A stretch of DNA of 64,000 nt, from contig CALUJY010000009.1 in assembly GCA_944321085.1 (NCBI GenBank), positions 1 to 64,000 of the forward strand, given 5' to 3'. Positions 1 through 64,000 of this stretch are shown piece after piece. Within the stretch, counting starts at the first letter, position 1, and each line of letters starts with the position of its first letter. Below the pieces are notes generated by a model. It worked only from the letters and a program-made list of their open reading frames with translations. It did no database searches and was not told where the DNA came from. Origin of the DNA: an uncultured Barnesiella sp. Its GTDB lineage: Bacteria > Bacteroidota > Bacteroidia > Bacteroidales > Barnesiellaceae_A. The translations under genes were made by a program, and so were the position numbers.

Positions 1-73
1 GCGAAAGTAGCTCAGTTGGTAGAGCATAACCTTGCCAAGGTTAGGGTCGCGGGTTCGAGTCCCGTCTTTCGCT
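1..73 (+). tRNA. tRNA-Gly(GCC)
   Basis: A full cloverleaf can be folded. The acceptor stem gcgaaag pairs with ctttcgc, the T-loop reads ttcgagt, and the anticodon loop carries GCC. CCA is not encoded. It is the first of three closely spaced tRNA genes, and the window opens exactly on its first base, so more tRNAs may precede it. Confidence 0.95.
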
Positions 74-101
74 CTCCACACCAAGAGGTGGGACGATTGT
101 T

Positions 102-185
102 GCCCAAGTGGCGGAATTGGTAGACGCGCTAGTTTCAGGTACTAGTGATCGTGAGGTCGTGCAGGTTCGAGTCCTGTTTTGGGCA
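102..185 (+). tRNA. tRNA-Leu(CAG)
   Basis: This is a class II tRNA with a long variable arm (gatcgtgaggtc region). The acceptor stem gcccaag pairs with ttttgggc through one G-U pair. The anticodon stem ctagt/actag encloses CAG, and the discriminator is A185. CCA is not encoded. It lies 28 bp after tRNA-Gly and is probably co-transcribed with it. Confidence 0.93.
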
Positions 186-225
186 CTGCGCCGTCGCTAC
201 TCTCGCAGGTGGAGATTTTGATATT

Positions 226-309
226 GTCCGGGTGGTGGAATCGGTAGACACGCTACTTTGAGGGGGTAGTGGGCGTAAGCCTGTGTGAGTTCGAATCTCA
301 TCTCGGACA
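226..309 (+). tRNA. tRNA-Leu(GAG)
   Basis: A second class II tRNA with a variable arm (gggcgtaagcct). The acceptor is gtccggg/tctcggac with one G-U pair. The anticodon loop is ttgaggg with anticodon GAG, and the discriminator is A309. It is the last gene of the tRNA group and is followed directly by a strong terminator. Confidence 0.93.
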
Positions 310-314
310 CTCGT

Positions 315-350
315 AACGAGGCTGCCCGATGTATATCGGGCAGCCTCGTT
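315..350 (+). terminator. terminator of the tRNA group
   Basis: A perfect 16-bp stem (315-330 with 335-350) closes a 4-nt loop gtat and is followed by a T-rich stretch (tttgcatttgtt). It lies 6 bp after the last tRNA. Confidence 0.85.
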
Positions 351-376
351 TGCATTTGTTCTATTGCAATGAGCCG

Positions 377-408
377 TTTGGTTTTGCATCGGCGCATGTA
401 TAAATTTG
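377..408 (+). promoter_or_regulatory. Bacteroidetes promoter for the SGNH lipoprotein
   Basis: TTTG at 377-380, a 20-bp spacer, then TAAATTTG at 401-408. This fits the Bacteroidetes -33/-7 consensus. The -7 box ends only 6 bp before the chosen ATG at 415, so the mRNA would be nearly leaderless. Confidence 0.5.
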
Positions 409-414
409 CAGGAT

Positions 415-1152
415 ATGAAACGTAATTTTATTCTCATCTGCTGTATTGCAGCAGTCGCCCTTTGCTTGTGTAGCGCTTGCCGCGAAGAGAGCCGCGTACG
501 GCACATTGTGCTATATGGCGACAGCATCACGGCTGAGTATGGCGCCCCCGAGGGTAGCTATACACGACTTGTACAGCAGAAATTCCATGCCGATACCGTC
601 TATCGTTACGGCTATTGCGGTCACCGTTACAGCCGGGCTGTCTCGGCAACGCATGGCGGCCCGTCGTGGTTGGGGTCGTATGTCGGCGACGTATGCCGTC
701 AGGCCGATGCCGACCTCATCATTCTTTTTGCCGGTACCAATGACTACGGCCATAACATGCCGCTGGGCGAGCCCGGCGATACCGCTACAACAACCTCTTG
801 CGGCGGATTGCAATACATATTGGATTACCTCATCGAGCATACCGATGCTCCCGTGATGCTGTGCACGCCTTTCCCCAATGGAGCGGTGCATCGCTTGTCG
901 ACCTTGCCCAATGAACAAGGACTTGTCATGGCCGATTACGTTGCCGCTTTCAAGGCTGTTGCTGCCCAAGAACGGTATAGAGGCAGAGTATATGTCAACG
1001 ATACGTTTGCCGATTGTGGCTTCTCTCCCGAGGACGAGGTGGTCGATTCTGTGCGCGTATATACCACTGACGGGTTGCACCTGTCGGCACTCGGTTACGA
1101 GCGGCTTACCGATTTGCAGCGGGCATACTATGACTGTGCGATGGCACAGTGA
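415..1152 (+). CDS. SGNH/GDSL-family hydrolase, lipoprotein
   Basis: A 245-aa predicted exported esterase or acylhydrolase of the SGNH (GDSL) fold; the substrate is unknown. The N-terminus is a lipoprotein signal with lipobox CSAC, so C22 is the lipidation site. Block I is YGDSIT with nucleophile S37, block III is AGTND at about 106-110, and block V is DGLH at about residues 222-225, giving the Asp-His pair. An upstream in-frame ATG at 406 would put three residues before the signal; 415 is preferred because the basic MKRN start then fits the signal peptide and a promoter ends at 408. The 3' end overlaps the convergent gene on the other strand by 47 bp. The family is clear, the biological role is not. 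Confidence 0.85.
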   Translation: MKRNFILICCIAAVALCLCSACREESRVRHIVLYGDSITAEYGAPEGSYTRLVQQKFHADTVYRYGYCGHRYSRAVSATHGGPSWLGSYVGDVCRQADADLIILFAGTNDYGHNMPLGEPGDTATTTSCGGLQYILDYLIEHTDAPVMLCTPFPNGAVHRLSTLPNEQGLVMADYVAAFKAVAAQERYRGRVYVNDTFADCGFSPEDEVVDSVRVYTTDGLHLSALGYERLTDLQRAYYDCAMAQ

Positions 1153-2377
1153 TTTCTATTTCGTATCGTTGTCTTCCGTCTGCAACGATTTGTACCATAA
1201 GCGGTTCGCCTGTGAGAAATGGCGGTACCTTTAAGCCCGGTATAAGCATATCATACCCCTTGTTTGAGTTGCTATCGGTCGATATATACGTAAACAATGC
1301 GGGAGCAAGGGGCGTCGTGGGGGAGAATCGTTGAGACCGGCGCAATGCTTGTACGTACTGGCGCAATGTCTGTGCTTGCGACGATGCAAGCAGCGTTGCA
1401 CCGTACACCTCTATCCAATAATCGGCGTTACCGAGCCACGAGGCCGGCAGGATGTGGGCGAGGCTGTCGGTCGGTATGTAGTAGCCGTAAGATGTCATAT
1501 AAGGGCGCAACGTCTTGGCCAGCGTGCGAGGGTCGGTGATAGGAGCGGCAATTACAGCAGCTGCTGTGTCGTCGGCAAGGACAACCCGGGTAACGACTTG
1601 TCCTATAAAAGGCGCAGTGACACACGCAGCCTGCGTTATTTCGCAGGCCGAGGCTGGGATGGCATCGGTTTGCAATGAGTCTGTTTTTCCGGTAAGATAG
1701 TCGGGTAAAGATTGCAGAGCGCATCGATATGTGATATTCGTGGCGCTCTGTTTCACATTGAAAATGCAGTATGCCGTATCGCCATATACAACAGTCGGCA
1801 TAGCCGAGGCCGCCCCCTCGTCGATGGCTTGTGCCAAGTTGCTGTCGCGGGCAGGCGAAGTGAGTAGTTTGCGGTCGTAGCTGAATCCAATCACCGATGC
1901 GTTGTAATAGAGATGCGCAAAGCGATTTTCGGCCGTGGCAAAGTGATAGAGGCGCGAGCCGTCGGATAACTCTTCTTCTACCGCATTATACCCATCGCTG
2001 AGCTCGTGAGCCAGTAGGTCAACGAGTTGCTGCACCATGTCGCTGCGGGTGGCAGCCCAAAAAGCCACCTCGCCGTCGCGATGGCAAACTGCGAGAACCG
2101 GATGTTTGGTCGATGGTCGGCACACCTTTGCAAAAGCGTCGGGCAGGATATTCCATGCCGTAGCGAAAGCGCAGCCCAAGCGTGTCGTGTCGCGCCAATC
2201 TTCGATGATGCCTATAATAGCCTCTTCGGGTTGACACACATACAGAGCCGGGCGAGCCAAGTCGTAGGCGCGGCTTTCGTTGCTGGTTGTCATAAACCTG
2301 CTTATAGCCGTTGCTGCCGCCACTGCAAGCGCAGCCAGCGCAACAACCCCGATTACCATATTTTTGTGTCGCATCAT
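1106..2377 (-). CDS. membrane-anchored protein of unknown function
   Basis: A 423-aa protein with one N-terminal hydrophobic segment (about residues 8-28), consistent with an uncleaved anchor and a large periplasmic domain. I recognise no catalytic motif. The general pattern (anchor, then a few hundred residues of mixed alpha/beta sequence) resembles DUF3352-type Bacteroidetes proteins, but I cannot confirm that. A -7 box TAAGTTTG (complement of 2382-2389) lies 5 bp before the start. Its last 47 bp are also coding sequence of the convergent SGNH hydrolase. Two ATGs (2377 and 2374) are adjacent and either could be used. Confidence 0.7.
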   Translation of the reverse strand: MMRHKNMVIGVVALAALAVAAATAISRFMTTSNESRAYDLARPALYVCQPEEAIIGIIEDWRDTTRLGCAFATAWNILPDAFAKVCRPSTKHPVLAVCHRDGEVAFWAATRSDMVQQLVDLLAHELSDGYNAVEEELSDGSRLYHFATAENRFAHLYYNASVIGFSYDRKLLTSPARDSNLAQAIDEGAASAMPTVVYGDTAYCIFNVKQSATNITYRCALQSLPDYLTGKTDSLQTDAIPASACEITQAACVTAPFIGQVVTRVVLADDTAAAVIAAPITDPRTLAKTLRPYMTSYGYYIPTDSLAHILPASWLGNADYWIEVYGATLLASSQAQTLRQYVQALRRSQRFSPTTPLAPALFTYISTDSNSNKGYDMLIPGLKVPPFLTGEPLMVQIVADGRQRYEIEITVPSHSHSMPAANR

Positions 2378-2698
2378 GTCACAAACTTACGGAAAATCTG
2401 TGAGATAATCGCCGGATTGCAGCAGATAAAACAGTGGAATTTGAGCATCGGGAGAAATCGTAGTATTGGGACAGATTGCTGAGCGGGAGTTGCCAAGTTT
2501 TGGAATTTACGGATTTTGTCAAACGCTACTTCTCGTATGCTGGAAAGCTGACTCCGATAGTAAATATGGCTTCAAAATGGACGGCATTTTGCATATAAGT
2601 TGGTTTAGACGCAAGAAAGATGAGTTTATGGAAGCGTCGGGACTGCCGACAAACAGAAGAAGCCAAAATCGAGGACTGAAATTATAAAACATGCCCCT

Positions 2699-2741
2699 AA
2701 GTCGTAATAATTCGCCCGTAGAGAGCTTATTATTACGACTT
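2699..2741. repeat. 12-bp perfect inverted repeat, operator-like
   Basis: Arms aagtcgtaataa (2699-2710) and ttattacgactt (2730-2741) are separated by 19 bp. The right arm ends 5 bp before a TAnnTTTG box, so the repeat covers the -20 to -60 region of that candidate promoter. No T-tract follows, which argues against a terminator. Confidence 0.5.
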
Positions 2742-2746
2742 CTTAC

Positions 2747-2754
2747 TAATTTTG
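2747..2754 (+). promoter_or_regulatory. candidate -7 box TAATTTTG
   Basis: An exact match to TAnnTTTG. I see no good -33 element at the usual spacing, and the region is overlapped by the inverted repeat just upstream. Transcription from here would give a leader of roughly 260 nt before the ATG at 3021. Confidence 0.35.
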
Positions 2755-2819
2755 CAGTTGGATTGAGGCAACTCTATCCAAGACATACGAAAAAAAGAAG
2801 AAGCATTATGCTTATCTTG

Positions 2820-2937
2820 TACTTGAAAACGTAGGAAATTTTCAAATTAGATGCAAGGATAGCATAGTGGTTCTCACGCATATAGCGTGGGCTGCTATTG
2901 TTACATCTGCATCTATGGTTTCCTACGACCTTCAAGT
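2820..2937 (+). ncRNA. long nested hairpin: structured leader or small RNA
   Basis: Five helices nest around one loop: tacttgaa/ttcaagta (8 bp), cgtaggaaa/tttcctacg (9 bp), tagatgca/tgcatcta (8 bp), atagca/tgctat (6 bp) and cacgc/gcgtg (5 bp, loop atata). Asymmetric internal loops separate them. All 36 pairs are mutually compatible, which is unlikely by chance. It could be a structured 5' leader of the gene at 3021, a small RNA, or a degenerate palindromic element (MITE-like). Confidence 0.45.
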
Positions 2938-3020
2938 AAGAGTGTGGCATACAGTTCCACGCTTCTTTGTAGGTTGGATTACGATAGTAATAATAATGTT
3001 AAACAATAATACAACAGATT

Positions 3021-4346
3021 ATGAAGAAACTCATTCTTACATTATGGGTATGTTTAGGTTCATTTTCATTTGGATATAGTCAAAGTTCGGATGAAAAAAT
3101 AGCTGATGCAATGAATAATTCAGACTGGTTTGCATTGGATTCGTTATATCAAACGGAACCCAGAGATTCAATCAGCGATTTTTTTGAAATATTTTCTCGT
3201 TGCCTTATAGGAAACAGGCTAAATCGTCCCGATGTTTCTATTCCTGCGTTTACGGAATTATTCAACACTCAGTCAGAAAATCTTGATCTTGGCAATGTGC
3301 TCAGTTCGTCTATGATGTTTGCAATGGATTTAAGCAGAATTGGTGATAATAAGGCTGCTGCAAAAATGTTATCTTCAATTCTTGACTCAATACGCGCTTA
3401 TCTTGATAGTACAACCATTGTAGGTGTTCAGCAATTTATCAATCAATACGAAGCACTATCTAAATACAATCCATATAAAATCACATTTGAAAATTCGGCA
3501 GGAACTATTCCATTTGAGATTGTACCTGTTGGTCCGGAAAAGAATAATTCGGTATTGATACATCTAAGAGACAGTTATATTAATGGCGTTGAAGCTGATA
3601 TTACTTTTGACACAGGAGCAGGAGTAAATATTATTTCAGAATCGTTAGCCCTTAAATATAATTTAATTCCGCTTGAAGCATCCAGTACTGTTGGTGGAGT
3701 AGGTATTCAGAATGGGGGCTATGCAATAGCAAAGGAATTAAAAATTGGAGATATGGTTGTTACAGATGTTCCTTTTTATGTCATAAATATAACAACCAAT
3801 AACGATGAGGCAGACAAATATATTGACTGTTTCGATATTGTTGTCGGTAGCGAACTGATGTTACAACTCAAAGACCTGACCATAGATTTTGTTAATCATA
3901 ACATTACAGTTCCATCGGTCGCTCCCAAACGAAGCCAAGTGTCTCCAAATATGTGTTTTTCATCCAGTATGAATTTGTTGGGCAAGGGTATCGTACATGG
4001 TAATAAAATGTTAATGAATATTGATACCGGTGATGCTTCGTATGGTTCGTTAGACAACCGATTCTTTGAGAATAACAAAGAGTACATCACTACTCATTGT
4101 AAATTAGATACTATCAGAGGTGCGGGAATTGGAGGTGTACATATATCGGAGTGTTATCGAATGCAAAACGTGGAACTTGAATTAGGAAATAGTCAATTAT
4201 CTGTACCTGAAATAGTCGTTTTATTGGAAAAGAATACAAATGGTATATTATATTCTTATCAATGTAATTTAGGGCTAAAATCGTTGATGCTTTCCGGCAA
4301 AGTACGATTCAATATGGTTGATTTTGTATTAACGACATTTGAATAA
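3021..4346 (+). CDS. secreted protein with two retropepsin-like aspartic protease domains
   Basis: A 441-aa protein with a cleavable signal peptide (MKK start, hydrophobic core, probable cleavage near GYSQ, residues 18-21). Residues 22-150 look helical and repeat-like. Two retropepsin-type active-site motifs follow: FDTGAG with DTG at 197-199, and IDTGDA with DTG at 335-337. Each is followed by a flap-like glycine-rich stretch (GGVGIQNGG near 225; GAGIGGVH later). One chain therefore carries both aspartates, as in a pseudo-dimeric aspartic protease. Composition is clearly AT-rich compared with its neighbours, with many AAT, TTA and ATT codons, suggesting transfer. A terminator follows at 4404. 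The substrate is unknown, and a non-proteolytic binding role cannot be excluded. Confidence 0.8.
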   Translation: MKKLILTLWVCLGSFSFGYSQSSDEKIADAMNNSDWFALDSLYQTEPRDSISDFFEIFSRCLIGNRLNRPDVSIPAFTELFNTQSENLDLGNVLSSSMMFAMDLSRIGDNKAAAKMLSSILDSIRAYLDSTTIVGVQQFINQYEALSKYNPYKITFENSAGTIPFEIVPVGPEKNNSVLIHLRDSYINGVEADITFDTGAGVNIISESLALKYNLIPLEASSTVGGVGIQNGGYAIAKELKIGDMVVTDVPFYVINITTNNDEADKYIDCFDIVVGSELMLQLKDLTIDFVNHNITVPSVAPKRSQVSPNMCFSSSMNLLGKGIVHGNKMLMNIDTGDASYGSLDNRFFENNKEYITTHCKLDTIRGAGIGGVHISECYRMQNVELELGNSQLSVPEIVVLLEKNTNGILYSYQCNLGLKSLMLSGKVRFNMVDFVLTTFE

Positions 4347-4403
4347 GAGTAAATCTTGCAAACAAGGAAGAGTTTCAAAATATAGAAACAATAATAATCT
4401 ATT

Positions 4404-4451
4404 ATGCAGACGAAAGAGAATTATTGTCATCCTTTCGTCTGCATTTCTTTT
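4404..4451 (+). terminator. terminator after the retropepsin-like gene
   Basis: A 13-bp perfect stem (4404-4416 with 4432-4444) with a 15-nt loop is followed by ttctttttg. Confidence 0.8.
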
Positions 4452-4661
4452 TGTGTCTTTGTAGTATCAAGAGTTATTCATTGAAGCATCTCTTTTCCGA
4501 CTTTTCGAATTTTTGTTTTTGCGTGTTTGTAGCACTGCTTTCAAAATGCAAGGGCAAGGATATAAAGAGAATAGCAAGCTGTTTTATCTGTGATTTTCGT
4601 CGTTTTTTTATGAAGCAGGCGGTGGCTTGGTATGGTTGAATTTGAAAACTGTGGAGACTCC

Positions 4662-4694
4662 GTTGCCTCTGCTCCCATTTTTTGCCTATTTTTG
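4662..4694 (+). promoter_or_regulatory. promoter for the EFR1-type protein
   Basis: An exact -7 box TATTTTTG lies at 4687-4694, with a partial -33 element GTTG at 4662-4665 and 21 bp between them. It ends 30 bp before the ATG at 4725. Confidence 0.45.
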
Positions 4695-4724
4695 TTTCCA
4701 TATTATCATCAAAGTCGTTTATAC

Positions 4725-5528
4725 ATGATACTCTATTTTTCGGCAACGGGCAACAGCCGTTATGTAGCTACCGTATTGGCGCAAGCATTGGGTGAGCAGA
4801 CGCTTGTCGATTTGCGGCCATATATGAAAGGGGGCGCTGCTCCCTTAACCATAACACTTTCTGCCGGCGAAACATTGGGATTTGTTTTCCCCGTGCATTC
4901 ATGGGGTATGCCTAAATATTTGGCGGAAGTTTTCACCAACATGAGCATAAAAGGTTATGTAGCGGGTGAAAATTATACCTATATGTTGAGCACTTGCGGC
5001 GACGATGTCGGCTATCTGCCCAAACAGTGGAATCGTGTGATGCAGAAAGTGGGTATAGCGACCGATGCAGCATTTTCGGTCTCCATGCCCAATACGTATG
5101 TGCTATTCCCGGGCTTCGATGTAGATGCCCCTGCTGTGAGCGACCGGAAGCTGGCTGATGCTCCGGCAGCTGTTCGACGCATTGCAGACCGCATTGTCGC
5201 CCGTGAGAAAGGCGATTTCACCCATCGCGGCAGTGTGCCCGCTCTCAAAACGAATGTAATCTATCCTCTTTTTGTCCGCTATGCCACAAGCGACAAATCT
5301 TTTCGGGCAGATGCCGACGCTTGCATCGGCTGCGGACAATGCGTGCAGTCGTGTCCGGTGGGTAATATTACGCTCACTCGCAGAAACCCCGGCAAGGAGG
5401 ATAAATATATGCCCGAGTGGCAAGGTCGTTGCCTCACCTGCATGGCCTGCTATCACTATTGTCCCACGCATGCCATCGGCTATGGCTCTAAAACAAAGGG
5501 AAAGCATTTCTATACCTGTCCGTTGTAA
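4725..5528 (+). CDS. EFR1-family flavodoxin-ferredoxin protein
   Basis: A 267-aa electron-transfer protein. The N-terminus MILYFSATGNSRYVA is a flavodoxin-type FMN phosphate loop (SATGNS). The C-terminal third carries two 4Fe-4S clusters: CIGCGQCVQSCP and CLTCMACYHYCP. This is the layout of the EFRO1/EFR1 family, in which a ferredoxin domain feeds a flavodoxin domain; the partner is unknown. An in-frame ATG at 4632 would add 31 residues of poor coding quality before the flavin loop, and a promoter box at 4687 argues for the later start. The Fsr-like exporter follows at once and is probably co-transcribed. Confidence 0.85.
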   Translation: MILYFSATGNSRYVATVLAQALGEQTLVDLRPYMKGGAAPLTITLSAGETLGFVFPVHSWGMPKYLAEVFTNMSIKGYVAGENYTYMLSTCGDDVGYLPKQWNRVMQKVGIATDAAFSVSMPNTYVLFPGFDVDAPAVSDRKLADAPAAVRRIADRIVAREKGDFTHRGSVPALKTNVIYPLFVRYATSDKSFRADADACIGCGQCVQSCPVGNITLTRRNPGKEDKYMPEWQGRCLTCMACYHYCPTHAIGYGSKTKGKHFYTCPL

Positions 5529-5540
5529 ATGTGCAACGAT

Positions 5541-6767
5541 ATGAGAAAAGATGCGATAACCACTGTAAATAGTCCGTCGGGCACGGTGCAAGGTACGACG
5601 TATGCTATTTTGTTTACGATAGGATTTTGTCATCTGCTCAACGATATGATACAGTCGGTTATCCCGGCGCTTTATCCGTTGTTGAAAGATTCTTATGGAT
5701 TTAGTTTTGCGCAGATAGGCATCATTACTTTTGTCTTTCAGTTGGCGTCGTCTATATTCCAACCATTTGTAGGCAGTTATGCCGACCGTCATCCGTTGCC
5801 TTATTCGCTCTCGGCGGGTATGTGCTTTACGTTGGCCGGGTTAGTAGCACTTGCCTTTGCAATCGATTTTCTGCTTATCCTTCTTGCCGTGGCTGTGATA
5901 GGATGCGGCTCGTCGGTATTTCATCCCGAGGCTTCGCGGGTGGCGCAGATGGCATCGGGAGGCAAGAAGAGCCTGGCACAGTCTATTTTTCAGGTGGGCG
6001 GTAATGGAGGCAGCGCCATAGGGCCGTTGTTGGCAGCGGTGATAGTGATACCCTACGGGCAGCATGCTGTCGGTTGGTTCGCTTGTGCGGCGTTGTTGGC
6101 GTCGTCGTTATTGGCCAGGGTGGGGCATTGGTACAGTCGTCGGCTTGCCATGGCGCGCGAGCATCGGGGAGCCATGCCTGTGCAGGTGTGTACCTTGCCT
6201 CGGCATACCATCGACCGGGCGATGGCTATTTTGGTGTTGATGATATTCTCCAAATACTTTTTCAATGCCTGTATGACCAGCTATTTCACCTTCTATCTTA
6301 TAGAAAAGTTCGGTCTTACGGTGCAGCAGTCGCAATATTGTCTCTTTGCCTATTTGGCGGCTTTTGCCATAGGTACGTTGGCCGGCGGATTCTTAGGTGA
6401 CCGCTACGGACGCAAGTATGTTATCCTTTTTTCGATTCTTGGGGCAGCCCCCTTTACGCTTGTCATGCCCTATCTCGGTTTGTGCGGTACCATTGTTACA
6501 GCCGTGGCTACCGGGTTGATTATCGCCTCGGCCTTCTCGGCCATTGTTGTCTATGCCACCGACCTGCGACCCGATAAGGTGGGTATGGTAGCCGGCATAT
6601 TTTTCGGTCTGATGTTCGGCTTGGGCGGTATCGGGTCGGCCTTTTTCGGCTGGCTGGCCGATGCCACGAGCATAGAATTTATTTTTGAGGTGAGTACGTG
6701 GCTGCCCCTGTTGGGCATTGTTGCGGTATTCCTTCCCGATGTGCGACCGACGACATCCGTAAAGTGA
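5541..6767 (+). CDS. fsr: MFS exporter, fosmidomycin-resistance (Fsr) type
   Basis: About 408 aa with 12 predicted membrane segments. The first helices carry the family signature GFCHLLNDMIQSVIPALYP and the loop ADRHPLPYS, close to E. coli Fsr. A second MFS-type loop GDRYGRKY sits between the sixth and eighth helices. Members export fosmidomycin and other small molecules; the natural substrate is not known. ATG 5529 directly follows the upstream stop; ATG 5541 is preferred because it gives a basic MRKD start, but both are possible. It is transcribed with the flavodoxin-ferredoxin gene. Confidence 0.85.
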   Translation: MRKDAITTVNSPSGTVQGTTYAILFTIGFCHLLNDMIQSVIPALYPLLKDSYGFSFAQIGIITFVFQLASSIFQPFVGSYADRHPLPYSLSAGMCFTLAGLVALAFAIDFLLILLAVAVIGCGSSVFHPEASRVAQMASGGKKSLAQSIFQVGGNGGSAIGPLLAAVIVIPYGQHAVGWFACAALLASSLLARVGHWYSRRLAMAREHRGAMPVQVCTLPRHTIDRAMAILVLMIFSKYFFNACMTSYFTFYLIEKFGLTVQQSQYCLFAYLAAFAIGTLAGGFLGDRYGRKYVILFSILGAAPFTLVMPYLGLCGTIVTAVATGLIIASAFSAIVVYATDLRPDKVGMVAGIFFGLMFGLGGIGSAFFGWLADATSIEFIFEVSTWLPLLGIVAVFLPDVRPTTSVK

Positions 6768-6816
6768 TGCTTGCAGCGAAATATTTTGGCGAAGAAAAAT
6801 GATACTCTGTGCAGAT

Positions 6817-7335
6817 ATGAAAAACAAGATACTCATACAACACTATTGTTCGCCTTGCGGCGAACTGGTATTAGGCTCTTTGGACAACCGCTTGTGCTTG
6901 TGTAACTGGGTCGAAGAAAAGCATCCCGGCAGAGTAGAGCGTCGCTTGCAACGCCTTTTAGAGGCACGTTTCGAACAAGCCTCGTCGTCTGTTGTGCAAG
7001 AGGCTATGAGGCAATTAGACCAATATTTCGACGGCGGGCGTAAGAACTTCGATATGCCGTTGCTTTTTGCGGGTACGTCGTTTCAAAAACAGGTTTGGAG
7101 TGCGCTGTTGTCAATCCCCTATGGCGCTACTCTTTCGTATGCAGCTCTGGCGTTGCAGATAGGTGTACCATCGGCTGTGCGAGCCGTGGCAAATGCCAAT
7201 GGTGCCAATGCCCTATCGCTCTTTATCCCATGTCATCGCGTTATAGGTAGCAACCACAGCCTTACCGGGTATGGCGGAGGTGTGGCCGCTAAAAAGTTCC
7301 TGTTGGAATGGGAACAGAATGTGTGTCGCCGATGA
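6817..7335 (+). CDS. ogt: methylated-DNA--[protein]-cysteine S-methyltransferase
   Basis: A 172-aa suicide DNA-repair protein that takes alkyl groups from O6-alkylguanine onto its own cysteine. The active-site motif is IPCHRV with C139. It is preceded by the helix-turn-helix with arginine finger (SAVRAVANANGANALS) and by the usual PYGATLSYAALA. The N-terminal ribonuclease-H-like domain is short, as in Ogt, and no Ada regulatory domain is present. An upstream ATG at 6799 would add six residues (MILCAD); 6817 fits the family better. It lies 49 bp after the exporter. Confidence 0.92.
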   Translation: MKNKILIQHYCSPCGELVLGSLDNRLCLCNWVEEKHPGRVERRLQRLLEARFEQASSSVVQEAMRQLDQYFDGGRKNFDMPLLFAGTSFQKQVWSALLSIPYGATLSYAALALQIGVPSAVRAVANANGANALSLFIPCHRVIGSNHSLTGYGGGVAAKKFLLEWEQNVCRR

Positions 7336-7636
7336 TTGGTCGCAAGGTCCTGCGGCGAGAAAGCTGAGCGGGGCTTCCGACTTGCTATAACACTCATGCG
7401 TTAAGAAGAAATATGGTGCGGTTCGGCGATAGCAGTAAGTCGCTCTTATGCCGCAGTCGAGTTATAAATATTTATAATAGTCTGCACGCCGAAAATAAAG
7501 AAAGAGCTAAAAAGAGAAATAAAAAATCACTATCTTTGTCCTGTATAATATGCCTTCGACAGGGCGGCCGTATGTGCAAAGTGTCGGCGCATGTCGGCAA
7601 ACAGATAAGCTGAAAAACAAGAAAACCATATAGATT
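7336..7636. other. 301-bp region upstream of dnaN
   Basis: No gene is supported. It holds a 16-bp AT palindrome TTATAAATATTTATAA (7462-7477) and the dnaN -7 box at 7531. I found no DnaA-box cluster. Confidence 0.55.
7531..7538 (+). promoter_or_regulatory. -7 box of the dnaN operon
   Basis: TATCTTTG matches TAnnTTTG exactly. No clear -33 element is seen at 19-20 bp. It would give a leader of about 90 nt before dnaN. Confidence 0.45.
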
Positions 7637-8761
7637 ATGAAATTTATCGTATCGAGCACGGCGTTGCTCTCGCATTTGCAAATTATCAGTCGAGTTATCA
7701 ACTCGAAAAATTCAATGGCCATTTTGGATAACTTCCTTTTCGAGCTGAAAGGCGACGAGCTGGTTGTTACGGCTTCCGATCAGGAAACAGTGATGACTAC
7801 CAGCATAGAAGTGATGGATGTGACAGGTGAAGGATGCTTCGCCGTGTCGGCAAAGATATTGCTCGACCCCCTCAAAGAGCTGCCCGAGCAACCTTTGACA
7901 TTCGACATCAACGACGATAATTTGGAGATATTTATCAATTACCAAAACGGACGCTTCAACCTCATGGGCATCAACGGTACGGAGTATCCCCAAGGACGTC
8001 CGCTCAGTGACGACGCTGCGAGCTTCTCCATGACCTCTGAGAATCTGCTCAAAGGCATCAGCTATACGCTCTTTGCCACCGCCGACGATGTTTATCGTCC
8101 CATTATGAATGGTATTTTCTTCGATATTTATCCCGGTTATATGGCCTTTGTGGCATCCGACATCCACAAATTGGTGCGTTTCCACGAGCTGTCGGTACAG
8201 ACCGGTCTGCGTTCGTCGTTTATCCTGCCTAAAAAGCCTGCGACGTTGTTGAAGACCATTTTGCCGAAAGAGACCGGCGACGTGCGTGTGGAGTTCGACG
8301 AAAAAAGCGCGCGTTTCACTTTGTCCGATTTTGTACTTACATGCCGCCTCATAGAGGGCAACTATCCCAACTACAACTCGGTAATACCCCAAAACAGTCC
8401 CAATGTGCTCACGATAGACCGCGCACTCTTCGTAAACGTATTGCGTCGCGTGTCGGTCTTCTCCGACCAAGCATTAGGTCTGGTAGAGCTTGCCTTCGAG
8501 GATAACAGAATGGTAGTATCTACGCAAAATATCGATTACTCCATCTCGGCCACCGAGAGCGTTTCTTGCAACTACTCGGGGCAGAAGTTTACCATCGGGT
8601 TCAATGCTCCCAAGCTCATCGAGGTTATCAACACGATACAGTCGAGCGAAGTAACGTTGGCCATGTCCGATGCCAGTCGCGCAGGTGTGATATGCCCTGT
8701 AACCGATGAGGATAACGAAGAGCTGCTCATGTTGCTTATGCCCATGTTGCTCAACAAATAA
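7637..8761 (+). CDS. dnaN: DNA polymerase III beta sliding clamp
   Basis: 374 aa, the normal clamp length. Start MKFIVSSTALLSHLQIISRV and end LLMLLMPMLLNK are typical of DnaN. Three clamp domains follow one another (about 1-125, 126-245, 246-374). The ring dimer encircles DNA and tethers the replicase and other proteins through the C-terminal hydrophobic cleft. It heads a tight operon with an exonuclease, coaBC, a PorD-like gene, recN, rlmB and an acetyltransferase. It is not next to dnaA here. Confidence 0.97.
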   Translation: MKFIVSSTALLSHLQIISRVINSKNSMAILDNFLFELKGDELVVTASDQETVMTTSIEVMDVTGEGCFAVSAKILLDPLKELPEQPLTFDINDDNLEIFINYQNGRFNLMGINGTEYPQGRPLSDDAASFSMTSENLLKGISYTLFATADDVYRPIMNGIFFDIYPGYMAFVASDIHKLVRFHELSVQTGLRSSFILPKKPATLLKTILPKETGDVRVEFDEKSARFTLSDFVLTCRLIEGNYPNYNSVIPQNSPNVLTIDRALFVNVLRRVSVFSDQALGLVELAFEDNRMVVSTQNIDYSISATESVSCNYSGQKFTIGFNAPKLIEVINTIQSSEVTLAMSDASRAGVICPVTDEDNEELLMLLMPMLLNK

Positions 8762-8788
8762 GAGGCTTCACCCCGAAAGCATCCTGCT

Positions 8789-9568
8789 ATGGAAATAAAA
8801 CTGACCAAACCGGTGGTATTCTTCGATTTGGAAACCACGGGAACGAGCATAACGCACGACCGCATTGTAGAGTTGTCGTATATCAAAGTCTATCCCGACG
8901 GGCGGGAAGAGAGCGAGACGATACGGGTAAATCCCGGTTGCCCGATTCCTGCCGAGGCTACGGCGGTGCACCACATCACCGATGCCGATGTGGCCGATGC
9001 ACCTCGTTTTGCAGAGCTGGCTCCTCGTGTGGCACAGATTTTTGCCGGTGCCGATATTGCCGGTTACAACAGCAACCGTTTCGATGTACCCTTGCTTATG
9101 GAGGAGTGCCTGAGAGTCGGCGTAAACCTCGATTTTTCGGCATGCCGCTTTATCGATGTGCAGACGATTTTCCACAAGATGGAGCAACGCACCCTTTCGG
9201 CCGCCTATCTCTTTTATTGCGGCAAGACGCTCGATGAGGCTCACTCGGCCAATGCCGATACCCGTGCCACCTACGAGGTGCTGAAAGCTCAGCTCGACCG
9301 CTATCCGTCGTTGCAAAACAATGTAGAGTTCCTCTCGAAATTCTCTACGCAGAATCGCAATGTCGATTTGGCCGGGCGCATCGTCTATAACGACCGCAAT
9401 GTCGAGGTATTCAATTTCGGCAAATACAAGGGTATGGCCGTGAGCGAGGTCTTTGCTCGCGACCCGAGCTATTACAGCTGGATGATGCAGGGCGATTTCC
9501 CCCTCGATACTAAGAATATAGTGACGCGCATCAGAATGCGCATGATGAATACTTCGCCGCATAAATAA
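8789..9568 (+). CDS. DnaQ-like 3'-5' exonuclease with C-terminal DUF3820-type domain
   Basis: 259 aa. The DEDD exonuclease motifs are visible: Exo I FFDLETTGT at 10-18, Exo II IAGYNSNRFDVPLL near 90-105, and Exo III ANADTRATYEVL near 150. The usual HxxxxD of Exo III reads SANADT, so the general-base histidine appears to be replaced by serine or shifted. After about residue 205, FGKYKGMAVSEVF matches the short DUF3820-like domain seen in Bacteroidetes homologues. It lies 27 bp after dnaN, so a proofreading or repair role at the clamp is plausible. It is not a full DNA polymerase. Confidence 0.85.
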   Translation: MEIKLTKPVVFFDLETTGTSITHDRIVELSYIKVYPDGREESETIRVNPGCPIPAEATAVHHITDADVADAPRFAELAPRVAQIFAGADIAGYNSNRFDVPLLMEECLRVGVNLDFSACRFIDVQTIFHKMEQRTLSAAYLFYCGKTLDEAHSANADTRATYEVLKAQLDRYPSLQNNVEFLSKFSTQNRNVDLAGRIVYNDRNVEVFNFGKYKGMAVSEVFARDPSYYSWMMQGDFPLDTKNIVTRIRMRMMNTSPHK

Positions 9569-9576
9569 TTTGGAGC

Positions 9577-10785
9577 ATGTCTCTCGAAGGAAAACATATT
9601 GTTTTGGGCATTACCGGCAGTATTGCAGCCTATAAAGCGGCCTACCTGTTGCGCCTGTTGGTGAAAAAAGGCGCAGAGGTGCAAGTCGTGATGACCCCCG
9701 CAGGCAAGGAGTTTATCACTCCCGTGACGCTTTCGTCGCTGAGTGGCAAACCTGTTGTAAGTGAGTTTTTCACGGCCAATGATGGCACTTGGCACAGTCA
9801 TGTCGACCTCGGCATATGGGCTGATGCCATGCTGATAGCCCCGGCAACGGCATCGACCATAGGAAAGATGGCGCATGGCATTGCCGATAATATGCTGGTG
9901 ACCACCTATCTGTCGAGTAAAGCCCCCGTATTTGTAGCCCCGGCTATGGACCTCGACATGTTTGCGCACCCCTCTACGCAACACAACTTAGAGCTGTTGC
10001 GTTCCTATGGCAACTACATCATAGAGCCGGCCAGCGGCGAGCTTGCAAGCCACCTTGTTGGTAAGGGGCGTATGGAAGAGCCCGAGAATATCGTGGCTGT
10101 GTTAGAGGATTTCTTTGCGGCAGGACATCTGCTCGATGGTAAAAAAGTGTTGATAACGGCAGGCCCTACATACGAGAAAATCGATCCTGTACGTTTTATA
10201 GGTAACTACTCGTCGGGAAAAATGGGATTTGCCCTCGCTGAGTGTTGTGCACGTGCCGGTGCCGAAGTGACGCTTATAGCCGGTCCTGTTACGTTGCAGA
10301 CCCGCGTCCCCGGTATCAGACGCATCGACGTAGAGAGTGCCGATGAGATGTACGATGCTGCGGTGGCTGCTTTCCCCGAGTGCGATGCTGCCATTATGTG
10401 TGCTGCGGTTGCCGACTATAAACCGGTTGGGTATAGCGCGACGAAGTTGAAGCGCAGCGACGACGAAATGACATTGCAGCTCACTCCTAACCGCGACATC
10501 GCTGCTGCACTCGGCGCCATGAAGCGCAAAGGACAGTGTGTAGCCGGTTTTGCGTTGGAAACCGACGATGAGAATGCCCACGCTCGCGAAAAGTTGCGCA
10601 AGAAAAATCTCGATTTTGTGGTGCTCAATTCGTTGCGTCACGAAGGTGCGGGTTTCAGATGCGACACCAATCGCGTGACGATAATAGGCTGCGACGGCTC
10701 TTGCCGCGACTATCCTTGCAAACCCAAGAGCGAGGTGGCCGGCGATATTGTAGCCTATATGGCAGCGTATATGCAACAATTATGA
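9577..10785 (+). CDS. coaBC: bifunctional phosphopantothenoylcysteine decarboxylase / phosphopantothenate--cysteine ligase
   Basis: 402 aa, both CoA-pathway activities in one chain. The N-terminal CoaC half has the FMN loop GSIAAYKA, the catalytic histidine in HSHVDLGIWAD and the substrate clamp PAMDLDMF (PxMNxxM-like, with N replaced by D). The CoaB half starts near residue 185 with ITAGPTYEKIDPVRFI and continues with NYSSGKMG, CAAVADYKP and the KLKR lysine. It turns 4'-phosphopantothenate plus cysteine into 4'-phosphopantetheine. panC and panD for the upstream part of the route are also in this window, at 19.8-21.0 kb. Confidence 0.96.
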   Translation: MSLEGKHIVLGITGSIAAYKAAYLLRLLVKKGAEVQVVMTPAGKEFITPVTLSSLSGKPVVSEFFTANDGTWHSHVDLGIWADAMLIAPATASTIGKMAHGIADNMLVTTYLSSKAPVFVAPAMDLDMFAHPSTQHNLELLRSYGNYIIEPASGELASHLVGKGRMEEPENIVAVLEDFFAAGHLLDGKKVLITAGPTYEKIDPVRFIGNYSSGKMGFALAECCARAGAEVTLIAGPVTLQTRVPGIRRIDVESADEMYDAAVAAFPECDAAIMCAAVADYKPVGYSATKLKRSDDEMTLQLTPNRDIAAALGAMKRKGQCVAGFALETDDENAHAREKLRKKNLDFVVLNSLRHEGAGFRCDTNRVTIIGCDGSCRDYPCKPKSEVAGDIVAYMAAYMQQL

Positions 10786-10797
10786 CAAAAAGATGAT

Positions 10798-11697
10798 ATG
10801 AAGCGTTGTCTTATTCTATGGCTCATGGCTTTGGCAGGCTGCACGGCAGCATGGTGTCAAGAACTTAATTGTCGCGTGGTTATCAACAGCGACAAGATAC
10901 AAGGCACGAACAAAGAGGTATTCAATACCTTGCAGACGGCTATAACGGAGTATATGAATAATACGCAATTCTCGTCGGTACAGCTATCGCCGATAGAGCG
11001 TATAGAGTGTACCTTGCAGTTTATCGTATCGGAATACACCGACAATCGTTTCAGTTGCACCTTGCAGATACAGTCGCGCCGTCCGGTGTATAACAGCTCC
11101 TATACGACGACGCTCATCAACTTTCAGGACGAAGAGGTAGAGTTTGACTATCAGGAGTACGACCCGCTTGTGTTTTCTCCCAACAACTACGAGAACAACC
11201 TTACGTGCATTCTCAATTTCTACGCATATCTCATTTTGGGAATAGATTTCGACAGTTTCACGCTCTATGGCGGTGATGCCTTTTTCGAGATGGCGCGTAA
11301 CATGGTGTCGTTGGGACAATCTACGCAAGAAAAGGGTTGGCAGGCTTTCGATAACAACCGCAACCGCAACGCCATGCTCTCGGCATTTGTCGAGCCTACG
11401 ACCAAGCCGTTCAGAGAGATGTGGTATCAGTATCATCGCAAAGGGCTCGACGAGATGGTTCTGGGCGTTAACAAAGCTCGTTCTACGATTACCGAGGCAT
11501 TGAAAACCCTCCCCGGACTGTATAGCAATGTGCCTACGTCGGTACTCTTCCCCATGTTCAAAGAGGCAAAGATGGATGAAGTGATAAACATATACTCCAA
11601 GGCATCGGCAACCGAAAAGAGTGATATTTACGACCTTATGCTCAATATGTATCCGGCCGATGGTTCCCGCCTCGAAAAAATCAAAGAAGAGAACTGA
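10798..11697 (+). CDS. DUF4835 family protein, PorD-like
   Basis: 299 aa with an N-terminal signal sequence (MKRCLILWLMALAGC); cleavage near WCQEL is likely, though the LAGC could also be a lipobox. The body (LNCRVVINSDKIQGTNKEVFNTL, then YDPLVFSPNNYENNL and NFYAYLILGIDFDSF) matches the DUF4835 family, which in Bacteroidetes lies between coaBC and recN, as here. The family is now often labelled PorD and associated with type IX secretion; that link comes from annotation practice, not from this sequence. The window has T9SS cargo at 32-40 kb. Confidence 0.8.
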   Translation: MKRCLILWLMALAGCTAAWCQELNCRVVINSDKIQGTNKEVFNTLQTAITEYMNNTQFSSVQLSPIERIECTLQFIVSEYTDNRFSCTLQIQSRRPVYNSSYTTTLINFQDEEVEFDYQEYDPLVFSPNNYENNLTCILNFYAYLILGIDFDSFTLYGGDAFFEMARNMVSLGQSTQEKGWQAFDNNRNRNAMLSAFVEPTTKPFREMWYQYHRKGLDEMVLGVNKARSTITEALKTLPGLYSNVPTSVLFPMFKEAKMDEVINIYSKASATEKSDIYDLMLNMYPADGSRLEKIKEEN

Positions 11698-11712
11698 TAA
11701 CATAACGACGGT

Positions 11713-13386
11713 ATGATTCGTAAGTTGGTGATTTGTAACTATGCGTTGATAGAGCGCATGGAGATTGATTTCGAGCCCGGGTTGTCGGTGATAACCGGTG
11801 AGACCGGCGCGGGTAAATCTATCATATTAGGGGCATTGTCTCTCATACTCGGGCAGCGGGCTGATGCGCGGGTGGTGACCGACGCCTCTCAAAAAACGGT
11901 CGTAGAGGGATATTTCGATATTGCACATTACGACCTTGCCTCTTTCTTCGAAGAAAACGATATAGAATACGATGCTCACGAGTGTATCTTGCGGCGTGAG
12001 CTATCGCCTGCCGGGAAGTCGCGAGCTTTCATCAACGATACTCCTGTCACGGCAGCGCAGCTCAAACAGTTGGGCGAACGACTTATCGATATACATTCGC
12101 AACATCAAAACCTCTTGCTGGCCGATAGCCGTTTCCAGTTGAGGCTGGTCGACATGTTGGCGCGCGATACGGCCGAGCTCGATGCCTGCCGCAAGGCGTA
12201 TGCCGAGCACAAGCATCTGTTGCGGCAACTTGCCGAGTTGCAAGAGGCGCAAGCCCGCAGCCGCGAGGAAGAAGATTACTTGCGTTTCCAGTGGGCACAG
12301 CTCGACGAAGCCCGATTGGTAGAGGGTGAAGAGTCTGAGTTGCAGGCCGAACAAGAGCGGTTGTCGCGTGCCGAGGAGCTGAAAACGCAACTATATGAAC
12401 TTACTGCCATGCTCGACGATGAGAGCAATGGCATTTTGCCGGTGATGAATGCTTTGCTGTCGCGAAGTCGTGCGATAGAGGGATTCTTCGGCAAGGAACA
12501 ACAGGTGTCGGAGCGGGTAGAGAGTGCCTATATCGATTTGAAAGACATCGATGCCACGCTCTCGCGATGGAACGAAGACCTTGTCGTCGACCCCGAACGG
12601 CTGACCGAGGTGCAAGAGCGCATAGACCTGTTGTATACCCTGCAACGGAAACATCGAGTGAACAGTGTGGAGGAGCTGATAGCTTTGCGCGACGAGTATG
12701 CTGCCCGCTTAGAGAGCATCGAGCATGGCGATGAGGCGATAGAAACTCTTTCAAAGGAGGTAAAAGCTGCTGCTACACGGTTGCAGGCATGTGCTGCCGC
12801 TCTTACATGCCGTCGTGAGGAAGTAGCGCCCTTATTGGCGAGCCGGCTCATGGAAGCTGCCGTGCCGCTGGGTATGCCTCATGCCCGGGTAGCGGTGGAA
12901 CTGCTCCCCAAAGAGTGTGACGAAATGGGAGCCGAGCAAGTGTCGATACGCTTCTCTGCCAACAAAAACCAAGCCTTGCAACCCGTAGGCGACGTAGCTT
13001 CGGGCGGCGAGATTTCGCGGCTGATGCTGTGCATCAAGTGGCTCATGTCGGGCGAGTTGGCCTTGCCTACCATCATTTTCGATGAGATAGATACCGGCGT
13101 GTCGGGCGATATAGCCGCCCGCATGGGGCATATTATGAGAGAAATGTCCCGACGCATGCAGGTTATAGCCATTACCCACCTGCCGCAAGTGGCCGCTATG
13201 GGCGACACACACTTCCGGGTATATAAGGAGAGCGAAGGCTATGTGTCGCGTACCCACTTGTTGCGATTGAGCGACGAAGAACGTGTCGGAGAGATTGCCG
13301 GTATGCTCAGTGGTACGCGTCTTACCGATGCCGCCGTAGAGAATGCACGCGCTTTGTTGGCGGCACGAACCGAAAATAACGATTGA
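11713..13386 (+). CDS. recN: DNA repair protein RecN
   Basis: 557 aa, normal for RecN. It is an SMC-like ATPase acting early in double-strand break repair. Walker A GETGAGKS is at 29-36; a long coiled coil occupies the centre; the ABC signature ASGGEISR lies near 430, and Walker B IIFDEIDTGVSG near 455, followed by the H-loop ITHLPQVA. It is separated by 15 bp from the gene before and 14 bp from rlmB after it. Confidence 0.96.
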   Translation: MIRKLVICNYALIERMEIDFEPGLSVITGETGAGKSIILGALSLILGQRADARVVTDASQKTVVEGYFDIAHYDLASFFEENDIEYDAHECILRRELSPAGKSRAFINDTPVTAAQLKQLGERLIDIHSQHQNLLLADSRFQLRLVDMLARDTAELDACRKAYAEHKHLLRQLAELQEAQARSREEEDYLRFQWAQLDEARLVEGEESELQAEQERLSRAEELKTQLYELTAMLDDESNGILPVMNALLSRSRAIEGFFGKEQQVSERVESAYIDLKDIDATLSRWNEDLVVDPERLTEVQERIDLLYTLQRKHRVNSVEELIALRDEYAARLESIEHGDEAIETLSKEVKAAATRLQACAAALTCRREEVAPLLASRLMEAAVPLGMPHARVAVELLPKECDEMGAEQVSIRFSANKNQALQPVGDVASGGEISRLMLCIKWLMSGELALPTIIFDEIDTGVSGDIAARMGHIMREMSRRMQVIAITHLPQVAAMGDTHFRVYKESEGYVSRTHLLRLSDEERVGEIAGMLSGTRLTDAAVENARALLAARTENND

Positions 13387-13400
13387 CAATGTGATTTTAT

Positions 13401-14141
13401 ATGGACAAGAACGATTACATATTCGGCATGCGTGCCGTTATGGAGGCAATTGAAGCCGGAAAAGAGATAGACAAAATATTGGTAAAAAAAGAGTTGCAGG
13501 GAGCACTGTGGCAAGAGCTTTCCGATGCGGCTCGCGAGGCAGGCATCGTGGTGCAACGCGTACCGGTAGAACGTATCAACCGCGTGACGCGAAAAAATCA
13601 CCAAGGTGTGGTTGCCTTTTTGTCGGCTGTAACATATTATCGCCTCAGCGATGTGGTGCAAGGCTTGTATGAGAATGGTCGGACACCTTTTGTCGTATTG
13701 CTCGACGGCGTGACCGATGTGCGTAATTTCGGTGCCATAGCACGTACCTGTGAATGTGCAGGTGTCGATGCCATCGTGTTGCCTGCGCATGGTAGCGTGA
13801 CGGTCAATGCCGATGCCGTGAAAACTTCGGCAGGGGCTTTGCTTACTTTGCCCGTATGTCGCGAACGCAGCATCCAAGAGGCCGTGCGCTACTTGCATGA
13901 TAGCGGCTTTACCGTCGTTGCAGCCTCTGAAAAAAGCGCCAAACTCTATACCGAGGCCGATTACAGTGTGCCGGTGGCGCTTGTCATGGGTGCCGAAGAT
14001 ACCGGTGTGTCGGCTGCCGTATTGCGGCAATGCGACGAAATGGTTGCCATACCCATGTTGGGCAAGATAGGTTCGCTCAACGTATCGGTGGCTGCCGGTG
14101 TAATGATATATGAGGTGTTGCGTCAGCGAGGGGGCGAATGA
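13401..14141 (+). CDS. rlmB: 23S rRNA 2'-O-ribose methyltransferase, TrmH/SpoU family
   Basis: 246 aa. The N-terminal substrate-binding domain (FGMRAVMEAIEAG) is followed by the SPOUT knot: LLDGVTDVRNFGAIARTCECAG (motif 1), ALVMGAEDTGVS (motif 2) and IPMLGKIGSLNVSVAAGVMIYE (motif 3). These fit RlmB, which methylates G2251 of 23S rRNA, though other SpoU members share them. Its stop overlaps the next start (ATGA). Confidence 0.9.
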   Translation: MDKNDYIFGMRAVMEAIEAGKEIDKILVKKELQGALWQELSDAAREAGIVVQRVPVERINRVTRKNHQGVVAFLSAVTYYRLSDVVQGLYENGRTPFVVLLDGVTDVRNFGAIARTCECAGVDAIVLPAHGSVTVNADAVKTSAGALLTLPVCRERSIQEAVRYLHDSGFTVVAASEKSAKLYTEADYSVPVALVMGAEDTGVSAAVLRQCDEMVAIPMLGKIGSLNVSVAAGVMIYEVLRQRGGE

Positions 14142-14620
14142 TACGTCGTGTCACATTGGCCGATGCCGTTTCTATTGCAGAGATTTATAATCGCTATATT
14201 ATGCATAGCGAAATCTCTTTCGAAACCAAGCCGTTGAGCGTTGAGGCTATGCGGCAGCGCATCGCTGCCATAGCGGCCGAGTATCCCTATTTTGTCTATG
14301 AAGACGAAGAGGGTATTGCGGGCTATTGTTATGCTCATGCGTGGAAAGAACGTGCCGCCTATTGTCATACATGGGAGACGACCGTATATTTGGCACCCGG
14401 ACGCGAAGGGCAGGGTATAGGCTCGCAACTCATGTTGCAACTCATCGAAGCGTGCCGTGTCGCAGGGTGCCATGCTTTGGTAGCCTGTATTACGGCCGAT
14501 AACGAACGAAGTTGTGCCATGCATCGCCGTTTGGGATTTGAGCAAGTGTCGTCGTTCCGCGAGGTAGGGCGCAAGCATGGCAAGTGGTTGGGTGTGGTCG
14601 ATTACGAACTGTTGCTCTAA
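14138..14620 (+). CDS. GNAT acetyltransferase, phosphinothricin-acetyltransferase-like
   Basis: 160 aa. It starts with IRRVTLADAVSIAEIYNRYI, typical of the PAT/YncA branch, followed by TTVYLAPGREGQGIGSQLM, which contains the acetyl-CoA loop (R/Q-x-x-G-x-G/A as REGQGIGS). Members acetylate amino-acid-like amines such as phosphinothricin or methionine sulfoximine. It is the last gene of the dnaN operon, with a 4-bp overlap to rlmB, and is followed by a palindromic terminator. The actual substrate is unknown. Confidence 0.85.
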   Translation: MIRRVTLADAVSIAEIYNRYIMHSEISFETKPLSVEAMRQRIAAIAAEYPYFVYEDEEGIAGYCYAHAWKERAAYCHTWETTVYLAPGREGQGIGSQLMLQLIEACRVAGCHALVACITADNERSCAMHRRLGFEQVSSFREVGRKHGKWLGVVDYELLL

Positions 14621-14651
14621 GCCTTCGGGAATATTCCTGTCGAAAAATATC

Positions 14652-14683
14652 GAGGCCTATTGATTCATGAATCAATAGGCCTC
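14652..14683. terminator. bidirectional palindromic terminator
   Basis: A perfect 32-bp palindrome (gaggcctattgattc and its complement) lies between the end of the dnaN operon and the end of recJ on the other strand. Only modest T-tracts flank it (atcgttgtttc; complement atatttttcg). Confidence 0.65.
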
Positions 14684-14799
14684 ATCGTTGTTTCGGAAAT
14701 ATTTCTTTTCGATACGGTTGTGCGGTTTTACGTCCCGGAAGAAGTTTGTAAGAAGGCCGACAATCGTTTTCGGCTTGCAGCCTTCCTCAATCTACGTTG

Positions 14800-16551
14800 T
14801 TATAAGTCCGAGTCGGTTCCGGTGGAAGGTTCGCAGGGACGTATGCTCCGTATGAAAATCTGTATATCGTTGTTGCCGTGCTGATTGTCTTCGATAGTGT
14901 AGCAAATATCAAAGGGCTTTCCGCTCTTGATGTATTCATAGCTTTCGCGCATATTGAAGGCGATGCCGTTGACGATACGCCCCGATGTGCTGTCCAGCAA
15001 TTCCAACTTCAAGTGTTCTTGTTTATGCCCTACGAGCCGGCTTGTGCCGTAGTCGGTGACATGCTGGGTGTAGAATATGGGCTTGTTGTTGCCCGGTCCG
15101 AAAGGATTGAACTGCCTCAGCAATCCCACAAATTCGGGCGTTATCTCTGCAAAGTCGATGCAAGCGTCTATGTCTATTTGAGGGGTGGTTTGTGCCGGTT
15201 GTATGTTTTGTGCGACATACTCCTCGAAACGCTGTGTAAACTCTTTGATATGTTCCTCTTTGAGCGACAGACCTACGGCATAGGTGTGTCCGCCGAAATT
15301 TTCGAGTAAATCGCGGCACGACTCTACGGCCTTGTAGATGTCGAACCCTTGTACCGACCGTGCCGACCCTGTGGCAAGTCCGTCGGAGAGCGTGAGTACC
15401 ACGGCCGGCTTGTAGTATAGTTCGGTGAAGCGCGAGGCTACAATACCGATGATACCTTTGTGCCAATCTTTGTTATACACGACGATAGAGCGACGGTTAT
15501 TTACGTCTACATGGTTTTGTAATATCGTGTTGGCCTCTTCGGTGATGCGTTTGTCAAGCTCTTTTCGGTCGTCATTATAGCGGTCTATCTCGCGGCCTTT
15601 GCGATACGCATCGTTGATATCGCGTGCTACAAGCAGGTCTACTGCCTCTACGCCCGATTGCATGCGTCCCGAGGCGTTGATGCGCGGGCCTATCTTGAAA
15701 ATAATATCGCTGATGGTGATGTTTCTCTTATTTTGCAAGTGGCATATCTTGATGATGGCACGCAGCCCCATGCCGGGGTTTGAGTTGATGCGTCGCAGTC
15801 CGTGGTAGGTAAGGATGCGGTTCTCCTCGGTGATAGGCACGATATCCGATATGATACTCACGGCAACGAGGTCGAGCAACGGTTCGAGGTCGGTGCTTAC
15901 ATCGAGTCCGTTGTTGATGGCAAATCCTTGCATGAATTTATAGCCGACGCCGCATCCCGAGAGATGTTTGTAGGGGTAGGGTTCATCATCGAGCTTGGGG
16001 TTAAGTATGGCTGTGGCGTTGGGCAGTCGGTCGTCGGGGACGTGGTGGTCGCAGATGATGAAATCTATACCTAATGTGGCGGCATAGTCGATTTGCTTTA
16101 CGGCTTTGATACCGCAATCAAGAGCGATGATGAGCGTGATTCCGTTTTCGTGGGCATAGTTGATGCTTTTGGTCGAGATGCCGTAACCCTCTTCGTAGCG
16201 GTCGGGAATGTAGTAGGAGAGTCCCGAGTAGAATTTACTGAGAAATTTATACACCAAGGCGACAGCCGTAGTACCGTCTACGTCGTAGTCGCCGTAAATC
16301 ATGATTTTTTCTTTGGCACCAATGGCAAAGTTGAGCCTTTCGACAGCTTCTTTCATGTCCCGCATGAGAAACGGATCATGCAGGTCGTTTAGCGAGGGAT
16401 TGAAGAATTTTTTTGCATCATCGGCCGTTTTTATACCCCTTTGGGCAAGTAGTTTGCATATAGTGGGACATCCTGGGAATGTCTCCTCGAGTGTCTTGGC
16501 TATGGCAAGTTGTTGGCATGTAAGGGGTAAATGATTCCATTTACTTATCAT
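14800..16551 (-). CDS. recJ: single-stranded-DNA-specific exonuclease RecJ
   Basis: 583 aa, full length. DHH-family motifs: DYDVDGTT at 88-95, DCG at 145-147, CDHHVPD at 167-173, and GGH in FGGHTYAVGLSL near 425 (DHHA1). It degrades single-stranded DNA 5' to 3' in recombination and repair. Convergent with the dnaN operon; upstream is a 588-bp gap before a tRNA. Confidence 0.95.
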   Translation of the reverse strand: MISKWNHLPLTCQQLAIAKTLEETFPGCPTICKLLAQRGIKTADDAKKFFNPSLNDLHDPFLMRDMKEAVERLNFAIGAKEKIMIYGDYDVDGTTAVALVYKFLSKFYSGLSYYIPDRYEEGYGISTKSINYAHENGITLIIALDCGIKAVKQIDYAATLGIDFIICDHHVPDDRLPNATAILNPKLDDEPYPYKHLSGCGVGYKFMQGFAINNGLDVSTDLEPLLDLVAVSIISDIVPITEENRILTYHGLRRINSNPGMGLRAIIKICHLQNKRNITISDIIFKIGPRINASGRMQSGVEAVDLLVARDINDAYRKGREIDRYNDDRKELDKRITEEANTILQNHVDVNNRRSIVVYNKDWHKGIIGIVASRFTELYYKPAVVLTLSDGLATGSARSVQGFDIYKAVESCRDLLENFGGHTYAVGLSLKEEHIKEFTQRFEEYVAQNIQPAQTTPQIDIDACIDFAEITPEFVGLLRQFNPFGPGNNKPIFYTQHVTDYGTSRLVGHKQEHLKLELLDSTSGRIVNGIAFNMRESYEYIKSGKPFDICYTIEDNQHGNNDIQIFIRSIRPCEPSTGTDSDL

Positions 16552-17139
16552 TTATATTTTTTTTATTTTTATCAGCTTGGGGCAACGGTGGTAACTTCCG
16601 TTGCTGTCACATCTCTGAAATGGCGACGTCGGTATTTTTGTCGCTGTGATTTCGTTGCATAATAAGATGTGTATGAGCCTTTTCCCGTCTCTTCTATACC
16701 TTTGTGTACAGGTATTGCGTGGCCGTTGGTGCAGCTTTTGAGGGTGATTGAGGCATCCACCGATGCCATAGTGTAGGCTTGGTGGCGTAAAGTTACAAAA
16801 ACATCTGCTATATTCCCTGTGCTGCGTCTCTAAAATACGTAAATTGTAATTTTTTATCCATTCGACACTATGTTTATGTACTTTTTCTCTTTTGATGATG
16901 GTGTAGAGTGACCCATGTGCTGTTGAGATTGTTTTCCGATAGTATATGGGATGGTGGCGAGCCTTGCTGTCGGTTTGTGTTTTATCTTGACAGCAGCTTT
17001 TGGTGTGGTAGCAGGTCTGTAGATATTTTTTCTCTCAATGAGTGGAAATGGAAACGCTCCCGATGTATATAAAAAAGAAAGGAAACGGGTTGATTCCGTT
17101 CCCTAACTTAAATCTAAGAGAATGTTTTGTTTTTCTGAG
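16552..17139. other. 588-bp region without a confident gene
   Basis: A plus-strand TACCTTTG box lies at 16697-16704 with no gene behind it. A 65-codon minus-strand ORF (16572-16769) is listed separately. The rest shows nothing I can name. A plus-strand small RNA starting near 16711 is possible but unsupported. Confidence 0.5.
16572..16769 (-). CDS. possible small ORF (65 aa) upstream of recJ
   Basis: It starts at an ATG 31 bp after a near-consensus -7 box (TAACTTTA on the minus strand) and ends 20 bp before recJ. The product is hydrophilic and basic in the middle (SQRQKYRRRHF). There is no signal peptide or recognised motif and no clear ribosome site. It could be a leader ORF or chance; I lean to chance. 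Confidence 0.2.
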   Translation of the reverse strand: MASVDASITLKSCTNGHAIPVHKGIEETGKGSYTSYYATKSQRQKYRRRHFRDVTATEVTTVAPS

Positions 17140-17212
17140 AGCCACGAGTGGGACTCGAACCCACGACCTTTTCGTTACGAATGAAATGCTCTACCAACTG
17201 AGCTATTGTGGC
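17140..17212 (-). tRNA. tRNA-Thr(CGT)
   Basis: The complement folds as a 73-nt tRNA with D-loop agctcagttggtagagc, anticodon loop ttcgtaa (CGT) and T-arm gtggg-ttcgagt-cccac. Two A-C mismatches are seen, one in the acceptor stem (pair 6-67) and one closing the anticodon loop (31-39). CCA is not encoded. It could be functional or slightly degenerate. Confidence 0.85.
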
Positions 17213-17324
17213 TTTTGCGCTGCAAAGGTAATGAAATTTTTTCACAGCAAAAACTTTTGGACACTCTTTTTTGTGCCGAACCTGTTTTTTGCCTTTGCGA
17301 GCTTTTGAGTGCTGCGACGATTGT

Positions 17325-18704
17325 CTATATCGAATTCATCGAGGTATAGTTGATGGTAATTTTGGCATTGGTAATATCCAATTCTACCATCGAAGGCAAT
17401 GCGCAGTAGGGTGTCACGCTGGTTATTTCGGTAGTGGTGTTATAGTAATTCGTGGTGGTTTCCGATGTTACTTGTATCGGTACGAGCATGATGGCTTCGT
17501 CGTCGGGCGTTGCGCCGCCATTATTCATGACGTCGAGTATGAAGGGGCTCAGGTTGGAGAATGTGTATGCCTGCTTGTCCTTGTCGTATGCTGCATAGAA
17601 TGAGTTGACGTTGTCGGGCAATTTCTTCTGAGCAAAGAACTCCGTGACTTGCGAGCGGCGTATAAACAGCAGGTACGACGGCGGGTCGAGAACTCCGGTG
17701 GCATCGGTAATAGCCGGTATTGAAAACGATAGTGAGTTGAGTATGTTTTGTATTTTGTGTCCGTCGGTCGCATCGAGGGCTTCACGGTAACGAGCGATGA
17801 TTTCGCCTGTGGGAAAGTGTAAGACCGGCATGTAGCCAATGGGCGATTGTACGTATATTTTACCCTCGCTTACGTTTTGTTGCAGTGAGGCGTCGGGTGT
17901 GAGCGTAAAGTGATTGATGCTGCATACCTCGGGTGTTACGCCCATATAGGTATATTCCAAATTTTCGCTTTCGCCCTCATCGTCGATTGAGCGGTAGAAC
18001 ATGGTCATGAATACACCCTTGATGTTGATGACCCGTCCGTTGCCGTATGTAATGTCCATATATACGCCGGGGAAGAATGTGGCAAAGCTGTATGGTGAGG
18101 CAAAAATATCGGGGTTTTGCTTGTATTCGTTGAATATTTCGCGACCCAATTCTATGGGGAGTTTTACAGAAATGCGCTTGTAGGGGCGTTTGTCGTCACT
18201 GCTGTCGGTATATCCTTCGAGCGAGCTGCCAAAGGTGTGCGAGGCGAGCAGGTTTTTCGGATTGTAATACTCATGCGGGTCTATGTTGGTGTATAGCGGA
18301 CTCGATATTGTGCGGTCGAGGCGGTATATATTTACTACCATCGGAGCAAGCGAGTCGCCCAAGAGGTCGGTGTTGTAGTAATTGAGAAACAGCACCAGCG
18401 AGTCTAATGTTTCGGCTGTCACGCCGGCGGTATCTATGTTGAGCGTAGGCATAAACTGTGTGAGGAAGCCAGTGCCCAGCGTACCGTAGTTTTGCAGCGT
18501 CAGGTTGCCCAATAGAGGGTCGGTTGTGCGGCCTATGATACTGTCGGTAAATATCGATTCTCCCGAGGCTTGAGTAAAGGTGGAATCGACGGTAATTGTT
18601 ATCGATGAAGCATCGAGCGAAGAACCTATCGTGGTGACAGCGTCATCGCAAGCAGCTATCGCACAGCAGCATACGAGCGATAGCAATATGTTATGGAATC
18701 TCAT
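17325..18704 (-). CDS. DUF4270 family lipoprotein
   Basis: 459 aa. The signal peptide ends in lipobox IAAC with C19 (MRFHNILLSLVCCCAIAACDD). The body (SGESIFTDSIIGRTTDPLLGN, then SLVLFLNYY and VNIYRLD) matches the DUF4270 family, predicted surface or periplasmic lipoproteins of unknown function. It lies 15 bp downstream of the glycogen-synthase-like gene and opposite panC-panD; I recall this neighbourhood from other Bacteroidetes, which suggests a conserved link but gives no mechanism. Confidence 0.85.
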   Translation of the reverse strand: MRFHNILLSLVCCCAIAACDDAVTTIGSSLDASSITITVDSTFTQASGESIFTDSIIGRTTDPLLGNLTLQNYGTLGTGFLTQFMPTLNIDTAGVTAETLDSLVLFLNYYNTDLLGDSLAPMVVNIYRLDRTISSPLYTNIDPHEYYNPKNLLASHTFGSSLEGYTDSSDDKRPYKRISVKLPIELGREIFNEYKQNPDIFASPYSFATFFPGVYMDITYGNGRVINIKGVFMTMFYRSIDDEGESENLEYTYMGVTPEVCSINHFTLTPDASLQQNVSEGKIYVQSPIGYMPVLHFPTGEIIARYREALDATDGHKIQNILNSLSFSIPAITDATGVLDPPSYLLFIRRSQVTEFFAQKKLPDNVNSFYAAYDKDKQAYTFSNLSPFILDVMNNGGATPDDEAIMLVPIQVTSETTTNYYNTTTEITSVTPYCALPSMVELDITNAKITINYTSMNSI

Positions 18705-18719
18705 TGGATGGGAGTTGAT

Positions 18720-19538
18720 TTATTGGTTGTTGTTCCAAACCTTGTCGTAGAATTCGTCGAAAGCATCGGCACGTGTTTCGTCCGACTGGTAGGGCAGATA
18801 TGGTTTATGGGATGCTTGTATGTATTGTTCTATTTCGGGGTCGGTTTGAGCACTGCCGGCAGCGATGCCATCGGAATAGTCGATGGCAAATTTCGTGAGG
18901 GTGCGGTAGTCAACCTCTGTACCTTGTGTGAAGGGCAAATCCTTGTCCGTAATGTTGCGGAAGATGATTTTCTCGGCAAAATGCGGGTCGAACGGACGTG
19001 TAAATGCGTTGTTGTAAACCGAGAACACTATCTTCGAGTTGCGGAAGCACGGGTCATCGGCATACGATTTTTTTACGTATAGAGGTACCAGCGACGCCAG
19101 CCAGCCGTGGCAGTGGATGATATCGGGCTCCCAACGGAGTTTTTTCACCGTCTCCAATACGCCTCGGGCGTAGAAAATACTACGTTCGTCATTGTCTTCG
19201 CGATTAGCTTCATCCATGACCTCGCCTACTTTGCGTTGGAAATAGTCGTCGTTGTCGGTAAAATATACCTGCATGCGCGCTGCCTGTATCGATGCTACCT
19301 TGATAATAAGAGGATGGTCGGTATCGTCGATAATCAGATTCATACCCGAGAGGCGAATGACTTCATGCAATTGGTTGCGGCGCTCGTTGATGCTGCCGTA
19401 TTTAGGCATGAAAGTCCGTATTTCGTGGCCTCGTTCCTGTATTGCCTGAGGAAGCTCGCGACAAACCTTGGCGATTTCGGTCTCGGGCATATAAGGAATC
19501 ATTTCTTGGGTGACAAATAAGATTTTGGTTTTGCTCAT
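18720..19538 (-). CDS. glycogen/starch synthase-like GT5 N-terminal domain protein
   Basis: 272 aa. The start KILFVTQEMIPYMPETEIAKVCRELPQAIQERGHEIRTFMPKYG is the GT5 N-terminal Rossmann domain, and DIIHCHGWLASLVPLYVK matches its usual H-G-W segment. Full glycogen synthases run to about 480 aa or more; here the C-terminal GT-B half with the ADP-glucose site is absent, and the protein ends with an acidic tail. The KxGG loop after the start is replaced by PETEIAK. It is therefore unlikely to be an ordinary glycogen synthase, although annotation pipelines call such short Bacteroidetes proteins that. A promoter lies at 19573-19603. Confidence 0.8.
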   Translation of the reverse strand: MSKTKILFVTQEMIPYMPETEIAKVCRELPQAIQERGHEIRTFMPKYGSINERRNQLHEVIRLSGMNLIIDDTDHPLIIKVASIQAARMQVYFTDNDDYFQRKVGEVMDEANREDNDERSIFYARGVLETVKKLRWEPDIIHCHGWLASLVPLYVKKSYADDPCFRNSKIVFSVYNNAFTRPFDPHFAEKIIFRNITDKDLPFTQGTEVDYRTLTKFAIDYSDGIAAGSAQTDPEIEQYIQASHKPYLPYQSDETRADAFDEFYDKVWNNNQ

Positions 19539-19572
19539 GATGCGTTACTCTATATAATAAATATATGTACTG

Positions 19573-19603
19573 CAAAGGTACAAAAAAAACGATTGTAAAA
19601 CAA
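19573..19603 (-). promoter_or_regulatory. promoter for the GT5-like/DUF4270 operon
   Basis: On the minus strand, TACCTTTG (complement of 19573-19580) is preceded 19 bp upstream by TTGT (complement of 19600-19603). It gives a leader of about 30 nt. Confidence 0.5.
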
Positions 19604-19763
19604 GGTTGTTAGAAGTATTAACATGCCGGTGGCGACGAAAGGCGGTTTTTATCGCCTTTCCGGCGACCTAAAAATATTCTATCGCAAATTTCTGGCCCAA
19701 TGGTTTCGCTTTTTGTGGTTTATTTATTTCCTTTGCAGCGATTTTTCAAATCATTTAGCAATA

Positions 19764-20612
19764 ATGGAAGTAATAACTACTGTTGCCCTATTGCGACAAC
19801 GCATGAAAGAAGCCCGTGCCGCAGGCAAACAAATTGGCTTGGTGCCTACTATGGGCGCATTGCACGCCGGTCACCTCTCGCTTGTTAAACGTTGCGTGGC
19901 TGAAAATGATGTCGCTGTTGTGAGCGTATTTGTCAATCCTACGCAATTCAATGATAAACGCGACCTTGAATTGTATCCTCGTACTCCCGAAGCCGATTGC
20001 GCTATGCTGCAAGAGGCCGGTTGCACGTATGTGTTTGCTCCTTCGGTAGAGGAGATGTATCCCGAGCCCGACACGCGCGTGTTTGACCTTGGTGCTGTGG
20101 CCGAAGTGATGGAAGGGCGTTTCCGTCCTGGTCATTTCAACGGTGTGGCACAGGTGGTGAGCAAGCTCTTTGCCATGGTCGAGCCCGACCGTGCATATTT
20201 CGGTGAGAAAGATTTTCAGCAGATAGCCGTCATCAAGCAGATGGTACGCCTCGAAGGTTTCAAGGTGCAGATTGTGGCCTGTCCGATTGTTCGTGAAGCC
20301 GACGGCTTGGCGTTGAGCAGCCGTAACGTGCGCCTTACGCCAGAGGAGCGCAAGCATGCACCTATGATAGCCGATACACTCTTCAAGAGTGTCGAGTATG
20401 CACGTACGCACACCGTTGACGAGACAATCCGTTTTGTCGTCGACCGCGTGAATGACGTTCCCGGCCTTCGTGTCGAATACTACGAGATTGTCGACGGCTA
20501 TACTATGCAGCCCGTGCGTAGTTGGGACGCTTGCGAGTTTATTGCAGGTTGCATTACCGTTTACAACGGAGATGTAAGGTTGATAGACAATGTGGCTTAC
20601 CGCCGCCCCTAA
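19764..20612 (+). CDS. panC: pantothenate synthetase
   Basis: 282 aa. It joins pantoate and beta-alanine with ATP. The motif [16 protein letters not shown] contains the HxGH nucleotidyl-transfer site; [15 protein letters not shown] and LSSRNVRL follow. The open frame runs up to an ATG at 19623, but ATG 19764 (MEVIT) matches the family N-terminus. A weak promoter (TTTC, then TTCCTTTG ending at 19735) lies just upstream. panD follows 19 bp later. Confidence 0.95.
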
Positions 20613-20631
20613 GAAACGAAAGGAGAGTAAC

Positions 20632-20985
20632 ATGCTGGTAGAGGTATTGAAATCGAAGATACATCGTGTGACGGTAACACAAGCCGACCTCAATTATATA
20701 GGCAGTATCACTATTGATGAGGATTTGCTGGATGCCGCAGGGATTATCGCCAATGAAAAAGTGGCGATAGTCGATAACAATAATGGCGCACGATTCGAGA
20801 CGTATGTGATACGAGGAGAGCGTGGCTCGGGTGTGGTTTGCCTCAACGGCGCGGCAGCCCGCCTTGTGCAGCCCGGCGATGTGGTTATCATCATGTCGTA
20901 TGCGTGGATGGAGTACGAAGAGGCCAAACATTTCGAGCCCAAGGTCGTATTCCCCGACACGGCAACCAATAAGTTGATAAAATAA
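20632..20985 (+). CDS. panD: aspartate 1-decarboxylase, pyruvoyl-dependent
   Basis: 117 aa. It makes beta-alanine for pantothenate. The precursor self-cleaves at G24-S25 (YIGS|ITID), and S25 becomes the pyruvoyl group. K9, Y58-like and RGERGSG segments are in place. The start at 20632 is fixed by a Shine-Dalgarno-like AAAGGAG 7-8 bp upstream and by the spacing to S25; an in-frame ATG at 20590 lies inside panC. It forms an operon with panC. Confidence 0.95.
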
Positions 20986-21008
20986 TTTGCCCGCAACAGT
21001 GGGTCGTG

Positions 21009-21034
21009 GCTCATCTCCCTGTCAGGAGGTGAGC
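21009..21034 (+). terminator. possible terminator after panD
   Basis: gctcatctcc pairs with ggaggtgagc (10 bp, one G-U) around a 6-nt loop, followed by ttgttgttgttc. The tract is not pure T, so some read-through into the MATE gene is likely. Confidence 0.4.
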
Positions 21035-21096
21035 TTGTTGTTGTTCGGGCGGCAGGTGTTGCCTGCACAGTAAAAAACACAAAGAGACGAAGCATT

Positions 21097-22419
21097 ATGT
21101 ATAAATATAAAGATATTTGGCATATAGCCTATCCTATCCTCATCAGTTTGGTGATGCAGACAATCATAAACATTACCGATACTGCTTATATGGGACGTGT
21201 GGGAGAGGTCGAGCTTGGTGCGGCCGCATTGGCATCGGTATATTACATGGCTATTTTTATGGCGGTATTCGGGTTCAGTATCGGTGCGCAAGTGCTTATA
21301 GGACGACGCAACGGAGAGGGTAGCTACGACCGTATCGGTGGCATTGTCTTGCAAGGCATCATCTTCTTGCTCGCTATCGCGGCATTGCTCATTGCGCTCT
21401 CTATGTGGCTTTCGCCGCTGTTGCTTTCCTCTATTGTGACTTCGCCCCGCATATTCGATAAGTGCATGGCCTATCACGACTGGCGCATCTGGGGCTTGCT
21501 TTTTTCGGCAATAAACGTCATGGGACGTGCTTTCTATGTGGGTATTACACGTACGAGGGTGCTGATATGGAACTCGGTGATAATGACCTGTGCCAACGTG
21601 ATATTCAACTATATATTTGTCTTTGGCGCATGGGGCGTGCCTGCCATGGGTATCGCCGGGGCGGCTCTCGGCTCGGTGCTTTCCGAGGCTTTGGCGTCGC
21701 TGCATTTCTTTTTATATACGGTATGCTATGTCGATACCGGGCGATACGGATTGCGCGAACGGCTGCATTTCGCTCCGTCGATAGTGAAAGGTATCTTGTC
21801 GCTCTCGGTATGGACTATGATACAAAATTTCCTTACTCATGCCGTTTGGTTTGTCTTTTTCCTCGGTATAGAGCACCTTGGCGAGTTGCCGCTTGCTATT
21901 ACCAACATCGTGCGAAGCGGGTCGTCGTTGCTTTTTATGCTTATCCTTGCCTTTGCCGCCACGTCGAGTACTTTGGTGAGCAATGCTTTGGGAGCCGGTC
22001 GTGCCGATGATGTCCCCATAGTGATACGTCGTGTTATAGGTATGAGCTATGGCGTTACGGTACCTATCTTGATATTTATCGCCCTCTTCCCGTCGCTTCT
22101 TCTCATGGTATTTACCAATAATATGGAGCTTATAGAGGCTTCCTTAACGTCGCTCTATGTAATGTTGGGGTTCAATTTGCTGGCTATACCCGGTTGTATC
22201 CTCTTCCATTCGGTATCGGGTACCGGCAATACGCGTTTTGCCCTCATCATAGAGATAATCGCCACGTTGTTGTATGCCCTCATGATATATGTCATCATAT
22301 TCCATTGGCGTGCCGACGTGGCATGGTGCTGGTCGGTAGAGTATATCTATTGGGGTGTGATGTTGGTGTGTACGTTACTCTATTTCAAATACTCCGATTG
22401 GCGCGAACGTAAAGTATGA
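21097..22419 (+). CDS. MATE family efflux transporter
   Basis: 440 aa with 12 predicted membrane helices in two related halves. The start YKDIWHIAYPILISLVMQTIINITDTAYMGRVGEVELGAAALAS is the MATE/NorM N-terminus. It exports drugs or metabolites using H+ or Na+. It follows panD by 111 bp, and its stop overlaps the next start by 4 bp. The substrate cannot be told. Confidence 0.9.
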   Translation: MYKYKDIWHIAYPILISLVMQTIINITDTAYMGRVGEVELGAAALASVYYMAIFMAVFGFSIGAQVLIGRRNGEGSYDRIGGIVLQGIIFLLAIAALLIALSMWLSPLLLSSIVTSPRIFDKCMAYHDWRIWGLLFSAINVMGRAFYVGITRTRVLIWNSVIMTCANVIFNYIFVFGAWGVPAMGIAGAALGSVLSEALASLHFFLYTVCYVDTGRYGLRERLHFAPSIVKGILSLSVWTMIQNFLTHAVWFVFFLGIEHLGELPLAITNIVRSGSSLLFMLILAFAATSSTLVSNALGAGRADDVPIVIRRVIGMSYGVTVPILIFIALFPSLLLMVFTNNMELIEASLTSLYVMLGFNLLAIPGCILFHSVSGTGNTRFALIIEIIATLLYALMIYVIIFHWRADVAWCWSVEYIYWGVMLVCTLLYFKYSDWRERKV

Positions 22420-23006
22420 CAAACGATATCATCGACCTGTCGGAGCAGATGCAGCAACGGGCGCACTGCATCATACGTCGCCTCGGCATCGAGGAGGCGT
22501 GGAAGGCAATAGCTGCCGAGCCGCATCTTGTCGGTTCGGTAAGTATGGGGTTGCTCATGAAACATCGCGACATAGACTATCATATTAATTCGCCTGTGTT
22601 GTGTATCGAGGAGAGTTTTGCCGCAGTAGCCCGCATAGCGGCACACGACGGCGTGGAGCAGCTTTCATATGCCAACCTTGTACATACCGACGAGGCTTGT
22701 ATAGAGTGGCATATAAGTTATCGCGATGAGCGGGACGAGCTGTGGCAGATAGATATGATGCATATTTTACGCGGCTCGCGCTACGACGGTTATTTCGAGT
22801 GGCAGGCGGCGCGTATAGTGGATGCGCTTACCCCCGAAAGGCGTGAGGCTATCCTCCGTCTTAAATACGAAACACCTGCCGAGGCGAAGATTATGGGCGT
22901 GGAATATTATCGGGCTGTGATAGAGGGTGGCGTGCGCGATTATGCCGCCTTTGAGGCATGGCGGCGCCGACATCCTGTTACGGGTATCATGGAATGGATG
23001 CCATAA
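22416..23006 (+). CDS. nucleotidyltransferase-fold protein of unknown function
   Basis: 196 aa. The sequence LVGSVSMGLLMKHRDIDYHI fits the pol-beta-type minimal nucleotidyltransferase signature (GS, then DxD), and LWQIDMMHI about 80 residues later would supply the third acidic residue. The C-terminal part is helical. No target is evident. It is translationally coupled to the MATE gene (ATGA overlap). Some databases list relatives under misleading names such as phosphoglycerate mutase family; I see no phosphoglycerate mutase motif (no RHG). Confidence 0.6.
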   Translation: MTNDIIDLSEQMQQRAHCIIRRLGIEEAWKAIAAEPHLVGSVSMGLLMKHRDIDYHINSPVLCIEESFAAVARIAAHDGVEQLSYANLVHTDEACIEWHISYRDERDELWQIDMMHILRGSRYDGYFEWQAARIVDALTPERREAILRLKYETPAEAKIMGVEYYRAVIEGGVRDYAAFEAWRRRHPVTGIMEWMP

Positions 23007-23129
23007 GCCTGCGGTAGCATCTTGCTCTCATCTGCGCTTGCCGGGTATGTTTTATGAGGGAGGTGGGTTCCACTCCGGCAGTACTATTAAAAATATACTT
23101 TTTTATTTCGTTTTGCTCTTGCCATGCAC

Positions 23130-23137
23130 TACCTTTG
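23130..23137 (+). promoter_or_regulatory. -7 box of the SDR gene
   Basis: TACCTTTG matches TAnnTTTG exactly and is preceded by TGCAC. The -33 region at the 19-bp spacing reads TTCG, a weak match. The ATG at 23178 is 40 bp downstream. Confidence 0.45.
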
Positions 23138-23177
23138 TCCGTGGCGGGTGCTGTTGCTTGCCGTAAAATGTAATGAT

Positions 23178-23936
23178 ATGAGAAAAAGCGTAGTGTTGGT
23201 TACCGGTGCTTCATCGGGTATAGGACTCGGGTGTGCGCGCAAGTTCGCTGCAAACGGATACCGTGTGATTTTGAACGGGCGAAATGCCGAACGTCTTGCC
23301 GAGGCCAAAGCCGCTATCGATGCCGATGGCGGTGAGACCTATTTGTTGCCTTTCGACGTATGCGACCGTGAGGCGGTGCGGCAGGCATTGGAGTCGTTGC
23401 CCGGCGATTGGCGCGACATAGATGTGCTTGTAAACAATGCCGGGTTGGCCATTGGGGTCGACAAAGAGTATGAGGGCAATATGCAAGAGTGGGATGTGGT
23501 TATCGATACCAACGTGAAAGCATTGCTCTATATGACGCGCCTCATCGTCCCCGGTATGGTGGAACGCGGGCGCGGACATGTGATAAATATTGGCTCCATA
23601 GCCGGCGATGCGGCGTATGGCGGCGGTAGCGTATATTGTGCCTCGAAAGCTGCCGTGAAGGCATTGAGCGACGGATTGCGCATCGATTTGGTAGATACTC
23701 CCGTACGAGTTACTCTTGTGAAACCGGGTTTGGTAGAAACCAACTTCTCGGTGGTGCGTTATCGTGGCGACCATGCTGCGGCCGATAATGTCTATCGGGG
23801 AGTACGTGCCCTATCGGGCGATGATATTGCCGAGGTCGCTTATTTTGCCGCCTCCATGCCTCCTTACATGCAGGTAGCCGAGGTGCTGGTGATGCCTACG
23901 CGCCAAGCAACCGGTACGGTGGTGAGCCGCGACTGA
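23178..23936 (+). CDS. SDR family oxidoreductase, YdfG-like
   Basis: 252 aa. A classical short-chain dehydrogenase: cofactor loop TGASSGIG at 9-16, NNAG in VLVNNAGLAIG, the catalytic serine in INIGSIAG, and YCASK with the Tyr and Lys. The length and the C-terminal VAEVAYFAAS and NVLVMPT-like ending fit the YdfG branch (NADP-dependent 3-hydroxy acid / serine dehydrogenases). An in-frame ATG at 23124 lies before the promoter box and is not used. Substrate specificity is inferred only. Confidence 0.88.
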   Translation: MRKSVVLVTGASSGIGLGCARKFAANGYRVILNGRNAERLAEAKAAIDADGGETYLLPFDVCDREAVRQALESLPGDWRDIDVLVNNAGLAIGVDKEYEGNMQEWDVVIDTNVKALLYMTRLIVPGMVERGRGHVINIGSIAGDAAYGGGSVYCASKAAVKALSDGLRIDLVDTPVRVTLVKPGLVETNFSVVRYRGDHAAADNVYRGVRALSGDDIAEVAYFAASMPPYMQVAEVLVMPTRQATGTVVSRD

Positions 23937-24012
23937 TAGGCTGCTGTCATGACGTGGCAGTGACATGAAGTTTGTCGTATTTTGTCGCTGTCAGAGCCGA
24001 CGAAAAATAGAA

Positions 24013-24042
24013 ACGCCCTCTTGCCGTATGGCAAGAGGGCGT
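24013..24042 (-). terminator. terminator of hsp20
   Basis: A 13-bp perfect stem with loop gtat. On the minus strand it is followed by ttctatttttcg; on the plus strand the tract is weak. It lies 50 bp past the hsp20 stop. Confidence 0.75.
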
Positions 24043-24091
24043 CATGTTTAACTAACAACACTAATAACTAACGAATGATGAGCCTCTCGGC

Positions 24092-24514
24092 TTAGTCTAT
24101 ATTGATGGTACGAATAGCCGGTTTTGTGGGTTCGATAGCGAGTTTAGGCAATGTTATGTAAAGCACGCCATTCTCGGTACGAGCCGATATTTCGTCTCTC
24201 TTGATGTCCTCGGGAAGGACGAAAGTCTGACGGAATAATGTGTGGCTGAATTCGTGACGCAGATAATGTTTCTCTTTGTTCTCTTCAACGGTCTTCTCCA
24301 TAGAAACTACCAACTGGTTTTCTTCGTCGATTTGTATGTTGAAGTCTTCTTTCTTGGCACCCGGGACAGCAAATTCTATTTCATATTGTTTGTCATCCTC
24401 AGAGATGTTTACAGCCGGAACGCTGTTACCGGTAGAGCGGGTGAGCCACGCATCATTGTCGAGCATTCCATAAAGAGCATCAAATACGTTGTTGAATCTT
24501 CTTGCGGGTTTCAT
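24092..24514 (-). CDS. hsp20: small heat-shock protein, Hsp20/alpha-crystallin
   Basis: 140 aa. A holdase chaperone that binds unfolding proteins. The alpha-crystallin domain runs from about residue 35 (PAVNISEDDKQYEIEFAVPG) to the conserved GVLYITLPK near 125; the C-terminal IRTINID contains the I-x-I anchor that docks neighbouring subunits. The start at 24514 is chosen because GGAGG lies 9 nt upstream; an in-frame ATG at 24529 overlaps that element, and the frame open to 24667 covers the promoter. A sigma-54-type promoter is seen upstream (24594-24608). Confidence 0.93.
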   Translation of the reverse strand: MKPARRFNNVFDALYGMLDNDAWLTRSTGNSVPAVNISEDDKQYEIEFAVPGAKKEDFNIQIDEENQLVVSMEKTVEENKEKHYLRHEFSHTLFRQTFVLPEDIKRDEISARTENGVLYITLPKLAIEPTKPAIRTINID

Positions 24515-24593
24515 AATTTTATCCTCCATTTTTGTTTTTGTTTTCTTGTTTTGTTTGGCAGGCGTCTTTTGCAACGCTTGCACTATGTATATT

Positions 24594-24608
24594 GCAAGAG
24601 ATGTGCCA
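24594..24608 (-). promoter_or_regulatory. sigma-54-type (-24/-12) promoter of hsp20
   Basis: On the minus strand the sequence reads TGGCAC, 5 bp, TTGC, then A. This is an exact match to the -24/-12 core with the GG-to-GC spacing of RpoN promoters. The start would fall near 24582, giving a leader of about 68 nt before ATG 24514. Sigma-54 needs an activator ATPase; two direct repeats lie upstream. Confidence 0.6.
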
Positions 24609-24629
24609 TAGGTGCTAAACGTGAAAATG

Positions 24630-24667
24630 CTGACATATTTAACATGTGATACTGTCAAAATTAACAT
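24630..24667. repeat. two 16-bp direct repeats upstream of the hsp20 promoter
   Basis: Copies at 24630-24645 and 24652-24667 match at 13 of 16 positions; on the minus strand both read ATGTTAAnnnTGnCAG. Their 22-bp period puts them on the same DNA face, roughly 50-85 bp before the predicted transcription start. This suits binding sites for a sigma-54 activator. Confidence 0.5.
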
Positions 24668-24806
24668 ATAAGTGACTTTTTGGCAGCATTCTTTCTCGTA
24701 TTATAAGACGCGGAATATCTGCTTTGTTTAGTGGTATGTGATGGCGGCGTTTGCGATATGGTTTTCACCGATATTCTTTTTCTATATAGGATGTCTTATA
24801 CACATC

Positions 24807-24837
24807 TTGCACTTTTGCCGGTCATTTCATACCTTTG
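24807..24837 (+). promoter_or_regulatory. promoter of the CDF exporter
   Basis: TTGC at 24807-24810, exactly 19 bp, then TACCTTTG at 24830-24837. ATG 24873 follows 35 bp later. Confidence 0.55.
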
Positions 24838-24872
24838 TGTCTATTACTGTAAGGTATAATAATGTAGAAAGT

Positions 24873-25808
24873 ATGGACTTGCATCACCATCATCATCACC
24901 ACGAAATGGCGGCTACTGCCGGGAAGACCCTCATTGTAGGTATCGTGCTGAACCTTCTTTTTGTTGTAATAGAAGCTGTGGTGGGGTTGGCTTACAACTC
25001 CTTGGGATTGTTGAGCGATGCTGGTCATAATCTGGGCGATGTATTCGGACTGATTTTGGCATTTCTGGCCTTTAAGCTCGCACAGGTAGCACCCAATCGT
25101 CGTTATACCTATGGCTACCGGAAAAGTACTATCCTTGTTTCTTTGGCCAATGCCATTATTCTGTTGGTGGCGGTAGGTGCTATCGTACTCGAAAGCGTGC
25201 GTAAGTTGCAGACGCCCGAGCCTATCGACGGTGCTGCCATCTCATGGACTGCGGGAGCCGGAATCGTAGTGAACGGGCTTACGGCGTGGATGCTTATGTC
25301 GGGGCGTAAAAACGACCTCAACATGAAAGGCGCGTTTCTGCACATGGTGGCCGATACGCTTGTTTCGGTGGGTGTGCTGCTTTCGGGTATTATCATAACG
25401 TTTACAGGTTTTACCATCATCGACCCTATTATAGGTCTTGTTATCGCTGTTGTGATATTGTTCTCTACGTGGAGTCTGCTTGCCGACAGCTTGCGCCTGT
25501 CGATGGATGGCGTGCCGCGCAATGTCGATATGGATGCTGTTGCCAAAGCTCTTGCTGCCGATGCCGATGTCCTTGGTGTGCATCACCTCCACGTTTGGGC
25601 TATGAGTACGACCGAAAACGCACTTACGGCGCATATCGTAGTGAGCGATTTGGGGTGTATGGAAGAGTTGAAACATCGTATCAAAGAGCGACTTGCTCAT
25701 GAGGATATTGCACATGCCACGTTGGAATTCGAGACCGGAAATGCCTGTCACGAGAAAGATTGCGAATGTCACGGACACGAGCATTGCCATAAGGATGCAG
25801 CTCGATAA
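24873..25808 (+). CDS. cation diffusion facilitator (CDF) metal exporter
   Basis: 311 aa with six predicted membrane helices. The motif SDAGHNLGDVFGL in helix 2 and HMVADTLVSVGVL in helix 5 supply the metal-site residues of CzcD/ZitB-type Zn/Cd exporters. The cytoplasmic C-terminal domain contains HHLHVWAMS. Both ends carry metal-binding tails: seven consecutive histidines at residues 4-10 and a Cys/His-rich end (CHEKDCECHGHEHCH). Substrate is probably zinc, judged from the family and the tails. The start at 24873 is 35 bp after a good promoter; an in-frame ATG at 24738 lies before it. Confidence 0.9.
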   Translation: MDLHHHHHHHEMAATAGKTLIVGIVLNLLFVVIEAVVGLAYNSLGLLSDAGHNLGDVFGLILAFLAFKLAQVAPNRRYTYGYRKSTILVSLANAIILLVAVGAIVLESVRKLQTPEPIDGAAISWTAGAGIVVNGLTAWMLMSGRKNDLNMKGAFLHMVADTLVSVGVLLSGIIITFTGFTIIDPIIGLVIAVVILFSTWSLLADSLRLSMDGVPRNVDMDAVAKALAADADVLGVHHLHVWAMSTTENALTAHIVVSDLGCMEELKHRIKERLAHEDIAHATLEFETGNACHEKDCECHGHEHCHKDAAR

Positions 25809-25886
25809 CGAGTAAGTAAGGTTCTGCCAAGTTTTCCGATGCTGCTTTCTATGGCTTTTGTGTTCTGTCGGGATAATCGAAAAAAC

Positions 25887-25917
25887 TTGCAGGTTTACCT
25901 TAAAACAAATATCTTTG
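25887..25917 (+). promoter_or_regulatory. promoter of the CstA-like gene
   Basis: TTGC at 25887-25890, 19 bp, then TATCTTTG at 25910-25917. It lies 45 bp before ATG 25963. Confidence 0.55.
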
Positions 25918-25962
25918 TCGTATATTTTGTAACATAGTATAACACACATAAGCGAGTAAATC

Positions 25963-27453
25963 ATGATTTCTTTTATAGTAGCGCTGATATTGCTTGTCGG
26001 CGGTTATTTTGTGTATGGAAAGTTGGTAGAACGTATCTTCGGAGTAGATAGCAGCAGACCAACGCCTGCCATTACCAAAGCCGACGGGATAGACTACGTA
26101 GCCATGCCCACGTGGAGAGTCTTTCTCATACAGTTTCTCAACATAGCCGGATTAGGTCCTATTTTCGGAGCTATTATGGGTATTTTGTTCGGCCCGGCAG
26201 CCTATTTATGGATTGTATTCGGTACGATATTCGCCGGTGCCGTGCATGATTATCTCTCGGGTATGATGTCGTTGCGGCGTGATGGCATGAGCCTTCCCGA
26301 GATAGTAGGCGAGGAGTTGGGCACGGGCGTGAAGCAAGTTATGCGGGCTTTTGCCCTATTGCTGCTTATTTTGGTAGGCGCTGTCTTTGTTATCAATCCG
26401 GCCGATTTGCTGGCAGGCCTTACAGTAACTTATGCTTCTGATGCCTCGGGAAATTTGCCCGGTTGGTTGCAGCAAATCAATGCCGTTATGCCTATTCAAT
26501 GGTGGTGGGTAGCCATAGTTTTCCTATACTATATGCTGGCTATGCTTCTGCCCATAGACAAGCTGATAGGCCGATTATATCCTATATTCGGTTTTGCATT
26601 GCTATTTATGGCCGTAGGCATTTTGGTCATGCTGTTTGCCCATGCCGATGCGCTTCCCGAATTGACGGATGGACTTTATAACAGACATCCCCAAAGCGCC
26701 ACAACGCCTATATTCCCTATGATGTTTATTACAATAGCTTGTGGAGCCATATCGGGATTCCATGCCACGCAATCGCCATTGATGGCTCGTTGCTTGAAAA
26801 ACGAGCGTATGGGACGTCCCGTATTTTACGGGGCAATGGTTACCGAGGGTATCGTTGCTCTTATTTGGGCTGCCGCCGCTGTCGCTTTTACGGGCTCTTT
26901 CGAAAACCTTTCGCACTACTTGTCCGGCAGCACGCCAGCGGTGCTCGTAAACGAAATATCGACCGGTTGGTTGGGCGCATTTGGTGGGTTCTTGGCATTG
27001 CTGGGGGTGGTATTTGCTCCTATAACATCGGGCGATACAGCCTTGCGGTCGGCACGTCTCATTGCCGCCGATTTCTTGCACTTTGACCAGTCGCGTCTGC
27101 GTAACAGGATTATCATCTCGCTCCCTATCTTTGCAGCGTCGTTTGCTATTATGATGGTCGATTTCGATGTTCTGTGGCGTTATTTTGCATGGTGTAACCA
27201 AACCCTTTCGGTATTTACCCTGTGGGCTATAACCGTGTGGTTGGCTCGCGCAGGCAAGTGCTATTGGATTTCGCTTATCCCGGCACTCTTTATGACTGTG
27301 GTCACTATCACCTACATCTTTTATGCTCTCGAGGGGTTTGCACTCAATCATACACTCTCTACTGTAATAGGTGTGTTGGTGGCTGTGTTGTTTGCGGCCT
27401 TGTTCGTGCGATTCTTACGCTTGCAGTCGTCCAAGAAAGTGATGCAAGGGTAA
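25963..27453 (+). CDS. carbon starvation protein A (CstA) family permease
   Basis: 496 aa, the shorter CstA form, with a dozen or more membrane helices. Family marks: GGYFVYGKLVERIFGVD at the start, GLGPIFGAIMGILFGPAAYLWIVFG, AGAVHDYLSGMMSLR, GFHATQSPLMARC and FAPITSGDTALRSAR. CstA proteins take up peptides or pyruvate on carbon limitation; which applies here is not known. It is convergent with an ECF sigma gene 26 bp downstream, with no obvious terminator between. Confidence 0.88.
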   Translation: MISFIVALILLVGGYFVYGKLVERIFGVDSSRPTPAITKADGIDYVAMPTWRVFLIQFLNIAGLGPIFGAIMGILFGPAAYLWIVFGTIFAGAVHDYLSGMMSLRRDGMSLPEIVGEELGTGVKQVMRAFALLLLILVGAVFVINPADLLAGLTVTYASDASGNLPGWLQQINAVMPIQWWWVAIVFLYYMLAMLLPIDKLIGRLYPIFGFALLFMAVGILVMLFAHADALPELTDGLYNRHPQSATTPIFPMMFITIACGAISGFHATQSPLMARCLKNERMGRPVFYGAMVTEGIVALIWAAAAVAFTGSFENLSHYLSGSTPAVLVNEISTGWLGAFGGFLALLGVVFAPITSGDTALRSARLIAADFLHFDQSRLRNRIIISLPIFAASFAIMMVDFDVLWRYFAWCNQTLSVFTLWAITVWLARAGKCYWISLIPALFMTVVTITYIFYALEGFALNHTLSTVIGVLVAVLFAALFVRFLRLQSSKKVMQG

Positions 27454-27479
27454 CATGCTATTGCAGTTGCCATGACAAG

Positions 27480-27983
27480 TTAAAGTTGGCTCTTGTCGAG
27501 AAACAACGCAAGACTTTGTCGGGCGCGTGCAATACGGCTTTTTACCGTTCCGATGGCGATATTTTGTCGGGCGGCAATCTCTTCGTAGCCGTATCCTTGT
27601 GCTAACAACCAAATGGTATCGCGCTGTGCCGCCGGCAATTTGCTGAGAGCTGTTTGTATGTCGTAACCGGTACCGATATGTGGGTCATATCCTCTCTCGG
27701 GTAAATCGGAAGTTCCCGGACGAGAGCGGTATTTGTAGTCGCGCACCGAATTGAGGTAGAGATGCAGCAGGTGCTTGTATCCCCAGCCGATGAAGTTATT
27801 GTCTTGGTAGAGATGACTTTTTTCGAGCAGACGCAATATGGTATCTTGCAAGAGGTCGTCGGCTTCGTCGGTCGTGGCGGCAAAGTGTAACGCATGCCGC
27901 CGCAAGGCGGGAATAGAGGCGACAAGCAATGAGCAGTATAGGTCGTGTGTCATCATTATCGTGAAGGCATGAGTAGTAGGCAT
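27480..27983 (-). CDS. ECF-type RNA polymerase sigma factor
   Basis: About 167 aa. Region 2: LRRHALHFAATTDEADDLLQDTILRLLEK with the DDLLQDT core motif, and a W-containing region 2.4 (FIGWGYKHLLHLYLNSVRD). Region 4: LPAAQRDTIWLLAQGYGYEEIAARQNIAIGTVKSRIARARQSL, a clear helix-turn-helix. No anti-sigma gene adjoins it. The start is uncertain: ATGs at 28091, 27983 and 27956 are all in frame; 27983 is a compromise, and 27956 also covers all of region 2. I saw no -7 box just upstream. Confidence 0.85.
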   Translation of the reverse strand: MPTTHAFTIMMTHDLYCSLLVASIPALRRHALHFAATTDEADDLLQDTILRLLEKSHLYQDNNFIGWGYKHLLHLYLNSVRDYKYRSRPGTSDLPERGYDPHIGTGYDIQTALSKLPAAQRDTIWLLAQGYGYEEIAARQNIAIGTVKSRIARARQSLALFLDKSQL

Positions 27984-28468
27984 GTCCCTATTATTTGTCG
28001 ATTTTTCTATCGTTCTGTTGTAAAATAGCGTGTAGAGTGTGTTGTAAGCCTCTTTTGTAGGGCTTGACAGCCTTGTGCTGCTATTTGGCATTTTGCTTTT
28101 TCGCTGTTATAGGGTAGTGTAGGGGCGATTGTTTTTCTCTTTCTTTTTTTGTCGATGATGAGATAAAGTCTGTTCGCAATATTTTTATGCTAAATATCGC
28201 TATATTATATATTTGTTATGCTAAAATATGAAATATTTTATATTCTACCCGCCTTGTTAGGCGGTGACAAGAAAAAGAGAATGGTGCATGAAGTTGCGAT
28301 AAAAAAGGGTGCAGGGGTATGACCAAATCGATATTTTAGGCTAATTTTGCGGGCGAAAACCGCTTTATGCGGGGTATGACGAAGAGGTTGGCGCAGAGAA
28401 ATCGATGCCCGGCACGATGCCGCAGCTATTCGGACAGATTGCGCTGTAAGCGGTAAAAAGAAACGACT
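27984..28468. other. region between the ECF sigma gene and the PHP phosphatase
   Basis: About 480 bp, AT-rich in the centre. Two plus-strand -7 boxes are seen: TATATTTG (28208-28215) and TAATTTTG (28342-28349). An 8-bp inverted repeat taaaatat-gaa-atatttta (28222-28240) sits at the first predicted transcription start. A long minus-strand frame (28238-29224) is a shadow of the phosphatase gene. Confidence 0.5.
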
Positions 28469-29311
28469 ATGCAATATAACCTTGTCAACTATCACTCCCA
28501 CTGCGATTTCTGTGACGGGCGCGCACCGATGGAGGCTTTTGTCGAGGCTGCTATCGCCCGTGGCATGAATGCCTATGGCATAAGCTCGCATACAGAGTCG
28601 CCCGAGCCCGGACGCACATTGCGACGTGACACGTATGCGGCCTATTTTGCCGAGATAGCGCGTCTTCGCGAGAAGTACAAGCGTCAGATAGAGTTGTATG
28701 CTGCCTTGGAGATAGATTATATCGACGAGGAACGCAATGCCGTTTCGCCTATGTACAGCAAGATGCCTCTCGATTATACGATTGGGTCGATACATTTTAT
28801 TCCGGCACCCGATGGCGGGTGGATGAGTGTCGATGGTGCATACGACGGATTTCGCGAACGACTTGGTGCCCGATTTGGTAACGATGTGCGTACTGTTGTG
28901 GAATTGTTCTACGAGCAAAGTCGCAAAATGGTGGCGACAGGAGGTTTTACGATATGCGGCCATGCCGATAAGATTGCTCTCAACGCGTCGTGCTTTGCTC
29001 CCGATATTACAAGCGAACCGTGGTACGAAGAACTTGCCTATCGTCACCTTTCTTCGTTGGCGGGTAAAGACTTTTTGGTAGAAGTCAATACGAAGGCGTG
29101 GGAGCAACATCATCGTCTCTTTCCGTCGGTCGAATGGTTTCCGCTGTTGCGTCGATTGGGCTTGAAATTGGTGGTCAATTCCGATTGTCACTATCCCGAA
29201 CGAGTCGATTCGGGGCGTTTTCAAGCCTTGCAGCTATTGCGTCAAGTCGGTATAGAGCGCGTGTGGGAATTGCATGCAGGACGCTGGGCTGCCGTTCCTA
29301 TCTGCGTGTGA
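28469..29311 (+). CDS. PHP-domain histidinol-phosphatase-like protein
   Basis: 280 aa. The PHP metal motif NYHSHCDFCDGRAPMEAF opens the protein, followed by YGISSHTES, LEIDYID, IGSIHF, GHADKI and VNSDCHYPE, supplying the His/Asp/Glu residues of the trinuclear metal site. This is the HisK type of histidinol phosphatase (histidine pathway step 9). No other his gene lies nearby, so another phosphoester substrate is possible. Confidence 0.85.
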   Translation: MQYNLVNYHSHCDFCDGRAPMEAFVEAAIARGMNAYGISSHTESPEPGRTLRRDTYAAYFAEIARLREKYKRQIELYAALEIDYIDEERNAVSPMYSKMPLDYTIGSIHFIPAPDGGWMSVDGAYDGFRERLGARFGNDVRTVVELFYEQSRKMVATGGFTICGHADKIALNASCFAPDITSEPWYEELAYRHLSSLAGKDFLVEVNTKAWEQHHRLFPSVEWFPLLRRLGLKLVVNSDCHYPERVDSGRFQALQLLRQVGIERVWELHAGRWAAVPICV

Positions 29312-29432
29312 GAGCTATTCCTCGCGTCGGTCGATGGCAGACGATTTCTTGAGGCGGTGATGACAGGCATTGTCGTCTGTACCGGTCGGGAGGTTATAAT
29401 GTATGATATGTTCTTCGGGATAATAAAGGCTC

Positions 29433-29468
29433 GGGGCTGCAACGAATTGAATAGTTCGTTGCAACCCC
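29433..29468. terminator. hairpin between the convergent phosphatase and ROK genes
   Basis: A 14-bp stem with one mismatch (ggggctgcaacgaa/ttcgttgcaacccc) and an 8-nt loop. A T-rich tract follows on the plus strand (aaattatttcttg) and a short one on the minus strand, so it may serve both genes. Confidence 0.6.
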
Positions 29469-29526
29469 GTAAATTATTTCTTGTGATTGCCGCTTATGCT
29501 ATTTGCGGCGGCAGATAATATAGTCT

Positions 29527-30510
29527 TTATTTGGCTTCCCAACCCAGAGCGCTGGCACCCAAGACGGCGGCATCGCCCTCTTTCAGTTCTGAAAGCAGTA
29601 TGCTGGTCTTGCCTCTGAAAATAGGCAGGATATTGCGTTCCAAACTTTCGCGGATGGGGCGCATCAGCAATTCGCCCGATTTGGTAAGGCCGCCGAAAAG
29701 AATGATGGCTTTCGGGCTCGAGAAAGCAATAAAGTCGGCAAAGGCTTCGCCTAACATATTGCCTGTAAATTCATATACTTCACGAGCCAGTTGGTCGCCG
29801 GCAATAGCAGCGTCGTACACATCTTTCGATGTAATCTCGTCGAGGGGAAGGTTGCGCAACAGAGAGTCGTCTTTGCGAGTCTCCAAATATTCGCGAGCCG
29901 TGCGTGCTACACCTGTGGCCGAGGCGTATGCTTCGAGGCAACCCGAACGGCCGCAGCCGCAAAGGCGTCCGTTATTACGGCGCATGATGACGTGCCCCAA
30001 TTCGCCTGCAAAACCGTCGTGTCCATATACCACCTGTCCGTTGATAACGATACCGCTGCCTACGCCTGTGCCTAACGTTATCATGATAAAATCTTTCATG
30101 CCTCGGGCTGCACCGTAGGTCATTTCGCCAATGGCAGCAGCATTAGCATCGTTGGTGATGGCAACGGGAATGCCGAATTTTTCGCGTAGCGTCTCGGCAA
30201 ACGGTATGATTTCGAGGCGTTTGCCATCTTTCATCCAATACAGGTTGGGAGCATACTCTATGTTGCCGGTGTAATAGTTGGCATTGGGGGCGCCTACGCC
30301 GATACCTGCAATCTGACCGACGAGGTTCTCTTGTTCTACTATACGGGTTATTTCGTTATAAAGTTGACCGATATACTCGTCAAACTCAACGTGTTTGCTT
30401 GTTTTGATAGCGCCTCCCGCAAGGATGGTGCCGCGAGTATCAACAATTCCGAAGGTTGTGTTCGTACCACCTATGTCGATACCGACTACATAAGGTTTGT
30501 CTAATGCCAT
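29527..30510 (-). CDS. ROK family sugar kinase, glucokinase-like
   Basis: 327 aa. ATP-binding loop DIGGTNTTFGIVD near the start, catalytic aspartate in TNDANAAAIGE, and the ROK signature HVIMRRNNGRLCGCGRSGCLEAYAS with the zinc-binding CGCGRSGC. There is no N-terminal helix-turn-helix, so it is a kinase and not a NagC-type regulator. Glucose is the most likely substrate by family resemblance. A minus-strand -7 box TACTTTTG (complement of 30590-30597) lies 80 bp upstream. Confidence 0.9.
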   Translation of the reverse strand: MALDKPYVVGIDIGGTNTTFGIVDTRGTILAGGAIKTSKHVEFDEYIGQLYNEITRIVEQENLVGQIAGIGVGAPNANYYTGNIEYAPNLYWMKDGKRLEIIPFAETLREKFGIPVAITNDANAAAIGEMTYGAARGMKDFIMITLGTGVGSGIVINGQVVYGHDGFAGELGHVIMRRNNGRLCGCGRSGCLEAYASATGVARTAREYLETRKDDSLLRNLPLDEITSKDVYDAAIAGDQLAREVYEFTGNMLGEAFADFIAFSSPKAIILFGGLTKSGELLMRPIRESLERNILPIFRGKTSILLSELKEGDAAVLGASALGWEAK

Positions 30511-30697
30511 ATTACTCGTAAGATTATGAGGTTAATGTTCAGTGCCTTGTCTGCGAAGTAGATGAAAAACAGTTCGCATTAAGGCATAGCAAAAGTAGCA
30601 ATTATTTGCATAATGATGTGCGATATTGACAGAAAAAATGGCAAAAAATATTGTGAAATCTCACTCTATACTATTGTAGATGCGATATACATCCTCG

Positions 30698-30721
30698 TTT
30701 TGCAAACTATGCTTTGCAAAA
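30698..30721. promoter_or_regulatory. operator-like tandem palindromes upstream of fabI
   Basis: ttttgcaaa, 6 bp, tttgcaaaa: a perfect inverted repeat with 9-bp arms. Each arm itself contains the 8-bp palindrome TTTGCAAA (30699-30706 and 30713-30720), 14 bp apart centre to centre. It ends 29 bp before the fabI -7 box, covering the -33 region and just upstream of it. A dimeric regulator site is likely; the protein is unknown. Confidence 0.5.
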
Positions 30722-30750
30722 CAGTGTATAATATATATAGTAAAAATCAT

Positions 30751-30758
30751 TATCTTTG
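30751..30758 (+). promoter_or_regulatory. -7 box of fabI
   Basis: TATCTTTG, an exact match. No TTTG or TTGC lies at 19 bp; that region is a run of at/ta steps. It lies 53 bp before the ATG. Confidence 0.45.
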
Positions 30759-30811
30759 TCGCTCGAAAAGGCGTGCGGATATTCGCATTGCCAATAAAGT
30801 AGAAAAAGATT

Positions 30812-31669
30812 ATGAGTTACAATTTGTTGAAAGGTAAACGCGGTATCATTTTCGGTGCTTTGAATGACATGTCCATTGCATGGAAAGTTGCCGAGCGTGC
30901 CGTTGAAGAAGGCGCTGTCGTTACACTCAGTAACACTCCTGTTGCCGTAAGGATGGGGCAGATTGACGAATTGAGTCACAAACTGAATGCACCGGTTATA
31001 GCAGCCGATGCAACCAATGTCGATGACCTTGCCCATGTATTCGACGAGTCTATCAAATTGCTGGGTGGAAAAATCGACTTCGTGCTCCACTCCATCGGTA
31101 TGTCGCCCAATGTGCGCAAGAAACGTCCTTATGACGACCTCGACTATGATATGCTCTCGAAGACGCTCGATATTTCGGCCGTTTCGTTCCATAAAATGAT
31201 ACAGACTGCCAAGAAGATGGATGCCATCAATGAGTATGGTTCCATTGTTGCTCTCTCTTATGTGGCAGCACAGCGTACACTCTTCGGTTATAACGATATG
31301 GCCGATGCCAAAGCGTTGTTGGAGTCTATTGCACGTAGCTTCGGTTACATATACGGCCGCGAGAAAAACGTACGTATCAACACCATATCGCAGTCGCCTA
31401 CAATGACTACTGCCGGTAGCGGTGTGAAAGGAATGGAGAAGCTCATGGACTTTGCCAATCGCATGTCGCCTCTTGGTAATGCCAATGCCGATGATTGTGC
31501 TGACTATTGCATCACGCTTTTCAGCGACCTCACACGCAAAGTTACCATGCAAAACCTCTATCACGATGGCGGTTTCTCGAGCATGGGTATGAGCTTGCGT
31601 GCCATGGACCAATACAGCAAGAGCTTCGACGAGTATCGTAACGAAAAAGGTGAAATTGTCTACGGATAA
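30812..31669 (+). CDS. fabI: enoyl-[acyl-carrier-protein] reductase (NADH)
   Basis: 285 aa. The last reductive step of each fatty-acid elongation cycle. The SDR-like fold starts with GKRGIIFGALNDMSIAWKVAE (cofactor loop), then HSIGMSP, and the FabI catalytic pair YNDMADAKA (Tyr, six residues, Lys). The substrate-binding loop SQSPTMTTAGSGVKG lies where E. coli has SGPIRTLAASGI. Like other Bacteroidetes FabI it is longer than the E. coli form and ends in a C-terminal extension. It is a single-gene unit between a palindromic operator and a strong terminator. Confidence 0.94.
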   Translation: MSYNLLKGKRGIIFGALNDMSIAWKVAERAVEEGAVVTLSNTPVAVRMGQIDELSHKLNAPVIAADATNVDDLAHVFDESIKLLGGKIDFVLHSIGMSPNVRKKRPYDDLDYDMLSKTLDISAVSFHKMIQTAKKMDAINEYGSIVALSYVAAQRTLFGYNDMADAKALLESIARSFGYIYGREKNVRINTISQSPTMTTAGSGVKGMEKLMDFANRMSPLGNANADDCADYCITLFSDLTRKVTMQNLYHDGGFSSMGMSLRAMDQYSKSFDEYRNEKGEIVYG

Positions 31670-31726
31670 GTTATCGTGAAAATGAGGCAATTTCCTTGTT
31701 TTCAGTTTTATATCATATTAGGGTGC

Positions 31727-31760
31727 GGCAGTTGCCTTTACAGGCAACTGCCCGTTTTTT
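31727..31760 (+). terminator. terminator of fabI
   Basis: An 11-bp perfect stem ggcagttgcct/aggcaactgcc with loop ttac, then cg and six T. Confidence 0.9.
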
Positions 31761-31901
31761 GTCCCTTTATGGAGCGGGAGCTATTCCCGCTCAATGCCAT
31801 CCTCCTCCCGAAAGTGGTTTTGTCCATTGTCAGACACATATGTTGCATTGATATGCTTGAAAAGTGTGTTGTAGAGATAGTTGATAAAAACAATGGATGT
31901 T

Positions 31902-31932
31902 TTGTTAGAGATTGAAATAATTAATATATTTG
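31902..31932 (+). promoter_or_regulatory. promoter of the secreted-protein gene
   Basis: TTTG at 31902-31905, 19 bp, then TATATTTG at 31925-31932: a full match to the Bacteroidetes consensus. The ATG is 55 bp downstream. Confidence 0.65.
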
Positions 31933-31987
31933 AGCCGCAAAAAAACTTGCCTTAACCTTATAAAACAATCTAAAACAACAGACACCA

Positions 31988-34900
31988 ATGAAGAAATTTT
32001 TACTTTGTGTGTGCACAGCGGCAGCTCTTCCGTTAGTTGCCAATGCCGATTATCGTATGTGGACGGAAGATCGCTATGGCGATTCTATGGGGTCTTCTAC
32101 TGGTATAACCAAGCAGACCTATTCGTTTTATGATGAGAACGATTTGCTTGTACGCAAGGTACAAAACGGTATGCAACTTGATGGTAATTGGACGCCCGAC
32201 TACATTTATATATATGAGTACAGCGACGGTCAATTACAACGATACTATTACCGTCAATGGCAGGCTGTATATGACCGTTGGAGCGCAGCCAAGGACAGCA
32301 CCGTTTATACATACGACGAGCAAGGCCGCCTTATCGAAGAGGTATTGTGGTGGCGCACTACTCCCACTGTGTACAGGGACATCAATACCTATACATGGGA
32401 AGGTGAGAACATGGTGTCGCACAAATACGAGATAGATAACAATGGCAACCGTTCCACTTCGTGGACTCGCACTTACTCCGATTTTGTCGAAGGCGTGGCT
32501 AATTTGCCTCAGAAAGAGGAGAGCGTAGGCCAGTACGCCTCCAATACATACACGAAAACCTATACTTATGACGACCAATACCATGTTACGCTCATTGAGC
32601 AGGTAGATGCCGACGGTAATCCTACTGGCAAGGAGGAATATACCTACGATGACAAAGGTATCTGCACTTCGAAGGTCGTTTACAGTTATAGTAATGGTGC
32701 TTATGTAAACAAATCGAAAGTAGAGCGTAACGCTCTCGGCAATGACCAATACGGACGTTACGAGTATTCGTGGAGTTCAAGCAACTCCGAATGGTCGGTC
32801 AACGGTGTTCATTATGTAGAGACTTATGTTGAGAGTGATGGAACATCTTCTCCCCGTAACATGACGATTGAAAATGCCGTTTCGGCAGAAAATCCTGTGG
32901 CTGTGAAGATTGCTTGCGATGAGCCTGCTTCTCCCGTTGCCGGTGCGCAATATGCTTTGTGGCGCGATTGGGAACCGGTCGATACCGTAGCCGCCGCCAA
33001 TGGTAAGGTCGAGTTCCTTGACGTAAAGGCTACCTTGGGTGTACATACTTATTATGTACAGACTATCGATGACGCTCTCGGATACGGCATTTCCACTCCG
33101 CAAGACTTCGTTGTTGAGATAGACCTCCCCGCAATTTCCAACTTGCGTGCTTTGGGTGGTTATAAAGGCACATTCGAAGATCCTCAGTCTGGAACTTACG
33201 ACACCTATTATCTCAAACTGGCATGGGATGCTCCCAAAACCGAACTCGAAGTATTGCATTACGAAATATATGAGCAAGGATTTGGTATTCCTATCGTGGT
33301 TACCGAAGATAACGCCACAACATATGACTTCTCGGTGGCTGTGGGCAACTCGGTGACTATCCGTGTAGATGCAGTTTATGAGTATGGCGTATCGGAGGGC
33401 GAGTTTGTTACGCTCAACTTCAACCGCGAAGCCGATTACGAAACTGTCAACGCCATGACCCAAAAAGACACTTATGGTGATGTTATGGGGTTCACCGGAA
33501 AATCAGGTATCTCTTATTACCTCTATAACGACGAGAACAAGATTATCCGTGAGTATGCCGTGGGCGTAGGTTATGACGGCGTTATCACTCCTGAACACCG
33601 CTACTACTATATGTATGACGAGAATGGCAATCTCTCGGAAACCTACAATTATCAGTATGTGGCAACTGCCGGTTCTTGGAGCGACATGAAAGAGCACGTA
33701 ACCTATACCTACGACGAACAAGGCCGTCTCATCGAGAAAGTCGATGGTCAGTGGGGCGACAAGTATGTATATACTTATGATTCTTTTATGCAGACCGAGA
33801 CCTATCTTGTAGGTGGTTCTACCGAAATGTGGACTAAAACGTACATCTTCATGAGCGGTGACCAGCCAGATATGATGGAATCGACCGGTATGTACGAGAC
33901 ATACAATTTCAGTGAGTACTATTATTACGACGAGGAAGGCCGTCTCACCGAGATGGAGAGCACCTATAATGCTGACAGCTCTCCTAAGGAGAAAGTGACC
34001 TACGAGTATGACGAGCGTGGTATGGTAGTGGAAAAAGTCACTTATGTGGGACGTAATGGCGTCTATGAGGAGTCTTCGCGTGAGTTGCGCGAATACATGG
34101 GCAACGGTCAGTACAAGATTTGGACTGAGAGCTATGACGAAACAGATGGCTGGTATGACAATGGTATATACTCTGTTGAGCGTTATGTCGACCTCAACCC
34201 ACAATCGGCTCCCCAAAATGTTACTGTCGAGAACGTTTCTACTGCCGATGCTCCCAATAGCGTTGTTGTGACTGCTCAGATGAATACCCCCGTCGTTCCC
34301 AATGCTGCTTACGTGCTCTATCGCGGATGGCAGGCTGTCGATACGGTTGCTGCCAACGGAACTACCATCACATTTACCGATGCTAACGTTGTGAACGGTA
34401 CATACGAGTATATCGTACAATCTGTCGATAGCGTTTCGGGTTACGGTTATAATGTATCAGATCCCGCCGAGTTCGTTATGGATACCGAGCTTCCCGAGGT
34501 TGCTTTGTTTGAACAACTCGCAAGTACCGAGGGTGAGTACAGCGACCCGCAGAATGGCATGACCTTGCCCGTTTATTGGGTACATTTCAAATGGGAAGCT
34601 CCGGCTACCGACTTCGAGGTTCTCGAGTACCGTATCTATCAGGACGGTCAGCCCACTCCTACGGTTGTTCATACCGATATGACTTCTCTCGTCGACAGCG
34701 TTTGGGTATATCGCGAAGTGGACTTCCCCGAATATCAGCAAACAGAGACAGAGTTGCGCATCACCGTGGTATACTCGATTGGCGAGTCTGCGGGATATGA
34801 GATTCCTCTCATTGTCGATTACAGCTCGGTCGCTGATGTACGCAACGTTCCTCAGGCATACGTTGTCGGCCGCTACCTCTATGTAGCTCCTGCAGCCGAA

Positions 34901-35044
34901 GTCAGCATCTACAATGCCGGTGGTATGCTTATGGGCGAGTATTGCAATAGCGAGCGCGTTGATTTGGGTAACCTTAGCAACGGCGTTTATGTTGTCCGTG
35001 TCAAAGTGGGTGAGAATGTTCAAGTTGTGAAAATCGCACGTTAA
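31988..35044 (+). CDS. large secreted protein with tandem-duplicated YD-repeat/Fn3-like modules and T9SS-type C-terminus
   Basis: 1018 aa with a signal peptide (MKKFLLCVCTAAALPLVANA). The chain is an internal tandem duplication. Module A spans about 22-482 and module B about 483-945. Each begins with a stretch of Tyr-rich, RHS/YD-like repeats (YTYDEQGRLIE occurs in both) followed by a Fn3-like part (starts near 288 PRNMTIENA and near 740 PQNVTVENV; each contains VDTVAA and a DPQ[SN]G segment). The last 70 residues end in GVYVVRVKVGENVQVVKIAR, matching the end of T9SS type A sorting domains, which direct export across the outer membrane and surface attachment. No catalytic motif was found; binding or adhesion is likelier than enzymatic activity. 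It is the first of three consecutive secreted proteins. Confidence 0.8.
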   Translation: MKKFLLCVCTAAALPLVANADYRMWTEDRYGDSMGSSTGITKQTYSFYDENDLLVRKVQNGMQLDGNWTPDYIYIYEYSDGQLQRYYYRQWQAVYDRWSAAKDSTVYTYDEQGRLIEEVLWWRTTPTVYRDINTYTWEGENMVSHKYEIDNNGNRSTSWTRTYSDFVEGVANLPQKEESVGQYASNTYTKTYTYDDQYHVTLIEQVDADGNPTGKEEYTYDDKGICTSKVVYSYSNGAYVNKSKVERNALGNDQYGRYEYSWSSSNSEWSVNGVHYVETYVESDGTSSPRNMTIENAVSAENPVAVKIACDEPASPVAGAQYALWRDWEPVDTVAAANGKVEFLDVKATLGVHTYYVQTIDDALGYGISTPQDFVVEIDLPAISNLRALGGYKGTFEDPQSGTYDTYYLKLAWDAPKTELEVLHYEIYEQGFGIPIVVTEDNATTYDFSVAVGNSVTIRVDAVYEYGVSEGEFVTLNFNREADYETVNAMTQKDTYGDVMGFTGKSGISYYLYNDENKIIREYAVGVGYDGVITPEHRYYYMYDENGNLSETYNYQYVATAGSWSDMKEHVTYTYDEQGRLIEKVDGQWGDKYVYTYDSFMQTETYLVGGSTEMWTKTYIFMSGDQPDMMESTGMYETYNFSEYYYYDEEGRLTEMESTYNADSSPKEKVTYEYDERGMVVEKVTYVGRNGVYEESSRELREYMGNGQYKIWTESYDETDGWYDNGIYSVERYVDLNPQSAPQNVTVENVSTADAPNSVVVTAQMNTPVVPNAAYVLYRGWQAVDTVAANGTTITFTDANVVNGTYEYIVQSVDSVSGYGYNVSDPAEFVMDTELPEVALFEQLASTEGEYSDPQNGMTLPVYWVHFKWEAPATDFEVLEYRIYQDGQPTPTVVHTDMTSLVDSVWVYREVDFPEYQQTETELRITVVYSIGESAGYEIPLIVDYSSVADVRNVPQAYVVGRYLYVAPAAEVSIYNAGGMLMGEYCNSERVDLGNLSNGVYVVRVKVGENVQVVKIAR

Positions 35045-35062
35045 GTGAAACAATGATGTGAT

Positions 35063-35110
35063 AAATATGGGAAGTCTCTTTTGCAGGCTTCCCATATTTC
35101 TATTTTTTTT
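35063..35110 (+). terminator. terminator after the first secreted protein
   Basis: A 12-bp perfect stem (35063-35074 with 35088-35099) is followed by ctattttttttg. Confidence 0.88.
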
Positions 35111-35158
35111 GCTTTACCTATTTGTATAATTCAAACTATTGTCTTTACTTTGTGCCTC

Positions 35159-37042
35159 ATGAAAACAAACACACGTAATGTGTGCTATGCCGCAATCTTA
35201 TTCTCTCTGGCAAGCACGGCTGTAATGCCCGTAGTGGCGCAAGACATATATTTGCAAACTGATTTTCAGGAGGGTATCCCCGCTGATTATACGTTGCTCG
35301 ACCGCGATGAGAACCCTACTATGGCGGGGCTGCGCAACATTTCTTTCCCAGGCGGTTCTTGGGCTGTTTCTCTGGTCGACTCTAACGACGACCGTGCTGC
35401 GGTAAGTTCTTCTTTCAGCACCTACGACTATCCTGTCGAAGATTGGCTTATTACTCCCCGTGTGCATATTGCTTCCGATGCAGCAGCTTTGCGTTGGCAG
35501 GCGCGTTCGGTGCATCACGACTTTCGCGATGGGTATGCTGTCATGATTTCTACCGGCGGTACTGCTCCGTCTGATTTTGTGGAACTGTTCCGGGTAGAAG
35601 AGGAGGATTATCACGAGCGTGTGCGGGCACTATCGTTGTCGGCTTACGCCGGTAAGGACGTGTACGTAGCTTTTGTGCATAACAGTACCCAGCGTTTCAT
35701 GCTTGCCATCGACGATATTACGATAGGAGAGCTTGCACCCGCCTACACCGTCGATAATCTTACACCCGTATCGGCTGCAGGTGGCGGCATGGTTACTGTC
35801 GAAGGTGATATATGCAATGTCGGTTCGGCACATGAGTTTTCTGCTGTATGTCGTGCTGATGGCATTCTCTACGAGCCGGAAGTTGCTCCGGCTTTATGTG
35901 GAACCGGCGAATCGCTTCCGTTCCGGTTTGAGGTTCCTGCTCCTGCCGAAGGCAAAGTGGCTTACCGCGTGGGTATACCGCAGGAAAAGGATACGGCATG
36001 GGTGGTTACCGATACAATATATTGCTCGGCTTTTGCACGCCGCATGTTGGTCGAGGAATATACGGCACGATGGTGCACCTCCTGTCCCGGCGGTATCATG
36101 ATGATGCATGATTTTGAGAAGCGTTTCCGAGATGGCATTATACCCGTAGTGGCACATAGTAGCTATAACGACCCAATGGGCGATGCCGATTACAGTGCAG
36201 GCATGAGTTATTGGCTCTTCAATATGCCCTCGTTCATATACGACCGTGTTTCCTCTCTCAAATCTCAGGAAGCCCGTGCCGATGGCAATATTTATCGTGC
36301 TTTTGCACGTCCTGTCGAGGCTGAGATTGACCTGGATCGTGTGGCGATGACAGCCGATGGCCGATTGAAAGCCGAAGCCGTAGTGCGTTTTGCCGGTGAG
36401 TTCGATAATTCCGGCGACCGTTACCGTGTGGCGTTTATCGTTACCGAAAACACGCTCTGTGTCGACTCTGCCAATTACAACCAATCTAACAACTGCACGA
36501 TGCCTGTCGATGCCGAGTTCTATTTCCTCCCCGTCAATATTCCTGCCAAGCACATGCAGTACAACCACGTGGCACGCGGCTTGTCCGATGCCTTTACCGG
36601 TGTGCCTGAATTGTTGCCCGCAGAGACATTGTTGCCCGGAGAGGATTATCAGGTGGAATATACATTTGAGATACCGGCTTCGATACGTGACAGAAAGAAC
36701 ATTTCGGTGACTGCAGTTGTCATAGATTCACGTTCGCGCGAAGTGTTCAATGCCTGCCGTGCCGAATCTATCGACTATACAGGATCTGGGGACATTGCTC
36801 GCGGTGATGGGTGCATGCCTCATCGTATCATCTCCGATGTAAGTGGAGTTACGGTATTTTTGGCTGCCGATGGCATGGCTGAAGCGCGACTTTACAGTCT
36901 CGATGGGAGTCTGGTGGCGCAAGCCCGGGGTACGGGACAACTGCACCTCTCTACGGCAGGAATGCGCGGTGCTTTTGTGATTGCCATAAGTAACGATAAT
37001 AGAACAACCTATAAAAAATTACTGATTAATATACCTTTATAA
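35159..37042 (+). CDS. secreted protein: choice-of-anchor-like domain plus Omp28/thioredoxin-like domain
   Basis: 627 aa with a signal peptide cleaved near VVAQD. Residues of about 25-190 (QTDFQEGIPADYTLLDRD, then WLITPRV and MLAIDDITIGE) form a jelly-roll domain of the cleaved-adhesin / choice-of-anchor J type. Near 300-470 comes an Omp28-like thioredoxin fold: VEEYTARWCTSCPGG with a CxxC pair at about 305-308, then PVVAHSSYNDPMG and the cis-Pro-like MPSFIYDR. The last 80 residues (AEARLYSLDGSLVAQARG and TAGMRGAFVIAI) look like a T9SS sorting domain. The ATG at 35081 lies inside the terminator stem, so 35159 is chosen. The next gene follows after 15 bp. A redox or cargo-folding role is possible, not shown. 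Confidence 0.8.
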   Translation: MKTNTRNVCYAAILFSLASTAVMPVVAQDIYLQTDFQEGIPADYTLLDRDENPTMAGLRNISFPGGSWAVSLVDSNDDRAAVSSSFSTYDYPVEDWLITPRVHIASDAAALRWQARSVHHDFRDGYAVMISTGGTAPSDFVELFRVEEEDYHERVRALSLSAYAGKDVYVAFVHNSTQRFMLAIDDITIGELAPAYTVDNLTPVSAAGGGMVTVEGDICNVGSAHEFSAVCRADGILYEPEVAPALCGTGESLPFRFEVPAPAEGKVAYRVGIPQEKDTAWVVTDTIYCSAFARRMLVEEYTARWCTSCPGGIMMMHDFEKRFRDGIIPVVAHSSYNDPMGDADYSAGMSYWLFNMPSFIYDRVSSLKSQEARADGNIYRAFARPVEAEIDLDRVAMTADGRLKAEAVVRFAGEFDNSGDRYRVAFIVTENTLCVDSANYNQSNNCTMPVDAEFYFLPVNIPAKHMQYNHVARGLSDAFTGVPELLPAETLLPGEDYQVEYTFEIPASIRDRKNISVTAVVIDSRSREVFNACRAESIDYTGSGDIARGDGCMPHRIISDVSGVTVFLAADGMAEARLYSLDGSLVAQARGTGQLHLSTAGMRGAFVIAISNDNRTTYKKLLINIPL

Positions 37043-37057
37043 AACAATTATCTGACG

Positions 37058-40000
37058 ATGAAAAAAATTTATGTTTTGAGCGCGGCTATGTTGCTTGCCG
37101 CGTCTGCAGTGCAGGCCGAGAAAGGAGCTATATTCCTTTACGGTCCCGATTATCTGCAAGTAATGGCAGTGTCGCCCAATGGTAAGTGGGCGGCGGGCAC
37201 ACTGGGCGATGGCACTACTACCATGCGCGGTGCGTTATGGAATCTTACTACTGGTGAAGTTACCTACCTCTCTGGCAGTGATGAGTCTATTGCTTATGAT
37301 GTCAATGATGAGGGTGTGGTTGCCGGAGCTTTTACCGATTATACCGCAACCGAAAATGGAGCTCCTGTATTAGTTGCAGGACTTTACAAGGATGGTACAT
37401 GGAAAGGTTTCGACAATTCTGTTGAACCCGGAGCTTCTTTGATAGGCGGCGAAGCCATGGCAGTATCTAACGATGGCCGTGTTGTCGTAGGCGGATTGTA
37501 TATCAATGGAAACTATCGTCCTGTGAAGTGGGTAGATGGTGTATTGTCGGTAGCTCTCGATTCGGAAGAAGGATGTGCTTATACCGTTACCGAAGACGGA
37601 ACTATGGTGGCAGGCTGGTCGCAAGAGGAAGTTATCATTTGGGATGATGCGACTCAAACGAACGATACCATAGAGAACCGTGCCATCGCTTATTGGGACG
37701 AAAACGACGAGAAACATATTTTGAGTGAGCGTCCTACTTATTTGGATGCCGGTCAGAAATTCTCGCCCGACAAATCGAAACTTCTCTGCGGGACTTTTGG
37801 TAATTCTTTTATATATGACATGCAGAGCGGCGAGCGTACCATTTTGCCTTGGCATAGCGAGAATGCCTATAACACAGGCATGTTCTATGTAGGTAACGAC
37901 GGCTTGGTTTTGGGCTATGAAGAAGACCAAGATGTTATGACGGGTGCCCTCGACGCTTATGCTTATGTATATGACCAGGGTCTGACTTATAAGATGGTCG
38001 ATTGGCTTGCCGAGAAAAAAGATGTTATAATTGATACCAATAGCATATTGCTGGCTCGCGGTATGGACATGAGTGCCGATGGCAAAGTGTTCGGCGTGAT
38101 GACCTACAAGTTGCAGAATGGCATCAACATGGGTATTCCCTCTTCGGTTATCATTATGTTGGATCAGGAGATTACCTATGCTGTGCCTGTTGCCCTCAGC
38201 GGTGTGAAGCTCAAAGGTCTCAATAGCGTTTCGCTTACATGGAAAGAACCGCTTGCCAATGCTGGAAACGCTTTGGGATACAACGTATATCGCGATGGCA
38301 CCAAAATTACTCCCGACCCTATAGGTGATATGATGTATCGCGATGCTGTACAGGAAGAAGGTACATATACCTACACTGTTACTGCCGTATATGAGGGCGA
38401 AAACGGCGATTTCGTAGAATCGGAGAAAAGCGAGCCTTGCGAGATAAAAGTCGTTGCCGAAGAGATAAGCCGTGTACGTGGCTTGGAAGGTCGTGTAAAA
38501 GGATATAACGATATGCAACTGCGTTGGAGCATACCTGCGTCTAACTTGCCCGAAGCCACTTACTTCGACAATACCGAGGTTATTTCGGCCTTTGGCGGTG
38601 GTCAGGTATCTTTCGAGGCTGCTATCCGTATCGATGACTATGCTCGCAACTATGCCGATGAGTACAAGATAGCTCAGGTATCGTTCATGCCGTGGAATGC
38701 TAGTGCACACTACGAAATACGCATCTATGAAAACGATCTGATGAAATACTCGCAACCCGTTCCCGATGAAGGTCTGCGCTATCAGGAGATGAATGCAATA
38801 GAACTCACAACTCCTTATACCATGAATGCTGCTGCCAAGACTTATGTGGTGATAGCGGTAGATGCTTCGGAACTTTCGGTAGATGATTACGATGCTATAG
38901 GTATCAATTTCGGTTTGTGTACAGATGGCTATTCCGACTTGGTACGTCAGATGATTGAGCCCGACTTCTATTCGTTGAACGAGTCGGCCAATGAGGCGGG
39001 TATTGCCGGCGGTATGCCTGTAAGCTGGGCTATCTCTGCCATATTGGGCAAGGAAGATGCTCAAGGTAATATCAATACCGATTGCGACAAGATAGTTGCT
39101 TACGATGTATATCGTGATGGCGAATTGCTGGAAAGTGTTACCACAACTTCTTATCTCGATAAGCAGTTAGCAGAAGGTGAGTATGTTTACGGCGTGTCAG
39201 TACGGTATGCCGATGATTCTGAGGCTGAGCAACAGACTGTGACACTCGCCATGGAACCCAACAAGGACGCTCTTACCAAAGTGACCAATGTGGATGTTCT
39301 GGGTGAGCCTGCTTTTGTAAACGCTACTTGGAGTGCTCCCATGAACAACGATGAGAACTTCCTCACCTATGCAAGCGATATTCCCGGTAATCCTGTCAGC
39401 GCATCTTCGGGCGATGATTTGGTAGAACTTACCGTTGCCGCCGACTTCACATACGACCGCATCGACTGGTTTGTAGATTATCAGATTTCTGCTATCCGCT
39501 TCTATCCTGTTGCCGAGGCTATCTTTACGATTGTTTTGGAAGAGAATGGCGAGGATGTTTCCATCGCATCGGTTGGCGAGATGGGAGCCGCCGACGGCTA
39601 TAACCTCAATCAATGGAATACGGTTATGTTGGAAGAGCCTGTTACCATCGTTCCGGGATATACCTATCGCGTGAAAGTGATTTGCTCTGAGGTAGATCCT
39701 TCTGTCATGCCTATTTCACTCGACAATGGCTTTGGCATTCCCGGTGTTTCCGACCTCTATTCGAGCGACTACTCCTCGTTCCAGTCTGTTACCTATAGCG
39801 ACCTGTCGGGTAACTGGATGATTGGTATGGTGGTAAACAATGGTAGCAACGAGCCTATGGCAGTCGAGGGTTATAATGTATTGCTCGACGGTACGCAAGT
39901 AAATACCGAGCTTGTAACGGAAACCTCTTTCCGTGGTAACGTAGATTATAAAGAGGGCGATACGCATCGTATCAAAATTAATGTCGTATATCCCGCTGTC

Positions 40001-40279
40001 GGTGAGGTAGAGGGCGATAATGTGTACTTCGAGGTAGCTCCTGCTGCGGTAGAGAGTGTAACGGTTGACCGTGTGAAAGTATTCCCCAACCCGGCTACTT
40101 CATATATCCGCGTTCAAGGTGATGTTACGAAAGTAGAGCTCTACGATATGCAAGGCCGCCTTGTTGCAACAACTGCTGCTGCCGAGCTCGATGTAACGGG
40201 ACTTCCCACAGGTACGTATCTTCTCAAAGCCTACATGGACGATAGCGAAGAGACTGTCAAAGTAAATATCGTAAGATAA
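37058..40279 (+). CDS. large secreted protein: propeller-like N-terminus, Fn3-like middle, T9SS sorting domain
   Basis: 1073 aa with a signal peptide (MKKIYVLSAAMLLAASAVQA). Residues of about 20-370 repeat a blade motif of the HAF type: VMAVSPNGKWAAG, AYDVNDEGVVAG, AMAVSNDGRVVVGG, YTVTEDGTMVAGW, GMDMSADGKVFGV. Fn3-like segments follow from about 385, including GYNVYRDGTKI and YDVYRDGELLE. The C-terminus VKVFPNPATSYIRVQG, then VELYDMQGRLV and LPTGTYLLKAY, is a textbook T9SS type A sorting domain. Probably co-transcribed with the preceding gene and closed by a strong terminator. The ligand or activity is unknown. Confidence 0.85.
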   Translation: MKKIYVLSAAMLLAASAVQAEKGAIFLYGPDYLQVMAVSPNGKWAAGTLGDGTTTMRGALWNLTTGEVTYLSGSDESIAYDVNDEGVVAGAFTDYTATENGAPVLVAGLYKDGTWKGFDNSVEPGASLIGGEAMAVSNDGRVVVGGLYINGNYRPVKWVDGVLSVALDSEEGCAYTVTEDGTMVAGWSQEEVIIWDDATQTNDTIENRAIAYWDENDEKHILSERPTYLDAGQKFSPDKSKLLCGTFGNSFIYDMQSGERTILPWHSENAYNTGMFYVGNDGLVLGYEEDQDVMTGALDAYAYVYDQGLTYKMVDWLAEKKDVIIDTNSILLARGMDMSADGKVFGVMTYKLQNGINMGIPSSVIIMLDQEITYAVPVALSGVKLKGLNSVSLTWKEPLANAGNALGYNVYRDGTKITPDPIGDMMYRDAVQEEGTYTYTVTAVYEGENGDFVESEKSEPCEIKVVAEEISRVRGLEGRVKGYNDMQLRWSIPASNLPEATYFDNTEVISAFGGGQVSFEAAIRIDDYARNYADEYKIAQVSFMPWNASAHYEIRIYENDLMKYSQPVPDEGLRYQEMNAIELTTPYTMNAAAKTYVVIAVDASELSVDDYDAIGINFGLCTDGYSDLVRQMIEPDFYSLNESANEAGIAGGMPVSWAISAILGKEDAQGNINTDCDKIVAYDVYRDGELLESVTTTSYLDKQLAEGEYVYGVSVRYADDSEAEQQTVTLAMEPNKDALTKVTNVDVLGEPAFVNATWSAPMNNDENFLTYASDIPGNPVSASSGDDLVELTVAADFTYDRIDWFVDYQISAIRFYPVAEAIFTIVLEENGEDVSIASVGEMGAADGYNLNQWNTVMLEEPVTIVPGYTYRVKVICSEVDPSVMPISLDNGFGIPGVSDLYSSDYSSFQSVTYSDLSGNWMIGMVVNNGSNEPMAVEGYNVLLDGTQVNTELVTETSFRGNVDYKEGDTHRIKINVVYPAVGEVEGDNVYFEVAPAAVESVTVDRVKVFPNPATSYIRVQGDVTKVELYDMQGRLVATTAAAELDVTGLPTGTYLLKAYMDDSEETVKVNIVR

Positions 40280-40303
40280 AATAGCATTTGTCAATCTTTA
40301 TGT

Positions 40304-40341
40304 GAGCCGGCCCGCGTGAAACACGCGGGCCGGCTCTTTTT
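40304..40341 (+). terminator. terminator of the secreted-protein cluster
   Basis: A GC-rich stem of 15 bp (40304-40318 with 40322-40336; loop aaa) followed by ttttta. Confidence 0.92.
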
Positions 40342-40490
40342 ATAGGGGAGCGTGTCGGCTCCCTGTTCTCCGCAAGAGCCGCGAAGAGCAGGACTGTGAA
40401 ACGAGAACGGTGCTGTCTGTTGCTGCCGGGGCGGCTTCGCAGCGTATGGCAGTAGCGACCTGTGACCCTATATAACTCACTCTAAGTGCT

Positions 40491-40520
40491 TTTGTTTTTG
40501 CTGCAAACATGTTATCTTTG
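40491..40520 (+). promoter_or_regulatory. promoter of the DUF2148-aguA-aguB operon
   Basis: TTTG at 40491-40494, 18 bp, then TATCTTTG at 40513-40520. The ATG is at 40556. Confidence 0.55.
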
Positions 40521-40555
40521 CGATAGTATTCATCCATAAAAAAGATTGTGAGTAT

Positions 40556-41107
40556 ATGATAAAGAACGAAAGAGCTTTGCGGCACGAATTGGTAGTCGAG
40601 GCAGCCCATCGCATGATGATGGCGGCTCGCACTGCTCCCAAAGGCAAAGGCATTGATGTGATAGAAATTGTTTTGGTCGATGACCGTTCCGACCTTGAGA
40701 AACTCTCCGAGGCGATGCGGAAGAAGAGCGAAGCATCGGGTATGAAATTTCTCCTGCGTGATGCCGACAATATTTTGCAAGGCGATGCGCTTTTGCTCAT
40801 AGGTACGCGTTCTTCTAAACAAGGGCTGAATTGCCGTTATTGCGGTTTTTTATGTGATGAGAAACCGGAGGAGACGCCTTGTGCCATCAACTCTATCGAC
40901 GTGGGGATTGCTGTAGGTTCGGCCTGTTCGATAGCGGCCGATTTGCGGGTAGATACGCGGGTCATGTTTTCGGCCGGGTGGACGGCTGCCGACTTGGGTT
41001 GGCTCGAAGGTTGTTCGCAAATCATAGCCATAGCTCTCAGTGCATCTTCCAAAAATCCATTCTTCGACCGTAAACCTCGTGAAGAGCAATCGCAAAATGG
41101 AAAATAA
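40556..41107 (+). CDS. DUF2148 ferredoxin-domain protein
   Basis: 183 aa. The family marks are AAHRMMMAARTAPKGKG near the start and NCRYCGF with further cysteines downstream (C near 100, 107 and 121), suggesting an iron-sulfur or metal centre. The C-terminal AADLGWLEGCSQIIAIALSASSKNPFFDR also fits DUF2148. Function is unknown. The 3' end overlaps the agmatine deiminase start by 11 bp, so the two are translationally linked, without an obvious biochemical link. Confidence 0.8.
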   Translation: MIKNERALRHELVVEAAHRMMMAARTAPKGKGIDVIEIVLVDDRSDLEKLSEAMRKKSEASGMKFLLRDADNILQGDALLLIGTRSSKQGLNCRYCGFLCDEKPEETPCAINSIDVGIAVGSACSIAADLRVDTRVMFSAGWTAADLGWLEGCSQIIAIALSASSKNPFFDRKPREEQSQNGK

Positions 41108-42149
41108 CACACCCGACAACAGTCGTACGCTCTTGCCTGCCGAGTGGGATGTACAGAGCGGCATACAACTTACATGGCCTCATGCCGCTACCGATTGGGC
41201 TTATATGCTCGACGAGGTAGAGGCTTGTTTCGTGGCGATTGCCCGTGAAATAGCTGCTCGTGAGTTGCTACTCATAGTCACCCCCGAACGCGAGCGTGTA
41301 GAGGCGCGTATTGCCGACGAGGTGAATATGGAACATGTGCGCTGGGCAGAGTGCCTCACCAATGACACTTGGGCGCGCGACCACGGCGGCATAACCGTGT
41401 TGCGCGACGGCAAGCCGGTTATCTGCGACTTTGCTTTCAACGGTTGGGGCTTGAAGTTTGCCGCTTGTTACGACAATCTCATCACATCGCATTGTTACCT
41501 TGCCGGGCTGTTTAATGCCGGATATGCCAATAAACTCAATTTTATCATCGAGGGCGGCTCTATCGAGAGCGACGGCCGCGGAACTCTGCTCGTTACGAGC
41601 GAATGTCTGCTCTCGCCCAATCGCAACGGCGAGTGGAGCAGGGCTGAGATAGAGTCTTATCTGCGCACGACCTTTGGCCTGCAACGGGTGCTTTGGCTCG
41701 ATTACGGCTATTTGGCCGGCGACGATACCGACAGTCATATTGACACGTTGGCGCGTTTCGCTCCCGAAGATACCATATTGTATGTGCAGTGTTGCGATGC
41801 AGCCGACGAGCATTACGAGGCGTTGCAGGCTATGGAACGCCAGTTGTGCAGCTTCACCACTGCCGAAGGAAAACCGTACCGCCTCATGCCGCTCCCTATG
41901 GCGCGTCCCGCTTACGATACCGACGGGCAGCGTTTGCCCGCTACGTATGCCAACTTCCTCGTGCTCAACGATGCGGTGCTTTATCCCGTATATGGCTCGC
42001 CGCAAGAGGATGAGGCTGCCGGCAAGGTCATTGCCGCAGCTTTCCCCGGACGAGAGGTCGTACCCGTCGATTGCCGTCCGTTGATATGCCAGCACGGCTC
42101 ATTGCATTGTGTCACGATGCAATATCCGGCCGGTGTGCTGAAAGAATAA
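41097..42149 (+). CDS. aguA: agmatine deiminase
   Basis: 350 aa. Peptidylarginine-deiminase fold (guanidino-group-modifying). It hydrolyses agmatine to N-carbamoylputrescine plus ammonia. Motifs: LTWPHAATDWAYML, WARDHGGI (substrate Asp/His), GGSIESDGRGTLL, and the C-terminal catalytic cysteine in QHGSLHCVTMQYP. The start is taken at 41097 (MENNTPD); the frame opens at 41040 inside the upstream gene. N-carbamoylputrescine amidase follows 25 bp later, completing the route to putrescine. Confidence 0.92.
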   Translation: MENNTPDNSRTLLPAEWDVQSGIQLTWPHAATDWAYMLDEVEACFVAIAREIAARELLLIVTPERERVEARIADEVNMEHVRWAECLTNDTWARDHGGITVLRDGKPVICDFAFNGWGLKFAACYDNLITSHCYLAGLFNAGYANKLNFIIEGGSIESDGRGTLLVTSECLLSPNRNGEWSRAEIESYLRTTFGLQRVLWLDYGYLAGDDTDSHIDTLARFAPEDTILYVQCCDAADEHYEALQAMERQLCSFTTAEGKPYRLMPLPMARPAYDTDGQRLPATYANFLVLNDAVLYPVYGSPQEDEAAGKVIAAAFPGREVVPVDCRPLICQHGSLHCVTMQYPAGVLKE

Positions 42150-42174
42150 CTCTCTTAACGAAACTCTTTATACA

Positions 42175-43068
42175 ATGAGCAAAATTCTCAAAATAGGCAT
42201 TGTGCAGGAACACAATACTGCCGGTGTAGAACAAAATATGATGCGTATGCAGGCCGGTATAGAGCGCTGTGCCGCCCAAGGCGCCGCCCTTGTGGTTTTG
42301 CAGGAGTTGCACAATTCACTCTACTTTTGTCAGACCGAAGATACCGCCCGTTTCGACCTCGCCGAGTCCATACCCGGACCTTCTACCCAATTTTATGCCG
42401 ACATAGCCCGGCGCAACAATGTAGTGTTGGTAACATCGCTTTTCGAGCGGCGTGCCCCCGGGTTGTATCACAATACGGCAGTCGTGTTTGAGCGCGATGG
42501 CTCCATTGCCGGGCGTTATCGCAAGATGCACATCCCCGACGACCCTGCCTATTATGAGAAGTTTTATTTTACACCCGGCGATTTGGGCTTCGAGCCTATT
42601 ACCACGTCGGTAGGCCGTTTGGGTGTTTTGGTATGTTGGGATCAGTGGTATCCCGAGGCTGCACGTCTCATGGCGTTGCGAGGCGCCGATTTGCTCATTT
42701 ATCCCACGGCGATAGGCTGGGAGAGCAGCGATGCTCCGGCCGAGCAGGCACGGCAACAAGGCGCATGGGAAACCGTGCAGCGCGGACATGCCGTAGCAAA
42801 CGGACTCCCCGTTGTGACCGTAAACAGGGTGGGGCACGAGCCCGACCCGTCGGGGCAGACGCGGGGCATCCTCTTTTGGGGACATAGTTTCGTGGCCGGA
42901 CCGCAAGGCGAGCTCTTGACTGTGGCTCCTGACGACGAACCGTGGTGCGGTGTCGTCGATGTCGATATGGAGCGCAGCGAGGAAGTGCGTCGCTGGTGGC
43001 CTTTCTTGCGCGACCGCCGTATAGAGGCCTACGGGGGCATCACCTCCCGTTTCCTCGACGATAAGTAG
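42175..43068 (+). CDS. aguB: N-carbamoylputrescine amidase
   Basis: 297 aa. A nitrilase-superfamily hydrolase with catalytic Glu-Lys-Cys: E44 in LQELH, K117 in RKMHIP, and C154 in VCWDQWYPE. The surrounding LHNSLYFCQ and DDPAYYEKFYFTPGD are typical of the plant and bacterial carbamoylputrescine amidases. With the upstream deiminase it makes putrescine from agmatine. No arginine decarboxylase lies in the window. Confidence 0.93.
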   Translation: MSKILKIGIVQEHNTAGVEQNMMRMQAGIERCAAQGAALVVLQELHNSLYFCQTEDTARFDLAESIPGPSTQFYADIARRNNVVLVTSLFERRAPGLYHNTAVVFERDGSIAGRYRKMHIPDDPAYYEKFYFTPGDLGFEPITTSVGRLGVLVCWDQWYPEAARLMALRGADLLIYPTAIGWESSDAPAEQARQQGAWETVQRGHAVANGLPVVTVNRVGHEPDPSGQTRGILFWGHSFVAGPQGELLTVAPDDEPWCGVVDVDMERSEEVRRWWPFLRDRRIEAYGGITSRFLDDK

Positions 43069-43107
43069 CCGCTTTGATGGCTGCTTCGGCTGTATTCTGA
43101 TATAAGA

Positions 43108-44406
43108 TTAAAAACCTCCTTTCGTTCTGTCTCCCGCCAAAGCGATATATAGCTTGTCGGGATGCAGATAGAGGCGTGCGGCGCGTTGTATATCGGCCGC
43201 TGTGGCATGGCGTATCGCTTCGTCTTCGCGTTCGAAGTAGTCGAAAGGTGTGCCCGAAATCATCGATGACAGGTAGTAATCGCCCATCGAGAAAGGGCTG
43301 TCGAGAGTACGAGCCCTCTGCCCTTGCATATAGTTACGTGCCGTCTCCAACTCATCGGTCGGGACTTCCTCTTCGCATAAAATTTGCATTTCCCGGCGAG
43401 TCTCTTCTATGAGTGGTTGCGTATATTCCGTTCCCGTTTCGGTCATGATGGTGAAGTATGCACTGTTTCGCAGCGAGATGATGTGCGACGATATGCCGTA
43501 AGTATATCCTTTCTCTTCGCGGATGTTTTTCATGAGGCGGCTGCCGAAGTATCCGCCCAATATAAGGTTGGCCATGCTCATGAAAGGAAAGTCGGCGTGA
43601 TAGCATCCCGCTACCGGCATGCCCATGCGTATGCCGGTTTGCAGTGTGTTGGGCATATCGGTTGCGGCGAAATGCTCTTTCTCGGGTTGCAATGGTATGG
43701 CCGGCAAGTCGTGGTGCATATCGTGGCACGTTATACTGTCGAGAAAACGCCGTACGGCATCGGCAACCTCATCTGTGATGCGTCCCGATACGATGGCGCG
43801 GATGCGGGTGCCGAGGTAGTAAGCCCGGTGATACTCTTGCAGGTCGTTGCTGCTTATGGCGGCAAGGTCGTCGGCTTCGATGGTGCGGGCATAAGGATGA
43901 GCCTTGCCGAAGACCGATTGGTTGAACAATTCTCCGGCCACAAAGCGCACCTTGGTGCGGTTGATGCGTAACTGGTCGATGCGTTGTTGTCGCAACAAGT
44001 CGAGGTCGTCGGTCGGGAAAAGCGGCTTGTTTATGATGTCGGTCACGAGCGGCAGCACGTGGCACAGGTTGCGGTTGAGCGAGAATACCGATAGGGTACT
44101 GAAATGCATTGTCGTACCCGTTTGCATCCATGCGCCGTAGTAGTCCAATAGCTCGGCTATACGGTCGGCATCATATCCCGGTATGCCTCGTCGCATCATG
44201 GGACCTGTAAGGTCGGCAATGGCCGGCGTGCGGGCAGGGCATCGTCCTCCGTCGAAAAGCAGGTCTATGCGGCACACCTCTTGGTCGCCCTTATCTATGA
44301 TATACAGCTCTATTCCGTTGGCAAGTTGTTCCACGGCAGGACGCGGCAGTTGCAAGCGGCCGAAAGGCCGTGTAGCCGGAGCTTTTGTGCGGTTCGGTTC
44401 GTTCAT
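43108..44406 (-). CDS. M16-family (insulinase-like) protein without the zinc motif
   Basis: 432 aa. The C-terminal M16 half is well preserved: GGYFGSRLMKNIREEKGYTYGISS with the R/Y pair that binds substrate. In the N-terminal half, the place where active members carry HxxEH reads GRCPARTPAIADLTGPM, with no such motif. It is therefore probably a non-catalytic subunit like the beta chains of mitochondrial processing peptidase or the inactive partner of M16B pairs. No active partner adjoins it. No signal peptide is seen. It is the last gene after nfeD and kdsB, one base after the kdsB stop. Confidence 0.82.
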   Translation of the reverse strand: MNEPNRTKAPATRPFGRLQLPRPAVEQLANGIELYIIDKGDQEVCRIDLLFDGGRCPARTPAIADLTGPMMRRGIPGYDADRIAELLDYYGAWMQTGTTMHFSTLSVFSLNRNLCHVLPLVTDIINKPLFPTDDLDLLRQQRIDQLRINRTKVRFVAGELFNQSVFGKAHPYARTIEADDLAAISSNDLQEYHRAYYLGTRIRAIVSGRITDEVADAVRRFLDSITCHDMHHDLPAIPLQPEKEHFAATDMPNTLQTGIRMGMPVAGCYHADFPFMSMANLILGGYFGSRLMKNIREEKGYTYGISSHIISLRNSAYFTIMTETGTEYTQPLIEETRREMQILCEEEVPTDELETARNYMQGQRARTLDSPFSMGDYYLSSMISGTPFDYFEREDEAIRHATAADIQRAARLYLHPDKLYIALAGDRTKGGF

Positions 44407-44407
44407 C

Positions 44408-45151
44408 TCAGGGTAACATTGCTATGGCGCGCGCCATGTCGTCGGGGGTGTCTATACCTATGGTCTCTTGGGTGGTGATAGCTACTTTTATGCGGTAGCC
44501 GTTTTCTATCCAGCGCAACTGTTCGAGGCTCTCGGCTCGTTCGAGCGACGATTGCGGCAACTGCGTCAGGGCGTCGAGTGTGGCGGCCTTGAAGGCATAC
44601 ATCCCTATGTGTTTGTAGTAGGTGTGCCGTGTCAGCCACTCCTCTTTATCTACATTACGCAGGTATGGTATCACCGAGCGGCTGAAAGCGATGGCTTCGC
44701 TTCGGTTGTTGAGGATGACTTTGGGCGAATTGGGGTTGGCAAGAGCTTCCCATCCCTCGGCCGGGTCGAATACCCTTACAAGGGTGGCAATTTCCGTGTC
44801 GGGGTTGTCGAAGCAAGAGATGATGGCGTGTATCTGTTCGGGTTTGATAAAAGGTTCGTCGCCTTGTATGTTGATGACCACATCTTCGTTGCCTCCCAAC
44901 AGATGGTATGCTTCGCAGCAGCGGTCGGTGCCCGACGGGTGTTCTTTGAGAGAACGTACCACACGGCCTCCAAAGGCTTTCACGGCACTCTCTATGGCCG
45001 GATGGTCGGTTGCTACACACACGTTGTCGAGTACGAGGCTGGCTTGTTCATACACACGTTGTATCATGGGTTTGCCCTTCATGTCGGCAAGTGGTTTGCC
45101 GGGGAAGCGCGATGAGGCGTATCGCGCCGGTATGATTCCTATAAATTTCAT
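44408..45151 (-). CDS. kdsB: 3-deoxy-manno-octulosonate cytidylyltransferase (CMP-KDO synthetase)
   Basis: 247 aa. It activates KDO with CTP for the lipopolysaccharide inner core. Start FIGIIPARYASSRFPGKPLADMKGKPMIQ is the nucleotide loop; VVINIQGDEPFI (CTP-Mg site), CFDNPDTEIATLV and HIGMYAFKAATL follow. The ATG overlaps the nfeD stop by 4 bp. Confidence 0.96.
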   Translation of the reverse strand: MKFIGIIPARYASSRFPGKPLADMKGKPMIQRVYEQASLVLDNVCVATDHPAIESAVKAFGGRVVRSLKEHPSGTDRCCEAYHLLGGNEDVVINIQGDEPFIKPEQIHAIISCFDNPDTEIATLVRVFDPAEGWEALANPNSPKVILNNRSEAIAFSRSVIPYLRNVDKEEWLTRHTYYKHIGMYAFKAATLDALTQLPQSSLERAESLEQLRWIENGYRIKVAITTQETIGIDTPDDMARAIAMLP

Positions 45152-46608
45152 GACTCTATATTTGGGGTGTTTTCTTTGCGGAATACGACATATAGCTGGC
45201 TGTTTTCGTATTTTTCTATTGTAATTTCGCTGCCGGCTTCGATGAAACTGCCGTACAGCGATATGGCATCATATATCTCGCCGTCGACCTTTATTTTACC
45301 CGAGGGAGCCATGCGTGTTACCGTTACCCCTCTTTTCCCGACGAGCCTGCGCGGCGTTTCGTCAACACCTATGTAACCTTCGTTGCCGGCTTGTTCGGCA
45401 TGGAGTGCAAAATTGTAGAGCAGTCCTTTTTGTCCGATTCGGCGCGACAGCAGGAGCAGAAGCAGCACGGCTATCACAAATCCGGCCATGACGGTGAGAA
45501 TGCTGCGCGAGATGGTCTCCCCGCTTACAAACGTAAAGTCGAAAACCACATTTGATACCAATGCGAGGATAAAAGAGGCAAGAATAAGCACGCCTCCCGT
45601 AATGCCTGCGATGCCGAAACCCGGGATGACGAAAAGTTCGAGAATGAGCAAAATGACACCGGCGACAAACAGCAGTATTTCCCAGTTCTCGGCTGTACCG
45701 TTTAAGTAGAGCGGTAAGAAATAGAGCACTGCGGCAATCAACGCCACAGCCGTCGGCAGCCCTATACCCGGGGCTTTCAGCTCAAAGAATATGCCGCCTA
45801 TGATGAATGTTATCATGAGGGCTTGCAAGGCCGGATTGGTAAGAAAGCCCACTATCTTGTCGTAGAGCGATGGGGTATATTGTTCTATACGATAGGAGTC
45901 GTAGTGCAACCGTTCACGGGCTATACCGTCGACATCGGGTGTTATCGCCTCGCAATAGCCGTGTTTCATGGCCTCTTGTGCCGTGAAAGTAAGTACCTGC
46001 CCCGAGTCGGTGAGGTGGGGAATGACGACACGTTCGTCCACCATCGCTTCGGCAATAGCCGGATCTCTGCGCCAAGTCGTCACGGTATCGCCGGCGGCGG
46101 TCACGACACTTTTTTTGCCTTGTGCCTCGGCTGTTGCGCGCATGGTGGCACGCATATACGATTGGTATTTGTCGGGCATAGCAGCACCTGTCTCGTTTAC
46201 CACGGTGGCGGCTCCTATGCGGGCGCCGGGGCTCATATATATGCTGTCGCAGGCCAAAGCGATGAGCGCTCCTGCCGAGGCGGCATTGTTGCTAATGAAG
46301 GCATACACTGGGATGCCGGAGTTGAGTATGGCGGTACGCATCGAGTCGGCGTGTAGCACGGTGCCCCCGTAGGTATTCATGTCGAGCAGGATAGCGTCGG
46401 CATGTCGTGCGCGGGCTCTCTCCATTCCTGTCATCAGGTATCGCCATGTCGTTGAGCCTATTTCGTCGTGTATGTTTATTTGGTATAGCAGCTTCTCCTG
46501 CCTGTCGTCGGCTCGGGCGGCGGGAGAGAAGCAGGTTGTTGCAAGCCATGCGAGAGCAGCCACGATCATCGGTAGCGATATGGTGCGATATGTAGTCCTG
46601 TTGCCCAT
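45148..46608 (-). CDS. NfeD-family membrane serine protease (long form)
   Basis: 486 aa. A signal or anchor segment is followed by a ClpP/SppA-like domain with the catalytic serine in NNAASAGALIAL and lysine in MPDKYQSYMRA, then about four membrane helices (residues 270-395), and a C-terminal OB-fold NfeD domain (GKRGVTVTRMAPSGKIKVDGEIYDAIS). Long NfeD proteins cleave membrane substrates, in archaea stomatin. No stomatin/SPFH gene is adjacent here. A promoter with full consensus lies at 46739-46769. Confidence 0.88.
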   Translation of the reverse strand: MGNRTTYRTISLPMIVAALAWLATTCFSPAARADDRQEKLLYQINIHDEIGSTTWRYLMTGMERARARHADAILLDMNTYGGTVLHADSMRTAILNSGIPVYAFISNNAASAGALIALACDSIYMSPGARIGAATVVNETGAAMPDKYQSYMRATMRATAEAQGKKSVVTAAGDTVTTWRRDPAIAEAMVDERVVIPHLTDSGQVLTFTAQEAMKHGYCEAITPDVDGIARERLHYDSYRIEQYTPSLYDKIVGFLTNPALQALMITFIIGGIFFELKAPGIGLPTAVALIAAVLYFLPLYLNGTAENWEILLFVAGVILLILELFVIPGFGIAGITGGVLILASFILALVSNVVFDFTFVSGETISRSILTVMAGFVIAVLLLLLLSRRIGQKGLLYNFALHAEQAGNEGYIGVDETPRRLVGKRGVTVTRMAPSGKIKVDGEIYDAISLYGSFIEAGSEITIEKYENSQLYVVFRKENTPNIES

Positions 46609-47208
46609 TGTGAAACAAGATAATGAAATGAGTTGTGCGTGAGTCCCCTTTCCTCTATTCGGCGTACCTGTGGGGTGCTGTGGCAGATAGAAACCGACAG
46701 CGCTCTTCGGTCGGGCACGCCGCCGTCGGGAGCATATACAAATGTAGTGTAAATTTTGTTTGCTTGCAAATGCTGTGCTTTATTGTATATCTTCGTGCCC
46801 TCCCTCCCGACATCGTCGCAGCATCGGTGTTGTGCGAGAAAATGCGTCCGTTGCGTAAAATATGCGATTTTCTTGCTATTGAACCGAACTTTGCCCCAAG
46901 CTCCTTGTTATAAGGAAAACCGTCCGAGGAAAAAGATTTGTCTCGTTGGCTTGCTCGCGAGCAAAAAAATCGTGTGGCGATGCTTGCCTGTGATTTTTTA
47001 TCTTACAACCACCTCAGACGGCTACGGCGCTCCGAAATCATATACCGTGACAAACTGTTGCCTTATATTTTCGGCTTCGTGCCGATATGTCGTTTTTAGC
47101 TGCAATAGACCGTTTTTATTGTGCCTGCGGCCGTTGGGGCTTTATATCGTCAAATAACAGACTGTACCCCTCCTCCCGGTCATAGCAAATAACACTAATG
47201 TAAGCACT
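46609..47208. other. 600-bp region without a confident gene
   Basis: It lies between divergent nfeD and an ECF sigma gene. It contains the nfeD promoter. Open frames (for example a Cys-rich 133-codon frame at 46756-47157) lack coding character. Short hairpins occur at ttgctcgcgagcaa (about 46961-46974) and cggcttcgtgccg (about 47074-47086). No -7 box for the sigma gene was found. Confidence 0.5.
46739..46769 (-). promoter_or_regulatory. promoter of the nfeD-kdsB-M16 operon
   Basis: Minus strand: TTGC (complement of 46766-46769), 19 bp, then TACATTTG (complement of 46739-46746). It gives a leader of about 125 nt. Confidence 0.55.
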
Positions 47209-47712
47209 ATGAATTCGCCTCAATTTCAAGAAAGGCTCCTCAACTTGCAGAGCAATTTGCTCAATTTCGCATATATGCTTACTTCCAACCGCGACGAAGC
47301 GCAAGACTTGTTGCAAGACACCACGCTCAAAGCCTTGGACAACGAAGACAAATATGTAGACAATGTAAACTTCAAGGGATGGGTATTTACAATCATGCGT
47401 AATATTTTCATCAATAATTACAGGCGTATTGTAAGAAATAATACCGTTGTCGACCAGACAGAAGACCTATATCACCTGAATCTTCCCCAAGAGTCGGGTT
47501 TCGATACTCCTGATGGCTCTTACACGGTAAAAGAAATAATGAAGGTCATCGATAGTTTTTCCGATGAATACCGTATACCTTTTTCGATGCATATTGCAGG
47601 ATATAAATATTATGAGATTGCCGAGCGGATGCAACTCCCTCTCGGAACAGTGAAAAGCCGCATCTTCTTTGCACGGCAGCGCTTGCAAATTATTCTTAAA
47701 GATTACAAGTGA
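47209..47712 (+). CDS. ECF-type RNA polymerase sigma factor
   Basis: 167 aa. Region 2 FAYMLTSNRDEAQDLLQDTTLKALDNEDKY with AQDLLQDT, then FKGWVFTIMRNIFINNYRR (region 2.3/2.4). Region 4 FSMHIAGYKYYEIAERMQLPLGTVKSRIFFARQRLQ. There is no anti-sigma gene next to it and no extracytoplasmic receptor pair, so it looks like an orphan regulator of the kind common in Bacteroidetes. It is convergent with the GT2 gene with only 3 bp between the stops. Confidence 0.9.
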   Translation: MNSPQFQERLLNLQSNLLNFAYMLTSNRDEAQDLLQDTTLKALDNEDKYVDNVNFKGWVFTIMRNIFINNYRRIVRNNTVVDQTEDLYHLNLPQESGFDTPDGSYTVKEIMKVIDSFSDEYRIPFSMHIAGYKYYEIAERMQLPLGTVKSRIFFARQRLQIILKDYK

Positions 47713-47715
47713 CCC

Positions 47716-48606
47716 TCATGCCTTTCGGGGCATGACACTGCATAGATAACCCGCTTTATATACGTTGAGTAAAAATAGCGACGGATGTTTGCTGCGTAGG
47801 TTTGCCAGCAACAGCGGGCAGATTGCATTGTAAACCCCGGCTACCACTTTCGTTACATGCAAGCGGTGTAATTGCTTGTAAAGAGCCAGCAATCGTACAT
47901 GCGACTGCAACACATCGCGATGCTCGCATAAGTTGTCGATGCTTTTGCGGGTCTTTTCAAGAAACTCATCGTTGGTGTCTGGTACATCGTGGTATATCGG
48001 ATTGTCTATGTGTGCGATGGTGCAGCCGTTTTGCTGCAATTGCTTGCCGAAGAGCGTATCTTCGTGACCGTATCGCAAGAACGATTCGTCGAAACGGGTT
48101 TTGAAGAAGGCTTCGCGCGTGATGAAGAAATTGAGCGTGCGAAATTCTCCGTAAGGATTCTGCATCCGTTTGCGCGATGGTTGTGCTTCAACCCGGGTGC
48201 CGTATTTGTATCGTAACGTACGGTTGGTATCGGCTGTTGTAGGTGTACGAAACTGTAACCCTCCGCATATAACATCGGCAGCATAGCTTGCCTCTATGTA
48301 ATTTTGCAAGAAAAATTCGGTCACCGGAAAAACATCGGCATCGAGAAACAGGAAATAGTCTTGCCGGGCAGCCTCGGCAAGACGGTTGCGAATACGTGCT
48401 ATACCAACGTTTTGGGGTAGCTCGATGTAGCGGCATCCCTCAATCTTTGCGATGGCTGCGTTGGCTTGGCGAGCGGCCGCATCGGTCGAGGCGTCGTCCA
48501 TGACGATAATTTCACCCTCAATATCCGATTCTCGCATTTGTCGGCTCATCTCCGCAGCCAAAGGGACACATACAAAGTTATATGTAGGTATAAGGACTGA
48601 TAACAT
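47716..48606 (-). CDS. glycosyltransferase family 2
   Basis: 296 aa. GT-A fold: MLSVLIPTYNFVCVPLAAEM, VMDDASTD, LPQNVGIARIRNRLAEAA and the metal motif FLDADVFP (DxD), then RYGHEDTLFGKQL, which resembles the acceptor-site ED motif. It is probably cell-surface glycan synthesis; donor and acceptor are unknown. The start at 48606 is used because the ten residues before it break the family N-terminus. A full promoter lies at 48689-48719. Confidence 0.9.
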   Translation of the reverse strand: MLSVLIPTYNFVCVPLAAEMSRQMRESDIEGEIIVMDDASTDAAARQANAAIAKIEGCRYIELPQNVGIARIRNRLAEAARQDYFLFLDADVFPVTEFFLQNYIEASYAADVICGGLQFRTPTTADTNRTLRYKYGTRVEAQPSRKRMQNPYGEFRTLNFFITREAFFKTRFDESFLRYGHEDTLFGKQLQQNGCTIAHIDNPIYHDVPDTNDEFLEKTRKSIDNLCEHRDVLQSHVRLLALYKQLHRLHVTKVVAGVYNAICPLLLANLRSKHPSLFLLNVYKAGYLCSVMPRKA

Positions 48607-48688
48607 GGTAAAAGCAAATTTTCCTAATTGAAGCATACTTCTCCGCGGTCGTAGACTGCACGCGGTTTATGATTCATCATATATCTTA

Positions 48689-48719
48689 CAAAGATACTAT
48701 TTGTACAATGAAAGTGCAA
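48689..48719 (-). promoter_or_regulatory. promoter of the GT2 gene
   Basis: Minus strand: TTGC (complement of 48716-48719), 19 bp, then TATCTTTG (complement of 48689-48696). Confidence 0.6.
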
Positions 48720-48958
48720 TACTGCGGCGTAAAATGTGCGATAGTTTACTATTCTCATGTATGTTAGCGGGATGGCGTTTCATATTCTTTTTTTAGCTTG
48801 TCGCGCTATTGTAGCAGGCTGTCTCGGTACAAAAATCAACATGTAAAAGAGTGCTGCTTTTCTATGGACTTTTGCATTATCTTTACATAAATTGAGCCGT
48901 TCCCGCTAATGAATGCGAAAAACTTCTTTTTTCATTTCCTATTGTGCTTGCCTTGCAC

Positions 48959-48966
48959 TATCTTTG
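48959..48966 (+). promoter_or_regulatory. -7 box of glnS
   Basis: TATCTTTG preceded by TGCAC, the same context as the SDR promoter. The -33 region is weak (TTTC at 20 bp). The leader would be about 120 nt. Confidence 0.45.
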
Positions 48967-49092
48967 CATCGAATAGCATATACAAGCCTTATAAGGTACT
49001 CAACAGGGGCAAAAGCGTTGTTATTGTGTCGTGTGTCTGCTAAGGCTTAACATAGTGTTTATTTTTATACTATCAACAAAGATTTTTTATAT

Positions 49093-50796
49093 ATGACTGA
49101 GGCTGAAAAGATTGATAACACCGAAGAGAAAAAATCGGTTAATTTTATAGAAGAAATAGTACGCGCCGATTTGGCTGCCGGGAAGAATGGAGGCAGGCTT
49201 AACACCCGTTTCCCGCCCGAGCCTAACGGATATCTCCATATAGGTCATGCCAAGGCTATTTGTATAGACTTCGGTATCGCCGAACGATACGGCGGCACAT
49301 GCAACCTGCGTTTCGATGACACCAACCCTGTGAAAGAAGATGTCGAGTATGTCGATGCCATCAAAGAAGATATTCATTGGCTCGGCTTCGATTGGGGCGA
49401 CAGGCTATACTATGCCTCCGATTATTTTCCCAAACTTTTCGATTTGGCAGTCAGAATGATAAAGGAAGGCAAGGCGTATGTCGACGAGCAAACCTCCGAG
49501 GAGATTGCCGCCCAGAAAGGTACACCTACGCGTCCCGGTACGGAGAGCCCCTATCGCAACCGTCCCGTAGAGGAGAATCTCGACCTCTTTATGCGCATGA
49601 ATGCCGGCGAGTTTGACGAAGGCACACTTACGCTGCGTGCCAAGATAGATATGGCGTCGCCCAATATGCACTTCCGCGACCCCATCATGTATCGTATCAT
49701 CAAGCACCCTCATCACCGTACAGGTACGAAATGGAATGTATATCCTATGTATGACTTTGCTCACGGACAGTCAGACTATTTCGAGGGCGTGACTCACTCT
49801 ATCTGTACGCTCGAATTTGAGGTACACCGTCCGCTGTATGAGTATTTCGTGAAAGAACTTGCCGACGAAAGCTACTGTCCGCGGCAGATAGAGTTCAACC
49901 GTCTCAATCTTACCTACACCGTCATGAGCAAGCGCAAGTTGCTGCAACTCGTCAAAGAAGGGCTCGTGTCGGGATGGGACGACCCCCGCATGCCTACTAT
50001 TTGCGGTTTGCGCCGCCGCGGATATACGCCGGCCTCTATACGTAATTTTATTGACCGTATCGGTTATACCAAATTCGAGGCACTTATCAACGTGTCGCTT
50101 TTGGAACATAGCGTACGCGAAGACCTTAACAAAATAGCTCCCCGTGTGGCTGCCGTGCTCAACCCCGTGAAGCTCGTCATAACCAACTATCCCGAGGGTA
50201 AAGTGGAAAATCTTGTCACAGAGAACAATCCCGAAGACCCCGAGGCCGGTACGCACGAAATACCTTTCACCCGCGAGCTCTATATCGAGCGTGAAGACTT
50301 CATGGAGAATCCTCCCAAGAAATTCTTCCGCATGACGCCTGGGCAAGAGGTACGTCTCAAATCGGCCTATATCGTCAAATGTACCGGCTGCAAGAAAAAC
50401 GATGCTGGCGAGGTAGAAGAGATATACTGCGAGTACGACCCCGATACACGCAGCGGAATGCCCGGCTCTATGCGCAAGGTTAAAGGTACGCTTCATTGGG
50501 TACCGGCTGCGTTGTCGAAAGATGCCGAGGTGCGACTCTATGACCGCCTCTTCTCGGTAGAGAATCCGGCCGAAGAGAAAGAACGCGACTTCCGCGAATT
50601 GCTCAATCCCGATTCTCTCAAAGTGGTTACTGCCAAGATTGAACCTTATCTTGTCGAGACGGCAGCTGCCGGCAACCACTACCAATTCCAACGCATCGGA
50701 TACTTCTGTGTCGATCCCGATACCACATCGTCGCATATCGTCTTTAATCGGACGGTATCGCTCAAAGACAGTTGGGAGAAAGCTAAAACAAAATAA
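49093..50796 (+). CDS. glnS: glutaminyl-tRNA synthetase
   Basis: 567 aa, full-length class I synthetase. RFPPEPNGYLHIGHAKAICIDFG holds the HIGH motif; LRFDDTNP (GlnRS/GluRS signature), DWGDRLYYASDYF, and VMSKRKL (KMSKS-type loop). The C-terminal beta-barrel anticodon domain begins near residue 340. It charges tRNA-Gln directly. A strong hairpin follows before the TPR gene. Confidence 0.97.
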   Translation: MTEAEKIDNTEEKKSVNFIEEIVRADLAAGKNGGRLNTRFPPEPNGYLHIGHAKAICIDFGIAERYGGTCNLRFDDTNPVKEDVEYVDAIKEDIHWLGFDWGDRLYYASDYFPKLFDLAVRMIKEGKAYVDEQTSEEIAAQKGTPTRPGTESPYRNRPVEENLDLFMRMNAGEFDEGTLTLRAKIDMASPNMHFRDPIMYRIIKHPHHRTGTKWNVYPMYDFAHGQSDYFEGVTHSICTLEFEVHRPLYEYFVKELADESYCPRQIEFNRLNLTYTVMSKRKLLQLVKEGLVSGWDDPRMPTICGLRRRGYTPASIRNFIDRIGYTKFEALINVSLLEHSVREDLNKIAPRVAAVLNPVKLVITNYPEGKVENLVTENNPEDPEAGTHEIPFTRELYIEREDFMENPPKKFFRMTPGQEVRLKSAYIVKCTGCKKNDAGEVEEIYCEYDPDTRSGMPGSMRKVKGTLHWVPAALSKDAEVRLYDRLFSVENPAEEKERDFRELLNPDSLKVVTAKIEPYLVETAAAGNHYQFQRIGYFCVDPDTTSSHIVFNRTVSLKDSWEKAKTK

Positions 50797-50811
50797 GAAA
50801 ATCGATAAGCA

Positions 50812-50845
50812 GGTAGCCCGATGCTTGAAAAAGCATCGGGCTACC
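50812..50845 (+). repeat. strong hairpin between glnS and the TPR gene
   Basis: A 15-bp perfect stem ggtagcccgatgctt/aagcatcgggctacc with loop gaaa. It is followed by gcaaata, not a T-tract, so it is a poor intrinsic terminator; an mRNA-processing or stability element is possible. It ends 14 bp before the TPR start. Confidence 0.6.
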
Positions 50846-50859
50846 GCAAATATACTGTT

Positions 50860-52281
50860 ATGAAAAAAGAAGCCGGTAAGCCTGCTGTACGCGAACGCTA
50901 CGAGAAAATGCTCGCTGCCAAAGAGAAGGCGTATTTCGAGACAGACGAGATAGAAGATATAGCCGACTCGTATGAGAACGAGATGGCTGTTCGCAAGGCT
51001 TTGCAAGTAGTCTCGTATGGGCTCGATTTATATCCCGGCGATGAGGCTTTGTTGCTGCGCAAGGCACAATATCTCCTCTCGCTCGATCGCATAGAAGAGG
51101 CCGGACGCACTCTCGATGTGATTACCGACCATGGCATAGACTATCTTTTTGTCAAAGGCGAGGTAGAGTTGCTTCGCGGTAATGATAGGGAGGCGTTGGC
51201 TGCTTTTCAGGCCGTTATCGAAGACGATGATTGCCAACTCGAAGATTGTATAGAGATTATAGATATTGCCTTCGACGACAACCGTCAGGACATTATCGAT
51301 ACCCTTATGCCCGTCATGAAAGAGCATATCGACGATATGACGCCGTTGTATCGCGAGATAGCTTTCTCTTGCGATGAGCGTCACGATACCGAGAATGCCA
51401 TCAAATGGTATAACAAACTGTTGGATATCAATCCTTACTCTACCGACGATTGGGCTGAGCTTGCCAAAGCCTATGTCAGGTTGCACCGTTTCAAGGATGC
51501 CATCGCGGCTTGCGACTTCGCTCTTGCGATAGACGATAAGGACGAGAATTTACTCTCCTACAAAGGCTTTTGTTATCTCTTTGCCGGTCGCAGCAGAGAA
51601 GCCATCAAGCAGTTTGAGGAGTTTGGTGCCGTTACTTCCGACAAGTCGGTCGCCTATGAGTATATTGCGCAAGTGTACATAAATGATGACATGGAGGAGC
51701 TGGCGATAATATTCCTCCAAAAGGCCATCGAAGAAAACGAGCATAACGGTAATGCCTATTACAAACTTGCGGTATGTTATTACGACTTGGGCGATAACAA
51801 AGCTGCTATCGATACATTGCGTAAGTCACTGTCTTATAATGATGGAGACATCATGTCGAATATCTTTTTGGGTGAGTTGCTTACGTATGAAAATGAGTAT
51901 GAAGAGGCCTACGAGCATCTCTTGCCATTCTCTCATGCTGCTGTTTTCGACGAGATAGCCGCAGTCGCTTTGGCCAGTGCCTGTCTGAGCCTCGAACGAT
52001 ATGATGAGGTAATCAAGTTGTTGGAACAATTCATGGTCAAGTTCCCATATACCCCCGACTTATATTGGTGTATGATTTTGGCATGTATCTATTCCGGCCG
52101 TTTAGACGAAGCATCTGCTTGGATGCAGCGGGTTGGAGAGCTGGTGAATGATGCCAAGGCTGAAAAACGTTACGACAAGGAGACCCTCGATAAGTGGAAG
52201 AAGATAGAACGAGACCTCGATGGTTTGCGCTCGACGATAGATGAGTTTATGAAACAAAACCGTGAAACTGATAAATTATAA
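50860..52281 (+). CDS. tetratricopeptide-repeat protein
   Basis: 473 aa, soluble and acidic, with at least eight TPR-like helix pairs. Examples are ENAIKWYNKLLDINPYSTDDWAELAKAYV, DAIAACDFALAIDDKDENLLSYKGF, LAIIFLQKAIEENEHNGNAYYKLAVCYY and AAIDTLRKSLSYNDGDIMSNIFLGELL. No signal peptide or catalytic domain, so a protein-interaction scaffold. ATG 50821 falls inside the upstream hairpin; 50860 is taken as the start. metY follows 9 bp later. Confidence 0.85.
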   Translation: MKKEAGKPAVRERYEKMLAAKEKAYFETDEIEDIADSYENEMAVRKALQVVSYGLDLYPGDEALLLRKAQYLLSLDRIEEAGRTLDVITDHGIDYLFVKGEVELLRGNDREALAAFQAVIEDDDCQLEDCIEIIDIAFDDNRQDIIDTLMPVMKEHIDDMTPLYREIAFSCDERHDTENAIKWYNKLLDINPYSTDDWAELAKAYVRLHRFKDAIAACDFALAIDDKDENLLSYKGFCYLFAGRSREAIKQFEEFGAVTSDKSVAYEYIAQVYINDDMEELAIIFLQKAIEENEHNGNAYYKLAVCYYDLGDNKAAIDTLRKSLSYNDGDIMSNIFLGELLTYENEYEEAYEHLLPFSHAAVFDEIAAVALASACLSLERYDEVIKLLEQFMVKFPYTPDLYWCMILACIYSGRLDEASAWMQRVGELVNDAKAEKRYDKETLDKWKKIERDLDGLRSTIDEFMKQNRETDKL

Positions 52282-52290
52282 TTCCATCTG

Positions 52291-53571
52291 ATGACAAAAA
52301 AGATTTCTCCGGCGACGCTTTGCGTCCAAGCCGGTTGGACTCCACGTCAGGGTGAGCCCCGCGTGTTGCCCATCATTCAAAGCACTACTTTCAAGTATGA
52401 TACCAGCGAGCAGATGGCACGCCTCTTCGATATGGAAGACTCGGGCTATTTCTATACTCGTTTACAGAACCCTACAACAGATGCCGTAGCAGCCAAGATT
52501 GCAGTCCTCGAAGGCGGTGAGGCGGCCATGCTCCTCTCATCGGGACAAGCTGCCAACTTTTATGCCGTGTTCAACATTTGCAGCGCAGGCGACCACTTTG
52601 TAAGTACATCGCATATCTACGGTGGTACCTTCAACCTCTTTGCCGTTACTTTGAAAAAGATGGGTATCGATGTCACATTTGTTGACCAAGATGCCGACGA
52701 TGATACCATCATGGCGGCTTTCCGTCCCAATACGAAACTGTTGTTCGGTGAGACCATTGCCAACCCCGGGTGTAATGTACTCGATATTGAGCGCATGGCT
52801 AATATCGCCCATCGCATGGGGGTACCCCTCATTGTCGATAATACCTTTGCAACTCCTATTAATTGCCGTCCCTTTGAGTGGGGATGCGATATTGTTACAC
52901 ACTCTACAACCAAGTACATGGATGGTCATGCCGTGGCTATGGGCGGAGCCATTGTCGATAGCGGTAATTTCGATTGGGAAGCCTATCATGACAAGTTTGC
53001 CTGTCTCACCGAGCCCGATGCTTCGTATCATGGGCTCGTATATACGCAGCACTTCGGCAAGAAAGCCTATATTACGAAAGCTACGGGGCAGATTATGCGT
53101 GACTTGGGTTCGGTACAGTCGCCGCAAAATGCCTTCCTGCTCAATATCGGCTTAGAGACCTTGCACCTGCGCATGGAGCGTCATTGCAGCAATGCCATGC
53201 AGGTTGCTCGCTTCTTGCAAGCATCAGACCGTGTGGCTTGGGTGCATTATTGCGGTCTGCCCGAAGATAAATATTATGAGTTAGGCCGGAAGTATCTCCC
53301 CGGAGGTTCGTGCGGAGTAATATCTTTTGCCTTGAAAGGCGGGCGCGAAACAGCCTTGCGCTTTATCGACCACTTGCAGTTGGCTGCAATTGTCACGCAT
53401 GTGGCCGACGCCCGTACATCGGTCTTGCATCCTGCCAGCCACACCCATCGTCAACTCAGCGACGAGCAGTTGCGCGAAGCCGGCGTCGAACCCGACTTGA
53501 TACGTCTCTCGGTAGGCATAGAGGATGTCGATGATATTATAGCCGACATACAGCAGGCTATGGAGGCATGA
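52291..53571 (+). CDS. metY: O-acetylhomoserine sulfhydrylase-type PLP enzyme
   Basis: 426 aa. The Cys/Met-metabolism PLP family. ATLCVQAGW, then LPIIQSTTFKYDTSEQMARLF, SGQAANFY, the cofactor Asp in VDNTFATP, and PLP lysine in HSTTKYMDGHAVAMGG. The long form (about 425 aa) with ATLCVQAG and HPASHTHRQLSDEQL is typical of O-acetylhomoserine (thiol)-lyases, which add sulfide to make homocysteine. Related gamma-lyases cannot be wholly excluded. Confidence 0.92.
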   Translation: MTKKISPATLCVQAGWTPRQGEPRVLPIIQSTTFKYDTSEQMARLFDMEDSGYFYTRLQNPTTDAVAAKIAVLEGGEAAMLLSSGQAANFYAVFNICSAGDHFVSTSHIYGGTFNLFAVTLKKMGIDVTFVDQDADDDTIMAAFRPNTKLLFGETIANPGCNVLDIERMANIAHRMGVPLIVDNTFATPINCRPFEWGCDIVTHSTTKYMDGHAVAMGGAIVDSGNFDWEAYHDKFACLTEPDASYHGLVYTQHFGKKAYITKATGQIMRDLGSVQSPQNAFLLNIGLETLHLRMERHCSNAMQVARFLQASDRVAWVHYCGLPEDKYYELGRKYLPGGSCGVISFALKGGRETALRFIDHLQLAAIVTHVADARTSVLHPASHTHRQLSDEQLREAGVEPDLIRLSVGIEDVDDIIADIQQAMEA

Positions 53572-53593
53572 TGCGTGTACGTACGCAGCAGTC

Positions 53594-55339
53594 TCAGTAG
53601 CATTCTACCAGAAATACATAAGGAGCTATCGTATCTATCAACTCGGTAGATGATAGCTCTTTTTGTTGTTGTACGGATGTAGATGCTATCCCGACCTGTT
53701 GCATGAGTTGTACCAAGTAAAACGATTTTACAGCCAGATTGGCGGTAAGCATCATATCATTCCATGTTAATAAGGCTGTTATGATACCTGCAATATTGCC
53801 TCTTTTGTCAAATACGGGACTGCCGCTGCTGCCGTGGTCTATGTCGAGCGACACCATATATTGCGATGGAGTCATACCGTTGATAGCCGTTATAATTCCT
53901 TGTGAAGCCTTTATCTCTTCACCTAATATAGGACTTTTCGGATAGCCGAGACAGTACACTTCTTCTCCTCGTTTCAGATTCTCCGATATAATATTGTAAG
54001 GCAGTTCTCCGAAGCCATCTATCTGACTGTCGTTTATTTTCAGTATTGCAATGTCGTTTATGCTATCGCTTGCCACTACCTCGGCTTTTATCGGCGATGG
54101 AAACCGATTGTCGGTGCTGAGTAGGTATATGGTATCGTGCCCTTTTATTACATGATGGTTGGTTGCCACATAGCCGTCGGCGTGAATGGCAAAGCCTGTG
54201 CCTGAACCTTCCGGCATGCTCAGAATATCGGTTTCATCGTCGGTTGCCTTCATCAGTATAATAGTAGAATGGTATGTGTTGAAATCTAAGATCAGTGTGT
54301 TGCCATGTAGTTCGGCAGATGAATTTTCCATTACAGCTCCTTCTGCGTCGTACCATGTCAGGTCGTAATAGCCCCAAGAGTTTGGTTTGAGTCTCCCTTT
54401 TACGGTCCCTTCCTGCCATCTTCCCGGATAGACCTTTGCGCCCGAGAGATAAATTATTTGGTATTCGTTACCATCGGCGATGATGCCCATGCGATATTTA
54501 CCTCCCATTTTCAGCTCGTTGTTTATTAACAGTTCGGTCTTGACGTCCCAAAAACCTTCGATGGGTGTGCACCGGTGTGAAGCAAAATAAGTTGCAAGTT
54601 CTGTCCTTGTTAGACCGGTGCGTATCGGCGTCTCTTTGGCATTGACGGTGATAATGGCATTGCTTACTTTCACTTTGGCTGCGCTGCCCAAGTACACGCC
54701 TGTATATCGGCCGAAGCAGGTAATGTTGTGTAATATTGTCCACGGGATGTCATTGTTGTCTCCTCCGCCTATCCACACTGTGTTATTGCGATATTGCAGC
54801 CAGAACCGTGGCGCATGAATGTTGGAGAGTGTCATCTCCATATAGTAACTTGTCCAAGGTGTGTGGTAGATGGTGTCGTTCCCGTTTACCGTTACCACGC
54901 GGTACTCCACGTCGATAATGCTATATACCGACTCTTCCGTGCCTTTGTTTCGCATCAGTACGGCATTATAGTGTTGCATGTCGCGCATGCCCCATACCCA
55001 ACCGTAAACAGGACTATGTACACGTTCTTTGGCCTTCTGCTTTTTACCCGTTTCGTCCCGGTAATATTGTGGATAGGCGGTGTATGGTTCGTTGTGACAG
55101 TTTTGCAGTTCGAGCGAGATGTCGAGGTCATAGTCGTCGGCGCCCACATCGAAAACATTTACCGTGTCGCTGTTTTGCAACATGTAATAGTCTGTCAGCG
55201 TACCGTGTTTGTCAACGTATGCTTCGCGAAAGTCGTTCTTTCCCGTCGTCCATCGTGGTTCTACGAGATAGGAGCGGGCAGTGGCATTTATCGTCGCCAG
55301 CAGTGCGAGGAGGAGAATAGCAAGTCGGTCAGTGTGCAT
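53594..55339 (-). CDS. secreted trypsin-fold serine protease with a large unassigned N-terminal region
   Basis: 581 aa with a signal peptide (MHTDRLAILLLALLATINATA). Residues of about 22-370 show no domain I recognise; they are rich in Tyr, Trp and Asn, as in beta-rich binding domains. The C-terminal part is an S1C (HtrA-like) protease: His in ATNHHVIKG near 393, Asp in SINDIAILKI near 428, and nucleophile in DHGSSGSPVFD near 505. No PDZ domain follows. ATG 55426 would precede the signal peptide by 29 poor residues, so 55339 is used. A -7 box TATTTTTG (complement of 55467-55474) lies upstream. Convergent with metY, 22 bp apart. Confidence 0.85.
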   Translation of the reverse strand: MHTDRLAILLLALLATINATARSYLVEPRWTTGKNDFREAYVDKHGTLTDYYMLQNSDTVNVFDVGADDYDLDISLELQNCHNEPYTAYPQYYRDETGKKQKAKERVHSPVYGWVWGMRDMQHYNAVLMRNKGTEESVYSIIDVEYRVVTVNGNDTIYHTPWTSYYMEMTLSNIHAPRFWLQYRNNTVWIGGGDNNDIPWTILHNITCFGRYTGVYLGSAAKVKVSNAIITVNAKETPIRTGLTRTELATYFASHRCTPIEGFWDVKTELLINNELKMGGKYRMGIIADGNEYQIIYLSGAKVYPGRWQEGTVKGRLKPNSWGYYDLTWYDAEGAVMENSSAELHGNTLILDFNTYHSTIILMKATDDETDILSMPEGSGTGFAIHADGYVATNHHVIKGHDTIYLLSTDNRFPSPIKAEVVASDSINDIAILKINDSQIDGFGELPYNIISENLKRGEEVYCLGYPKSPILGEEIKASQGIITAINGMTPSQYMVSLDIDHGSSGSPVFDKRGNIAGIITALLTWNDMMLTANLAVKSFYLVQLMQQVGIASTSVQQQKELSSTELIDTIAPYVFLVECY

Positions 55340-55787
55340 GATATGTGATGTTGGTGAAGTGGCGGAGCAAGCAGGCAAACTGTGTGCCGTTTCGTTGTTG
55401 CAGTATGTCCTGGCAGCGTATGGCATATAGTCATTCTCTGCCGGTATGCAATACCACTTCTATATGCAAAAATAGTAAATATGTTTCAATAAGAATGATG
55501 ACAGGTGCCTATAAAACGTTGGCGGTGCTAAGGTATTGTTGTAGTTACATCGATGTGTGTTGACTCGATAGATGCCTATGTGCCGGATGCGCTGCTCGGA
55601 GCGGCGGTAAGAGTCTCGTCGCTCCCGATTCTGTGTGTTGGAGAGGTTGCGTCGGCGCAGGTTATATATGAACAAGAATAGTCCGACGCCCATGGGAGCC
55701 GGACTATTCTTGTTTTTCTTTGGTCGCAGAGTGTATCGCTTGTGCATACAATCTGCTGTAAAGAATCGTTATACCTTACGCGGTATG
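55340..55787. other. 448-bp region between the protease and oxidoreductase operon
   Basis: It holds the protease -7 box (minus strand, 55467-55474) and a strong hairpin at 55671-55714. Nothing else is recognised. Confidence 0.55.
55671..55720. terminator. terminator-like hairpin past the 2-oxoacid oxidoreductase operon
   Basis: A 15-bp perfect stem (55671-55685 with 55700-55714). The T-tract (tttctttgg) lies on the plus strand, although the operon ending at 55788 is on the minus strand; on that side only ttcatatataa follows. It may work in both directions or end an unseen plus-strand transcript. Confidence 0.55.
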
Positions 55788-56336
55788 TCAACGTTTCATG
55801 GGAACAATGCTCTCCATTCCTTTGTAGATGGCTTGCTCGTTCATGGGTATGAGCTTGTGGTGACGCTCGGGTAACGATTTCTTTAATCCCTTTATTACGC
55901 TGTCCATAGTCACCATGGGGCACAGTTTCAGCAATCCGCCCAATACAATCATGTTGAAGGCTTTCGAATTGTTCATCTGTGCGGCAATCTCGGTGGCGTC
56001 TATGCAGTAGCATTCTATATCGGTACGGGTAGGGGGCGTTGTGATACCGTAGCTGTCGTAGATGAGTATTCCGCCGGGTTTCACTTTGTCTTCGAATTTG
56101 TCGAGCGACGGTTGGTTCAGTACGATAGCAATGTCGTATGAGTGCAGTACCGGCGACGAAATGCGTTCGTCGCTCAGTATGACGGTTACGTTGGCTGTAC
56201 CGCCGCGTTGTTCCGGTCCGTAAGCAGGCATCCATGTTACCTCTTTGCCTTCCATCAGACCCGAGTAAGCCAATATTTTACCCATCGAGAGGACTCCCTG
56301 TCCTCCAAATCCTGCAATGATTATTTCATGTGTCAT
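55788..56336 (-). CDS. 2-oxoacid:ferredoxin oxidoreductase, gamma subunit
   Basis: 182 aa. The gamma domain of the pyruvate/2-oxoacid ferredoxin oxidoreductase family: IIIAGFGGQGVLSMGKILAYSG at the start and MPAYGPEQRGGTANVTVILS, then LNQPSLDKFEDKVKPGG. Last gene of the delta-alpha-beta-gamma cluster (58509 to 55788), 18 bp after the beta subunit. Confidence 0.9.
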   Translation of the reverse strand: MTHEIIIAGFGGQGVLSMGKILAYSGLMEGKEVTWMPAYGPEQRGGTANVTVILSDERISSPVLHSYDIAIVLNQPSLDKFEDKVKPGGILIYDSYGITTPPTRTDIECYCIDATEIAAQMNNSKAFNMIVLGGLLKLCPMVTMDSVIKGLKKSLPERHHKLIPMNEQAIYKGMESIVPMKR

Positions 56337-56354
56337 AATGGTAGTTTTTACAGG

Positions 56355-57116
56355 TTATACATTTTTGAGGTCTCCCATGGGATACTCGGCAAACATGTGC
56401 TCTTCCATCCACGCATTGGCTTTGTCGGGCGACATCTTCCATCCCGTGTTGCAAGTAGAAACGATTTCTATAAGCGATGTGCCTTTCTTTGCCATCGAGT
56501 TCTCAAAACCTTGGCGTATGGCTTTCTTGGCTTTCCGGATGGCGGCCACATTGTGTACGCTTTGGCGTGTCACGTAGCATGCTCCGGCCAGCTTGGCTAC
56601 AAGCTCCGAGATATGCAGGGGGTAGCCGTTCAGTTCGGGCGTACGGCCATAGGGGCAGGTAGCTGTCACCATTCCTTCGAGGGTGGTAGGAGCCATTTGT
56701 CCGCCAGTCATACCGTAGATACCGTTGTTGATGAATATGATGGTAATGTTTTCGCCTCGGTTGCAAGCATGTATTGTCTCGGCTGTACCTATGGCTGCCA
56801 AGTCGCCGTCACCTTGGTAAGTGAAGACGAGTTTATTCGGGTTGAGGCGTTTGGCTGCTGTTGCAACGGCAGGAGCACGACCGTGGGCAGCTTCAATCCA
56901 GTCGACGTCTACATAGTTGTAGGCAAATACGGCGCATCCTACCGGCGATACCGCGATAGTGTCTTGCGTCATGCCCATTTCTTCTACGATTTCGGCAATC
57001 AGTTTATGCACAACGCCATGGCTGCAACCCGGGCAGTAGTGCATGGTATTGTCGTTGAGCAAGGTAGGCTTGCTATATACGAGATTTTCGGGTTTTATGA
57101 TTTCGTTTATATCCAT
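56355..57116 (-). CDS. 2-oxoacid:ferredoxin oxidoreductase, beta (TPP) subunit
   Basis: 253 aa. It binds thiamine diphosphate: HYCPGCSHGVVHKLIAE near the start, GDGDLAAIGTAE and NNGIYGMTGGQ form the TPP-Mg motif (GDG...NN), and HGRAPAVATAAKRL lies between them. It decarboxylates the 2-oxoacid; the acyl group goes to CoA and the electrons to ferredoxin. It lies between the alpha and gamma genes. Confidence 0.92.
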   Translation of the reverse strand: MDINEIIKPENLVYSKPTLLNDNTMHYCPGCSHGVVHKLIAEIVEEMGMTQDTIAVSPVGCAVFAYNYVDVDWIEAAHGRAPAVATAAKRLNPNKLVFTYQGDGDLAAIGTAETIHACNRGENITIIFINNGIYGMTGGQMAPTTLEGMVTATCPYGRTPELNGYPLHISELVAKLAGACYVTRQSVHNVAAIRKAKKAIRQGFENSMAKKGTSLIEIVSTCNTGWKMSPDKANAWMEEHMFAEYPMGDLKNV

Positions 57117-57142
57117 TGTTTTAGCTTTTTAGAGGTAGGCAA

Positions 57143-58222
57143 TTACATGAGTTTTTCTTTGATAGCTGCCAATACTTCGTCGGGGCTGGGTACGATGCCG
57201 CCCAAGCGGCCGAAGTGCTCGACGGGTAAACTGCAATTTACGGCAAGTTTCACGTCTTCTATCATTTGTCCGGCATTGAGTTCGGCTACCAATACGCCTT
57301 TCTTTCCCTTGGCCGTTTCGTTGATGGCGGCGTAGGGGAACGGCCACAGCGTAATCGGGCGCAAAAGTCCGAGTTTGATGCCTTCGGCTGCTGCCAACTC
57401 TATTGTCTTTTGGCAGATACGTGCCATAGAGCCGAAAGCGACCATCAGGTAGTCGGCGCCTTCGCAGTTGAGCTTTTCATAGCGTATCTCGTTCTCCTCT
57501 ATACGGCGGTATGTAGCTTGCAACTTGATGTTGCGTTGTTCCATGATGGCGGGGTCTAATTCAAGTGATGTGATAACGTTGCGCTCACGGTCGGGAGTGC
57601 GGCCTTGTGTAGCCCACGGCATTGTTTTGCGTATCTCTTCCTCGGTGCGGCGCGGACGGTAAGGCGGCAATACCACTTTTTCCATCATCTGTCCTATCAC
57701 GCCGTCGGCGAGTATCATGGCGGGATTGCGGTATTTGAAAGCAAGGTCGAAGCCCAATCCTACGAAATCGGCCATCTCTTGTACCGAGGCAGGTGCCAGC
57801 ACTATCAGGTGATAGTCGCCATGACCGCCGCCTTTGGTGGCTTGGAAATAGTCGGCTTGGCTCGGTTGGATGGTTCCCAGACCGGGACCTCCACGCATTA
57901 CGTTTACGACGAGGCACGGCAACTCGGCGCCTGCGCAGTACGAAATGCCCTCTTGTTTCAGGCTCACACCGGGGCTCGATGACGATGTCATGACGGCTTT
58001 GCCGCAGCTTGCACCGCCATATACCATATTGATGGCAGCAACTTCGCTCTCGGCTTGCAGTACTACCATGCCTGTATCTTCCCACGGCTTCAATGCCATG
58101 AGGGTTTCCATCACCTCTGATTGCGGAGTTATAGGGTAACCGAAATATCCGTCTGCTCCATATCGGATAGCGGCGTGTGCAATCGCCTCGTTACCTTTCA
58201 TCAATTTTACTTCTTCGCTCAT
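57143..58222 (-). CDS. 2-oxoacid:ferredoxin oxidoreductase, alpha subunit (VorB/KorA type)
   Basis: 359 aa. KLMKGNEAIAHAAIRYGADGYFGYPITPQSEVME opens the pyrimidine-binding domain, then VLQAESEVAAINMVYGGA, SSSSPGVSLKQEGISYCAGAE and VMRGGPGLG. The C-terminal transketolase-like domain runs to the end. Pipelines usually call this 3-methyl-2-oxobutanoate dehydrogenase VorB; 2-oxoglutarate (KorA) is equally possible from sequence alone. The frame is open to 58282 but MSEEVKLMKG (58222) is the family start. Confidence 0.9.
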   Translation of the reverse strand: MSEEVKLMKGNEAIAHAAIRYGADGYFGYPITPQSEVMETLMALKPWEDTGMVVLQAESEVAAINMVYGGASCGKAVMTSSSSPGVSLKQEGISYCAGAELPCLVVNVMRGGPGLGTIQPSQADYFQATKGGGHGDYHLIVLAPASVQEMADFVGLGFDLAFKYRNPAMILADGVIGQMMEKVVLPPYRPRRTEEEIRKTMPWATQGRTPDRERNVITSLELDPAIMEQRNIKLQATYRRIEENEIRYEKLNCEGADYLMVAFGSMARICQKTIELAAAEGIKLGLLRPITLWPFPYAAINETAKGKKGVLVAELNAGQMIEDVKLAVNCSLPVEHFGRLGGIVPSPDEVLAAIKEKLM

Positions 58223-58281
58223 ATTGTGTTTTCCTTTGTAGTTGTCATTATATTGCATTTTGCCCGGGGCGCATGCGTTCA

Positions 58282-58509
58282 TTACAATTTCACTTTATAT
58301 ACCGATATACAACCGTCGGGGCATACGATGCCACAGCTTGCGCATCCTATGCAATCGTCGGGATTTTGCATAAAGGCATAGTGATAGCCCTTGTTGTTCA
58401 CTTTTTGGGGTTGTAGCGCCAGCACTTTCGACGGGCAGGCTACTACGCACAGGTTGCATCCTTTGCAACGTTCTGTGTTTACGATGATAGCTCCTTTGAT
58501 TTTTGCCAT
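58282..58509 (-). CDS. 2-oxoacid:ferredoxin oxidoreductase, delta subunit (2x[4Fe-4S] ferredoxin)
   Basis: 75 aa with two 4Fe-4S motifs: CKGCNLCVVACP and CIGCASCGIVCPDGC. It passes electrons from the catalytic subunits to free ferredoxin. First gene of the four-gene operon. I saw no TAnnTTTG box between it and the rnf terminator, so the promoter is unclear. Confidence 0.92.
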   Translation of the reverse strand: MAKIKGAIIVNTERCKGCNLCVVACPSKVLALQPQKVNNKGYHYAFMQNPDDCIGCASCGIVCPDGCISVYKVKL

Positions 58510-58602
58510 AGTTCAGGTTATTATGATTGTAAACTCTATCGCTTTTACAATGGCGGCTCTTCGGCTTTCGGCTTGGGTCGCCGCTATTGTGTGTTTTCAT
58601 TT

Positions 58603-58662
58603 TCCGGTAAAAAACAAAACGTTAACTCCTTGTCGCTACAACATCGCGCAAGAGTTAACGTT
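58603..58662 (-). terminator. terminator of the rnf operon
   Basis: aacgttaactc pairs with gagttaacgtt (11 bp, 58618-58628 with 58652-58662) over a 23-nt loop. On the minus strand it is followed by ttgttttttacc. It lies about 58 bp past the rnfA stop. Confidence 0.75.
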
Positions 58663-58719
58663 CCAGTTCGTGTGTAAAGTTATAAAAACTTTTTTATTCT
58701 ATGTCGTCAACATAAGAAA

Positions 58720-59301
58720 TTAACCGATTTTAATACCCGAGAAGCCCATAAAAGCCATGGCCAGAAGTCCGGCTGTTACCAAGGCTATCGGCATACCCTT
58801 CATCGCTTTGGGAACGGTGGTGAGGGCAAGCTGCTCGCGGATACCGGCAAAGATGGTGAGTGCCAGTGTGAAGCCTAATGCCGTAGAGATGGCAAACACG
58901 GTCGATTCCAACAGTGTGAAATTTTTCTGTATTACCATGATGGCCACGCCCAGTATTGTACAGTTGGTCGTTATCAGGGGCAAGAATACGCCTAATGCCT
59001 GATAGAGCGACGGCGATACTTTTTTGAGGATGATTTCGAGCATCTGCACCAATGCGGCTATCACGAGGATAAACGCGATGGTCTGCATGAATGCGAGGCC
59101 GAAAGGTTCCAACAGATAGATTTGCAGCAAATAGGTTACTATCGTCGCCAGCAGCATCACGAACGTAACGGCGGCTCCCATACCTAAGGCCGAGTCTATC
59201 TTTTTCGACACGCCCAAGAAGGGGCAGATGCCGAGGAATTGCGATAATACAATGTTATTGACAAAAATCGCGGTGACTAAAATAGATATATAGGTAAGCA
59301 T
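58720..59301 (-). CDS. rnfA: ion-translocating ferredoxin:NAD oxidoreductase subunit RnfA
   Basis: 193 aa with six membrane helices. [35 protein letters not shown] is the RnfA/NqrE start; [23 protein letters not shown] holds the conserved half-helix cysteine thought to bind the membrane iron-sulfur centre with RnfE. Last gene of rnfBCDGEA, 2 bp after rnfE. Confidence 0.95.
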
Positions 59302-59303
59302 CT

Positions 59304-59888
59304 TTATTTCGTTTTAAGTTTGTTGATAATCGCAATAAGGAAGCCTAACGCAATGAACGCGCCCGGTGCAAGAATAAATATAAGTGCGCCGAAGTCTTCT
59401 GGGAAGACGGTGAGATTGAATATCTTGCCTGTTCCCAACAGTTCGCGCACAGCACCCAGCAGTGTCAGCGCAATCGTAAAGCCGAGTCCTATGCCAATGC
59501 CGTCGAAGAGCGAGTCGAGCGGGTTATGCTTGGCAGCGTATGCCTCGGCACGTCCCAAGATAATGCAGTTTACGACAATAAGCGGAATGAAGAGACCTAA
59601 GCTCTGGTACAATGCAGGTGTGTAGGCTTGCATGCAAAGCTGCAAGATGGTGACAAAAGCAGCTATCACTACGACATACGACGGGATGCGCACTTTGTCG
59701 GGGATGAAACCCTTAATGGCGGCGATGGCGACGTTGGAACACATCAGCACGAACATCGTCGATAGTCCCATACCCATGCCGTTGATGGCAGAGGTAGTCG
59801 TTCCCAATGTGGGGCACATGCCCAGCAAAAGGACAAAGGTGGGATTTTCGGTAATTATACCGTTGAGTATGATTTTCAATTTGTTCAT
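59304..59888 (-). CDS. rnfE: Rnf complex subunit RnfE
   Basis: 194 aa with six membrane helices, a paralogue of RnfA with inverted topology. [28 protein letters not shown] and [23 protein letters not shown] are the paired half-helix motifs. The frame opens at 59912, but [10 protein letters not shown] at 59888 is the natural start. Confidence 0.95.
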
Positions 59889-59908
59889 AACCTTATCTCT
59901 TTTTCGTT

Positions 59909-60544
59909 TCACATTGTGCTGTTTGCAGCGGTTGCATGGACAGAGCTGCCCGACGTGGCGTCTGTGCTGTTACCTTTATAGGCTTCGTAGGCGTGGCGTA
60001 GCGTCTCCAAGAAAGCTCGCGACGAGATAGTGGCTGCGGTGATGGCATCTATATCACCACCGTCTTTCGATACGGTCAGGTTGCAGTGTCCCGGATTTTT
60101 CCCCAACACACTTTGACGGTTCTTGTCGGTGCGGAACCAATCGTTCATTTTAGAGCCCAAGCCCGGGGTCTCGGCATGGCTCAACACACTGTAATTGAGT
60201 ATTGTGCCTTCATTGTCGAAGCCTACCATTACGGCTATTTCACCGCCGAAGCCGTTTGGCGATGTGGCGCGTACGGCAGCGCCTACCGGTTCTCCGCCTT
60301 TGGTAGCGGGAAATACGGTAACGGTGAGGCCGTCTGCGGTAGTTACTTCGTAGCTCTCTTGCGAGGGCGAGTTATCGAACTCGGGAGCCACCATGCGTAT
60401 GGCGTTTTCTTGTGCCGCAATGTTGGCCTGCTCGATGGGTTCTTTCGTTATCTTATAGATGTAGCCGAGGGCTGCTCCCGTAATAACGGATACGGCGGTC
60501 AGTACGACAACCATATTAAGAAGTGTCGATTCTTTATTTGCCAT
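59909..60544 (-). CDS. rnfG: Rnf complex subunit RnfG (covalent FMN)
   Basis: 211 aa: one N-terminal membrane helix, then the periplasmic FMN-binding domain. The flavinylation motif is DAITAATISS, a variant of the usual [ST]GAT core; the second threonine is the expected FMN attachment site. An alanine- and threonine-rich tail follows. The start overlaps the rnfD stop by 11 bp. Confidence 0.93.
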   Translation of the reverse strand: MANKESTLLNMVVVLTAVSVITGAALGYIYKITKEPIEQANIAAQENAIRMVAPEFDNSPSQESYEVTTADGLTVTVFPATKGGEPVGAAVRATSPNGFGGEIAVMVGFDNEGTILNYSVLSHAETPGLGSKMNDWFRTDKNRQSVLGKNPGHCNLTVSKDGGDIDAITAATISSRAFLETLRHAYEAYKGNSTDATSGSSVHATAANSTM

Positions 60545-61517
60545 TTTTCACTACCTCCCCAAATCGTTTAGGTTTCATATAATTGTTGATTAGCGGCGTT
60601 ACGCCGTTCATGATAAAGATGGCAAACGACATGCCCTCGGGGTAAGCACCCCACAGACGTATCACCATGGTGATGATACCTATCAGTATGCCATAGAGTA
60701 CCATGCCGCCTTTGGTCATAGGCGAGGTCACATAGTCGGTTGCCATGAAGATGGCTCCCAAGAGTACACCACCCGAGAGAACGTGCATCTCGGCAAGTTT
60801 TGCGGCATATTCCACGCCGTTGCCTATTCCTGCCAAGAAGGCAAAAACAGCTACTGTGGCTATGATACATACCGGAATGTGCCATGTGATGATGCGTTTC
60901 CATAACATGTAGGCAAAGCCTATCAGCAGTGCTATGGCGCTCACTTCGCCCAAGCTGCCGCCGATGTTACCTATCAGGTGTTGGGTTGCGTCGAGCCCTG
61001 CCAAGCTCTCGGCACTGCCGTATTTGAGTATGCTCAATGTCGTGGCGCCCGTTTCGGCATCGAGGCTCATGGGGAGTGTCGATGGAATCGGCCATGTGGT
61101 CATTTGTGCGGGGAACGAGATGAGCAGGAAGATACGTCCTGCAAGAGCGGGGTTGAAGATGTTGTTGCCCAATCCGCCGAATGCCATTTTGGCGACGCCT
61201 ATGGCAAACAGCGCACCTAGTACGACTATCCATAACGGAAGGTTCGAGGGCAGGTTGAAGGCGAGCAGCACACCTGTGAGGATGGCCGAGCCGTTGCTTA
61301 TCGTGGGCTCTTCCTTCAACAAGAATTTTTGTATGAGATATTCGAATACAACGCACGATACTACCGACGTAAGGGTTACTAAAAGAGCCCCTAAGCCAAA
61401 GAAGTAGAGCGATACGAGAAATGCCGGTATGAGGGCTATCAATACACCGTACATACATTGCGGCGTGCTTATGCCGCTGTGTATATGGGGTGATGGCGAT
61501 ACTACTAATTTGTTCAT
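60534..61517 (-). CDS. rnfD: Rnf complex subunit RnfD (covalent FMN)
   Basis: 327 aa with nine or ten membrane helices. SPHIHSGISTPQCMYGVLIALIPA is the RnfD/NqrB start, AFGGLGNNIFNPALAGRIFLL a conserved loop, and ETGATTLS holds the flavinylated threonine. It forms the membrane ion path with RnfA and RnfE. Confidence 0.95.
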   Translation of the reverse strand: MNKLVVSPSPHIHSGISTPQCMYGVLIALIPAFLVSLYFFGLGALLVTLTSVVSCVVFEYLIQKFLLKEEPTISNGSAILTGVLLAFNLPSNLPLWIVVLGALFAIGVAKMAFGGLGNNIFNPALAGRIFLLISFPAQMTTWPIPSTLPMSLDAETGATTLSILKYGSAESLAGLDATQHLIGNIGGSLGEVSAIALLIGFAYMLWKRIITWHIPVCIIATVAVFAFLAGIGNGVEYAAKLAEMHVLSGGVLLGAIFMATDYVTSPMTKGGMVLYGILIGIITMVIRLWGAYPEGMSFAIFIMNGVTPLINNYMKPKRFGEVVKNGK

Positions 61518-61540
61518 GATATTTCTCTTGTGTTAGGTGG

Positions 61541-62881
61541 TTACTTTTTGTTGGCTGCGTTGCGGGCACGTATGATACCCATTACTTGTCCTTTCCCTTG
61601 TCGTATGTAGTCGAGCAACGGACGGTGAGCCGGGCACGAGAAGGTGCAACAGCCGCATTCTATGCAATCGTATATGTGCCCTTTCTCGGCAATTTCCATG
61701 TTGCCTGCCATGGTGGATTTGGCCAGCAGGTAGGGTTCGAGACCCATCGGGCAGGCGCTTACGCATTTGGCGCATCTGATGCAGGGCGATGGAGCCGTGC
61801 GGTGTGCCTCGCTTTCGTTGATGACAAGGATGCCCGACGTACCTTTGCCCGTGGGCGTTTCTACGTTGGCGGTGGCTTTACCCATCATCGGTCCGCCCAA
61901 GACAATCTTGCCGGTGTCCTCGGGTATGCCACCTGCGGCTTCGAGCAGCATCGATATGGGGGTACCGATACGAGACAAAAGGTTGCCCGGATGGGTCAAC
62001 GACTTGCCTGTGACGGTTACGACGCGTTCTATCAGCGGTTTGTGCTTTTGTACAGCCTCATATACGGCATACGCGGTGGCTACGTTTTGCACGATGGCAC
62101 CCGTCGATACAGGCAGCGCACCGCTGGCAACCTGACGGCGCAAGATGGCGTCGATGAGTTGTTTCTCGCCTCCTTGCGGGTAACGGCAAGCCAATGCTAC
62201 GACTTCGACACCCTTGTGGGCGTGGGCTTTTTCCGTGAGCAGGGCGATGGCATCGGGCTTGTTGGCCTCGATACCGATGAAGGTGCGTGTTACGTTCACG
62301 GCTTTCATCAGCAACTCTATGCCCACCATTATTTCGTCGGCTTTGGCCATCATCAGTGCGTGGTCGTTGGTGAGGTAGGGCTCGCACTCTACGGCGTTGA
62401 TGATGAGTACCTCGGCTTTCATTGTCGGTGGAGGGCACAATTTCACTTTCGTGGGGAAGGTTGCACCGCCCAAGCCTACGATACCCATTTCTTCTATACA
62501 GTTTACGATAGCGGCAGCGTCAAGGTCGCAAGTCGTTACAAGCGTTTCGCTGCGGTCGATGCTCTCTTCCCATTCGTCGCCTTCTACATCTATGAAGATG
62601 GCCGGTTTCTTGTAGCCTGTGCCATCGGCAATGACATCTATCTTGGCTACCGTACCCGAGTAGGGCGAGTGTATGTTGGCCGATACGAAACCGCCGGCTT
62701 TTGCGATGAGAGTGCCTACTTTTACTTTGTCGCCTTTTGCTACGATGCACTGGGCTGGCGCACCTATGTGTTGCGACAGTAATATGGCTGCCTGCTTGGG
62801 CAGTCCTACCGGCGTGATAGGTTGGCCGGCTGTCAGTTTATTTCCTTGGGGATGTACTCCGCCTATTCTGAATGTTTTCAT
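61541..62881 (-). CDS. rnfC: Rnf complex subunit RnfC (NADH/FMN, 2x[4Fe-4S])
   Basis: 446 aa. N-terminal RnfC barrel (GGVHPQGNKLTAGQPI), flavin/NADH-binding MGIVGLGGATFPTKVKL, SLBB-like middle, and two 4Fe-4S motifs near the end: CIRCAKCVSACPMG and CIECGCCTFSCPAH. It is the soluble subunit that exchanges electrons with NAD+. It is of the short RnfC type without a long C-terminal repeat tail. Confidence 0.95.
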   Translation of the reverse strand: MKTFRIGGVHPQGNKLTAGQPITPVGLPKQAAILLSQHIGAPAQCIVAKGDKVKVGTLIAKAGGFVSANIHSPYSGTVAKIDVIADGTGYKKPAIFIDVEGDEWEESIDRSETLVTTCDLDAAAIVNCIEEMGIVGLGGATFPTKVKLCPPPTMKAEVLIINAVECEPYLTNDHALMMAKADEIMVGIELLMKAVNVTRTFIGIEANKPDAIALLTEKAHAHKGVEVVALACRYPQGGEKQLIDAILRRQVASGALPVSTGAIVQNVATAYAVYEAVQKHKPLIERVVTVTGKSLTHPGNLLSRIGTPISMLLEAAGGIPEDTGKIVLGGPMMGKATANVETPTGKGTSGILVINESEAHRTAPSPCIRCAKCVSACPMGLEPYLLAKSTMAGNMEIAEKGHIYDCIECGCCTFSCPAHRPLLDYIRQGKGQVMGIIRARNAANKK

Positions 62882-62895
62882 ACTGGATAAAGCTC

Positions 62896-63774
62896 TTAGT
62901 TATTTCCTGTTGAAGCATCGGCAGGAGCCGTGGTTTGGGCCGTTTCGGCAGGTTTCTTAGGCGGGAAGTTCACGGCATGGATAGCATGGGTGGGGCAAAC
63001 CTCCACGCATTTGCGGCACATCTTGCATTTGTCGCTGTCTATGTATGCCACGTTGTCGGCTACCGTGATGGCTTCAAACTGACACTCTTTGGCACACTTG
63101 CCGCAACCTATGCAGGCAGCCGTACAGGCTTTGCGTGCTACGCCGCCTTTTTCTTTGTTTACACAACTTACATACACGCCGCGACCTTTGGGTCCTTTCT
63201 TGCGCAGCTCTATGATGTGTCGGGGGCAAGCCTTCACACATGCGCCGCAGGCGGTACATTTCTCTATGTCTACGACGGGCAATCCGGTAGCGGCATCGAG
63301 CGAGAGCGCGCCGAATTGACAGGCAGCTACGCAGTCGCCGTATCCGAGGCACCCGTAGGCGCATGCCGTTTCGCCGGCATAGAGGCTGTTGACGATGGCG
63401 CAACTGACAGCGCCCTCATAAGAGTTGACACGCGGACGGTTTTCGCATGTGCCGTTGCATCGTACTACGGCAACACGGGGAGTGGCGTCGGCGGCTTCCA
63501 TTCCTAATACACCCGCTACTTTTTTCATGACTTCGCTGCCGCCTACCGGGCAGAAAAGCCCGTCGAGCGAGGTCGCTTTTACGCACGATTCGGCAAAATT
63601 GCGGCATCCGGCTTTTCCGCAGCCGCCGCAATTAGCCCCCGGCAGGAGGCTCTCTACTTCATCTATGCGAGGGTCTTCTTCTACTTTGAATCGTTGTGCT
63701 ATGACATACAATATCACGGCGGCAACGGCTCCGATGACTCCTAAGGAGATGACAGATATTGCAACTATATCCAT
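62896..63774 (-). CDS. rnfB: Rnf complex subunit RnfB (polyferredoxin)
   Basis: 292 aa. One N-terminal membrane helix, then LLPGANCGGCGKAGCRNFAE with the four-cysteine 4Fe-4S domain, followed by at least four more clusters: CAYGCLGYGDCVAACQ, CTACGACVKACP, CIGCGKCAKECQ and CKMCRKCVEVCP. It accepts electrons from ferredoxin. First rnf gene, 39 bp after rseC. Confidence 0.95.
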   Translation of the reverse strand: MDIVAISVISLGVIGAVAAVILYVIAQRFKVEEDPRIDEVESLLPGANCGGCGKAGCRNFAESCVKATSLDGLFCPVGGSEVMKKVAGVLGMEAADATPRVAVVRCNGTCENRPRVNSYEGAVSCAIVNSLYAGETACAYGCLGYGDCVAACQFGALSLDAATGLPVVDIEKCTACGACVKACPRHIIELRKKGPKGRGVYVSCVNKEKGGVARKACTAACIGCGKCAKECQFEAITVADNVAYIDSDKCKMCRKCVEVCPTHAIHAVNFPPKKPAETAQTTAPADASTGNN

Positions 63775-63813
63775 GCTTCTGGTATTATTAGATTATATTA
63801 TTGTATGAGTTCT

Positions 63814-64000
63814 CTATTTCTTTTTGGCTTTGAAGACAAACGTGCGTTCTATCTTTTTCTTCGACAGCGCCAACACGCCATAGTAAAGCATCAAAGCCAC
63901 CAAAGCGGCCAAGCCGCCTATCGTTTCTTTGCCCGTGGCGGCAATGACGGCAAAGAGGGTAATCGCTAAAATGCAGACAGGAACTATGAGTGCAAGCAAT
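63814..64000 (-). CDS. rseC: RseC/MucC-family protein, partial
   Basis: Only the last 61 or so residues are in the window; the 5' part lies beyond position 64000. Two hydrophobic helices (LALIVPVCILAITLFAVIAA and GGLAALVALMLYYGVLAL) are followed by a basic tail (SKKKIERTFVFKAKKK). This is the C-terminal end of SoxR-reducing/RseC proteins, which head the rnf operon in Bacteroidetes. Confidence 0.85.
   Translation of the reverse strand, partial: LLALIVPVCILAITLFAVIAATGKETIGGLAALVALMLYYGVLALSKKKIERTFVFKAKKK

Follow-up and report, generated by a model that had tools for sequence, protein, structure and literature searches.

Promoters read by sigma-54 need an enhancer-binding activator, and the activators of the PspF type lack a receiver domain and combine an AAA+ domain with a Fis-type helix-turn-helix (HTH). 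Bacteroidota are a major gut phylum in which the control of heat-shock genes is poorly known, and the papers found name no regulator of the phylum's heat-shock genes. The 5'-end map of Flavobacterium psychrophilum placed sigma-54 promoters before groES-groEL, lon, dnaK, grpE-dnaJ, htpG, and clpB (PMC9723704). An in silico survey reported that predicted Bacteroidota sigma-54 targets are enriched in chaperones, among them the small heat-shock family COG0071 (PMC12316311). The small heat-shock gene ibpB of E. coli is transcribed by sigma-54 as well (PMC4370416). Promoters of this type, and their association with chaperone genes, are already known in the phylum (PMC9723704, PMC12316311), and the newer parts of this analysis are the anatomy of an hsp20 promoter, a dyad shared among chaperone operons, and a named candidate for the activator.

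The locus lies in a 64,000-nucleotide stretch of an uncultured Barnesiella sp. (the window). The system shares with the sigma-54 motif SM4 of F. psychrophilum, a member of the same phylum, -24/-12 promoters before groES-groEL, grpE-dnaJ, and htpG, although 5' ends were mapped there and the promoters here were read from sequence alone (PMC9723704). The gene pair of a sigma-54 activator and lptE also occurs in F. psychrophilum, as an SM5 promoter target (PMC9723704). Table 2 of that study does not include hsp20, and no activator or activator sites were assigned to its chaperone cluster (PMC9723704), whereas here hsp20 is a predicted target with conserved upstream dyads, in Bacteroidales. The survey made position-weight predictions by COG, and its available part holds no hsp20 promoter anatomy, upstream sites, or activator (PMC12316311). 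We did not rely on its statement about sigma-54 control of B. thetaiotaomicron chaperones, for which the reference given is, by title, a Blattabacterium paper. E. coli ibpB resembles hsp20 as a small heat-shock gene under sigma-54 (PMC4370416), but ibpAB is also transcribed by sigma-32, while the chaperone set studied here shows sigma-54-like promoters as a whole.

The hsp20 product contained an HSP20/alpha-crystallin domain (PF00011, E 1.4e-22), and a GGAGGA ribosome site preceded the gene. Because the gene caller merged the hsp20 and htpG leaders into long frames, we adopted the starts MKPARRF and MQKGTIG, respectively. Reading towards hsp20, the leader contained TGCCAAAAAGTCA, ATGTTAATTTTGACAG, ATGTTAAATATGTCAG, and then TGGCACATCTCTTGCA (Table 1). 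The predicted transcription start would give a leader of ~68 nt, and an AG-N-G block was kept at this position, AGTG in our species and AGCG in the others. Divergent from hsp20, positions 24738-25808 encode a cation-efflux-like protein whose start is rich in histidine, and at least two relatives (L042, L045) have a similar stretch of many His codons next to hsp20.

Table 1. Features of the hsp20 locus, in window coordinates; site centres are relative to the predicted transcription start.
Feature	Positions	Strand	Description
hsp20	24092..24514	minus	140 aa (MKPARRF...) plus stop codon; ATG at 24514
Predicted transcription start	24581..24583	minus	from sigma-54 geometry, ~12 nt after the -12 C
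Sigma-54 -24/-12 element TGGCACATCTCTTGCA	24593..24608	minus	exact GG-N10-GC spacing
Upstream site 2, dyad TGTTAAATATGTCA	24631..24644	minus	centre ~-56
Upstream site 1, dyad TGTTAATTTTGACA	24653..24666	minus	centre ~-78
Probable third upstream site TGCCAAAAAGTCA	24673..24685	minus	centre ~-97
16-mer repeat ATGTTAATTTTGACAG	24667-24652	minus	22 bp start to start with ATGTTAAATATGTCAG
16-mer repeat ATGTTAAATATGTCAG	24645-24630	minus	

The TGGCAC-N5-TTGCA that a preliminary description had reported before hsp20 is there, as the only match in the window against 0.04 expected from dinucleotide shuffles; the window's three other matches to the shorter TGGCA-N6-TTG were all intragenic. Genome-wide, TGGCAY-N5-TTGC had 27 matches compared with 14 for a reversed control pattern, and nearly all were intragenic, with only those of hsp20 and htpG clearly intergenic and correctly oriented. 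A match to the -24/-12 consensus is therefore thin evidence by itself and no proof. The hsp20 element rises above chance because it is conserved across the genus. The family is represented by one genus with nine genomes (our own and eight relatives), and all eight relatives had hsp20 orthologues of 55-63% identity. After each locus was set in the same orientation, TGGCAY-N5-TTG[A/C]A (TGGCAYA-N4-TTG[A/C]A) was present in 9/9 orthologous promoters, at distances from the -24 to the ATG that varied from 93 to 175 bp. Among the nine, only our species had the -12 TTGC of the textbook; the other eight had TTGA (GG-N10-GA). Another element in our genome, TGGCATTAACTTTGC (L034, G000:C13:29521-29535), precedes the gene of a predicted 162-aa protein by 133 bp. 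We set it aside as a sigma-54 candidate since it overlaps the box TAACTTTG, and the locus may be a main-sigma promoter.

The two 16-bp repeats described earlier as direct repeats 22 bp apart are present, and they were each other's sole matches in the window even with one mismatch allowed (2 vs 0.25 expected), but they are imperfect dyads and not plain direct repeats, better read as TGNYA-N3/4-TGNCA. The 14 bases of site 1, TGTTAATTTTGACA, were identical in 9/9 species, with a second dyad 22 bp further on, and TGTTAANNTTGWCA had a single match in our genome, at this site of the hsp20 leader. In all nine species, site 1 began 58-59 bp upstream of the -24 T, and site 2 began 36-37 bp upstream of it. 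Such paired sites at a fixed spacing favor the earlier suggestion that the repeats are placed as activator sites would be. The probable third site is similar to sites 1 and 2, and a block like it occurred at the same place in relatives, with less strict conservation; the three centres are near two helical turns apart. A clean contrast between hsp20 and genes with TAnnTTTG promoters, as the preliminary description had drawn it, did not hold up: site 1 itself includes TAATTTTG, a perfect TAnnTTTG box.

Our genome encodes a complete RpoN with all three sigma-54 domains (AID, CBD, and DBD), and rpoN was found in 8/8 relatives, so the proposal did not founder on a missing sigma factor. Similar elements preceded other chaperone operons of the genus, with TGGCAA-N5-TTG[T/C] in 9/9 grpE leaders, TGGCATTTTTTTTG[C/T] in 8/8 htpG leaders, and TGGCA[C/T]-N4-TTTGG in 8/8 groES leaders. 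The groES element is the loosest of the four operons and needs TGGT as its -12 (GG-N10-GT); together with the TTGA of most hsp20 orthologues, this indicates a -12 looser than the textbook element. Three sets of leaders taken as controls had no such element: those of the activator gene (0/7), of rpoN (0/9), and of a second hsp20 paralogue (0/8). Beyond the genus, three hsp20 loci located by protein similarity carried GGGCACGATGCTTGC (a Bacteroidaceae MAG), TGGAACTGAATTTGC (a Dokdonia MAG), and TGGAACTGCTTTTGT (another Bacteroidetes MAG), all with GG-N10-GC or -GT and 95-126 bp before the ATG. Hsp20 thus appears to belong to a wider sigma-54 chaperone regulon with groES-groEL, grpE, and htpG. 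Just upstream of htpG, our genome contained TGGCATTTTTTTTGC (L031, G000:C12:10218-10232), which was kept in the seven relatives with a readable htpG leader.

Dyad-like blocks were also found before the other operons: GYCAAAATGTCAG for htpG, CTGCCATTTTGTCC for groES, and TGACTTTATGACA for grpE in 8/9 genomes. In the 120 bp that precede the -24, 34/34 promoters of the genus had a block matching TGNCA-N3/4-TGNCA at 7/8 or better, compared with 10-15% of dinucleotide shuffles, and so did 6/7 groES promoters of other families. This score supports, and does not prove, a common binding site, since the motif had been spotted in the same data before they were scored and the orthologues cannot count as independent cases. 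The dyad was only partly alike between operons and poor in the grpE leader of our own genome, and in htpG and groES these sites are nearer to the promoter than is usual for enhancers.

A search for sigma-54 activators, which the preliminary description had called for, returned three in our genome, each with PF00158 and HTH_8. Two bear receivers (contigs C16 and C10), and the third is a receiver-less protein of 419 aa encoded directly upstream of lptE (G000:C3). The latter contained the sigma-54 interaction AAA+ domain (PF00158, E 4.8e-65) with a GAFTGA loop in its translation, and a Fis-type HTH at residues 375-416 (PF02954, E 3.4e-12). In this it is like the PspF type, and it differs in that ~110 residues separate the AAA+ lid from the HTH, and in its linkage to lptE-secG rather than psp genes. 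In 29/29 loci of the order whose contig reached far enough to judge, the activator gene immediately preceded lptE. It was not found in two relatives, and a gap in these two drafts is the likelier cause because lptE, present in 33/35 genomes, was missing from the same two. Given that sigma-54 promoters need an activator, the lptE-linked gene is the best candidate, and its product would be the likeliest activator of hsp20.

The presence of TAATTTTG in site 1 of 9/9 species raises a different reading of the leader, in which the main sigma factor (sigma-ABfr type) serves hsp20 from this -7 box and TGGCAC-N5-TTGCA is coincidental or a minor second promoter. The identity of site 1 over 14 bases in all nine species would suit a promoter box too, but conservation extends beyond both edges of the box (TGT...ACA), and in 4/9 species the box of site 2 is broken (TAAATATG in our own and TAATTTG in three) with the dyad intact. 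Nor was a conserved TTTG-type -33 element seen upstream in the hsp20 leaders, and the conserved TGGCA-N6-TTG with its fixed distance would be left unexplained. We regard this reading as unlikely, though a sigma-54 promoter and an overlapping main-sigma promoter could coexist at hsp20.

Two other readings were considered. The promoter may be sigma-54-dependent with one of the receiver-bearing activators on C16 or C10 acting in place of the lptE-linked protein; both are present in our genome, with the C16 gene ~13 kb from rpoN. In five relatives that share this promoter and its sites, the lptE-linked activator is nonetheless the sole one at E<=1e-40, and we consider this assignment quite improbable. 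Alternatively, the dyads could be sites for a common type of stress regulator, a repressor or activator with no relation to sigma-54, with the TGGCA element forming part of the site array, a reading that the closeness of the htpG and groES dyads to the promoter would fit, as repressor sites often lie there. The GG-N10-G spacing is, however, kept before four operons and in distant members of the phylum, and the element agrees with published sigma-54 promoters, based on 5' ends, for three of these genes (PMC9723704). This leaves an ordinary regulator as a very improbable explanation.

The reading we favor combines a working sigma-54 promoter, an activator bound at the dyads that is most likely the lptE-linked one, and membership of hsp20 in a chaperone regulon, and we judge it likely to be correct as a whole. 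RpoN-carrying RNA polymerase would wait at TGGCAC-N5-TTGC as a closed complex, with transcription predicted to start ~12 bp downstream of the element, near 24582. Bound at the two or three dyads, a hexameric AAA+ enhancer-binding protein, most plausibly the 419-aa protein, would open this complex in response to protein-folding or envelope stress. A Bacteroidota sigma-54 chaperone regulon would then count hsp20 among its targets, along with groES-groEL, grpE, and htpG. The original proposal of RpoN plus an enhancer-binding protein at hsp20 gains support from the rpoN gene, the three activators, the conservation of promoter and sites in nine species, and the promoters of groES, grpE, and htpG. 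We give about even chances to the broader generalization that the core heat-shock regulon of Bacteroidales (hsp20, groESL, grpE, and htpG) is run not by sigma-32 or HrcA but by sigma-54 and one dedicated receiver-less activator of the lptE-secG operon at TGNCA-N3/4-TGNCA dyads. If true, the supply of chaperones would be linked to genes for secretion and the outer membrane. With fixed sites at a sigma-54 promoter and a single candidate activator conserved across the order, the question of the regulator becomes a one-gene knockout experiment.

In several Bacteroidales families, groES-groEL followed a few genes after the activator and had its own TGGCA promoter. The order there was activator, lptE, secG, groES, and groEL (L166-L185), and groES of our genome was on another contig (C5). 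Between secG and groES, some of these loci (L172, L176, and L185) contained a hairpin-like TGTCAG...CTGACA and, after it, a run of T, which could provide a terminator and activator sites at once.
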